Shown here: piece after piece, positions 1 to 35,970 of the stretch | How the letters are laid out: each line of letters begins with the position of its first letter | Numbering within the stretch: the stretch's first letter is position 1 | Assembly: GCA_018302105.1 (NCBI GenBank) | Contig: JAGWAD010000001.1 | Coordinates: 1-35,970, forward strand | Direction of reading: 5' to 3' | Origin: Candidatus Woesearchaeota archaeon | GTDB lineage: Archaea > Nanobdellota > Nanobdellia > SCGC-AAA011-G17 > GW2011-AR18 | Length of the DNA: 35,970 nucleotides | Translations under genes and position numbers: made by a program | Notes under the pieces: model-generated | The model's input: the letters and a program-made list of their open reading frames with translations, nothing else | Told to the model about the DNA's origin: nothing | Databases searched by the model: none

Positions 1-52
1 TTAAGAAAGCTACTGGCTCAGGCCTACGCAGGTTCGAATCCTGTTCCCCGCA
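1..52 (+). tRNA. tRNA-Leu, 3' part (cut by window edge)
   Basis: The T arm is complete: stem GCAGG (28-32), loop TTCGAAT (33-39), stem CCTGT (40-44). It is followed by the acceptor strand TCCCCGC (45-51) and discriminator A52. No CCA is encoded, as is usual in archaea. The segment between anticodon stem and T stem is long (about 12-27) and folds as GGC-TCAG-GCC, which makes it a class II tRNA. With discriminator A and TCCCCGC this fits Leu rather than Ser. If T1 is position 33 the anticodon is TAA at 2-4. The 5' half lies outside the window, so the identity is inferred. Confidence 0.78.
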
Positions 53-147
53 TTCATTCTAAAAATCTTTATTTGTCAATTAGTGAATAAAATGTCCAAA
101 ATAGGGCAATAGTCACTTTTTTAAAGATTCTTAATTCTTAAATTTAG

Positions 148-855
148 ATGATAAAGAAAATAATTATAGACAGAAAAGGAAATTTAAGTTATTATAAAAA
201 AGGAGATTTTCACAGTTTATTTGGCACACTAAAAGAAGCAGATATTAAATCTGGAGTTGTTAAAAGTAACATTGGAAAGGATTTTACTGTTTTTGATGCT
301 GATTTTATAGATAATCTTACTAAAATAAAAAGAGGACCTGCAACATCACATTATAAAGACATAGGACTTATAATAACAATTACAGGCTGTGGTGTTGGAA
401 CTAAAGTTATAGATGCAGGTTCTGGTTCTGGAAATTTAAGTGCATATTTAGCAAGGATTGGATGCGAAGTTACAACTTATGAACTTAATCCTGAATTTTA
501 CCAGATATCAAAAGAAAACTTAGAAAATTTAAAATTAAAAGTAGGAATAAAAAACAAAGACATTTATAATGGAATTGATGAAAAGAATGTAGACTTAATT
601 ACTTTAGACTTATTAGAACCATGGCGTGCCTTATCCCATGTTTTATCTTCTTTAAAATCTGGTGGTTTTTTAGTCTGCTATTTGCCAACAATAACACAGG
701 TAATGGAATTAGTTAAAAATTTAGATAATAATTTCTATTTATGGAAAATTTCAGAAGTTTTAGAAAGAGAATGGACAGTTGATAATTTAAAAGTAAGACC
801 AAATAACCATATGCTTGGGCATACTGCTTTTTTAGTATTTGCTAGAAAAATTTAA
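148..855 (+). CDS. trmI: tRNA (adenine-N1)-methyltransferase, TrmI family
   Basis: This is a SAM-dependent tRNA m1A methyltransferase of the TrmI/Gcd14 family; archaeal members methylate A57/A58 in the T loop. The 235-aa length is close to the usual size of about 250. A small N-terminal beta domain precedes the Rossmann domain. SAM motif I VIDAGSGSG is at residues 87-95, the acidic ribose-binding E112 follows, and the family motif LDLLEPW is at 153-159 with D154 as the likely catalytic residue. Further family marks are YLPTITQV near 180 and the C-terminal GHTAFLVFARK. The ATG at 148 is the only sensible start. The stop overlaps the end of the convergent gene at 852 by four bases. The family call is firm; the exact target base is inferred from family. 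Confidence 0.92.
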   Translation: MIKKIIIDRKGNLSYYKKGDFHSLFGTLKEADIKSGVVKSNIGKDFTVFDADFIDNLTKIKRGPATSHYKDIGLIITITGCGVGTKVIDAGSGSGNLSAYLARIGCEVTTYELNPEFYQISKENLENLKLKVGIKNKDIYNGIDEKNVDLITLDLLEPWRALSHVLSSLKSGGFLVCYLPTITQVMELVKNLDNNFYLWKISEVLEREWTVDNLKVRPNNHMLGHTAFLVFARKI

Positions 856-1340
856 CCAAGTGTTCTTTTAATGCCTTGGCTTATTGCATCAAGAGAGCTT
901 TCATCAAGGTTTGACCATTCTTGGAATTGAGAAAAAGATTTTAGTTTAAGATCATCATTAAATTTTAAATCTAAATTTAAGTCAGAACATAAGATGATCC
1001 TTCCATTTGGAGCAATCTCTTTTTTATTTGGTCCATATAATCTAATATTTTTTACATGGTTTTTTAATAATGAATATCTGCCAGTTATTTCATAACCCAA
1101 ATTTTCTAAACCATCTATTCTTGGGTTTTTACTATAAAAATAAACATCAGAAAATTCTGTTTCTGTAAGTGGAATAACCCCCCCATTATCAATTAATCTA
1201 TATATAGCACTAATTTGAAGAATTTTTGGATTAAAATCTGTTAATTTTGTAGTTATATATAATTCACCACTTTCAACATTTATATTCTCTAATAATCTTT
1301 GTATTGTTATTAAATCATAGTTTAGCATCAATTTATACAT
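852..1340 (-). CDS. hypothetical protein, 162 aa
   Basis: I do not recognise this protein. It is soluble-looking, has no membrane segment and no cysteine cluster. It mixes short beta-like stretches (ELYITTKL, GRIILCSDLNLDL) with an acidic C-terminal tail. It converges on trmI, the two stops overlapping by four bases. It follows another small unknown gene (1376-1801) on the same strand after about 35 bp, so the two may form one transcript. Codon use resembles that of its neighbours, which supports a real gene. Confidence 0.6.
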   Translation of the reverse strand: MYKLMLNYDLITIQRLLENINVESGELYITTKLTDFNPKILQISAIYRLIDNGGVIPLTETEFSDVYFYSKNPRIDGLENLGYEITGRYSLLKNHVKNIRLYGPNKKEIAPNGRIILCSDLNLDLKFNDDLKLKSFSQFQEWSNLDESSLDAISQGIKRTLG

Positions 1341-1375
1341 CTAGAAAGTTATAAAAAGCTTATGATTATCTAAAA

Positions 1376-1801
1376 TTATAACCTGTCTATTTTTAGCTTT
1401 ATTTGAACAAATCCATCAATAATTTTCTTTATATTATCACCCAATGCAACTTTCCATTCTATTAGAGAATTCCCAGTATAAGTATTACGTTTTAATATTG
1501 GAATAAAAGTATTTAATTGTCCAAGTGTTATTGCAGTATTTCTTTGTAGAGAAGAATTTACATAATCTGGAGATTGCAATAACAAAGTATTTATTCTTCT
1601 TATATTTACTTGAATTTTCTGAGCCAAGCCAAAATTTTTCTCTCTCGGAATCTCTTTTTTAAACATTTCTAACATTTCATTTAAATCTTTTAAACCACTT
1701 GAAAATATATTTTTAAACTCTTTCAATGTAATCGATTGTTTTACAAGATTTAATTCTAAGGATTCAGCAATTATTGCAGCCTCTTGTCCCTTTCTTACCA
1801 T
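1376..1801 (-). CDS. hypothetical helical protein, 141 aa
   Basis: I do not recognise this protein. Almost the whole length looks alpha-helical, with heptad-like spacing of Leu and Ile (for example LNEMLEMFKKEI, IRRINTLLL), so a helical bundle or short coiled coil is likely. It has no signal peptide, membrane segment or metal ligands. It starts about 120 bp from the divergent PIN/PilT/KH ATPase gene and lies upstream of the unknown gene at 852-1340 on the same strand. Function unknown. Confidence 0.55.
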   Translation of the reverse strand: MVRKGQEAAIIAESLELNLVKQSITLKEFKNIFSSGLKDLNEMLEMFKKEIPREKNFGLAQKIQVNIRRINTLLLQSPDYVNSSLQRNTAITLGQLNTFIPILKRNTYTGNSLIEWKVALGDNIKKIIDGFVQIKLKIDRL

Positions 1802-1923
1802 TAATATTTCAGGATTTAATTTACTTTTAAACCTTTCTTTTATTAAAAATTAGGATTAACTATCAATAAGTTAAACAACCAAATATTTAATAAATAAAGA
1901 ACTTAACATAAATTTGAAAATAA

Positions 1924-3756
1924 ATGGAAGAAAAGTCATATGTTATGGATACATCAGTCGTAATAGAAGGAATTCCTTCACAATATCTAAATTCTAAGAA
2001 AATATCAGGCAAGATAATAATCCCAAAAGCAGTTTTAGCAGAATTAGAACATCAGGCAAATCAGGGACAGGAAATTGGATTTCTGGGTTTAGAAGAATTA
2101 CAAAAATTACAATTATTATCAAAACAGGGAAAAATAGAATTAAGTTATGTTGGAGAAAGACCAAATTTGTATCAGATAACAAATGCAAAATCAGGTGGAG
2201 AAATAGATGCATTAATACGTGATATAGCATATAACGAAAATGCAATCTTAATTTCAGCAGATAAAATACAATCAGAAGCAGCTAAAGCTTTAGGCGTTGA
2301 AGTAATCTATTACCATAGACAGGAATTAAAAGAAAAATTACAAATTGAAGCTTATTTTGATTCTACAACTATGTCAGTACATTTAAAAGAAAGTTGTAAT
2401 CCAAAAGCAAAAAAAGGAAAACCAGGAGAATGGAAATTATTAGATTTATCAAACACCCCATTAAAACAATCTGAAGTACAGGATTATGCAAAGGAAATTG
2501 TAGAAAGATCAAGAATTGAGCCTAACGCTTTTATAGAGATTTCAAGACCGGGCTCAACAATAGTTCAATACAAAGATTATAGGATAGTTATTGCTAAACC
2601 TCCTGTTTCTGATGGCTGGGAAATAACTGCTGTAAAACCAATTAAAGTTCTGAATATTGAAGATTATAAATTGCCTGAAAAAATTTCTGAAAGAATTAAA
2701 TTAAAAGCACGTGGGGTTGTAATAGCTGGAACTACTGGCTCAGGTAAAAGTACATTTTGTCAATCCCTGGCAGAATATTATTCTAAAAATAATTTTGTTA
2801 CAAAAACAATAGAAAGTCCAAGATCTTTAATTTTAAGTAAAGACATAACACAATACAGTAAAAATTTGGCAACAGAAGATGAAATTCATGATATTTTATT
2901 TTTATCAAGGCCTGATTATATTGTTTTTGATGAAATGCGTAATACTCCGGATTTTGCATTATATACAGATTTAAGATTGGGAGGAAGTAATGTTCTTGGA
3001 GTATTGCATGCAGCAACACCAATAGACGCAATTCAAAGATTTATTAGCCGTTTAGATGTTGGTATGATTCCATCAGTTTTAGACACCTTGATTTTTATAG
3101 AAAATGGTAATGTTGGAAAAATAATGACTGTACAGATGATAGTAAAAGTACCATCGGGAATGCAGGAAGCAGATTTAGCAAGACCAGTGGTTGAAGTTAA
3201 GGATTTTAATACAAATAAATTAGAATTTGAAATTTACAGTTATGGTGAAGAAACTATAGTAATTCCGGTTCAGGAAGAATTTGTCCACGATCCGACAAAA
3301 TTATTAGCAGCAAAACAAATTGAAAAAGAACTTTTGAATTATGTAGACAAATTAAAAGTTAAGGTGATTGGTAGTAACCAGGCAGAAATCTATATTCCAG
3401 AAAAGGATATTGCAAGGGTAATAGGAAAAGAAGGGAAAACTATAGACCAGATTGAAAAATCATTAGGAATAAGAATAACAGTAAAAGAACTTGAATCAGT
3501 AAAAATAAAAACTGAAAATGAGAATATAAACAAACAACCAATAAGATATAAAGTTGAAGAGACAAAAAAAGCAATAGTATTCAGGTTGCCACAAGAATAT
3601 TCAGGAACCAGTGCTGAGATTTATGTTGACAATCACTTTCTTTTAACTTATACAGTTGGAAAAAAAGCAGAAATAAAAATAAATAAAAAATCTAAGTTAG
3701 GTCAAGAATTGTCAAGAGACTTAAATATAAATAAAGAAATAGAAATAAAGATTTGA
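1924..3756 (+). CDS. PilT-family ATPase with N-terminal PIN and C-terminal KH domains
   Basis: This is the archaeal protein family that joins a PIN domain, a PilT/VirB11-like ATPase and a KH RNA-binding domain (COG1855 type). Residues 1-130 hold the PIN domain, with acidic residues in YVMDTSVV (D9), an AELEHQ motif near 40, GEIDALIRD near 92 and ISADK near 112. The ATPase follows: Walker A GTTGSGKST at 269-277 and Walker B IVFDEMRN with D336/E337. The KH domain is near 485-525, with its GxxG loop GKEG at 501-504. A short beta-rich extension ends the protein. The 610-aa length is normal for the family. The domain mix suggests an ATP-driven RNA-processing or RNA-binding role; the cellular function is not established. 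Stop is TGA. Confidence 0.9.
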   Translation: MEEKSYVMDTSVVIEGIPSQYLNSKKISGKIIIPKAVLAELEHQANQGQEIGFLGLEELQKLQLLSKQGKIELSYVGERPNLYQITNAKSGGEIDALIRDIAYNENAILISADKIQSEAAKALGVEVIYYHRQELKEKLQIEAYFDSTTMSVHLKESCNPKAKKGKPGEWKLLDLSNTPLKQSEVQDYAKEIVERSRIEPNAFIEISRPGSTIVQYKDYRIVIAKPPVSDGWEITAVKPIKVLNIEDYKLPEKISERIKLKARGVVIAGTTGSGKSTFCQSLAEYYSKNNFVTKTIESPRSLILSKDITQYSKNLATEDEIHDILFLSRPDYIVFDEMRNTPDFALYTDLRLGGSNVLGVLHAATPIDAIQRFISRLDVGMIPSVLDTLIFIENGNVGKIMTVQMIVKVPSGMQEADLARPVVEVKDFNTNKLEFEIYSYGEETIVIPVQEEFVHDPTKLLAAKQIEKELLNYVDKLKVKVIGSNQAEIYIPEKDIARVIGKEGKTIDQIEKSLGIRITVKELESVKIKTENENINKQPIRYKVEETKKAIVFRLPQEYSGTSAEIYVDNHFLLTYTVGKKAEIKINKKSKLGQELSRDLNINKEIEIKI

Positions 3757-3825
3757 TATGTTCTTTAAAATAATTATAATACAATCTAGATAAGTATAAA
3801 AATAAGTCCTTTTTTTGGACTGTTA

Positions 3826-4395
3826 ATGGATACAACAATTCTAGAAGATGAAAAAAGAGATTTAGACACTATACTGACTAATTGGAAAAAGGAAGATTCA
3901 AAGAGAACAAAAATCAGGAAGTTTAGTGATATTTCTAATAATAATTTAGATAATGGATATTATGAGAATAAAGTAAAAAAACATAGTGAAGGCGGCATTT
4001 ATACTAAAAAAATTATATCAAAAAAAAATCCTTTGCAATTTGAAAGATATATGCTTGGAAAAACAAAAACTGCAGATAAAAAAAGAAACAATAATTTATA
4101 TCGTAGAAAGCCTAGAGAAGAAAAATTGCTTAAATTTAGAGATGAATATGAACAAGCCACAGGAATAAAAATTTTCTACAGCACAGCAAGGCAGGTAATT
4201 CATAGAATGGAAACTGAAGGTTATAAACCAACATTTGAGAGTTATCTAAAATTTAGTGAAGAAACTGGATATCAGATAAATAGTGAAAAAGAAATAATAA
4301 GATTTAATTCAGGCAAAGGCAATAAATATCAAAAATTTGGAAAATACTATAAAAAACAAGATGTTAGCCCAAAAGAAAAACATTATAGAAAGTAA
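3826..4395 (+). CDS. hypothetical basic protein, 189 aa
   Basis: I do not recognise this protein. It is very rich in Lys and Arg and polar throughout, with a low-complexity N-terminal half. A more ordered segment around residues 100-155 could be a small helical domain (for example KFRDEYEQATGIKIFYSTAR). A nucleic-acid-binding role is possible from charge alone, but no motif proves it. It starts 70 bp after the PIN/PilT/KH gene on the same strand and opens the accessory stretch that contains decayed genes. Confidence 0.5.
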   Translation: MDTTILEDEKRDLDTILTNWKKEDSKRTKIRKFSDISNNNLDNGYYENKVKKHSEGGIYTKKIISKKNPLQFERYMLGKTKTADKKRNNNLYRRKPREEKLLKFRDEYEQATGIKIFYSTARQVIHRMETEGYKPTFESYLKFSEETGYQINSEKEIIRFNSGKGNKYQKFGKYYKKQDVSPKEKHYRK

Positions 4396-4457
4396 ATAAA
4401 TTTAATTAATAATATAATAACCACATATTTTATAAATATTTGCGCTTTTACATTTTT

Positions 4458-4923
4458 ATGAAATATGAGACTACACTAGGTAATATAGATACTGAAAAAT
4501 CTTCAAACAGAAATTTTGATATTTTATCAAGAAGTTTAGAATTAATAACTAATAATGGTTCAGTTAATGCATTAAGTGTAACAATCGCACTAGAAATAGC
4601 AGAAATCATTGTCAAAGAAAAAGCCTTTGGTTTTCACATTCATGGATATTGTAAAGGAAAAGGCATTGAATGAGAAAAAGATTTTCGGGACAGATTAGAA
4701 TGTTCTTATCCTGAGAATAGTGCGGGGATCAATTGGATTAAGTGAATTAAAAACGATATTACGAAGTTAAGTTTACTCTGATATAATTTGATTTAGAGAA
4801 TATATTGACAAATATCAGGAATACAAAGAAATGAATTGGGAATCTAAACCATTATCAAGAAAAGAATTAAGAGAAAGTTTAAGTTCCAAATTAGGAAATG
4901 GCAAAACTTTAGTAAATTATTAG
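4458..4923 (+). pseudogene. decayed gene with several in-frame TGA codons and a frameshift
   Basis: A coding-like frame starts at ATG 4458 and reads about 71 codons to a TGA at 4671-4673. The same frame continues with clearly coding-like sequence (EKDFRDRLECSYPENSAG), meets another TGA after NWIK, and goes on to about 4768. There the frame is lost. A different frame then carries VYSDII, a TGA at 4789-4791, FREYIDKYQEYKEMNWES and onward to TAG 4921-4923. I read this as one gene of about 155 codons destroyed by nonsense codons and an indel. The protein family is not recognised. It ends directly at the stop of the convergent Zn-ribbon gene. An alternative is a real 71-aa protein (4458-4673) followed by remnants. 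Confidence 0.55.
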
Positions 4924-5304
4924 TTATTCTTTCTTAGAATTCTTAGCATTTTTAAAAGTTTCAGCAAGATCAATAATATATTTACCTTCATCTAATCTAT
5001 AGACCATAGGCTCTCCTTTGAATAATCTGACTAAATCCAATTCAAATTTGCCAGGCTTTAATATATTTACAGAAGCTAAATCTAAAACTACAGGCTTGTC
5101 TTCTTCATAACCAATTATATCCAATACATCCTTTTCTATCTTTTGTTTGTCTTCTGCTGTTAATTGGCTTGTAGCTTCTTTTACTTGTTCTAAATTTTCA
5201 TTTTTTACAAAGAAAAAGAACTTTCCGCCGCAATTATTACAGCCTTTAAGGATCTGATTACTTCCATCCTCATACATAGTACTACATCTTACGCATTGGT
5301 GCAT
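4924..5304 (-). CDS. archaeal Zn-ribbon protein (DUF2072/COG3364-like)
   Basis: The N-terminus carries a zinc ribbon: MHQCVRCSTMYEDGS with CxxC, then GCNNCGGKFFFF with the second pair. This N-terminal pattern is that of the conserved archaeal Zn-ribbon family usually found beside an Era-like GTPase and DUF2073. The rest (126 aa in all) is an acidic helical linker and a C-terminal part with KPGKFELDLVRLF. Here the gene is cut off from its partners (6926-7948) by about 1.6 kb of repeat and broken genes, and has its own promoter. An AGGAG Shine-Dalgarno lies 8 nt before the ATG, which fixes the start. Molecular function is unknown; the family association is from memory of gene neighbourhoods. 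Confidence 0.78.
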   Translation of the reverse strand: MHQCVRCSTMYEDGSNQILKGCNNCGGKFFFFVKNENLEQVKEATSQLTAEDKQKIEKDVLDIIGYEEDKPVVLDLASVNILKPGKFELDLVRLFKGEPMVYRLDEGKYIIDLAETFKNAKNSKKE

Positions 5305-5312
5305 TTTATAAT

Positions 5313-5351
5313 CTCCTATTATTCTTATAGTAATGCAGTTTTATAAATCTT
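5313..5351 (-). promoter_or_regulatory. TATA box and Shine-Dalgarno of the Zn-ribbon gene
   Basis: On the minus strand, a TTTATAAA-type TATA element (about 5339-5351) lies roughly 40 bp before the ATG at 5304, and AGGAG (5313-5317) lies 8 nt before it. This spacing implies a short 5' leader that contains the ribosome site. The repeat at 5435 starts less than 100 bp further upstream and does not disrupt this promoter. Confidence 0.5.
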
Positions 5352-5434
5352 CCTAGAGAGTTATATCTAAATTAGTATAAATACCAAACTATATATTCAA
5401 AGAGAACAAAGCATAAATTAAAAATAAATCTGTG

Positions 5435-5530
5435 AACCTCCCCACCCCAAGGGTTTGCCTGCTGGCAAATCCGTCTGCTGACGGAGTGGGGCATCAAAAG
5501 AAATTGACTAACTTCAACTGATTACTTTTT
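5435..5530 (+). repeat. 96-bp structured repeat, copy 1
   Basis: Base for base identical to 35872-35967, in the same orientation. It is much richer in G+C (46 of 96) than the surrounding DNA. An outer pairing CCCCAC (5440-5445) with GTGGGG (about 5486-5491) encloses two hairpins. One is GGGTTTGCC/GGCAAATCC (9 bp with one G-T) and the other CCGTC/GACGG (5 bp), and both have TGCT loops. The two hairpins share CC, so they compete or stack. An AT-rich tail ending in T5 follows. There is no open frame. It could be a MITE-like dispersed element, a palindrome-associated IS200/IS605-type remnant, or a small structured RNA. Confidence 0.85.
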
Positions 5531-5794
5531 AAATACCATTTTACACAACAAGAATATGAAATAAATCCAAGATTAGTTGAAAGAATTAAAATTTTATGGA
5601 CAGATCAAAATGAAATACACAATAAAATTAGATCATTTAAAAAAGATTTAGAATATGCTAGAGATAATAAAAGTAAAAATATTATGTTTATTGAGAATGA
5701 TATATCTAATGAAATAATGAGATGTGAAAATAAACTTAAAGAATATGATAAAATTTTAGAAGAAGAACTAGAAATTGGAGGTATAATAGTTTAA
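5531..5794 (+). pseudogene. 5'-truncated coding fragment abutting the repeat
   Basis: An open frame runs from the repeat's right edge to TAA at 5792-5794 and encodes about 87 residues: a short start then NPRLVERIKILW and a highly charged helical, coiled-coil-like stretch (FKKDLEYARDNKSK, ENKLKEYDKILEEELE). There is no start codon near the beginning; the first ATG is at 5684. Composition is protein-like. The simplest reading is that the 5' part of a gene was lost when the repeat arrived. The family is not recognised. Confidence 0.5.
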
Positions 5795-5863
5795 ACTTGC
5801 ATTTTACAGCCTATATTTCTTCATATAACAATAATTATAAATAAAAATTTATTTGTCTTTATT

Positions 5864-6636
5864 ATGTTAGAAGATTGTAAATTTACAAATGGTGAATATC
5901 ATATATTTTTTGATAAACAAAATCCAAAAACATTTATAGCAATAAACAAAAGTCTGTACACTATAAGAAGAGAAAAAATTGCTAACTTCAGAAAAATTGG
6001 CATGATAAATTTTAGTGGAAAAAATTCTGAAATTTATCCATTTGAATTAAAATATAGTGAATTAACCGAAAAGAAGATAATTTGGCCATTAAGGCAGGTT
6101 GCCATTGAATTTGAAAAAAATAACGAAAATAATTTAAGAAAATATTAGGTCTTTACTCAGATCAAAGATCAAATGCAACAAAAGATGGAGTATTATCACA
6201 TTTAAGAGATCAATTAGATTTAGACTTTGAAGGCGGCATTAGAAACATAATTGTTCAATCAAAAATACATTTAATTAATTATAATGGAAAAATAGAGAAT
6301 CCGAAAGGGAAAAACTTAGAGTGTTTTTGGAGTTTCTCGTCTAAATACAGAAAGGATGAAAATTTGAATTTTGCATCACAGTTTTACAGTTTCATAGAAG
6401 ATGTAGAATTCATTAGATTCAGAGAAGAACCAGGACAAAATGGTTATGATTGCAATGTATCTGGAGAACATTTTTGTGGCGAAAAATATCATAGAATTGA
6501 TAATTCTAAATTAGAAGATTATTCTTTTACAAATAATGTTGGTAAATTAAAATGTGCTTTAGGAATGCTTAGAGACGTTAATGGAATAGAATTTCTTAAT
6601 ATAGAAGACACAGTTAAAAGATTGGGTAATTTTTAA
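5864..6636 (+). pseudogene. hypothetical protein gene broken by a one-base frameshift
   Basis: The first frame (ATG 5864) reads 94 codons and stops at TAG 6146-6148, just after LRK. The second frame is open from 6133 to TAA 6636 and continues with convincing coding sequence (ILGLYSDQRSNATKDG onward). Restoring one A to the A4 run at 6139-6142 joins them into a protein of about 257 residues. The joined product looks soluble and has scattered cysteines (C448-region not clustered as a classical finger) and no recognised motif. It may be a pseudogene, a sequencing error, or a slippage-rescued gene. It precedes the convergent 84-aa gene by about 20 bp. Confidence 0.6.
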
Positions 6637-6657
6637 TATTATAATAAAATTAATAAA

Positions 6658-6912
6658 TTATTTTTTCTTTGAATCTTCATTAATTACATTAGTTATTAAT
6701 CGTAGTGTATCAGCAACACGTTCTAAGGCTTTTTGTAAATTATCTATCGAATTATCCATATTAATTAAAGTACCCAAAATATTATTGTCTTTTAAAGTAA
6801 TTTTTCTCATATCTTTTCGTGCTAAACTCAAATCATCTTTACTGGATTTTAATTGCCCCTGTATAAAACTAATTAATTTATATAAAGATTCTACATCTTT
6901 TTCTTTTACCAT
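6658..6912 (-). CDS. hypothetical coiled-coil protein, 84 aa
   Basis: I do not recognise this small protein. It is predicted helical with heptad-like hydrophobics (MDNSIDNLQKALERVADTL) and a lysine tail. A strong Shine-Dalgarno GAGGTGG sits 5 nt before the ATG, and the gene begins 13 bp after the DUF2073 stop, so it is the third gene of the GTPase operon. A partner or adaptor role for the GTPase/DUF2073 pair is possible but only from position. Confidence 0.65.
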   Translation of the reverse strand: MVKEKDVESLYKLISFIQGQLKSSKDDLSLARKDMRKITLKDNNILGTLINMDNSIDNLQKALERVADTLRLITNVINEDSKKK

Positions 6913-6925
6913 TTAATCCACCTCA

Positions 6926-7303
6926 TTACCTATTTTTTTTATCTAAAGTCATTAATTCGATTTTAGTAGGATCTTTTCTTATTTCTTTTACAACAGTTGC
7001 AGGCCCAACAATTGTTAATCCAGGCTTGCGGTTTAATAAAAAATGAGCTATATTCTTTTTAACCTTATCTAATAAATCTAAGCTCCTGAAATCATAATCA
7101 ATGCTTGCAATTTCTATTCCTTTGAATTTCTTGTCAATCTGCTGCATTGTCCTCTTTATTAATTCAGACTCTTCAACAGCATCTAATCTTCCCTCAATTA
7201 TAATTATTTTATCTAATTTAACAGATTTTAATACTCTTTTTAATTTATCATCTAAAGTTAAAGGTGCAAATTCATGATATGGTATATATTGTAGTGTTAA
7301 CAT
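6926..7303 (-). CDS. DUF2073 family protein
   Basis: A 125-aa protein matching the archaeal DUF2073 pattern: LQYIPYHEF at the start, then IIIIEGRLDAVEE, LIKRTMQQID, FKGIEIASID and GLTIVGPATVV near the C-terminus. The family nearly always sits beside an Era-like GTPase, as here, where it starts 15 bp after that gene's stop. A GAGGAG Shine-Dalgarno precedes its ATG. The biochemical function is unknown; genomic coupling suggests it works with the GTPase, perhaps on ribosomes or RNA (inference). Confidence 0.85.
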   Translation of the reverse strand: MLTLQYIPYHEFAPLTLDDKLKRVLKSVKLDKIIIIEGRLDAVEESELIKRTMQQIDKKFKGIEIASIDYDFRSLDLLDKVKKNIAHFLLNRKPGLTIVGPATVVKEIRKDPTKIELMTLDKKNR

Positions 7304-7318
7304 TCTCTCCTCTTTTTT

Positions 7319-7948
7319 TTATTTCATAAGTTTAAATAAGTTGTCATAAAACACTTCCAAATTATGTCCTTTCTCAGCAGATATGCCGATTGTTGGGTAT
7401 TGTGGAAATGCTGCTTCTACTCTTTTAATATCAGCCTTCCTTAAATCTGTTTTGTTTGCAACAATTAATACTGGGATATTACGTGCAGCCAAATTACCAA
7501 TTATAGTTATATTAACTTGGCTATAAGGATTTTGAGTTGAGTCTAAAACAACAAGAACACAGTCCATATTATCAAGCCATTTAATAGCTTCTATAACTCC
7601 TTTAGTAGCTTCTTTTGCCCTTTCCCTGGCTTCTTTGGCATTTAATTTATATTTTAAAAAATCTTCATAATCAATTTTAGTTGCAATTCCAGGCGTGTCT
7701 ACTAAATTAAAAGTTAATTCCTTTCCTTTAGATTTAATTGTAATTTTTTCTTTAACAACAATCTCTCTTGTTTCATGAGGTATTGGAGAAGCCTTACTCA
7801 TTTCCTCTCCAAGCCAGTCTTTTGTAATTTTATTTGCGAGAGTCGACTTGCCGGCATTCGGAGGACCATAAATACCAAGTTTTACATTTTTCCTTTTCTT
7901 AAATACTCCTAAGAATCCTAAAAAAAAGCTACCTATTTTTTTCATCAT
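7319..7948 (-). CDS. Era-like small GTPase, archaeal type
   Basis: The G motifs are complete: G1 GPPNAGKST at 28-36, a threonine-containing switch region near 55-61, G3 DTPG at 84-87, G4 NKTD at 165-168 and G5 SAEKG at 190-194. The 209-aa length is just the GTPase domain with a hydrophobic/basic N-terminus (FFLGFLGVFKKRK) and no KH domain, unlike bacterial Era. It leads the operon with DUF2073 and the 84-aa protein. The second codon is also ATG (MMKK), so the exact start is uncertain by one residue. Function inferred: GTP-dependent switch, possibly in ribosome biogenesis. Confidence 0.88.
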   Translation of the reverse strand: MMKKIGSFFLGFLGVFKKRKNVKLGIYGPPNAGKSTLANKITKDWLGEEMSKASPIPHETREIVVKEKITIKSKGKELTFNLVDTPGIATKIDYEDFLKYKLNAKEARERAKEATKGVIEAIKWLDNMDCVLVVLDSTQNPYSQVNITIIGNLAARNIPVLIVANKTDLRKADIKRVEAAFPQYPTIGISAEKGHNLEVFYDNLFKLMK

Positions 7949-8003
7949 CTAACTTTGAAGTAAATTTACATAACTTTTAAGCTTTTTGGTACTAAAAAAT
8001 CTA

Positions 8004-8777
8004 TTATGCCGCACGTCTCTTTTCCATAAAACTAAGACTATTAGTTAATCTTTCTTTTAAAAGGTTTATATTAAAAACACTCTTAACTTGATTAAGTAAA
8101 TTAAAATCTTTATCAGGAATCATTAGATTAATATAACTTGATGCAGTTTTATAATAATATTTGCTAATTTTTCTTTCCTTAGTACTTAAAATATCTCCAA
8201 AATAGATTAAGGATTCCACAGATTGGTAAAGCAGAAAACAACTTGCATGATTATCTTTAATTAAGTCATTCACTAATTTTAATGCTGAACTTACTTGATA
8301 AATTGATTCAGGCATATAAGATTGGGAACCTGCAATTAAATTTTTTGCAAGTTCAAATTTAGCTATTGCGAAATGTTCAGCGCCATTTAATAATAAATCA
8401 AATACAAGGTCTTTTTCCTCTGGAGGTTTTATCGAGTTAAAAGCTTCAATTAAGCGATCACAATAATGTTCAACAAGATCTGTTTCCTTTCTACTATGTG
8501 TTAATGCAAGAAATTTATTTCCATTTAAAGAACATTTAAGTGCTAATAAATTATAGCATTTTGCTTTCAAATCTACAGTTTCAATAGGTAAACCCTGTGC
8601 TGTTTTAAAAGCATGATCATAATATAATATTGCTTTTTCAAAATTACCTTCTTCAAAAGCATTTTTTCCAAACATTACACTATCTTTAGCTGCATTTGAA
8701 TAACTAAATTGGTTAGGGTTAGCTAGAAAAACATCTTCTTTATAAATAATAACTTCTAATTTTGTTTTTTGCCCCAA
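8004..8777 (-). CDS. hypothetical TPR-like helical repeat protein
   Basis: A 257-aa soluble protein built of helix pairs. The segment GKNAFEEGNFEKAILYYDHA (about residues 36-55) is a good TPR-type repeat, and later segments (NLLALKCSLNGNKFLALTH, GAEHFAIAKFELAKNL) have the same character. It is probably a protein-interaction scaffold. The start shown is TTG at 8777, about 25 bp after a TTATAA element on the minus strand; no in-frame ATG exists until residue 35, inside the first repeat, so TTG is preferred. A 23-bp element shared with the 20.8-kb promoter lies just upstream (8822-8844). Confidence 0.7.
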   Translation of the reverse strand: MGQKTKLEVIIYKEDVFLANPNQFSYSNAAKDSVMFGKNAFEEGNFEKAILYYDHAFKTAQGLPIETVDLKAKCYNLLALKCSLNGNKFLALTHSRKETDLVEHYCDRLIEAFNSIKPPEEKDLVFDLLLNGAEHFAIAKFELAKNLIAGSQSYMPESIYQVSSALKLVNDLIKDNHASCFLLYQSVESLIYFGDILSTKERKISKYYYKTASSYINLMIPDKDFNLLNQVKSVFNINLLKERLTNSLSFMEKRRAA

Positions 8778-9002
8778 TTTTAAAAAAGAATATAGCTTTC
8801 TTTATAATTATGACCTATATATTTGATATAATCTATATATTAACTCAACTTGTCTTAAGGGAATTTTTCCTTTTAAACATAAAACCTCTTTTCTAATATA
8901 TAGAATTAGTTATATAATTTAAATATCTTTCTAAGCCTAACTTAGAAAACTTCTCTATAATCAAATATTTTATATAGGATTACAGATTATATTTTATTTA
9001 AA
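8778..9002. promoter_or_regulatory. divergent intergenic region with inverted repeat and shared element
   Basis: This region separates the TPR-like gene (minus) from the membrane/wHTH pair (plus). A perfect 8-bp inverted repeat TTTCTAAG (8928-8935) / CTTAGAAA (8941-8948) with a 5-nt spacer lies 55 bp before the ATG at 9003; a weaker related pair TTCTA/TAGAA lies at about 8891-8905. These are candidate operators for the wHTH protein encoded downstream (autoregulation, inferred). A 23-bp element at 8822-8844 recurs at 20782-20804 with one mismatch. Confidence 0.5.
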
Positions 9003-9269
9003 ATGGTATTAAATGTTTTATGGCATAATTCTATGCATGTAGTAATTGCATCATTATCTGGAATTTTATTTATAATCTCATTACTGACTTATCTAAGAAC
9101 AAAAAGAAGTAAATTTATGTTTATATGCAGTGCATTTTTAATATTTTCTATTAAGGAAATAATATTAGCGATTAACATAATCAATGCAGGAACAGATCCT
9201 ATAATGGTACTTACGCATTTTCTGGATCTTTTAATACTTGTCTTATTTGCTCTTGGAATATTAAAATGA
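9003..9269 (+). CDS. small membrane protein, 88 aa, paired with wHTH regulator
   Basis: Three predicted membrane helices fill the protein: about residues 9-27 (HVVIASLSGILFIISLLTY), 36-58 and 67-87. They are separated by a short basic loop (RTKRSK). Its stop overlaps the start of the next gene as ATGA, so the two are translationally coupled. A small multi-pass membrane protein next to a tandem-wHTH regulator is a recurring archaeal arrangement and suggests a membrane signal passed to the regulator. No enzymatic motif is visible. Confidence 0.7.
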   Translation: MVLNVLWHNSMHVVIASLSGILFIISLLTYLRTKRSKFMFICSAFLIFSIKEIILAINIINAGTDPIMVLTHFLDLLILVLFALGILK

Positions 9270-9805
9270 TTAATGATTATTTTAAGAAAGAAGAAAAAGC
9301 TTTAAATTTGGATATTAGAAAAAAAATATATTTAACTATACATGAATTTCCTGGATTACATTTTAGGGAATTGCAAAGAAAAAATAATATTGGGGTGGGT
9401 AATTTAGATCATCATTTAAATTATCTGGAAAAAATAAACTTAATTAAAATTGAAAAATCAAAAGGAAACAAAAGATTTTATCCTATTGGCCTGAATGATT
9501 GTGAGAGAAATATCTTAGGAACATTAAGACAAAAAAATTTTAGGAAAATAATATTAAAATTATTAAAAGAAAAAAACATTACCCACAAAGATATTATTGG
9601 CTGTCTAAAGATTTCACCATCTTCTGTAACCTGGTATATTAATCAGTTAATTAATAGTAATATTTTAATTACATTAGAAAAAGAAAAACAAAGATATTAT
9701 GGATTGAAGAATGAGGAAAAAACAATTAAAGTTATCATAACTTATAAAAAAAGCTTTGTAGATAATTTAGTAGATAATTTTGTTGAAGCATTTGAAAAAC
9801 AGTAG
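9266..9805 (+). CDS. transcriptional regulator with two winged-HTH domains
   Basis: A 179-aa protein with tandem winged helix-turn-helix domains. The first (about 10-75) has FPGLHFRELQRKNNIGVGNL as helix-turn-helix, then LDHHLNYLEKINLIK and a beta wing (GNKRFYP). The second (about 85-155) repeats the pattern with NITHKDIIGCLKISPSSVTW, YINQLINSNIL and wing KQRYYGL. This resembles the archaeal two-wHTH regulators of COG3398 type. It is coupled by an ATGA overlap to the small membrane protein. The inverted repeat at 8928-8948 is a plausible binding site. Confidence 0.82.
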   Translation: MINDYFKKEEKALNLDIRKKIYLTIHEFPGLHFRELQRKNNIGVGNLDHHLNYLEKINLIKIEKSKGNKRFYPIGLNDCERNILGTLRQKNFRKIILKLLKEKNITHKDIIGCLKISPSSVTWYINQLINSNILITLEKEKQRYYGLKNEEKTIKVIITYKKSFVDNLVDNFVEAFEKQ

Positions 9806-9885
9806 TTCTATGATTGTTCCAATAGCTATTTAAAAAACAAACTTTAATACTCATACATTTTATAACCAAAAGAGGGATAAATAAA

Positions 9886-10893
9886 ATGGCTAGATCAAAG
9901 GAACACACTGACAATAAAAAAGATAAATATTATATTAGGATTTGGCAGATTGCTTCTTTAGTATTAACTTTATTATTAATTGGTTCACTCTTTATAGAAA
10001 ATATTTCAATATTAAAGACAGATACTTTAGATGAAAAAGAAATAGCCGATAAAACAATCGAATATCTCAATAAGAATATACTCCAAAGAGAAACTACTGT
10101 TGCAATAAAAAGTATTGAAGAATCAAATGGGTTATATAATTTAAAATTAAGTATAGATGGTCGAGATATAGATTCTTATGTAACAAAAAATGGCAGATTA
10201 TTATTTCCTCAGGTAATTGATTTGACAACAATTCCAGAAACAAGTAATATAAAAATTGATGTTCCTAAATCAAAAAAACCAAAAGTAGAATTATTTGTGA
10301 TGTCACATTGTCCTTATGGTACGCAGATTGAAAAAGGTATTATTCCGGTTGTAAAAATATTAAAAGATAAAATCGATTTTGAAGTAAAATTTGTAAATTA
10401 TGCTATGCATGGAAAAAAGGAACTGGATGAACAATTATTGCAATATTGTATCCAAAAAAATCACAAAGATAAATATTTAACTTATCTTGGCAAGTTTCTT
10501 GAAGATGGCAATTCAGAAGAAGCTATAAAAACAAGTGAAGTGATTAAGGAATCAATAAATTCATGTATTAGTGAAACTGATAAAAAATATAAAGTAAGTG
10601 AATCATTTGAAGATCCAAAAAAAAGTTTATGGGCAGGTAGTTTTCCACCATTTAAGGTATATGATGTTGAAAATAAAAATTATGATGTGCAAGGTTCGCC
10701 AACACTCGTAATTAATGGTAAGAAAATTGAGACAAGGAGAGATGCCCAAAACCTTCTTATATCAATCTGCAATGCTTTTGATAATAAGCCTGTAGAATGT
10801 GAAATGGACCTCACTTCAGTTGGCAATCCTGCTCCTGGATTTGGTTATGACACACAAGGAGGTTCAGTTGCTGCTGCAGGTTGTGGTGCTTAA
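9886..10893 (+). CDS. membrane-anchored DsbA/thioredoxin-fold protein (CPYG)
   Basis: A 335-aa protein with a cytoplasmic basic N-terminus, one membrane anchor at about residues 20-37 and an extracytoplasmic part. The thioredoxin-fold domain begins near 130 with VELFVMSHCPYG; C142-P-Y-G145 is the redox motif, although the second cysteine of a CxxC is absent. A cis-proline segment QGSPTLVING lies near 280. Additional cysteines (for example QYCIQK, NSCISE, SICNAF, VECEMD) could form disulfides. The C-terminus ends AAAGCGA. Likely role: thiol-disulfide chemistry of exported proteins, consistent with large exported proteins in the window. The single-Cys active site makes oxidase activity uncertain. 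Confidence 0.75.
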   Translation: MARSKEHTDNKKDKYYIRIWQIASLVLTLLLIGSLFIENISILKTDTLDEKEIADKTIEYLNKNILQRETTVAIKSIEESNGLYNLKLSIDGRDIDSYVTKNGRLLFPQVIDLTTIPETSNIKIDVPKSKKPKVELFVMSHCPYGTQIEKGIIPVVKILKDKIDFEVKFVNYAMHGKKELDEQLLQYCIQKNHKDKYLTYLGKFLEDGNSEEAIKTSEVIKESINSCISETDKKYKVSESFEDPKKSLWAGSFPPFKVYDVENKNYDVQGSPTLVINGKKIETRRDAQNLLISICNAFDNKPVECEMDLTSVGNPAPGFGYDTQGGSVAAAGCGA

Positions 10894-11045
10894 TCAGAAT
10901 TTTAAATTTACTATTTATATTAGCTTATGATATATCTAAAGTTCTAAAAACAAACATTGAAAAACTATTTATATTTGATTATTTAAAATTAGTAAAATAA
11001 ATAATACCTAAAATTTTATGTATCTAATATATTTCAATCAATTAT

Positions 11046-11981
11046 TTACTTAACATGAAACTCAACTATATCTCCTTCTTTTAATTTATGTTCTAACCCG
11101 ACATTGCTTCCATTATGTTTTACACTTTTACCCCAAACTCTTGCAAATTTAAATTTATCAATAAAATCATGATGTACAATTCTGGCTAAATCTCCTACAG
11201 AACTTCCTTTTTTCAACGCAACTGGAGGAAAATCTTTTTCTCTTCCTGGTTGTTTTGTATAAACATAAATTAAATCAAGCATCGTCCATACAGCATCTTT
11301 AAAATCGCCAACCCAGGAAACAGGATATTCACATTTAAAATTCTTTAATATTTTATTTACAATAACTAAGCATTTCCTTGTTTCATAACCCTCTCTGTTA
11401 TTAGATTTAAGCTTTTTTAAAACTACAAAATTTTTACTAAATTCTAATTCAATTATTTTTATTTGCTGTTCACAATCTCTTGTTCCATCTATTATTATAA
11501 CTATCAAATCTGCACTTCTTGCAATTGCTAATAAACTTGGCCCTTTATTGCTTTCATTAAAACCTAAAAATATTGCTGGGATTTCTACTAATTGAACCTT
11601 TATACCGTTGTAATCCATAACTCCAACCTCAGGCATTCTTGTAGTAAACTCATAATCAGCAACCAATGCTTTTGTATTTGCAAATTTATTTAATATTGTA
11701 GTTTTTCCACTATTCGGAATACCGATCAATGCAATTTGTGCTGCTCCTTCTTTCTTTATAGCTATACTAAAACCTCCAGTTTTTTTTGCTCTTTCTTTCT
11801 CAATTTTGGTTTTTAATTTAGAAATCTTAGTTTTAATTTCTAGTCTTAGCTTTTCAGCCCCTTTATGAGATGGCGATACTGAAAGCATATATTCTAGGGC
11901 TCTTATCTTTTCCTCATTAGTTTTAGCATCGTCTAATCTCTTTTGAGCTTCTGCATATTCATAACCTGCATTAATTGGCAT
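11046..11981 (-). CDS. DRG/Rbg-like GTPase with C-terminal TGS domain and altered G motifs
   Basis: A helical N-terminal arm (1-65) is followed by the G domain: G1 GIPNSGKTT at 87-95, a DRG-type stretch ADYEFTTRMPEVGVMDYNG at 108-126, then where DxPG is expected VEIPA (E133-A136), and where NKxD is expected NKIL (208-211). The last 70 or so residues form a TGS domain (VALKKGSSVGDLARIVHHDF onward) that ends GDIVEFHVK. Architecture and 311-aa length match the DRG/Rbg (COG1163) group, linked to ribosomes. The altered G3 and G4 motifs may mean changed nucleotide specificity or loss of hydrolysis. Confidence 0.82.
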   Translation of the reverse strand: MPINAGYEYAEAQKRLDDAKTNEEKIRALEYMLSVSPSHKGAEKLRLEIKTKISKLKTKIEKERAKKTGGFSIAIKKEGAAQIALIGIPNSGKTTILNKFANTKALVADYEFTTRMPEVGVMDYNGIKVQLVEIPAIFLGFNESNKGPSLLAIARSADLIVIIIDGTRDCEQQIKIIELEFSKNFVVLKKLKSNNREGYETRKCLVIVNKILKNFKCEYPVSWVGDFKDAVWTMLDLIYVYTKQPGREKDFPPVALKKGSSVGDLARIVHHDFIDKFKFARVWGKSVKHNGSNVGLEHKLKEGDIVEFHVK

Positions 11982-12034
11982 AAATAATCAAAAAACATAA
12001 GCTTTAATAAATCTTATTATAATTAAGAATGTAA

Positions 12035-12499
12035 ATGGAAGCTAAACAACTACTTGGATTAATAGATCAAGAGATAAATATGAATGTTAGAAATTGGAAA
12101 AGAATTGATGCTTCTAAGTTAGTGGATTCATATCAAATGGAAGAAGAATATAAACCAATTATAACTGAATATGTTGAAAAAGTAAATGATCTTCTTCAAA
12201 TAAGATATGAACAAGCAAAAGAGTATTCATGGCCAATGTCTATTCTTGGTTTAATTGGATCTTCTGCTATTGGAACAGGTATAGGGGCTTTAGTAGGATA
12301 TTTCACTGATGGAATAAATGGAGCAAAAAGCTTTGCAGCATGGGGAGCAGCAATGGGTGCATTATTTGAATTTATGTTTCATCCAACTTATACATTTCTA
12401 TCATATAAATATATAAGATCAGAAATTAAAAGCTTTAAAGAGCCAGTAATAACATACAAAAATCAGGCATTATCAAAATTAGAAAGCTTAGTGCAATGA
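12035..12499 (+). CDS. hypothetical membrane protein with Gly/Ala-rich hydrophobic centre
   Basis: I do not recognise this 154-aa protein. A charged helical N-terminal half (1-70) is followed by one or two hydrophobic segments rich in small residues (MSILGLIGSSAIGTGIGALV, then SFAAWGAAMGALFEFMF) and a charged helical tail. The GxxxG-like spacing suggests helix packing in the membrane. The gene ends TGA TAA, a double stop. It starts about 50 bp from the divergent DRG-like gene and precedes the deacetylase-like pseudogene. Confidence 0.62.
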   Translation: MEAKQLLGLIDQEINMNVRNWKRIDASKLVDSYQMEEEYKPIITEYVEKVNDLLQIRYEQAKEYSWPMSILGLIGSSAIGTGIGALVGYFTDGINGAKSFAAWGAAMGALFEFMFHPTYTFLSYKYIRSEIKSFKEPVITYKNQALSKLESLVQ

Positions 12500-12546
12500 T
12501 AATCAAAAAGGATAGCATTTAATAATTTTTTCTTTATTATAAAAAT

Positions 12547-13290
12547 ATGATTTCATTAAATGTTTACTTTAATCATGTAAATTCTCCAAGAGAATTAGAA
12601 AGAATATTGCAAGATAAACTACCTATAACTTTATCAGTTATTCCAGAAGGTTTAACAAAAGGAAGTTCAGCAAAAAAATATCCAAAATGATTGATTAATC
12701 TTTTAAAAGAAGTATCTAAACAGCCGCATATACTAATAGGTCAAAGAGACTATAAGCACAAATGTGAAATATCACATACAATTGCTAATCCATAGCATGA
12801 AAACAGTTGTTTATATAAGTTTTCTGAAAATGAATTTGATGATAAAGAAAGGCAATATGAACTTATAAAAAAGGGAAGATCAATAATAGAAGATAATTTA
12901 CAAAAATCACCAGAGACATATTGTCCACCAAATCACCAGTTTAATAATATAACTTTGGGAATTGCAGGAAATTTAGGTTATAAATTCCTTTTTGATAAAG
13001 CATTAACAAAAATAAAATCTTTTAGATATAGAGAAATGGCAATTTTATATGAATCAGAAATATTAAACAAGCAAACACAAAATTTATTTTTATATTATGA
13101 TTATATTGACAGAAAATCATTAAAATTTAATAAAGAAGTTAAAGCCGTATATGAAGTTCTTGTTGGTTTGGGATTATCATTACCAACACATTCATTATAT
13201 AAAAGACAAAATAATTTTGATTCAAAATTAAATAACTTATTAAAGACAGCAAGTAAAATATCAAGAGATGTGATGAAATTAATCCAATAA
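12547..13290 (+). pseudogene. polysaccharide deacetylase-like (DUF2334-like) gene with two nonsense codons
   Basis: One frame runs 247 codons from ATG 12547 to TAA 13290 without an indel but with TGA after KKYPK (about 12688) and TAG after TIANP (about 12793). Read through, it looks like a NodB/DUF2334-type deacetylase: ITLSVIPEG near the start, HILIGQRDYKHKCE in the metal-site region, ERQYELIKKGRSIIEDNL, then TYCPPNHQFNNITLGIAG and GYKFLFD. A TATA-like TTATAAAA lies directly before the ATG, so the promoter appears intact. Both lesions are single transitions from TGG/CGA and CAG/CAA. The 3' end overlaps the convergent nucleotidyltransferase by 12 bp. Recently inactivated gene is the best reading; the family call is moderate. 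Confidence 0.62.
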
Positions 13291-13983
13291 TTCTTTAATT
13301 ATAAGTTCTTCATCTAATTTTTTAACCAATTTTAAAGTAAACTCTTTCTCATAATCGCTAAAATCAGTTTTTCTGAGCATTACTTTCTTATACAAAGCAT
13401 TCAGAAATTGCTTTTCTTTTTTATCAAATAAATCTTTATTTATTGATACAGTTTTATTAAAATCCCAGATTAATTTACACTTTCTTATATAAGTTAAAAG
13501 CTGAAGTCTTTTTCTTATCTCAGCTAGGCACCATTTTGCAGCCTTAAATCCTTTAAGATTATTTAATATTTTCATCCTTTTTCTTTCTATATATTCCATT
13601 CCAATAATATCAAAAATTTCTTCTAAAAAATTAATATGCGAAATTTGTTTTAGAAAAAGACTATAATCCTTAGAAAAATATAAAACCTTACTTCCCTTTA
13701 GAAGTGTTATGTAAATAGTCCAATATCCATGTCTGATTTTTTCAATTAGTTGATCTGAAGTACAGAAATATTGTAAAGAAACTTTTTTGAATTTTTTAGC
13801 TAAATAATTCTTTTCCATTGGAATTTTATTTTTAAAAATAACAAATACATCATAATCACTTTTCTTTTTATCAAAGTAACCATATGTATAAGATCCGTAT
13901 ATAACAATAGCCATTAAATTATTTTTAAAATTAATTTTGCAATAATTTATAAATTCATTCAGATACTCATCACCAATCTTCAT
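13279..13983 (-). CDS. nucleotidyltransferase-domain protein
   Basis: The N-terminal 90 residues form a pol beta-type nucleotidyltransferase domain: IVIYGSYTYGYF with the GS motif near residues 30-31, then KKSDYDVFVIF with the D-x-D metal ligands about ten residues on. The remaining 140 residues are helical and basic, with RKRLQLLTYIRKCK. This resembles MNT-like or KNTase-like proteins. It could modify a small molecule, a tRNA or a partner toxin, but no HEPN partner gene is adjacent. Length 234 aa. Single gene; its 3' end overlaps the deacetylase-like pseudogene. Confidence 0.78.
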   Translation of the reverse strand: MKIGDEYLNEFINYCKINFKNNLMAIVIYGSYTYGYFDKKKSDYDVFVIFKNKIPMEKNYLAKKFKKVSLQYFCTSDQLIEKIRHGYWTIYITLLKGSKVLYFSKDYSLFLKQISHINFLEEIFDIIGMEYIERKRMKILNNLKGFKAAKWCLAEIRKRLQLLTYIRKCKLIWDFNKTVSINKDLFDKKEKQFLNALYKKVMLRKTDFSDYEKEFTLKLVKKLDEELIIKELLD

Positions 13984-14049
13984 ATAAAAATGAATATTAA
14001 CCTGTTTTTATTCTTTATTAATTTTAAAAAACTATATTAATTAATAAAA

Positions 14050-14667
14050 ATGAATTTATTTATGACAGAGCATTATTTTACAGAAAAACCAACATCCAGA
14101 TTAATAATAAAACAAATCAAAGAAATATTAAGGGATAATGAAATAGAATTATACACAGCTTCAGGTTTATTTTCTCCAGACCAGGTTGATAAGGGAACAA
14201 AACTCTTAATAGAAAAGTCAGTTATACAAGAAAATTCAAAAATATTAGATTTAGGATGCGGTTATGGCGCTATTGGAATTAGTCTTAAAATAATATTTCC
14301 TTTAATTGATTTGACTTTATCAGATATAAATGAGAGAGCTGTACAAATCACAAGTAGAAATTTAGATTTTCATAAATTAAATGGGAAGATTATACAAAGT
14401 AATGGTTTTGAAAAGATAAATGAAAATTTCGATATTATATTATTAAATCCGCCACAAACAGCAGGCAAAAAACTATGTTTTAAGTTAATAGAAGACGCAA
14501 AATCACATTTACTGCAAAATGGCAGCCTCCAGTTAGTTGCAAGGCACAATAAGGGCGGAAAAGAGTTATCTAAAAAAATGCTTGAAGTTTTTGGAAATGT
14601 TAAAGATATTGCTAAATCTTCAGGTTATAGGATTTACATAAGTAAAAATTCTGGGAAAAATTTATAA
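14050..14667 (+). CDS. RsmC-like SAM-dependent methyltransferase (N2-guanine type)
   Basis: A single MTS domain of 205 aa. SAM motif I is ILDLGCGYG at 65-73, followed by SDINERAV near 91-98. The catalytic NPPQ is at 133-136, the signature of base-amino N-methyltransferases such as RsmC, which methylates G1207 of 16S rRNA. The N-terminus EHYFTEKPTS and LYTASGLFSPDQVDKGT match archaeal relatives. ATG 14062 (MTEHY) is an equally good start and agrees better with the usual short N-terminus. Substrate specificity is inferred. Confidence 0.8.
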   Translation: MNLFMTEHYFTEKPTSRLIIKQIKEILRDNEIELYTASGLFSPDQVDKGTKLLIEKSVIQENSKILDLGCGYGAIGISLKIIFPLIDLTLSDINERAVQITSRNLDFHKLNGKIIQSNGFEKINENFDIILLNPPQTAGKKLCFKLIEDAKSHLLQNGSLQLVARHNKGGKELSKKMLEVFGNVKDIAKSSGYRIYISKNSGKNL

Positions 14668-14702
14668 ATAAACTTTGTTTCCAATGCATATCTTAACCTA
14701 AA

Positions 14703-15005
14703 ATGAAAAGATTATACAAAAAATTAGCTGATGATAGTTGTGTTTATGTAGAAAAATATAATTTACCTGAAAAAGACAGGACAACATTCGAATATGTTAT
14801 CAGATATGACCAGAGATGGGTTAAATTAGGGAAAAATCCTAATGCAAGTCATTATATTATAATGCCTAATCCAAGTTACGAAAGGCTGCATAATATAATA
14901 AGTTCAAAAGAAGATTTTCTAAAAATTCGTCAAATACTAGAAAATATAGTGAATTCAGAGGAAGCAGTAAATATAGATACTATAATTGAAAAGCTATCAA
15001 AATAA
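14703..15005 (+). CDS. hypothetical protein, 100 aa
   Basis: I do not recognise it. It is a small soluble protein with a beta-rich first half (SCVYVEKYNL, TTFEYVIRYDQRWVKLG) and a helical C-terminus (EDFLKIRQILENIVNSEEA). It has no cysteine cluster or catalytic motif. It follows the methyltransferase by 35 bp and precedes the MscS-like gene by 34 bp on the same strand, so it could belong to one transcript with them. Confidence 0.6.
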   Translation: MKRLYKKLADDSCVYVEKYNLPEKDRTTFEYVIRYDQRWVKLGKNPNASHYIIMPNPSYERLHNIISSKEDFLKIRQILENIVNSEEAVNIDTIIEKLSK

Positions 15006-15039
15006 ATAGTTTTTTAAAACCTAATTTCTAAGTTTATCT

Positions 15040-15609
15040 ATGGTAGAATACTCAGAAAATATAATAAAAGTAGTAACTGCTCTTTTAATACTAATTTTTG
15101 GATTATTAATAGCAAATATACTTAATAACATAATAAGAAAGTTATTAAGAGATATAGAAATAAATAAAATAATAAAAGAACAATTAAAGATTAATATTAA
15201 AGTAGAAGAAATAGCAGCTTCTGTAATAAAATATTTAATATATGCAGGTACAGTTATAATTGCATTAAATAAATTAGGATTTTCAACAAGAATACTACAG
15301 ATAATATTATTAGTATTTATTTTATTAGCATTAGTATTCATAGCTTTGGCATTTAAAGATTGGATACCAAATTTAGTCTCAGGATTTTATATTATTAAAA
15401 ATAAAAAATTATTAAAGGGAGATGATATAACAATAAATGATATAAAGGGAAAAGTATTGCAGGTTAATCTAATAGAAACCAAAATCGAAACAAATAATAA
15501 GGAGATTATATTTATACCTAATTCAAGCATAACAAAATATAAGGTTATAAAAAGCAAAAATGGTAAAGGCATACGTTCTAATACAATTAGAAGGAATAGA
15601 CGCAAGTAA
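15040..15609 (+). CDS. small MscS-like mechanosensitive channel
   Basis: Three membrane helices (about 10-28, 60-77 and 83-103) are followed by KDWIPNLVSGFYII and an Sm-like beta domain with KGDDITINDIKGKVLQVNL and IFIPNSSI, the pattern of the MscS core. At 189 aa it keeps only the pore and beta domain and lacks the C-terminal alpha-beta cage, as in other small archaeal MscS-like proteins. Likely role: release of solutes under hypo-osmotic stress. The last 17 codons overlap the start of the Lrp/RAM gene in another frame, a long overlap for this compact genome; a frameshift near the 3' end is possible. Confidence 0.75.
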   Translation: MVEYSENIIKVVTALLILIFGLLIANILNNIIRKLLRDIEINKIIKEQLKINIKVEEIAASVIKYLIYAGTVIIALNKLGFSTRILQIILLVFILLALVFIALAFKDWIPNLVSGFYIIKNKKLLKGDDITINDIKGKVLQVNLIETKIETNNKEIIFIPNSSITKYKVIKSKNGKGIRSNTIRRNRRK

Positions 15610-15796
15610 AGCTGCAAAGGAAATAACAAGCATAGAAGAAGTAGAGAATGCTCATCTGCTGTATGGAGAATATGATATAATTGCAGTAGTAAACACAAAA
15701 ACTTTAGTGCAGTTAAAAGAACTTGCTTTAAGCAAAATCTCAAAAGTCAAAGGTGTTGCAAAGACTTCAAGTCTAATTGTTGCTGATGAAGAATAA
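15560..15796 (+). CDS. stand-alone Lrp/AsnC ligand-binding (RAM) domain
   Basis: A 78-aa protein consisting only of the RAM effector domain of Lrp/AsnC regulators: MVKAYVLIQLEG, a helix, then IEEVENAHLLYGEYDIIAVV and SKVKGVAKTSSLIVADE. There is no DNA-binding helix-turn-helix. Such stand-alone RAM domains form multimers and bind amino acids or partner with full-length regulators. The start codon lies inside the MscS-like gene (50-bp overlap), and its N-terminus matches the family start, so the start is trusted. Confidence 0.85.
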   Translation: MVKAYVLIQLEGIDASKAAKEITSIEEVENAHLLYGEYDIIAVVNTKTLVQLKELALSKISKVKGVAKTSSLIVADEE

Positions 15797-15847
15797 TATC
15801 ATTAAAAAATTTAAGGAAAAATAAAAAATATTTCAATTGAAAATTAT

Positions 15848-16594
15848 CTAATTAAATAATTTTAAAACTTCTTCTTCTATAAAATGTAATTTTCCAGGAA
15901 TTATAAAACATTGTGGGTATATTTCTATTTCACTTTTTAACAAATCTTTTATTTTCCCATACTTAATTATTTGTTTTTCAGTACCCAGACCAGCACATAT
16001 TATAACTTTAGAGTCATTATTTATCAGATTTAATCTTTGTTTATTTTCAATTTTAATAATATAATTAATTCCTTCTTTAAAATTCATAAATTCAAAACTT
16101 GATTTTAAATCAAGTAAAAATAAAGTATGCAATCCAATACTTAAATTATCATTTAATACATTATAAGGGGTTTCTATTTGCTCATTATTGAATGGTATGG
16201 AAGCAGTTTTACCAAAATTATACAACATTAATCCAGTATCTCCAATAACATTCAATATTGATGCATTATGGATTATTTTTAAATCAATATTTTTTTCTTT
16301 TGCACTTAAAAGAATAGTAATGTGCGTAGTTGCGCTAAATATATCTCCTTTGATCAAAACGCTTACAATTTTTTCTTTTGCCTGGTCTAATATACTATTA
16401 ATTTCCTCTTCCATTTTCTTTCTATTGACTAAAATAATTTTTTTAGAAATAAGTTTTTCAAGATTTTCAATTTCAAAGCCAATATTTGAAGTGTAATTTT
16501 CTAAATAGATATAATCAGATTTTTTCAAAGCCTCAATCCCATTTAATGTAATGTCTTTTTCATTACCCAAACCGATGCCAATTAAATATAACAT
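15848..16594 (-). CDS. dphB: diphthine synthase (DphB/Dph5)
   Basis: This enzyme methylates the modified histidine of elongation factor 2 during diphthamide synthesis, using SAM. The 248-aa length fits the family, usually about 255-265. The start LYLIGIGLGNEKDITLNG is the family hallmark, followed by DYIYLENYTS, VLIKGDIFSATTH (the GD(P/I)xxATTH motif), NASILNVIGDTGLMLYNFGK and TIPF-like ASIPF. The C-terminal half has LHTLFLLDLK and a variable end. It lies 8 bp downstream of the start-proximal membrane protein gene, on the same strand, probably cotranscribed. Confidence 0.93.
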   Translation of the reverse strand: MLYLIGIGLGNEKDITLNGIEALKKSDYIYLENYTSNIGFEIENLEKLISKKIILVNRKKMEEEINSILDQAKEKIVSVLIKGDIFSATTHITILLSAKEKNIDLKIIHNASILNVIGDTGLMLYNFGKTASIPFNNEQIETPYNVLNDNLSIGLHTLFLLDLKSSFEFMNFKEGINYIIKIENKQRLNLINNDSKVIICAGLGTEKQIIKYGKIKDLLKSEIEIYPQCFIIPGKLHFIEEEVLKLFN

Positions 16595-16602
16595 AAAAGA
16601 TT

Positions 16603-17076
16603 TTATTTACTAAATTTTATAAGATTAACTGTTTTAACCCCAAGTATTGAAATTAAGCTTCCTGCAGCAAAAGAAACAATATCAAATTTTAAAAAATATA
16701 ATGTTAAAGGAATTAAAAATAATATAACATCAAAAATAATATATTTAAAATTTTTATTAAGATAGATTAATGAACCATAAGCGAGGCTATAAATAAATAT
16801 CAATGAGTTAATAAGAAAACTTATATTATTGCTAAAATTTGAAAATACCAATATTCCAAAAAATAAATATTCCCTCCTTATTAATAAACCAAATAATAAT
16901 CCAGATAAAAATAAAAAATCAAAGTTAATTAATAAAACAATTACTATTAATGACAGTAATATTATGATCTGTAAAATAAAAAAATATTTTTTTCCATCTT
17001 TTAACTCTTCACCTGTATAACTAGCTATAAATAATCCGATAAAAATACCAATAATTGAAATTAAAGCAGATAACAT
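16603..17076 (-). CDS. multi-pass membrane protein, 157 aa
   Basis: I do not recognise a family. Five or so hydrophobic helices fill the protein (about 3-20, 30-50, 52-66, 70-98 and 115-150), with short basic loops (ELKDGKKY, IRREY, NKNFKY). There are no charged residues in the helices that would suggest a transporter site. It lies directly upstream of dphB (8 bp), so shared transcription is likely although a shared function is not implied. Confidence 0.65.
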   Translation of the reverse strand: MLSALISIIGIFIGLFIASYTGEELKDGKKYFFILQIIILLSLIVIVLLINFDFLFLSGLLFGLLIRREYLFFGILVFSNFSNNISFLINSLIFIYSLAYGSLIYLNKNFKYIIFDVILFLIPLTLYFLKFDIVSFAAGSLISILGVKTVNLIKFSK

Positions 17077-17107
17077 AAAAATTTTTAAGATTATAAATAA
17101 TATAAAA

Positions 17108-18775
17108 CTATCTTAAGTTTCTGAATGGCTTTCCAACATCAAGTAAATCGTTTAAGGAATTATTCCCATTTGTGTTTCCAATTAAAAAATTAAGGAAAGT
17201 AGCTTGATTTGAAAGATTATAAGAAGCTGCATTTACACTGTTGTAATTATAAGTTAAATAAAATGCAATATTTGGATTTTTTAATCCTCCGCCAATTTCA
17301 AAATTTTTCAAATTTCCAAGAAGAGGGAAATTAAGATTGCCATAAAATTGGCCAAAGGGAGTTTCTTTGCTTATTCTTAGTAAACCACCAAAACCATTAA
17401 TATTTGACGCATTTAAACCATTAACATTCCTTGATCCTACTTCAGATAATCTAGTTAATTGTTCAGGACTTAAGTTACTTCTTAAACTTGGATCATAAAT
17501 AGAAGTTAAATCCAAACCTAGACTTAAATTAGTACCATGATTTTTAAGTAAAAATTCTAAAGCAGGACTTAAATAAAAATTTGTTTGATCCCCATAATTG
17601 TTAGTAAAATTGCTACCTTCATTTCCTGTGACCTGTTGTTGCACATCTAAAAAAGCTAAATCTGCAGTAAGTTTAAAATTAGTATCAATACTCTTGGAAT
17701 TAACTAATGGCAATTCTATAGTGCCCCTACCAATAAAACCTTTTTCAACACCTGCTATAGTGACATTATGGTAATCTAAAACTGTTTTATTTAATCTATA
17801 TGCTAAAATTAAGCCTAAATTATTATTATATTTAAACAAGGCCCCGGGTAAAATACTTAATGCATCAGTCCTTCTTCCTAAACTTATATTCTTTATTGGA
17901 TCTCTTGCTTCTATATTATTATATTCAGCACCAATCATACCTCCAAATAAGAATTTACCTAAATTAAAACCAACACCTGTTCTAAAATCCAGAGTTAAAC
18001 TTTCTGCATCTACATCACCACTGTTACTTGCATTAAACTTTGTTTTTTTAAAAATAATATCTGAATCAAACGAAAATAATAGAGTTTGCTGTTGTAAATC
18101 TATTCTTTTTTCTCTTCTGCCTGAAACAATATAAGTTCCGCTTTGTCCTTTGAAATTCTAAAGATTGTTTTGATTCTGCAGATGACGGTTGTCCAGGTCC
18201 TTGAGCTTGACGGGAACTACTATTTTTTTCCATTCCCCTTGTAACAGGTTTAGCAGCTCTTTCCCTTCTTCTTTTTTTTCCACCTTCTGCACCACTTCCA
18301 GACTTGGGAGATTCTTCTACTGCAACATCTTGAGGACTTTGTAATCTTCCGTCTGGCTGATAAGGTTTTTTATTGACACGCATTCCTACAAGGAAATAAT
18401 TTGAGTCACTTGGAACAACAACATAGCCCCTATAAGGACCCCTTCCAATTTTTTTTGTACAAGTGGATTTCCCTTATCATCAAAATCATCAGAATCAACA
18501 AATAAAAAAACAGCTTCATTATTTTTTAAGTTATATTGGCTTTTAAGTTTAGCCTTGGGATATTCTGCAGTATTGACAGTAATTGAATCCTGTTTAAGTT
18601 TAACACGGTATTTTCCATCTGAACTTTGCCTGACTTCAAAAGTATTAGGTAAATCTATACCAGGATCAATTAAATTTTTTTCATCAGTCCATTTTTCCTG
18701 TGCATTTGCATCATCAGAAAGTATAGTTACTAAAGCAGCTAATCCAACAGCCTTAATCTTATTAGAAATTATCAT
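17108..18775 (-). pseudogene. secreted beta-barrel-like protein with two compensating frameshifts
   Basis: Three frames join into about 555 codons. The first (ATG 18775) gives a signal peptide ending near DDANAQ and a beta-rich stretch to NPLVQKK. At the A8 run (minus strand; 18449-18456) the frame must shift by -1 to continue IGRGPYRGYVVVPSDSNYFL, then a Gly/Lys/Arg/Ser/Gln-rich linker. Near 18153 it shifts by +1 back to the original frame: FKGQSGTYIVSGRREKR, then more than 300 residues of alternating beta strands (GVGFNLGKFLFGGMIGAEY, NFYLSPALEFLL, LSLGLDLTSIYD) typical of outer-membrane barrels. AGGTGGGG precedes ATG 18775, which is preferred over GTG 18787. It may be a pseudogene, a sequencing artefact, or translated through slippage. 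Family not recognised. Confidence 0.62.
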
Positions 18776-18776
18776 T

Positions 18777-19487
18777 TTAATCCCCACCTTTTTCAGTAGG
18801 TCTATGCCTTCTTATTGAATCAACTTTAGTTCTTTTACCACCTAAAACAAAAGTATATGTATCTGTTGCAGGCATAGTAACTAAAGTGTCAGCTTCTTCA
18901 CTTGGACAGGACTCACCAACTTGAAATTTAAGATGTACTAATTTTTTATTATTAAGATTAGCTACAAATTTATAACAACCATTCTCAGCAAAACTCAATC
19001 TGACAAAATTATAGCCCCCTTCTTCACTTAAAGTTCCGCCAGTTAACTGTTCTTCAGAAGTACCATAAATTCTAAAAATTTTAAAATTCTTTAATTGATT
19101 ACTCTTATCCAGACTTCTGCAATAAATATCTAATCCTTTTTCAACATTTACAGGCCCATATCTGTGTATAACTTTTTTATCTTCTGTTTTTACAATATCT
19201 CTAAGATTTATTTTTGATTCATTGTTTGCATCTTTAATTTTACAATCAAGACTATTTTTTCTAATAACAAGAGCTTCTGTTTCAGCTGTTTCTTCAGCAA
19301 TTCCAAGTATTCTCTCATCATTACCATTTGTTCCTAAATCCGAACCTTGGTTATTTATAGCAACTTTTGTGTTTTCAGAAATTTTCTCTTCACTTTCTTC
19401 AAGCTTATCTTCACAAGAACATGCAGAAATTATAGATATAAAACTAGATAATGCGCCCATAACCATATAATTTTTAATTCCTTTCAT
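18777..19487 (-). CDS. lipoprotein-like secreted protein, 236 aa
   Basis: The N-terminus has a basic start, a hydrophobic segment (VMGALSSFISII) and SACSC, which resembles a lipobox with lipidation at Cys22 or so. An acidic low-complexity linker (EESEEKISENT) and a beta-rich domain with paired cysteines (LDCKIKD, IYCRSLD, NGCYKF, GESCPSEE) follow. The C-terminus is basic (KRTKVDSIRRHRP). Its stop lies two bases from the start of the barrel-like gene, so the genes are coupled. Function unknown; position suggests a partner of the barrel-like and membrane proteins of this cassette. Confidence 0.65.
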   Translation of the reverse strand: MKGIKNYMVMGALSSFISIISACSCEDKLEESEEKISENTKVAINNQGSDLGTNGNDERILGIAEETAETEALVIRKNSLDCKIKDANNESKINLRDIVKTEDKKVIHRYGPVNVEKGLDIYCRSLDKSNQLKNFKIFRIYGTSEEQLTGGTLSEEGGYNFVRLSFAENGCYKFVANLNNKKLVHLKFQVGESCPSEEADTLVTMPATDTYTFVLGGKRTKVDSIRRHRPTEKGGD

Positions 19488-19510
19488 ATTATCTTAACCT
19501 TAAAGTGGTA

Positions 19511-20740
19511 TCATTTATAAATATTATTATTTAAAAAATTTATTTTTAACCAATATCTAGCACCACCAGCATCTGTAGTACGAACCCTTTCTAAAGTTTC
19601 TTCTAATTCTTTTTTTAATTCATCTTTTGGACAATTATTTTTATCTCTGCATTTTAAATCTTTATCATAAACTTTTTCAACTTCTGTTTTACCTAATAAT
19701 GTGACTATATAACTAACTTGAACAGACCCGGTAATGCCTCTTTCTTCATATTTTTTTATAAAATCTTCATCAAAAGCATTAAGGTGATAAGCATTAAGGG
19801 CAAAATCATTATTAAATTCCATTCTTTGTCCTTCCCTGTAACGTTGTCCTTCAGATTTTTTATTTGTTTCTCCAATTGGTTGGGGAGTTTCAACTCCTAA
19901 AATATTATTTCTCTCTGTTACTTCTTCATTAGCAGAATTTTTCCACATTTCATTCTTATTAAGCCAAAGATAACCTAAACCTGCAGCTAAAATAAGACCA
20001 CCTAATGCCCAGGTAAATCCACTCCTGCGTGATTTATTAGAACTAACTTTTATTTTAGGAACTTGCTTTTCTTCAGTTGTAGATTTAACCTTTTCAGGTG
20101 TTTTGTGTTTACCTTGTCCTTTTTCAGCAAAAGCAACTAAATCTTTATAACCTTGCTTCCTTGCATTTTCAATATCAACATTTTCAATATCTTCATATTT
20201 TAATTTAAATTCATTACCACCAGCTTTTACTAAATTTCCATCTTTAAGACTATAATTAATAGCTACATTCTCAAGTGTAAGTTTAGGACCAAACATCTTA
20301 TTCAAAAATCCAAATTTAAAACAACTTTCATATCTTGCTTCAATATCTTTAACAAGAAGAACCATATCAGTTTCTCCTGAAGGAGCAATATATTGATTAT
20401 AAACATGTCTTTTTATATCAAATAATTTTGTACCATCAGAAGCTTTAACAGGAACAACGCCTTTCTCTATATTATCAATAAAAATTGGATCCAAATCTAT
20501 TTGATCCCTATATAGTTTTCTTTCATTTAACTCCTCGCCAGATTGTCCATCAACATTTGGCCAATAAGTACCTTTTAATAAACGAAAAGTATCAAACTCA
20601 TGTATTATTGGAGAATAATTTAATCTTAAATTTTCTATTTCAACAACACCTTCTGAAACTTTACTTTCTAAACCTAAAGGAGTCTTGTCAACTTTGCCAA
20701 AAGACAAATTTCCATATTTTAAACTTATTTCCTTAGCCAT
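19511..20740 (-). CDS. single-pass membrane protein with TonB/AgmX-like C-terminus (tentative)
   Basis: A 409-aa protein. The N-terminal 190 residues are soluble and beta-rich. A basic linker (KTPEKVKSTTEEKQVPKIKV) leads to one membrane helix at about 240-260 (WALGGLILAAGLGYLWL), then a polar region and a C-terminal domain with GSVQVSYIVTLLGKTEVEKV and a Cys pair (KCRDKNNCPKDE) before RYWLKINFL. The pattern 'G-x-V-x-V-x-Y-x-V ... G-x-x-x-x-x-x-V' recalls TonB/AgmX C-terminal domains, but the match is loose. ATG 20740 (MAKEISL) sits 30 bp after a TTTATAAA box; the upstream in-frame extension is spurious. First gene of the 20.7-17.1 kb cassette. Confidence 0.62.
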   Translation of the reverse strand: MAKEISLKYGNLSFGKVDKTPLGLESKVSEGVVEIENLRLNYSPIIHEFDTFRLLKGTYWPNVDGQSGEELNERKLYRDQIDLDPIFIDNIEKGVVPVKASDGTKLFDIKRHVYNQYIAPSGETDMVLLVKDIEARYESCFKFGFLNKMFGPKLTLENVAINYSLKDGNLVKAGGNEFKLKYEDIENVDIENARKQGYKDLVAFAEKGQGKHKTPEKVKSTTEEKQVPKIKVSSNKSRRSGFTWALGGLILAAGLGYLWLNKNEMWKNSANEEVTERNNILGVETPQPIGETNKKSEGQRYREGQRMEFNNDFALNAYHLNAFDEDFIKKYEERGITGSVQVSYIVTLLGKTEVEKVYDKDLKCRDKNNCPKDELKKELEETLERVRTTDAGGARYWLKINFLNNNIYK

Positions 20741-20762
20741 TTTATGACAGCATTCTAAAGTG

Positions 20763-20829
20763 GTGACATATTTATAAAGCTTTTGATATACTCTATATAT
20801 TAACCACCAGTTAATGAAATTATAAATAC
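20763..20829. promoter_or_regulatory. divergent promoters with shared 23-bp element
   Basis: For the minus-strand cassette, TTTATAAA at about 20770-20778 lies 30 bp before ATG 20740. For the plus-strand gene, ATTATAAATAC at about 20818-20828 lies about 38 bp before ATG 20865. Between them are a copy of the element also present at 8822-8844 (here 20782-20804) and a small inverted repeat TTAAC-CACCA-GTTAA (20800-20814) that could be an operator. Confidence 0.5.
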
Positions 20830-20864
20830 ACAAAATTTAAAAATAAGTTAACAAATAATTAAAC

Positions 20865-21374
20865 ATGGAAAAAGTTAAATTAATCTATTCCTTAATTATA
20901 ATTATTTTATATATTCCATTAGTTTTCTTAGGAACAAATGTTTTCTTTTTAAAATATACTGGACAAGATGCCTATTATCCATACGAAGATTGTTATGGCA
21001 TAAGACCTGTAGATAAAGCACAAACAATTAATGAAACAGAAGAACAGCAGAGATGTATTAAAGAACAAGATAAAAAACAAAGAGAATTTGAAAAAGATAA
21101 AAATTCTTATAACTCAAGAAAATATATAGGAATCACAATTTTTAATTTAATAATATTAATAATTACTTTATTTTTAGTATTGGATAGTTCAATATTATTA
21201 GGTTTATTTGCAGGATCAACAATCTCAACATTCATATCTACAATAATGTACTTTGCGACAAATTCAAAAATAGGATTTGGAGTTTTAGTCTTATTATTCA
21301 TAACTGTAATTTATATTATTAATAAACATAGAGACAGACTATGGAGTAATTCTCAAAGTAAAAAGAAAAAATAG
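20865..21374 (+). CDS. membrane protein with YPYEDCY motif, 169 aa
   Basis: One N-terminal membrane helix (about 7-30) is followed by an extracytoplasmic segment with YYPYEDCYGIRP and a second cysteine (QQRCIKEQ), then a charged coiled-coil-like stretch (EQDKKQREFEKDKN) and three more membrane helices (about 88-105, 108-125 and 130-152) with a basic tail. The two cysteines could pair. I recall similar small proteins in DPANN genomes but no function. Its promoter is divergent from the envelope cassette. Confidence 0.7.
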   Translation: MEKVKLIYSLIIIILYIPLVFLGTNVFFLKYTGQDAYYPYEDCYGIRPVDKAQTINETEEQQRCIKEQDKKQREFEKDKNSYNSRKYIGITIFNLIILIITLFLVLDSSILLGLFAGSTISTFISTIMYFATNSKIGFGVLVLLFITVIYIINKHRDRLWSNSQSKKKK

Positions 21375-21387
21375 ATTTAAAGATTAT

Positions 21388-21434
21388 AGTCAACCAACAA
21401 AGTAATTGGGTATTTTTTATTTTTGTTGTTGACT
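21388..21434. terminator. imperfect hairpin between convergent genes
   Basis: Left arm at 21388-21401 and right arm at 21422-21434 pair along 13 bp (AGTCAAC / GTTGACT outer part, AACAAA / TTTGTT inner part) with one bulged C. The loop contains a T-rich run. It lies just after the stop at 21374 and before the convergent korB stop at 21500, so it probably helps terminate one or both transcripts. Confidence 0.45.
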
Positions 21435-21437
21435 GAC

Positions 21438-21476
21438 AGCAAATCACTTTTAACCTAAGAATTTATGTGGTTTGCT
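21438..21476. terminator. second hairpin in the same convergent gap
   Basis: AGCAAATCAC (21438-21447) pairs with GTGGTTTGCT (21467-21476) over 10 bp with one G-T or A-C mismatch depending on strand. It directly follows the hairpin at 21388-21434. A tandem pair in a 125-bp gap may be a bidirectional terminator or part of a small structured RNA. Confidence 0.42.
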
Positions 21477-21499
21477 ATATATAAAAATCAGATATTTAG

Positions 21500-22351
21500 T
21501 TATCTAAATTCCTCAAATAATTTATCAATATTAATATTATCAATATTATGTTTATATGAAGGAATTTTAGTTTGTTTAAATAATTCTTCATAGCTTGGCT
21601 TGTTTATTTTATAAAATATTCCAACAGGCATTTTCTTTCCATACTCATGCATTTTTTTAAAAGCCTCTTCCTTATTCGTAAAATCATATTTATTCTGTTG
21701 TAAATCATAACATCTTTCCTTCCAGTAATCATAAGTATTCAAATAATTATAAGTAACACAAGGCTGTAAAATCTCAATAAAAGAAAATCCTTTATGCTTT
21801 ATTCCTTCAGCAATTATTTTAGTTATATGATTTAAATCACCAGCAAAACATCTTGCAATAAAAGTAGATCCAGAAGTTAAAGCCAATAATAATGGATTTA
21901 ATGGATCTTCTACAACACCTTTTGGAGTAGAAATTGTAATAAATCCTTTTTCACTAGTAGGACTTTTTTGTCCAGTTGTTAAACCATAAACTTGATTATT
22001 ATGTAATATTAAAGTAACATCAATATTTTTTCTTGCTGTATGAATTAAATGATTTACTCCTTCTCCTAATAAGTCACCATCACCAGCAGCACTAAACACT
22101 GTTAGATTGCGGTTAGCAAGTTTAGCTCCCAATGCCAATTGTAATCCTCTTCCATGCAATCCTGAAAATCCATATGCTTTAGTCCAATAAGAAATTTTAG
22201 AGCTGCATCCAATTCCGGAAGTAAATGCTAAATTCTCAGGTTGGATATTTAATTCTACAAAAGCCCTTTTTACAGCATTTAAAATAGAAAAATCCCCACA
22301 GCCAGCACACCACGTAATCTTACCTTGCGTATAATCTTTGATTTCAGTCAT
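21500..22351 (-). CDS. korB: 2-oxoacid:ferredoxin oxidoreductase, beta subunit (TPP-binding)
   Basis: The beta subunit binds thiamine diphosphate and one [4Fe-4S] cluster in the enzyme that decarboxylates 2-oxoacids to acyl-CoA and reduces ferredoxin. Counting from MTEIKD, the cluster ligands are C15 and C18 (ITWCAGCGDF), C49 (GIGCSSK) and C198 (LQPCVTYN). The TPP motif is GDGD at 90-93 with the following NHLIHTARKNIDV and NNQVYGLTTGQ. Length 283 aa, normal. ATG 22351 is chosen because AAGGAG lies 11 nt before it, while GTG 22360 is only 2 nt from that site. The start overlaps the stop of the 37-aa Zn-ribbon gene as TAATG. Substrate could be 2-oxoglutarate or another 2-oxoacid. Confidence 0.93.
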   Translation of the reverse strand: MTEIKDYTQGKITWCAGCGDFSILNAVKRAFVELNIQPENLAFTSGIGCSSKISYWTKAYGFSGLHGRGLQLALGAKLANRNLTVFSAAGDGDLLGEGVNHLIHTARKNIDVTLILHNNQVYGLTTGQKSPTSEKGFITISTPKGVVEDPLNPLLLALTSGSTFIARCFAGDLNHITKIIAEGIKHKGFSFIEILQPCVTYNYLNTYDYWKERCYDLQQNKYDFTNKEEAFKKMHEYGKKMPVGIFYKINKPSYEELFKQTKIPSYKHNIDNINIDKLFEEFR

Positions 22352-22464
22352 TAACAGCACGGCTCCTTATATCCACAATTATTACATATTGCATCTTTTC
22401 TTCCAGCTATTCCAACCATTTCATTTATACAACTTGGGCATTCCTGCATTAGTAAAGTTTTCAT
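22351..22464 (-). CDS. 37-aa six-cysteine Zn-ribbon between korA and korB
   Basis: This gene encodes a 37-residue protein with cysteines at 9, 12, 27, 30, 36 and 37: ECPSC, then ICNNCGYKEPCC. The two CxxC knuckles 15 residues apart make a minimal zinc ribbon or rubredoxin-like metal site. The ATG overlaps the korA stop as ATGA, and its TAA overlaps the korB start as TAATG, so all three genes are translationally coupled. It is too small for the 2x[4Fe-4S] delta subunit of related oxidoreductases, which has eight cysteines. Likely an accessory, structural or electron-transfer peptide of the Kor complex (inference from position). Confidence 0.8.
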   Translation of the reverse strand: MKTLLMQECPSCINEMVGIAGRKDAICNNCGYKEPCC

Positions 22465-24212
22465 TTTTTATACATTGATTTTATTTTATCATAAATTTCA
22501 GATGGTGAAAATGGAACACCATTATATTTTAGTAATTTATTTTTAATTTCAATTGTAGTATGTTCTGTAATTAATCCTGATAATTGTCCACTAAAATTTT
22601 CCTCAGCAATAATAATAAATCCCGCCTTGCGCAATATCTCATTAACGATATCTACAGGAAATGGACTCATAGAAATTATTTGTAAAAAATTAACTTTAAT
22701 ATTATCTTTTTCAAAATATTTCATTGCTTCTAAAATTCTTCCTTTCATGCTTCCCCAACCAATTATTGTAATATCAGCATCAATAGAACCATGAAGTTTT
22801 GTCATTTTATTCCCAATTAATTCTTTAGCATATTCTAATTTTCTCATTCTTCTTTCCATCATCTTAATTCTATTTTCAGGATCTTCCGATATTTGACCAT
22901 ATTCATCATGTTCATCACTTCCACAACTATACAACCCATTTTTTTGTCCAGGCAATGATCGCAAAACAACACAATCATTATTGTTATATTCATATCGCTT
23001 ATAGTCTTTAACACTATCCAGTTGTTCATCTTTAGCTATTTTGCCCCTATCAACAGAATATTGTATATTTGGTAAATCAATCACCTTTCCATTATTTGCT
23101 AAATATACATCATGCAATATTAAAACTGGATTTTGTAATTTATCAGCTAAATTAAAAGCTTCTAAAGTTAAATCAAAACATTCTTCAACATCCCCTGGAG
23201 CTAATACAATTCTTGGAAATTCCCCTTGTGCAGCATGTAAAACAAATTGTAAATCTCCTTGTGCACTCTTCGTAGGCAATCCAGTTGCAGGCCCGCCTCT
23301 TTGTCCCATTATTATAACTAAAGGCAGTTCAACCATTCCAGCTAATCCAAAAGCTTCACTCATTAAACAAAATCCACCGCCAGAAGTAGCAACCATGCTT
23401 CTTGCTCCAGTCCAGCTTGCACCTAAAGCAGTATTAATAACAGAGATTTCATCTTCTAATTGTAAAACAACAATTCCATAATCATCTGCCTTACTACTTA
23501 AATAAGTCAAAATTTGTGAACTTGGAGTCATTGGATACTGGCAATGGAATTTTAATCCAGCCTTTATTGCTGCAATGCTTATTGCTTCATTTCCTGTTAA
23601 TAATATTAAATTTTTTCTTTCTTTTTTAACAATTTTATTTCTAAATTCTTTTTTATAATTATTTTTAATAAACTCATAGCCTTTTCTTGCAGCATCAATA
23701 TTCATTTTTACTGTTTTTTCTCCCTTTTTATTGAAATTCTCTTTTAAAATATTAAATAATAATTCCAAATCAATATCAAATAAAGCAACACTAGCTCCAA
23801 GAGCAATAGTATTTCTTAATATTCTTTCTCCAGATATTTCTCTTGAAATCTTCATTAAAGGAACAGCGAATAATCGGATGTCATTTCTTATTTCCGCATT
23901 TGCGATTTTGTCTTCTTCACCATCATAAATTATGCCACCATTTAAAGTAAGTTCATTTTTATGTAAATCAATTGTTTCTTTATTTAAAGCTATTAATAAA
24001 TCACAGGTATCTATGTGGCTAGTAACTATATTGTCTTCAACACGAATATGCGATGTATTGTGTCCGCCTCTAATCAAAGAAGGATAATCATGAGACATAA
24101 AAGCATATAATCCAGAACGCATGCATAGTTTTGCAAATATCAATCCTATACCCATTATTCCATAGCCAGCTTCTCCACCTATCTTTAAAGCAAGCTTATT
24201 TATTTCCACCAT
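22461..24212 (-). CDS. korA: 2-oxoacid:ferredoxin oxidoreductase, fused gamma-alpha subunit
   Basis: A 583-aa protein. Residues 1-185 form the gamma domain (GGEAGYGIMGIGLIFAK, HDYPSLIRGGHN). Residues 200-583 form the alpha domain with GNEAISIAAIKAGLKFHCQY, the pyrimidine-binding TPP partner domain, YPMTPSSQIL, EDEISVINTALGASWTGAR, then SGGGFCLMSEAFGLAGMVE, and a C-terminal transketolase-like domain with GWGSMKGRI. Together with KorB it would form the whole 2-oxoacid:ferredoxin oxidoreductase, linking 2-oxoacid oxidation to ferredoxin. First gene of the three-gene operon. The gamma-alpha fusion is common in this enzyme family. Confidence 0.93.
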   Translation of the reverse strand: MVEINKLALKIGGEAGYGIMGIGLIFAKLCMRSGLYAFMSHDYPSLIRGGHNTSHIRVEDNIVTSHIDTCDLLIALNKETIDLHKNELTLNGGIIYDGEEDKIANAEIRNDIRLFAVPLMKISREISGERILRNTIALGASVALFDIDLELLFNILKENFNKKGEKTVKMNIDAARKGYEFIKNNYKKEFRNKIVKKERKNLILLTGNEAISIAAIKAGLKFHCQYPMTPSSQILTYLSSKADDYGIVVLQLEDEISVINTALGASWTGARSMVATSGGGFCLMSEAFGLAGMVELPLVIIMGQRGGPATGLPTKSAQGDLQFVLHAAQGEFPRIVLAPGDVEECFDLTLEAFNLADKLQNPVLILHDVYLANNGKVIDLPNIQYSVDRGKIAKDEQLDSVKDYKRYEYNNNDCVVLRSLPGQKNGLYSCGSDEHDEYGQISEDPENRIKMMERRMRKLEYAKELIGNKMTKLHGSIDADITIIGWGSMKGRILEAMKYFEKDNIKVNFLQIISMSPFPVDIVNEILRKAGFIIIAEENFSGQLSGLITEHTTIEIKNKLLKYNGVPFSPSEIYDKIKSMYKK

Positions 24213-24278
24213 CTTTTACTTTAATAGTTATTATAGAGAATATAAAATTATCGAATGTTATTAAATAAGAAATAATAG

Positions 24279-24587
24279 TTAATAAAAAACTTCAGCTTCA
24301 AGATATAACCTTGGGATTCTTCCAATTACAGAAGGTTTAACACTTTCAATAACACACTCTTCAACTCCAAGTTCTTCAGCTTTATTCATAATTTCTGTAT
24401 CTAATATTCTCCTTGCAATTTTAATATATCTTTGAGAATCAGCAACTAAAGGTGAATATACAGTAAAATATCTCTTTTTATTATCTCCTAAAATAGATTC
24501 AGCAGTAACTCCATTTTCAAAATGAGGACTACCATTTAATCTATATTTTTCCTTAACTGAATTGCTTTCATATATTTGTGTAACCAT
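24279..24587 (-). CDS. hypothetical protein, 102 aa
   Basis: I do not recognise it. It is soluble, with charged helices in the second half (RYIKIARRILDTEI, NKAEELGVEECV) and a hydrophobic end (LYLEAEVFY). ATG 24587 (MVTQIYES) is chosen because a TTTATAAAT box lies about 25 bp upstream; the longer reading from 24671 runs into the divergent gene's start and looks spurious. Its 3' end is about 65 bp upstream of korA on the same strand. Confidence 0.6.
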   Translation of the reverse strand: MVTQIYESNSVKEKYRLNGSPHFENGVTAESILGDNKKRYFTVYSPLVADSQRYIKIARRILDTEIMNKAEELGVEECVIESVKPSVIGRIPRLYLEAEVFY

Positions 24588-24599
24588 AATAAAGTGATA

Positions 24600-24622
24600 A
24601 TATAAAGATTTATAAAGTTTGC
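24600..24622. promoter_or_regulatory. TATA region shared by a divergent gene pair
   Basis: The stretch TATAAAGATTTATAAAG (24601-24617) reads as a TATA box on both strands. On the minus strand it is about 25 bp before ATG 24587, and on the plus strand about 35-40 bp before ATG 24650. One short element may thus serve both directions, tying expression of the two unknown genes together. Confidence 0.45.
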
Positions 24623-24649
24623 TGTTTATACCACTAATAGATAACAACA

Positions 24650-26368
24650 ATGGCACTAGAAGATTTAGCAAGTGAGTTTAGGAAAAAAGGATTTGTTAGG
24701 CAAGCAGTATTATTAGAATCCAATTATAGAGAAGAATATTTAACAGCATTATCTAATCCTAAATGGACAGAAAGACTTAGAGAAGATTTAGGAAGAGAAT
24801 TACATGAAAAATTAATAGAAGATAAAAGATTAGAAAAAGCTTTAGAAAAACTTTTTGGAACCTCTGCAGAAGAAAATACAGAAAGTTTTAATCCAAGAAT
24901 AATTGAATCCAAACCATTAGAATTAACATTTGAATATGAGTTAACAAAAAGTGATGTTGTAAAAGCTTATAAAATTTATAAGGATTTAATAAAATCACAA
25001 AAAGAAGCCTTAATATTAATTTACAAAGAAGTAAAAGATTTAACAAAAAAAGATAAAGAACTATTGTTTAGTATTTACAAGGACAATGACTGGGTTATAG
25101 GTCTTAACAATAAAAATGCAATTGCAAGATATAAAGAAAAATTAAAGAATAGAATAAAAAATTTAAACAGGTGGAGAGAAGATTACGAAAAATATGAAGA
25201 AAAATCCCTAAGCTATTTAAGACAATTAGACTATACATTGCAATTAGTTTTTGATTTAATGCCCTCAATAAGGATAAATAATAAAGATATTAATGTAAGA
25301 TTAGAAGAAAGTTATGAGAGAATTAGAAAAATAAGTGACACTGAAATTGAAAAAGAATTTAATTATTTCAAACAGAATTCAAAAACTAGAATAATAAAAA
25401 ATGCAATATTAGAAATTGATATAGAGCATCTTGAAAAAGATCCTTTTGAATTATTTATAGAAAATTCAGATAAAATGAATGAAGAAGAAATAGTAGAAAC
25501 AATTTTAACAGCAAATCTTAAAGAAAGATCTAAATTTTTAGATGATTACTATTATTTTGATTTAAAAAAAGCACAAGATAATATTATAGGAATGTATCAG
25601 ATAATTACTGGCGGACCAATTACAAATCCAAATGCACATCCAAATTCAGTATTACAAAATCACGGATTATTTCCTAATATAAAATATTCTAGAAAAACAA
25701 AAGAACATTTAGAGAAAATAGTTAGAGAAAATGCAGAACTATTAAGAAAATTGCCTGATATAAGTGATTTAGCACTTCCATCAAAACTAAAAGGAAAAAG
25801 AACATTGACTTATACAATGGAAGAATTGGAAAAATATCCATTAGATGTAACTTACGGAAATGACTCTGGATGTTGTATATTTGTCCCAGAAGAGATTGAT
25901 AAATTAATGATGGGTTATACAATACCAATTTTATTATCAGAACAGGAAATTAGATTATTTGCTAATTTTGTAAAAGTAAATGAAAAGAAAAAACAGAGAT
26001 TTGGATTAGTCATAGGTTTTGAAACTTATATAGAAAATGCTCCAGAACAGAAAATACTTGCTTGCAATAGTCTGGAATTATCAAGATTTGGAATTAAGGG
26101 CGGAAATCAAACAGTTAAAGCAATAAATGATTATAATGAAAATGGTTTAATTCAATATGCAGAGCAATATAATTATAAGGGAATTGTAATGGGCAATCAC
26201 GATTATAATACATCAGTAAATCATTCAGCTAAAACAGGAGATGTTGTCAAAGAAACATTAGTTTATGCAGGGAGGAACACCGAATTTTATAGTGATATAT
26301 TCGAAAAACAAGATGGAAAGATGAGAACAAGAGAAGGCAGTTTATATTGGTTATGGAGAAAACCTTAA
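24650..26368 (+). CDS. hypothetical protein, 572 aa, with a distinct C-terminal domain
   Basis: I do not recognise a family. Residues 1-300 are charged and almost wholly helical, coiled-coil-like (KLKNRIKNLNRWREDYEKYE, SLSYLRQLDYTLQLVF). Residues about 400-550 form a different, globular domain with TYGNDSGCCIFVPEE, RFGLVIGFETYI, LACNSLELSRFGIKGG, IQYAEQYNYKGIVMGNHDYN. The Gly-, Asn-, Asp-, Cys- and His-rich motifs look like an active or binding site. No signal peptide or membrane helix. Its promoter region is shared with the 102-aa gene. Function cannot be assigned from sequence alone. Confidence 0.6.
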   Translation: MALEDLASEFRKKGFVRQAVLLESNYREEYLTALSNPKWTERLREDLGRELHEKLIEDKRLEKALEKLFGTSAEENTESFNPRIIESKPLELTFEYELTKSDVVKAYKIYKDLIKSQKEALILIYKEVKDLTKKDKELLFSIYKDNDWVIGLNNKNAIARYKEKLKNRIKNLNRWREDYEKYEEKSLSYLRQLDYTLQLVFDLMPSIRINNKDINVRLEESYERIRKISDTEIEKEFNYFKQNSKTRIIKNAILEIDIEHLEKDPFELFIENSDKMNEEEIVETILTANLKERSKFLDDYYYFDLKKAQDNIIGMYQIITGGPITNPNAHPNSVLQNHGLFPNIKYSRKTKEHLEKIVRENAELLRKLPDISDLALPSKLKGKRTLTYTMEELEKYPLDVTYGNDSGCCIFVPEEIDKLMMGYTIPILLSEQEIRLFANFVKVNEKKKQRFGLVIGFETYIENAPEQKILACNSLELSRFGIKGGNQTVKAINDYNENGLIQYAEQYNYKGIVMGNHDYNTSVNHSAKTGDVVKETLVYAGRNTEFYSDIFEKQDGKMRTREGSLYWLWRKP

Positions 26369-26553
26369 AATTTATTTTTTCATAAAATATTCAAGTCCTT
26401 CTTCATTATGTTTACTTACTAATAATAAATTGGTGTGTTTGAAAAATGCTAAGTCCATTTGTTATAATATTAAATATCACATTTAAAAGAATCATTTGAA
26501 TTCCAATAATTATCTGTAAAATAAACTTATTTAAAGTAATCATAGAAAAATTA

Positions 26554-29517
26554 TTATTTCTTAGATTTTTGTGAAACTTTAAATTTTCTGTATTTGAAAA
26601 ATCCAAAACTTCCTAAAATCCCTAATAAAATTATAGACGAGGTTATTAAAGAAGATTTCTTATACTTGCTTAATGTTCCTAAAACTGTAAAACCTGTAAT
26701 AGGGTTATTCTCATTAGTATTTTCTGTTATAATTGAAGTTACTGATTCAACCTTAGGCTGTTCAATTGATTTAACTTCAGTATTAACTACTGGACTAACA
26801 ACACGTTTAGTATTAATTCCTTTATATCTTCTAACTCCATCATCACCATCATTATTATCATTATTCTGAGGAGCAGGAGCCAGTATAATTCCTTTAATTC
26901 CAGAATGTGTTAATCCTGCTATTTTTATTGTTCCATCAGTTTCAACGCATAGTATATTACTAATATTTGTTTCAACAGGATTTTTTAAGCAGTTTGTAAA
27001 GTCATATTCGTCTTGCTGATCGCAATTAACACTTATATTACTTGCAGATAAGACTTCAGCATTTTTAACACATAATTTATTAAAACCATTGTTCTTTAAA
27101 TATAAAGTCTTAACTTCATTCTCTAATAATTGCCCATCAAAGTCTACTATTAATGAACTATCACCTAATACAATTTTTATTCTGCTCATATCTAAATCAT
27201 TAGTTTCATTGAATATACGCCCAAATTCTATTAATTTATCATTGCCATTATAAAATACAACAAGATTATAGCCTAAAGGTTTTGTTATCTGATTCATATA
27301 AGATCCATTTACTGTTGCATTAAAGTTTTCTATCCCAGAAACATTTACTCTTGTTAAATTCCATAAAGGTTGAGATACAGGTTCTAATTTGTTTATATTC
27401 AAAAAATACTGCGTCGCTTCTCCACCAACTTTAGGCGCTAAATATATAATTATCCTATTATTTCCAGTATATAATTTAAAAGTCATTGAACCGTCTTCAT
27501 TTATTATTTCATCATCGCTGTTTATTTCATTTAACGTATCCATACTTATAGTAGCATCTGCTGATGATGATGCATTCAAAGTAATATTATCCTCATTAAA
27601 TTGTGCTGTAAGATTATATTCAAATTTCATAGGGTCAAAATTTATTTGCTCTTTTAAATTTCCACTTAATGTGTTTAATAAGGCTCTTGGATTTCCACTA
27701 GCATCTAAATCTTCTTTGTTTACTACAAGCATATATCCAATACTTTCTGCTTCTTCTCCCTCTTCAGAAAATTGTTTCACAGACATTAATATTTGATTAT
27801 GATTTTTATTTAATCTGAATGTTGCTGTTCCGTCTTCATTATATATTATATCTTCTGCATTACCCTGATCCCATATACTAAATTCTATTTTATCTTTTGA
27901 TATTTCTTCAACCTCTTTTGATTCTAATAAATTGATAATATCTGAATTTCTATAGATTTCAAAATCAATAATATATATACTGGCTGTTATATTTAAGGTA
28001 ATATTCTTCTCATCTCTATTGGCATTAATCTCATAATAATTACCTGTATTTAAGTCATTTCTAAGTGCTGTAAATTCTGGAGTTAAATCATTTTCAAGAT
28101 TTTCTTTTATTGATTTTATTAGGTTTATTTTCATATTTTTAAATATATAGTATACATCTTGAAAAGTATTAGAATTTTCACTGACAAATATTTCATTCTC
28201 TTCTTTCTCTCCTCCTAATTCAATTGCTACAAATAAAACTACTCTGAATCCTTCTGGTGCAAATACATTTTGAAAATTATATTCTTTTATTGTTAATACA
28301 CTATCTCTATTTGAAGATACTACTGGTGGTAAATCTTCTGTTGCAACTTCTGTCATTTCTTCACCATTAACCCAATAGATTCTTACTTTTGCTTTCAAAT
28401 CAGGTGTATTTATTGAATGTTTTATTGCATCATCTAATTCTTCTTGTGTTTCAAAGTTTTTTGTATCATCATTAGTGTTTGTTATCTTTATTGTTAAATT
28501 TCCTGTCTGTGAATTATAATTGTAATCAGATATGTCGATTTGAGGTAGAAAATCATTATTATCGCATACATTTCCTTCTCCATCATTATCATAATCTTCC
28601 TGATATAAATTCCATATTGCTGGACAATTATCCACATTATCTATTATATTATCTTCATCTGTATCAACATCACTAAGATTATCAGGAATCGGCAAAAGTA
28701 TTCCCCCACCACCACCACTTGAACTACCATTATTATAATCAAACTTTGTTGTTAATGTTTGCCAAACTAATTCACTCTTATTTACAAGAACTTTTATACC
28801 CCACGTTCCAAATTTATCGCCTAATCTTCCATATTCAATATCATCCTCTATTAAAGAAGTTACAAATTCTTCCAATTGTCCTGACTGTGTGTATCTTTCT
28901 TCTGGTTGTTTCATAAAACGCTCATCAAAAAATTCAGTTACGCCTGCAACACAACCACCCATTCCTGTTGAAAATTCATAACCAGAAGGATCAATTAAAT
29001 ATACTTCACAAGAAGAAAATTTTTCTTGTGGAAGTTGAATATTAATCTTGACATAATCTCCTTTACCATAAGTTTCTTGATCTGTCCAAATTTTAGCTTT
29101 AATAGTTTGTTTATTTACTATTACTTCATAGTTTAGACTTTCTCCTGGAAAATCTGGTTGTGGTATTTCAAATTTTATTACATTACCCTGACCATATAAT
29201 CTTAATGTTGCAGAATATCTATTTAATACTGTTATATCTTCTTGTTGTATTGCTCCATAAAACATCACTTCAACATCTTGTGAAAGTTCTAAATTAAATG
29301 TTACTTCATTCTCATCTGTTCCAGCATTGATATTATAAATTTTTTTATCTGCAGATGGATCTGAATTAAATTCAGGTGACAAGCTATCATTTAAGTTTTC
29401 TGTTATTGAATTTAAAATTACCAATTCTGGATTTTCAGGTGTTGCGCTAATAGCTGGCAAAATTAATATTAAAGATAGTAAAATTACTAAAAAGATATAT
29501 AATTGTAATTTTTTCAT
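26554..29517 (-). CDS. large surface protein with cadherin-like and TSP3-type repeats
   Basis: A 987-aa exported protein. The signal peptide is residues 1-25 (LYIFLVILLSLILILPAISA). Three related beta-sandwich repeats of cadherin-like (Cadherin-like_b1) type lie at about 35-145, 469-602 and 609-710, each with a Y-x-I/V-N-A ... N-I-T-L-N core. A calcium-binding thrombospondin type 3-like segment sits at about 281-320 (DTDEDNIIDNVDNCP, DYDNDGEGNVCD). The C-terminus has a TM anchor after PITGFTVLG, then the basic tail YRKFKVSQKSKK. Probably a cell-surface adhesin or S-layer-associated protein. It ends about 185 bp from the previous gene (26369-26553, where I see no gene). Confidence 0.8.
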   Translation of the reverse strand: MKKLQLYIFLVILLSLILILPAISATPENPELVILNSITENLNDSLSPEFNSDPSADKKIYNINAGTDENEVTFNLELSQDVEVMFYGAIQQEDITVLNRYSATLRLYGQGNVIKFEIPQPDFPGESLNYEVIVNKQTIKAKIWTDQETYGKGDYVKINIQLPQEKFSSCEVYLIDPSGYEFSTGMGGCVAGVTEFFDERFMKQPEERYTQSGQLEEFVTSLIEDDIEYGRLGDKFGTWGIKVLVNKSELVWQTLTTKFDYNNGSSSGGGGGILLPIPDNLSDVDTDEDNIIDNVDNCPAIWNLYQEDYDNDGEGNVCDNNDFLPQIDISDYNYNSQTGNLTIKITNTNDDTKNFETQEELDDAIKHSINTPDLKAKVRIYWVNGEEMTEVATEDLPPVVSSNRDSVLTIKEYNFQNVFAPEGFRVVLFVAIELGGEKEENEIFVSENSNTFQDVYYIFKNMKINLIKSIKENLENDLTPEFTALRNDLNTGNYYEINANRDEKNITLNITASIYIIDFEIYRNSDIINLLESKEVEEISKDKIEFSIWDQGNAEDIIYNEDGTATFRLNKNHNQILMSVKQFSEEGEEAESIGYMLVVNKEDLDASGNPRALLNTLSGNLKEQINFDPMKFEYNLTAQFNEDNITLNASSSADATISMDTLNEINSDDEIINEDGSMTFKLYTGNNRIIIYLAPKVGGEATQYFLNINKLEPVSQPLWNLTRVNVSGIENFNATVNGSYMNQITKPLGYNLVVFYNGNDKLIEFGRIFNETNDLDMSRIKIVLGDSSLIVDFDGQLLENEVKTLYLKNNGFNKLCVKNAEVLSASNISVNCDQQDEYDFTNCLKNPVETNISNILCVETDGTIKIAGLTHSGIKGIILAPAPQNNDNNDGDDGVRRYKGINTKRVVSPVVNTEVKSIEQPKVESVTSIITENTNENNPITGFTVLGTLSKYKKSSLITSSIILLGILGSFGFFKYRKFKVSQKSKK

Positions 29518-29588
29518 ATTATTTATAGATTATATTAATTTATAACCTTTTCGTAGTTACTATGAATTAAACACATACAAAATAAGTT

Positions 29589-32483
29589 CTAGTTAAAGGG
29601 TGGTCTATGCATCATATATTGTTTATATTTTCTATATCTAAAAAAACCATAACTTCCTAGCATTCCTAAAACAATAACAGAAGCAGCACTTAATGATTGT
29701 TTTTTGTATTTTCCAATATTATTTGCAAATACACCAAAACCTGTAATTGGCGGTGCTGAATTTTCCTGCTTTGATTCAGTATTTCTCGCATTAGTATTAG
29801 GCTGTTCATTTACTTGTGCATTATTTTCTTCATTCTTAACACTATTATTTACATTTTGGATTACAAAATTATTTTGAGTTTGGTTTGTTATTAGAGTATT
29901 ATTTACAATGTTATTATCTCTATTTCTTCCCCCACCACCACCATTAGTATTGCCATTTCCAGGATCAAAAGAAGATTGACTTATTGAAAATATTAAAGAA
30001 TGTAAATTAGTCATTGTATTTATACCGTCACTGCAGGCAAAATGATAATTATAACTTAATCCAGGACTCAAAGCAAAATTAACTAAATGATTTTTACTTC
30101 CAGTTGTAGTCATGTCAGTCATAGCATTATAAGCTAATGTGAAGTTCACACTGTATCTGCAGTTAGCATTTTCATCAGTAACTAAACTAATATTTACATT
30201 ATTTGTATTTGCACTAAAAACAGTATTATTTATTTGTGAATAACTTAATATTTTAGGCGCTAAATTATCAACAACTTCAAAAGTAATCCAAACCAATTGT
30301 GAACTTCCAGCTACATCATCTGAAAAGACACTTAAAGTAAAGTTACCTAGACCCAAATCCAAACCACTTACTACTAAATTTTGATTTTCTGAATTTATTT
30401 CATATAAAGTATTATTTGTTGCATCTCTTATTGTTAATTTAGAAGAATTTTTATTTAGTTCTTCAACTGTATAATTGGTTATTAACGAATCTAATTGTTT
30501 TTCTAATGTAAGTTTATTATAATTAAGATTAACATCAGGCACTACAGTATCAACTAAAAAATTATATTCATCTGTATAAACTTTATTATTTACTATATCT
30601 TCACAACCAATTTTCCATTTATGCCAGCCATCAATAATATTTTGCTCAAAAAAGTTATTAACCTTATTAATCTCTGTTGAATTAGTTAAATTTAAACTAT
30701 TATCAATATATAATTCACATTTGTCTACAAAGATACTATATTCATCTGTAACATTATATAAAAATTGAGTATAACCTCTATCAAAAATACTTGAATTACC
30801 TGGATAATTTAAATCAATAATAGGTGCATCATTATCAACATTAACAGCACTATTAACAACACTGATTAAACCCACTTCATCAATGCATTCTAAATCAAAC
30901 GTCCATGATCCTGTTTCTGCAAGATTTAAATAAAATGAATTTAATTCATCACTAACAACATTTCTTGAATCTAAAATAAATTCTCCAGTTAAAGGATTAA
31001 TAGCTGAAAGACTGCATACAATATTATTAGAATATAAATCACTTGCATTATAAACAAAATTAACTGTTGCATTAGATAACTGTCCATTTGGTAATAATAA
31101 GGCAATATTTGGTGCACTATTATCAATAATAAAATTATAAGACACATTATTTATATTATTTAAGCTGTCATTTGCAAAAACTTGCACAACATTATTGCCT
31201 TCACCCCATAAAGAAGTATCAATTGAAGTTTCTCCATTTGTTAATTGTAAATAAACCTCATTTTCATTATTCAATTTATACCAAACACTAATAATATCCA
31301 AAGCATCTGTTAAACTAAAGTTCAATAATGTGCCATTTATTACAAAATCTCCATTAGAAGGATTAATCAGTTCTATATCTGGTCCATTAGTATCCAATAA
31401 AAATGAACTTGAATAAGAAGTTTCAAATCCAGCATTATCTTCACATTTCAATATTGAATTATAATTTCCATCTAATTTATTGTTTAAATCTGAAACAATC
31501 TGGGAATTATAAGAATTGTCTGTAAAATTTACAGCAGAATTTGGAATATTTGGGTTATTATCAGTCTCCATATATAAATTACATGCAACTTCTGGAGAAA
31601 ATCCATACTGTTTTGTAAAAAATGAATTATCAGTTACATTATATGAAAATGTCTGTGCCAGATTATTTGTTGCAAAATCTTCATCAAAATTTGCTTTTAT
31701 TAAAGGAGACTGATCATCAACATAAATATGATGTGTATTTGCATCATCATACAAATTATCAGCATTATCATAAATATCCATTATTTTAAAATCTAAAAAA
31801 CTCAAATTTGGATTCATAACAGAAGGATTAAAATTAGCGGTATATAATCCTAAATTATAATTAAGATTAAAAGTGAAATTTCCAAGACCTATAGAATTCT
31901 GCGGATTGTCATTATCATCAGCTTCAATTCTAGATAATTTTAAAGTATCAATCCCAGTTTCAGCATCAGTGGCAGTTAAAGAGAACGTAAATGGTTCATT
32001 CTTAACAAAACTATAATCTTTAGGAGAATTTATTGTAACAATTGGTTTTACATCATCATTAAGAACAGTAACATCAAAGGTATTTGTTTCCAGATCACCA
32101 TTAGTATCAACTGTATTAACAGTCCAGATGTAAGTTTTATCTTGATTGACTTTATTTAAATAAGCATTAAATCTGACATTATTAATTGAATCAGGCAAAA
32201 ATGCAACAGTGCCATTCCAGTTTATTAGATTAGAATCATTATAATGTTGCCATGATTGAGGATCTAATACATTTAAAAAAGAGATACCATTAGTAACAAG
32301 ATTAACTTTATCAATAGAATGCATGCTAGTTAATTGATTTTCAATACTCAACCTAAAATTAATATTTTTAGTTTCATATTGTGGATTATAATTAATTAAA
32401 TTAACAACAGCATCATGTGCAGCATAAGTCGGAACCAGAGAAACTAATAATAAAACTATGAATAAATAACCTCTTTTTTTCAT
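29589..32483 (-). CDS. large surface protein with Ig-like repeats and PITGF anchor
   Basis: A 964-aa exported protein (from ATG 32483). The signal peptide is YLFIVLLLVSLVPTYAA. About eight Ig-like beta domains of roughly 100 residues follow, each opening with a motif such as DDVKPIVTINSPKD, DTNGPDIELINPSNG, DNSAPNIALLLPN or VDNDAPIIDLNYPGN. A Gly/Asn-rich linker leads to a C-terminus with PITGFGVFANNIG, KYKKQSL, a membrane helix and a basic tail. ATG 32483 is preferred over a TTG fifteen bases upstream because a TATA-like TTTTATATA lies about 30 bp before it. Likely cell-surface adhesin or S-layer-associated protein. Confidence 0.8.
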   Translation of the reverse strand: MKKRGYLFIVLLLVSLVPTYAAHDAVVNLINYNPQYETKNINFRLSIENQLTSMHSIDKVNLVTNGISFLNVLDPQSWQHYNDSNLINWNGTVAFLPDSINNVRFNAYLNKVNQDKTYIWTVNTVDTNGDLETNTFDVTVLNDDVKPIVTINSPKDYSFVKNEPFTFSLTATDAETGIDTLKLSRIEADDNDNPQNSIGLGNFTFNLNYNLGLYTANFNPSVMNPNLSFLDFKIMDIYDNADNLYDDANTHHIYVDDQSPLIKANFDEDFATNNLAQTFSYNVTDNSFFTKQYGFSPEVACNLYMETDNNPNIPNSAVNFTDNSYNSQIVSDLNNKLDGNYNSILKCEDNAGFETSYSSSFLLDTNGPDIELINPSNGDFVINGTLLNFSLTDALDIISVWYKLNNENEVYLQLTNGETSIDTSLWGEGNNVVQVFANDSLNNINNVSYNFIIDNSAPNIALLLPNGQLSNATVNFVYNASDLYSNNIVCSLSAINPLTGEFILDSRNVVSDELNSFYLNLAETGSWTFDLECIDEVGLISVVNSAVNVDNDAPIIDLNYPGNSSIFDRGYTQFLYNVTDEYSIFVDKCELYIDNSLNLTNSTEINKVNNFFEQNIIDGWHKWKIGCEDIVNNKVYTDEYNFLVDTVVPDVNLNYNKLTLEKQLDSLITNYTVEELNKNSSKLTIRDATNNTLYEINSENQNLVVSGLDLGLGNFTLSVFSDDVAGSSQLVWITFEVVDNLAPKILSYSQINNTVFSANTNNVNISLVTDENANCRYSVNFTLAYNAMTDMTTTGSKNHLVNFALSPGLSYNYHFACSDGINTMTNLHSLIFSISQSSFDPGNGNTNGGGGGRNRDNNIVNNTLITNQTQNNFVIQNVNNSVKNEENNAQVNEQPNTNARNTESKQENSAPPITGFGVFANNIGKYKKQSLSAASVIVLGMLGSYGFFRYRKYKQYMMHRPPFN

Positions 32484-32562
32484 GCTAAGTATTCTCAAAT
32501 TTAAAGTTATATAAAAACTTTGTGTTTAACTATCCAACTTCACTTTTCGCATGACAATTTAG

Positions 32563-33906
32563 CTACCACCAGCTTGGATTATGTTCTCCTTGTATAAAAG
32601 TTTCATTCCAGCCTTTAATTAATCCAACAATACTTAAAGTAAAAATTGTAAAAAATAAAACAGAGAATAAATTTAAGGATAAATCATTGCTTAATTTAAA
32701 TATCGGACTAAAGACATAAAATATCATTGCATAAGAACTTCCAATCCAGAATAAATTAAAAGATATTAATATAAAAGATAAATCAAGCCTTCGTTTATAT
32801 AGACTATAGGTTCTATTTGGTTTATCTAATGTTAATTGTTCTTTAATAAATCTTCTGAATAAATATTTAATTAAATTATAAATTAAAAATGTAATGCCCA
32901 TAAAAATACTAATCGCAGAATATTTTAATAATAAATTAGTAGAAAAAGTATCTTTTAATGCAATTAATATTTCAAAATTTAAAGATTTAACAAATAAATT
33001 AAATCCATCTGTAAAAAACATGTATCCTAAAACAAATCCTGGAAATGTAGAAATAAATATTTTTCTCATCAAAGCATTTATATTATCATGAAATGGTCTT
33101 GAACAGCTTTCCATGAAATAACAGGCTTCAGGTTCATTAACATCAATGCAATTAAAACTGCAGCCGCTGCAGGAATTAACTTTTTTCAGTTGTTCATTAT
33201 AATAATCACACCTTTGATTCCTAATATACAACATTGGATTTATCCCATAAGTTTTTTCTGCACTAAAAACAGGACAAATACTTGTGCACCATCCCGATTT
33301 TACAGGGAATAAAAACCCCATAATTAAAGCAGTTAAAAAAATTATTAAAAGTAAAATCAAAGTTAAAAAATCATTTTTATTAAATAAAAATAATCTCATT
33401 GGAACTATAATCCAGAATAATAAAGCACTTATTAAAACACCATTCTTAATTAAAAATTTATATGCCGTAGATCGCACCCCGCTTGGTATATTTGCTTTCA
33501 CTCCTTCTTTACTTAATCTCTTTTTATGAAAAAAATTAAAATTAAACAAATGTGTTGTAGCCAAAGGACAAATATTCCTCCATAGCATAGGAACAAAATA
33601 TATTATTACAACCATTAGAGGAATTAAAAAAAACCAGAATATTGTAGAAGTTTTCACAGAATTATATTCAAAATTAAATATTAATCCTAAAAATACTAAT
33701 AAAATAATTATAAAACATATAGTCCGCAGCATCAGCCATAACGATTTATTATTGTACCAGTAATTCCCAGTAATCTTATCATAAGCAGAATTTACATTTA
33801 TATCTTCTTTTTTAGTTTCTGATGAAATAACATTCAAAGAGGATTTAATTTCTGTTTCTTTATATACATCTGCAAGTTCGTTTATTGTATTTCCCTCTTT
33901 TTCCAC
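32563..33906 (-). CDS. polyferredoxin-like 4Fe-4S membrane protein
   Basis: A 447-aa integral membrane protein with about ten predicted helices. It resembles NapH/YccM-like 4Fe-4S membrane proteins: NICPLATTHLF, GWCTSICPVFSAEKTYG and the cytoplasmic cluster loop SCSGCSFNCIDVNEPEACYF. The first part (1-55) is a polar cytoplasmic segment. Such proteins pass electrons across the membrane or assemble redox modules. Here its partner genes are not adjacent; nearest are two large surface proteins and trpS. The start is GTG at 33906; no in-frame ATG exists before the first membrane helix, so GTG is accepted. Confidence 0.72.
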   Translation of the reverse strand: MEKEGNTINELADVYKETEIKSSLNVISSETKKEDINVNSAYDKITGNYWYNNKSLWLMLRTICFIIILLVFLGLIFNFEYNSVKTSTIFWFFLIPLMVVIIYFVPMLWRNICPLATTHLFNFNFFHKKRLSKEGVKANIPSGVRSTAYKFLIKNGVLISALLFWIIVPMRLFLFNKNDFLTLILLLIIFLTALIMGFLFPVKSGWCTSICPVFSAEKTYGINPMLYIRNQRCDYYNEQLKKVNSCSGCSFNCIDVNEPEACYFMESCSRPFHDNINALMRKIFISTFPGFVLGYMFFTDGFNLFVKSLNFEILIALKDTFSTNLLLKYSAISIFMGITFLIYNLIKYLFRRFIKEQLTLDKPNRTYSLYKRRLDLSFILISFNLFWIGSSYAMIFYVFSPIFKLSNDLSLNLFSVLFFTIFTLSIVGLIKGWNETFIQGEHNPSWW

Positions 33907-34008
33907 ATTAATTTAAACATTAAATATAATAAATAACTTACTAATCATTTTTTAGTAATTAATTTAATAATCCAAAGAATAATAAATAAGTAATAATCTG
34001 ATTCATAA

Positions 34009-35115
34009 ATGGAAAATTCAGTAACACCATGGGAAGTAAAGGGAAAAATAGACTATGACAAATTAATAAAAGAATTTGGAATGTCTTATATGCCAAAAGA
34101 ACTTCCTAAAATTTTTAATGAAGAATTATTATTTAGAAGAGAAATAGTTTACGGCCACAGGAATTTTAATTTAATATTAGATTGTATAAAAAACAAAAAA
34201 CAATTTGCAATGATGACTGGTTTAATGCCTTCTGGAAAAATGCATATAGGACACGCAATGGTAGCTAGACAATTTATTTTCTATCAAAGTTTAGGTGCAA
34301 AAGTGTATATTACAGTTGCAGACATAGAAGCATATAACACAAGAAATCCAGATATGGAAGAATTAAAAAAAGTAGCAATTGAAGAATATTTATTAAATTA
34401 TATAGCATTAGGTTTAGATCTAAAAAAATGTGATTTTTATTTCCAAAGCAAAAGATCAGATGATGGAAAAAAATCAAACAGTTATTATTCCTTAGCGCAA
34501 AAATCAGCAAGACATATTACTTTTAATGAAATAAAATCTATTTATGGGGATATTACACCTGGAAAATTATCCTCAGCATTATTGCAGGTATCAGATATGC
34601 TTCATCCTCAGCTTCCAGAATTTGAAGGTCAGATTAATGTAATTGTTCCAGTTGGCACAGATCAGGATCCACATATAAAATTAGCACATGATATTATGGA
34701 CAGAATGAAAGGAAATAAATTTTCTCCATTAAGCTCAACATACCATATTTTTATGCCTGGATTAAAAGGAGGAAAAATGTCTAGTAGTGATCCATTGTCT
34801 TATGTAGCATTAACAGACACTCCAGAAGAAGCAGAGAAGAAAATTAAAAAATATGCATTCTCAGGAGGAAAAGACACTTTAGAGGAACACAGAAAATTAG
34901 GCGGAAATCCGGACATAGATATTAGTTATCAGTGGTTAAGGATGTTCTTTGAACCTGATGATAATAAGCTACAAAAAATACATGATGATTACAAATCAGG
35001 TAAGTTACTATCAGGAGAATTAAAACAAATTTTAATAGAAAAAGTTAAAATTTTCTTAAAAGAACATCAGAAAAAAAGAGAATTAGCTAAAAAACAAGTT
35101 GAGAAATTTTTATAA
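34009..35115 (+). CDS. trpS: tryptophanyl-tRNA synthetase
   Basis: A class I aminoacyl-tRNA synthetase that charges tRNA-Trp. The 368-aa length is typical for archaeal TrpRS. Rossmann motif HIGH is at 79-82 in GLMPSGKMHIGHAM, and the KMSKS-type loop is KMSSS at 256-260. Family features include VPVGTDQDPHIKLAHD, KNYAFSGG-like KKYAFSGGKDT, and the C-terminal YQWLRMFFEPDDNKL. The archaeal/eukaryal type is indicated by the N-terminal extension and the internal TPGKLSSALLQ. It is transcribed away from the 4Fe-4S membrane protein, the two starts about 100 bp apart. Confidence 0.95.
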   Translation: MENSVTPWEVKGKIDYDKLIKEFGMSYMPKELPKIFNEELLFRREIVYGHRNFNLILDCIKNKKQFAMMTGLMPSGKMHIGHAMVARQFIFYQSLGAKVYITVADIEAYNTRNPDMEELKKVAIEEYLLNYIALGLDLKKCDFYFQSKRSDDGKKSNSYYSLAQKSARHITFNEIKSIYGDITPGKLSSALLQVSDMLHPQLPEFEGQINVIVPVGTDQDPHIKLAHDIMDRMKGNKFSPLSSTYHIFMPGLKGGKMSSSDPLSYVALTDTPEEAEKKIKKYAFSGGKDTLEEHRKLGGNPDIDISYQWLRMFFEPDDNKLQKIHDDYKSGKLLSGELKQILIEKVKIFLKEHQKKRELAKKQVEKFL

Positions 35116-35215
35116 AATATAATTCTCAACGCAGATAAATATTGTCATGGTGATCAAAATCATCAAAGTTTATTAAATTTATATTTCCTAAAATGACTAT
35201 TAATTAGAAAGAAGT

Positions 35216-35844
35216 TTACTTAATAACTTCAACATCGTATGCTTCAATTTTATTAAAATATCTTGTTGGAGTAATCTTTATTCTTTTAAATTTTGAAAAA
35301 AGAGTTTTTATCTCTTTATCAGTAAAATAATGATGAGGTATATCTTCTTCTCCCTTCATAGAACCAATAAAAGTATTCTTTTCGATTTTCCTACCTTTAC
35401 CATATGTTTTATCTTTTATTGACATAAACTCTGTAATAATAATACCTCTTGGTTTTAAAACTCTAAACATTTCACCTATTGTTTTTTTTGCATCATTTAA
35501 AGTTCCATGCCCAATAGTAAAGATACATATAATTACATCAAAAAATTATCTTTGTATGGTATTTTATTCATATCATGTATTTTATATTGAATATTCAACA
35601 GTTTTTTTGTTTTTGCATTCTTCTTCAGAATCTCAATGCCTGTCTTGGATATATCCATAGCATATACATCAAATCCTTGTTGTGCTAAATAAATACTGTG
35701 TCTACCAGTTCCACAACCTAAATCTAATATTTTATTATACCTTTGTTTATTAAATAATTTAGAAAACTTCATTATTTTAGGTAAAGGTTTAGAGAATATT
35801 TCTCCTTCTTTTTGATAGATTTCTTCCCAACCCTTTTTTTTCAT
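35216..35844 (-). pseudogene. class I methyltransferase gene broken by a one-base frameshift
   Basis: ATG 35844 opens a methyltransferase: KILDLGCGTGRHSIYLAQQG is SAM motif I, VYAMDISKTGI motif II, and IHDMNKIPYKDNF motif IV region. The frame is then lost at the run of six T (minus strand; 35540-35545) and stops at NFLM. With one more T the protein continues FDVIICIFTIGHGT, then MFRVLKPRGIIITEF and so on to TAA 35216-35218, for about 209 aa, a complete type-11-like methyltransferase. Either decay, a sequencing error in the homopolymer, or slippage. The 96-bp repeat lies 28 bp upstream of its start. Confidence 0.68.
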
Positions 35845-35871
35845 ATATTCTTATAATTTATAATATTAGTA

Positions 35872-35967
35872 AACCTCCCCACCCCAAGGGTTTGCCTGCT
35901 GGCAAATCCGTCTGCTGACGGAGTGGGGCATCAAAAGAAATTGACTAACTTCAACTGATTACTTTTT
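35872..35967 (+). repeat. 96-bp structured repeat, copy 2
   Basis: Identical at every base to 5435-5530 and in the same orientation, with the same two TGCT-loop hairpins enclosed by CCCCAC/GTGGGG. It lies just upstream of the minus-strand methyltransferase promoter, as copy 1 lies upstream of the Zn-ribbon gene promoter. The flanks differ from copy 1 immediately outside the repeat (TGTG versus TTAGTA on the left; AAATACC versus CTC on the right). Confidence 0.85.
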
Positions 35968-35970
35968 CTC

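Follow-up and report, generated by a model that had tools for sequence, protein, structure and literature searches.

A lineage-specific, fast-evolving surface gene cassette with TonB-like and barrel-like features in Woesearchaeal genomes

Could three neighbouring genes of an archaeon encode a system that spans the cell envelope in the way known from diderm bacteria? The question is raised by a contig on which an initial annotation had read three consecutive minus-strand genes as coding for a TonB-like membrane protein, a lipoprotein and a secreted, barrel-like protein. The stretch of DNA analysed, here called the window, is the whole of contig C1 (35,970 bases) from a genome of 1.15 Mb in 42 contigs that is 98% complete with 0.45% contamination.

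The genes and their setting

The three genes, here called A, B and C, are indeed present as a consecutive minus-strand block, and the contig that carries them is Woesearchaeal. Archaeal-type genes lie near the cassette (dph5, a PorAB-type oxidoreductase, a PIN-T2SSE-KH ATPase and a Trp/Tyr-type tRNA synthetase), an archaeal ribosomal-protein operon is found on another contig of the same genome, and those relatives of the dph5 locus that bear names are mostly Woesearchaeota, including archaeon GW2011_AR18. Elsewhere in the window, two adjoining large exported proteins (26554-29517 and 29589-32498, both minus strand) have similar C-terminal membrane anchors that are 54% identical over the last ~80 aa, with a further relative on contig C27. 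The features of the locus are as follows.

20768..20778, minus strand: TATA-box-like sequence TTTATAAATAT before gene A, read from the sequence, function putative
19511..20740, minus strand: gene A, 409 aa, bitopic membrane protein (ORF; TM prediction)
19961..20017, minus strand: predicted TM helix of A (aa 242-260), with KSRR before it (TM prediction)
19514..19798, minus strand: TonB-like C-terminal domain of A (model pLDDT 56; hhalign rank tests)
18777..19487, minus strand: gene B, 236-aa predicted lipoprotein with a beta-rich outside domain, a variable member of the cassette (ORF; lipobox)
19419..19430, minus strand: lipobox ISAC of B (aa 20-23), read from the sequence
about 17108-18775, minus strand: gene C as a whole, in three overlapping frames
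18446..18775, minus strand: first part of C, a Sec signal peptide (aa 1-25, ANA/Q cleavage) and N-terminal domain (ORF)
18150..18445, minus strand: middle part of C in a second frame, a charged Pro/Ser/Lys-rich linker (frame change at an A8 run)
17108..18150, minus strand: C-terminal domain of C, about 330 aa, a barrel-like candidate ending in [DN][IL]R-COOH (profile homology; motif)
16603..17076, minus strand: small multi-TM protein, 157 aa, adjoining the cassette and a syntenic anchor in relatives
15848..16594, minus strand: dph5 (diphthine synthase), a syntenic anchor (Pfam TP_methylase)

The genes are tightly spaced: A is separated from B by 23 nt and B from C by 1 nt, and C lies 31 nt from the next gene, which encodes the small TM protein and is itself 8 nt from dph5. 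A TATA-like box (TTTATAAATA, 20778-20769) stands 30-40 nt before A and may be a short-leader archaeal promoter of this gene. With such spacing and such a box, A, B, C, the TM gene and dph5 look like one transcription unit. A sigma-70 and terminator scan gave nothing above shuffles, which is expected of an archaeon.

Gene A encodes a protein with one predicted TM helix (aa 242-260) and no signal peptide, and because the basic stretch KSRR precedes the helix, the positive-inside rule would place its N-terminal domain in the cytosol and its C-terminal domain outside. The lipobox claimed for the second protein can be read in B, where a signal peptide carries IISAC at aa 19-23, and B is therefore predicted to be an archaeal lipoprotein with a lipid-modified cysteine. 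This does not make B special, as a rough scan of the same genome (L003-L080; 1.15 Mb) gave about 25-30 candidate lipoproteins.

The third gene had been described as coding for a secreted protein with a long alternating beta pattern. Both its Sec-type signal peptide (MIISNKIKAVGLAALVTILSDDANA, with cleavage before Q) and the beta pattern are there, but C is not one open frame, as the frame changes twice, at about 18,445 near the A8 run and close to position 18,150. These changes may be either sequencing errors or real damage. C is intact in all six syntenic relatives, and frame changes are otherwise rare in the window genome, with three candidates among about 184 conserved loci.

Conservation by position and speed of change

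Single-protein searches with A and C found no relative in 117 related genomes, nor did a search with A in 103 genomes of the order, and the same was true of A or C against viral, genome, phage and plasmid collections. No relatives of B were detected by sequence in the ten genomes of the family, the three proteins of the window have no match in Pfam, NCBIfam, PHROGs or the PDB, and no paralogues of them were found in the window genome (the part of contig C38 that consists of N aside). Two apparent matches arose by chance: L011, which had come up as a paralogue of C (E 0.004), is an AAA ATPase, and L043, matched by P0004, is a ribosomal-protein ORF.

Relatives were found by position. The dph5 gene was located in eight of the nine other genomes of the family and the region upstream of it was then read, which revealed a cassette just upstream of the small TM gene and dph5 in six of the nine (G002, G003, G004, G006, G007 and G008). 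The style is a protein with a TonB-like C-terminus and, after it, a large protein exported by way of a signal peptide; the G007 contig begins near the cassette, and only C and a short lipoprotein are visible on it. There is no cassette at the dph5 locus of G005, the contig of G001 ends at this locus, and dph5 was not found in G009. In other, more distant Woesearchaeal families the TM gene and dph5 are present but no cassette accompanies them. The recurrence of the three genes as a block had been set beforehand as a refutation test; a block does recur in the six family genomes, in favour of the initial annotation, and its core is A and C with B optional, B-like proteins being found in the window, G003 (hhalign rank 9 of 413) and G007 only. 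Three relatives (L096:8340-8789, L098:8576-9019 and L099:8115-8570) have a gene for a conserved protein of ~150 aa (MGFKARV...GRAYIHYLGMNEVYGS...) in the interval from the TM gene to dph5; it has no counterpart there in the window, and an ORF similar to it is also present in L135.

The C proteins of G002, G003 and G008 find each other, with E values of 1e-14 to 3e-9 for G002 against G003 and G008. When a profile was made of these three C-terminal domains, with the window C left out, it found the window C (E 1.7e-4) and the C of G007 (E 6e-5) among about 7,800 ORFs and no further ORF below E 0.1, and by these profile comparisons the C proteins of five genomes are homologous. With an extended alignment C was found in five of 190 genomes, all of the same family, apart from weak matches; one match of the C profile, in G177 (E 0.002), is to a P-type ATPase and due to chance. 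The C proteins of G006 and G004 take hhalign ranks 1 and 10 of 402, which is suggestive of a relationship to the others. Furthermore, four of the seven C proteins (window, G002, G003 and G008) end in [DN][IL]R, an ending that occurs in one of 1216 ORFs of the window genome, namely C, and among the 1107 ORFs of the relatives' loci in C genes and one other only. In G002 a similar stretch is shared by A and C (E 2e-5; L099:3994-5253 and 5312-7540), a pattern that suggests domain exchange within the cassette.

Between genera dph5 is 46-60% identical, and most of the cassette proteins fall below detection. Export alone is insufficient to explain this speed of change, since a different large secreted protein encoded in the window remains detectable in four other family genomes (best E 7e-82). 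The cassette is a real, lineage-specific and fast-evolving surface system.

TonB-like and barrel-like features

The C-terminus of A had been called TonB- or AgmX-like by eye. A has no match in Pfam, NCBIfam or PHROG; the TonB_C family (PF03544) has no match at E<=0.1 in the window genome and none over cut-off in 99 genomes. The weak matches in G083 and G003 are chance ones, to a short ORF of a soluble protein and to a small, unrelated lipoprotein, respectively. In the model of the domain, which is of low confidence (pLDDT 56), the order is alpha-beta-beta-alpha-beta, and this helix-strand-strand-helix-strand order is also that of TonB. A Foldseek search with the model, at this pLDDT of 56, gave no significant match. 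Its best VIA overlaps are with little-finger domains of Y-family polymerases (Z about 6, up to 6.3), a widespread alpha/beta arrangement, and no TonB structures are among the VIA matches listed.

A clearer signal came from profile comparison by hhalign with a TonB profile made from three bacterial C-termini (E. coli, Pantoea and Klebsiella). The six syntenic A C-termini take ranks 1, 3, 6, 13, 20 and 65 of 671 (Mann-Whitney p = 2.8e-5 for the six against 665 controls), whereas the reversed profile, used as a control, gives p = 0.17; the A of the window alone is at rank 13 of 671 with a modest score. None of 80 shuffles reached the TonB score for the window, G003, G004 or G006, whilst one did so for G008 and seven for G002. 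The alignments in the window, G003, G006 and G008 cover the G-x-V...D-G-x-V core, and that of G004 spans 8 columns only and is to be discounted. The sole NCBIfam match of the G008 protein is to the AgmX/PglI C-terminal domain (E 0.065). Leave-one-out HMMER searches gave no mutual detection of the A C-termini, which the hhalign rank test alone achieved, and full-length A proteins did not detect each other either. What can be retained is therefore a single-pass anchor and a TonB-likeness at the level of the group, supported by profile comparison for six syntenic proteins taken together, but below the Pfam cut-off and with no fold-search match.

The resemblance of C to a beta-barrel has modest support. 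Hydropathy alternation is strong in C, but other secreted, mostly Ig-like, proteins of the window genome score as high or higher, and it was dropped as a barrel-specific sign. The single-sequence model of C has a pLDDT of 29; fold searches with it gave no significant match, and the best Foldseek matches, to hairpins of pore-forming proteins and of CsgG, are unusable at this confidence. What does point to a barrel comes from the relatives: the C domain of G006 (archaeon GW2011_AR18) has a match to OMP_b-brl (E 5.3e-4) and the C domain of G004 one to PorP_SprF (E 0.03), both below cut-off, so that two of seven third proteins have a sub-threshold match to an outer-membrane-barrel Pfam family. This compares with none of 20 other strongly beta-patterned or Gly-rich secreted proteins of the window genome, whose matches, where there are any, are to Ig-like, PKD, FG-GAP or other families (Fisher p = 0.06). 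In a comparison with 128 secreted controls, E. coli OMPs are also the closer to the C profile (p = 0.001), which was not seen with a control query taken from one of the window's secreted proteins (p = 0.52). Ig, PKD and CARDB models have no match in the C domains, for which a barrel family provides the sole match with E < 0.01. An aromatic C-terminal residue (beta-signal) is absent, the C proteins ending in R, K or N. Taken as it is, the evidence is suggestive of a barrel-like C-terminal domain.

The same archaeal genome encodes a further barrel-like protein that is unlinked to the cassette (L072:3645-4397, plus strand, the same as G000:C35:22645-23397). It is an exported protein of 251 aa, MKIRTALLLGLLSLMPIKAAAETKTSLGYNRT...SSVNLGLNL, which OMP_b-brl (E 5.1e-4) and Porin_4 (E 5.4e-4) match below threshold, and it has no sequence relatives in 236 genomes.

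Comparison with known systems and possible roles

A resembles bacterial TonB (PF03544) in its single-pass inner-membrane anchor, its outside domain, modelled at low confidence in an alpha-beta-beta-alpha-beta order, and its profile similarity as a group, and the cassette resembles TonB with its TonB-dependent outer-membrane barrels in having a partner gene for an exported barrel-like protein. However, A is archaeal, has a long cytosolic N-domain and scores below the family cut-off, and the cassette has no ExbB/MotA, Omp85, recognised TonB-dependent receptor or plug domain. A cytosolic domain, a TM helix and a TonB-like C-terminus are also found in GltG/PglI and GltJ/AgmX of myxobacterial gliding (NCBIfam NF033768); GltG/PglI combines FHA with PF03544 (PMC3169522), and the Glt genes, like the cassette, have signal-peptide proteins alongside, GltH among them with a weak autotransporter-barrel match (PMC3169522). 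Unlike GltG/PglI, A has no recognised FHA domain and no sequence homology above cut-off, and unlike the Glt/Agl gliding system the cassette has no homologue of the AglRQS (MotA/ExbB-type) motor and consists of only 2-3 genes. That a TonB-like protein of the membrane can serve a structural rather than a transport role has a precedent in SjdR of Anabaena, which, according to the accessible part of its description (PMC8262864), differs in being bacterial, exceptionally short and active on septal peptidoglycan; that part reports no linked barrel gene, unlike the pair of A and C. OMP_b-brl (PF13505) and PorP_SprF (PF11751) are the Pfam families that two of the syntenic C proteins match best, below gathering scores, and C differs from them in its extra N-terminal domain and linker, and in ending with [DN][IL]R in place of an aromatic residue.

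The two-membrane, envelope-spanning reading of the locus has lost ground, since Omp85 (PF01103) and ExbB/MotA (PF01618) are absent from the ten family genomes, whereas the same searches were positive in 7 and 8 of 14 controls, respectively. The cassette belongs to neither the TonB/ExbB nor the Bam-dependent OMP systems in their defined sense. In a published survey, archaea yielded no members of the Omp85 superfamily (PMC4104836). Archaea with two membranes do exist, as in Ignicoccus (PMC7613921) and Altiarchaeum (PMC4460559), and the accessible portions of these two papers make no mention of barrels.

The explanation that we prefer, tentatively and as slightly short of an even call, is a fast-evolving system of this lineage, for the envelope or for cell contact and of a kind not known from archaea, that would work in the manner of a TonB-type linker paired with a surface barrel. 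A would be anchored in the cytoplasmic membrane, with its cytosolic domain inside and its TonB/AgmX-type domain outside. C would leave the cell by Sec and consist of an N-terminal outside domain, the linker and a ~330-aa domain most like outer-membrane beta-barrels, and B, where present, would be a lipid- or helix-anchored beta-rich partner. We infer that the outside domain of A docks onto C and would so couple the cell interior to the outermost layer, which may be an outer membrane, the S-layer gap or the membrane of a partner cell, for the purpose of contact or uptake. The cassette would most likely work in the manner of a TonB-type linker together with a barrel or ectodomain on the outer side. 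This explanation does not account for the insertion of a barrel in the absence of Omp85, or for its energy supply in the absence of ExbB.

A single-membrane cell could instead use the three proteins as a surface adhesin, a reading that is doubtful yet a serious possibility. C would then be a soluble ectodomain rich in beta structure that A and B keep at the S-layer, and the C-terminal domain of A only a small alpha/beta binding fold, with neither a barrel nor a second membrane. The lack of Omp85 and ExbB in the family genomes fits this, as do the many Ig-like secreted proteins of the window genome and an alternation score of the window C that is not above those of other secreted proteins. It is less easily reconciled with the group TonB signal of the A proteins, or with C domains that, unlike several other secreted beta proteins, match no Ig, PKD or CARDB model and have a barrel family as their only match with E < 0.01. 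It would seem improbable that the cassette is a device directed at a partner, with C entering or attaching to a host membrane as an episymbiont's contact or pore and A and B as release or anchor machinery: there is no known host, no match to a toxin or pore family and no sign of release from the cell. What favours it is that the proteins are mostly undetectable between genera despite the identity of dph5, at a speed for which export alone is insufficient given the other secreted protein detectable in four family genomes; the abstract of one account also describes the cultivated DPANN known so far as contact-dependent ectosymbionts (PMC11291902).

It is very unlikely that the locus is a relic or an artefact, be it a locus in decay in this genome or a piece of bacterial DNA brought in by contamination or chimeric assembly. 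The two frame changes in the window C and the failure of single-protein searches to find close relatives could be read in this way, but the six relatives, several of which come from independent public assemblies, carry the cassette intact and between archaeal flanks at this same site, and even in the window the C-terminal frame of C remains open over 349 codons. For the family as a whole such a reading is largely refuted.

A Woesearchaeal family with true membrane beta-barrels and a TonB-type envelope-spanning linker, and without Omp85 and ExbB, is a rather unlikely outcome. If it were so, it would imply an outer membrane, or insertion into the membrane of a partner, together with a new route of barrel assembly in which the conserved [DN][IL]R at the C-terminus may be a guide. 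The open-access papers searched contain no report of a linker of TonB type from DPANN archaea, and the cassette makes the question of diderm DPANN archaea directly testable. Synteny can recover surface systems that are wholly missed by sequence search; here it has brought to light a TonB-like and barrel-like pair, kept in position and hypervariable in sequence, that is a concrete candidate for the means by which uncultured Woesearchaeota touch or feed on partner cells.

Follow-up and report, generated by a model that had tools for sequence, protein, structure and literature searches.

A conserved six-cysteine microprotein encoded between korA and korB of an archaeon, its unnamed zinc-ribbon family and a possible role in iron-sulfur and redox housekeeping

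Introduction

Why does an archaeal genome carry a 37-codon gene fitted without a gap between the two subunit genes of a 2-oxoacid oxidoreductase, and is its product a part of that enzyme? We addressed this question in a woesearchaeal contig stretch of 35,970 nucleotides, analysed as a whole and called the window below, for which a sequence-only reading had proposed the small protein as a dedicated metal-binding accessory peptide of the enzyme. Genes as short as this one are mostly overlooked by gene callers, yet its conservation is strong and spans two domains of life.

Results

The features of the window that are needed here are the following.

20759..20776, minus strand: element TATAAATATGTCACCACT, lying beyond korB and a plus-strand ORF as seen from the small gene
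21500..22351, minus strand: korB, beta (TPP-binding) subunit, 283 aa from the ATG at 22351 (TIGR02177, TPP_enzyme_C, PFO_beta_C)
22349..22353, minus strand: TAATG stop/start overlap of the small gene and korB
22351..22464, minus strand: six-cysteine small protein, 37 aa (ORF reading, homologues, dN/dS)
22363..22368, minus strand: AAGGAG, Shine-Dalgarno-like, inside the K33-E34 codons of the small gene, putative function
22461..22464, minus strand: ATGA start/stop overlap of korA and the small gene
22461..24212, minus strand: korA, fused gamma-alpha subunit of 2-oxoacid:acceptor (ferredoxin) oxidoreductase, 583 aa (TIGR03710, POR_N, POR)
34009..35115, plus strand: trpS, tryptophan--tRNA ligase (TIGR00233 above cut-off)

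Both enzyme subunits were assigned, with KorA scoring 644.7 bits against TIGR03710 (cut-off 482.75) and KorB lying above the TIGR02177 cut-off with its best start at the ATG at 22351. The frame between them runs from 22464 to 22351 on the minus strand, from an ATG to a TAA, and translates as MKTLLMQECPSCINEMVGIAGRKDAICNNCGYKEPCC. The ATGA and TAATG overlaps described in the sequence-only reading are both present, and its cysteine pattern of two CxxC pairs and a terminal CC also stands, although the spacer between C12 and C27 counts 14 residues and not 15: the order is CPSC (C9, C12), x14, CNNC (C27, C30), GYKEP and CC (C36, C37). The AAGGAG lies 11 nt ahead of the korB ATG and may act as a ribosome-binding sequence. 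No AAGGAG-type sequence was found upstream of the small gene's own ATG, so that translation by coupling would be the natural reading.

Within the window this is the only ATG-start ORF of 25-70 aa with two CxxC pairs; 60 first-order Markov shuffles produced no such frame. A homologue search in 103 genomes of the window's order returned same-family homologues in four genomes (G030, G031, G033, G036) with 68-76 % identity and 24 invariant columns, and pairwise dN/dS values, where dS is unsaturated, range from 0.02 to 0.07. These are far from the value near one that had been named as evidence against the gene and indicate purifying selection. Because of these homologues and dN/dS values we regard the ORF as real; together with the shuffles they exclude a chance frame. 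Of the sequence-only reading, this much is supported: a cysteine-rich peptide resembling a zinc ribbon, conserved, of a size usual for microproteins and in close coupling with korA and korB. A fifth relative (G032) carries a decayed copy in the same place, broken by stops and a frameshift and deprived of most cysteines; the small gene is therefore dispensable.

The small gene has trpS as its constant neighbour in the window's own family; trpS lies divergently beside it or within about 0.5 kb in G030, G031, G033 and G036. In the window trpS is 11.5 kb away, with dph5 on the other side and the relative orientation as in the relatives. In G031, G033 and G032 the upstream element TATAAATATGTCACCACT comes right after the small gene (0.02 expected by chance).

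Several side observations were made. The conserved TATAARTATGTTACYACT element (window 20759-20776, minus strand; L010 1670-1687; L011 1623-1640; L062 10950-10967) precedes unrelated-looking, often secreted-type genes in the window's family and resembles a shared promoter. Just downstream of korB, at 21376-21492, lies an interspersed repeat of about 110 bp with some 20 full or partial genome copies of 74-92 % identity, which folds into two hairpins (-20 kcal/mol, z -2.1); an Rfam scan of the window, this repeat included, gave no match. A 572-aa ORF at 24650-26368 on the plus strand adjoins korA and reaches no Pfam cut-off. G031 holds two adjacent trpS-like frames (L052 5986-8591), one of which has the N-terminus of a tryptophanyl-tRNA synthetase attached to a longer sequence that looks unrelated. 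Another small zinc-ribbon protein, conserved and about 60 aa long (MKTECPKCKSKHIDAVE...), is encoded at G000:C12 44805-44906, with homologues in G030, G031, G032, G033 and G036, and lies near a Fer4_15-type ferredoxin gene in several of its genomes.

The genome comparison does not bear out the proposed dedication to the enzyme. Searches for KorB and KorA (TIGR03710) gave no match in the four relatives that keep the gene (G030, G031, G033, G036); at their genome completeness of 73-95 % a single kor absence could be missing sequence, but hardly all four together. The small ORF is in turn absent from the korAB junctions of G034, G050, G085, G090 and G001, and in the two nearest of these loci, G034 (same family) and G050, korA and korB overlap directly. 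Absence of the frame at this junction in close relatives had been named in the sequence-only reading as evidence against it, and G034 shows such an absence. In G034, G090 and G001 korAB lies within a few kb of trpS. Two orders of events are conceivable: insertion of the ribbon at the korA-korB junction with a later loss of kor, or capture of the ribbon by kor.

A scan of named genomes first pointed to relatives in Chloroflexota and Patescibacteria. A profile (A3) was built in this analysis, and the alignment comprises the window protein and 31 others. Profile searches detected the ribbon in 22 of the 83 genomes of one Patescibacterial order, in 9 of 380 across Patescibacteria and in 26 of 251 Chloroflexota. 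Further archaeal members come from G1138 and from G1103 (with a weaker one in G252, of the same family as G1103), giving three archaeal families including the window's. Archaeal, Patescibacterial and Chloroflexota members share the C-terminal signature CPxC-x14/15-CxNCG[YF]K[DE]xCC, which the window protein fits; C9, C12, C27, C30 and two glycines are invariant in the 32-member alignment, and C36-C37 is kept in at least 90 %. The window ribbon has the x14 spacer and no tail, the kor-linked bacterial type x15 with CCYD. Pfam and NCBIfam scans gave no model above cut-off for the window protein, which rules out membership of a known family there, and only scattered generic zinc-ribbon matches elsewhere among the 32 members; below cut-off, transcription and ribosomal zinc ribbons (PF02150, TFS, S27ae, L37Ae) show a weak resemblance. 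Solved structures, searched by sequence and by fold, yielded nothing usable, an AF2 model reached pLDDT 72 and pTM 0.40, and Foldseek with this model found no significant fold match. No such gene appears in the titles, abstracts and passages seen of the literature on SUF operons with zinc ribbons and on Patescibacterial 2-oxoacid oxidoreductase operons. Judged by its signature, the small protein is a member of an unnamed, cross-domain family of small zinc ribbons beyond the Pfam and NCBIfam models.

The linkage to kor recurs in this wider family. In 13 Patescibacteria the ribbon gene immediately precedes korA on the same strand, with gaps of 3-534 nt (12 measured), usually in the array sufS-sufU-ferredoxin-ribbon-korA-korB-lon. 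Patescibacteria of the same order without the ribbon still show the order sufS-sufU-ferredoxin-korA, and the ribbon is thus optional in the array; G455 and G458 retain the ribbon and suf genes, with KorA missing. Of the 70 KorA-positive genomes in the searched order, 50 lack the ribbon gene, and across the 83 Patescibacteria its presence shows no association with that of KorA (Fisher p = 0.50), which makes the link one of position and not of co-occurrence. In the KorA tree the window groups with G034 (100/95) and G050 (99/97), and all Patescibacterial KorA sequences branch separately (100/100). A transferred Patescibacterial array is thus ruled out as the source of the window arrangement, and from this tree and the x14 and x15 ribbon types it follows that kor linkage was reached at least twice. 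Of the accessory claim, the tie to kor genes has therefore gained from the Patescibacterial recurrence, while the small protein is not supported as an obligatory or dedicated Kor part.

Elsewhere the ribbon gene neighbours SUF, peroxiredoxin, nickel SOD or unrelated genes. The Patescibacterium G637 shows Rrf2-x-ribbon-sufC-sufB-sufD-sufS-sufU, the archaeon G1103 ribbon-HTH-sufB-sufD-sufS-sufU-sufC, and in the archaeon G252 the ribbon lies upstream of sufB-sufD-sufS. With SUF-linked ribbons in 3 of 9 lineages a binomial p of about 3e-4 is obtained, calculated post hoc on a rough per-lineage background of 1.5 %. In five Patescibacteria the ribbon directly follows a Bcp-type peroxiredoxin gene, and the ribbon of the Patescibacterium G666 (L256 / L214) forms a fusion with an S26 protease, with the genes for nickel SOD and thioredoxin reductase lying upstream. 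The Chloroflexota ribbons have mixed neighbours, without SUF or kor. As a side observation, the SufB frame in the archaeal SUF operon of G252 (L254 4891-7386) measures 831 aa and appears to be interrupted by an intein.

Discussion

The reading that we favour, at a probability of roughly 40 %, is that of a small helper protein, combining a zinc ribbon with a dithiol, in iron-sulfur and redox housekeeping; in this archaeon it would be co-translated with an Fe-S enzyme without being an obligatory subunit of it. C9, C12, C27 and C30 would most likely bind a single metal ion, Zn or possibly Fe, and C36-C37 may form a free, redox-capable vicinal dithiol. The family would serve the SUF/ferredoxin module by handling metal, sulfur or electrons; alternatively it might keep Fe-S proteins matured and repaired. 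By co-translation with KorA and KorB the helper would be produced along with a major Fe-S enzyme. Purifying selection, the six-cysteine signature across archaea, Patescibacteria and Chloroflexota, the recurring Fe-S and redox neighbours and the repeated kor linkage point to such a role. The mixed Chloroflexota contexts, trpS as neighbour in the window's own family, the absent co-occurrence with KorA, the G032 pseudogene, the post hoc nature of the SUF enrichment and the weak AF2 model speak against it. Slightly more tentative is the broader proposal of an unrecognised cross-domain Fe-S/redox family, in which a ribbon with a C-terminal vicinal dithiol would be a small metal-, sulfur- or electron-handling partner of a SUF-ferredoxin-Kor module and would have been recruited to kor independently in the archaeon and in Patescibacteria. 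In lineages with minimal genomes the ribbon is repeatedly found next to genes for Fe-S assembly and for 2-oxoacid oxidoreductases; should the Fe-S role hold, it would represent a tiny, testable addition to SUF/ferredoxin biology, with the terminal CC open to direct mutational test.

Unlikely, though the strongest of its competitors, is a general zinc-finger microprotein that binds RNA, DNA or a regulator in stress adaptation, without special Fe-S chemistry and with its neighbours reflecting stress co-regulation. The faint resemblance to PF02150, TFS, S27ae and L37Ae, the mixed Chloroflexota contexts and the diverse stress phenotypes of Haloferax C(P)XCG microproteins (PMC6562870) would agree with it, but no family model reaches cut-off, and it leaves the near-invariant terminal CC and the repeated SUF, ferredoxin, peroxiredoxin and SOD neighbours unexplained.

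We consider it less probable again that an independent housekeeping microgene merely uses the korA-korB junction as an expression site. In the relatives without kor the gene persists next to trpS, and its orientation with respect to trpS and dph5 is unchanged; coupled translation in place of an own ribosome-binding sequence would be consistent with such hitchhiking; against this, ribbon-korA adjacency arose independently in Patescibacteria, and the chance of a ribbon landing at a kor gene is roughly 0.2 % per lineage.

The original proposal of a dedicated KorAB subunit, providing a structural zinc site or an enzyme-bound electron relay, now appears improbable. It draws on the gapless fit of the gene into the korA-korB junction and on its place just ahead of korA in 13 Patescibacteria, but four relatives without a KorA or KorB match keep the gene under selection, the G034 and G050 korAB loci and most KorA-positive Patescibacteria of the searched order do without it, it is single-copy in the window genome, and most Chloroflexota copies lie distant from kor. 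Least probable of all is a rubredoxin-like carrier whose four cysteines would bind iron and pass electrons from Kor or ferredoxin to peroxidases or reductases, as electron-transfer and peroxide-handling neighbours and weak matches of five members to the rubrerythrin rubredoxin-like domain might suggest, since the knuckles follow the order CPxC, CxxCGY, opposite to that in rubredoxin, and neither sequence nor fold gives a significant rubredoxin match.

Comparison with known systems

Kor/Por complexes offer a parallel in gene arrangement, their delta subunit likewise being a small cysteine-rich gene product of a 2-oxoacid oxidoreductase operon. This 2[4Fe-4S] ferredoxin has eight cysteines in two CxxCxxCxxxC motifs. 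The six cysteines of the small protein (CxxC, CxxC, CC) form no 4Fe-4S motif and rule out a delta subunit, as the sequence-only reading had rightly held; a separate Fer4_15 ferredoxin gene is present in the window genome (G000:C12).

Rubredoxin and desulforedoxin are tiny four-cysteine metal proteins, the former with CxxCGY followed by CPxCG knuckles in a fold of 45-55 aa, the latter of about 36 aa and containing a CC. The small protein differs from both in knuckle order and spacing and in its six cysteines; with the order reversed, 37 aa and no significant match, rubredoxin is ruled out. The RPB9/TFS zinc ribbon (PF02150, NF047723) is weakly similar across both knuckles, but at 16.1 bits against PF02150 the window protein stays under the cut-off of 25.2 and this family is excluded as well; the window protein has no second ribbon, an extra CC and other neighbours.

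The haloarchaeal C(P)XCG zinc-finger microproteins (HVO_2753, HVO_0758) are similar in kind, being stand-alone proteins of less than 70 aa with two CxxC knuckles and predicted zinc binding. Their deletion mutants show conditional phenotypes (PMC11241148, PMC10716476, PMC6562870), and 9 of 14 purified Haloferax C(P)XCG proteins bound zinc, which AlphaFold2 was unable to predict (PMC11241148). Measured against the definition of two such motifs in less than 70 aa, the 37-aa window protein has CNNCG but CPSCI, and many homologues carry a G after both knuckles. The ribbon family matches the HVO-type models only weakly and adds the near-invariant terminal CC and the kor, SUF and redox neighbours.
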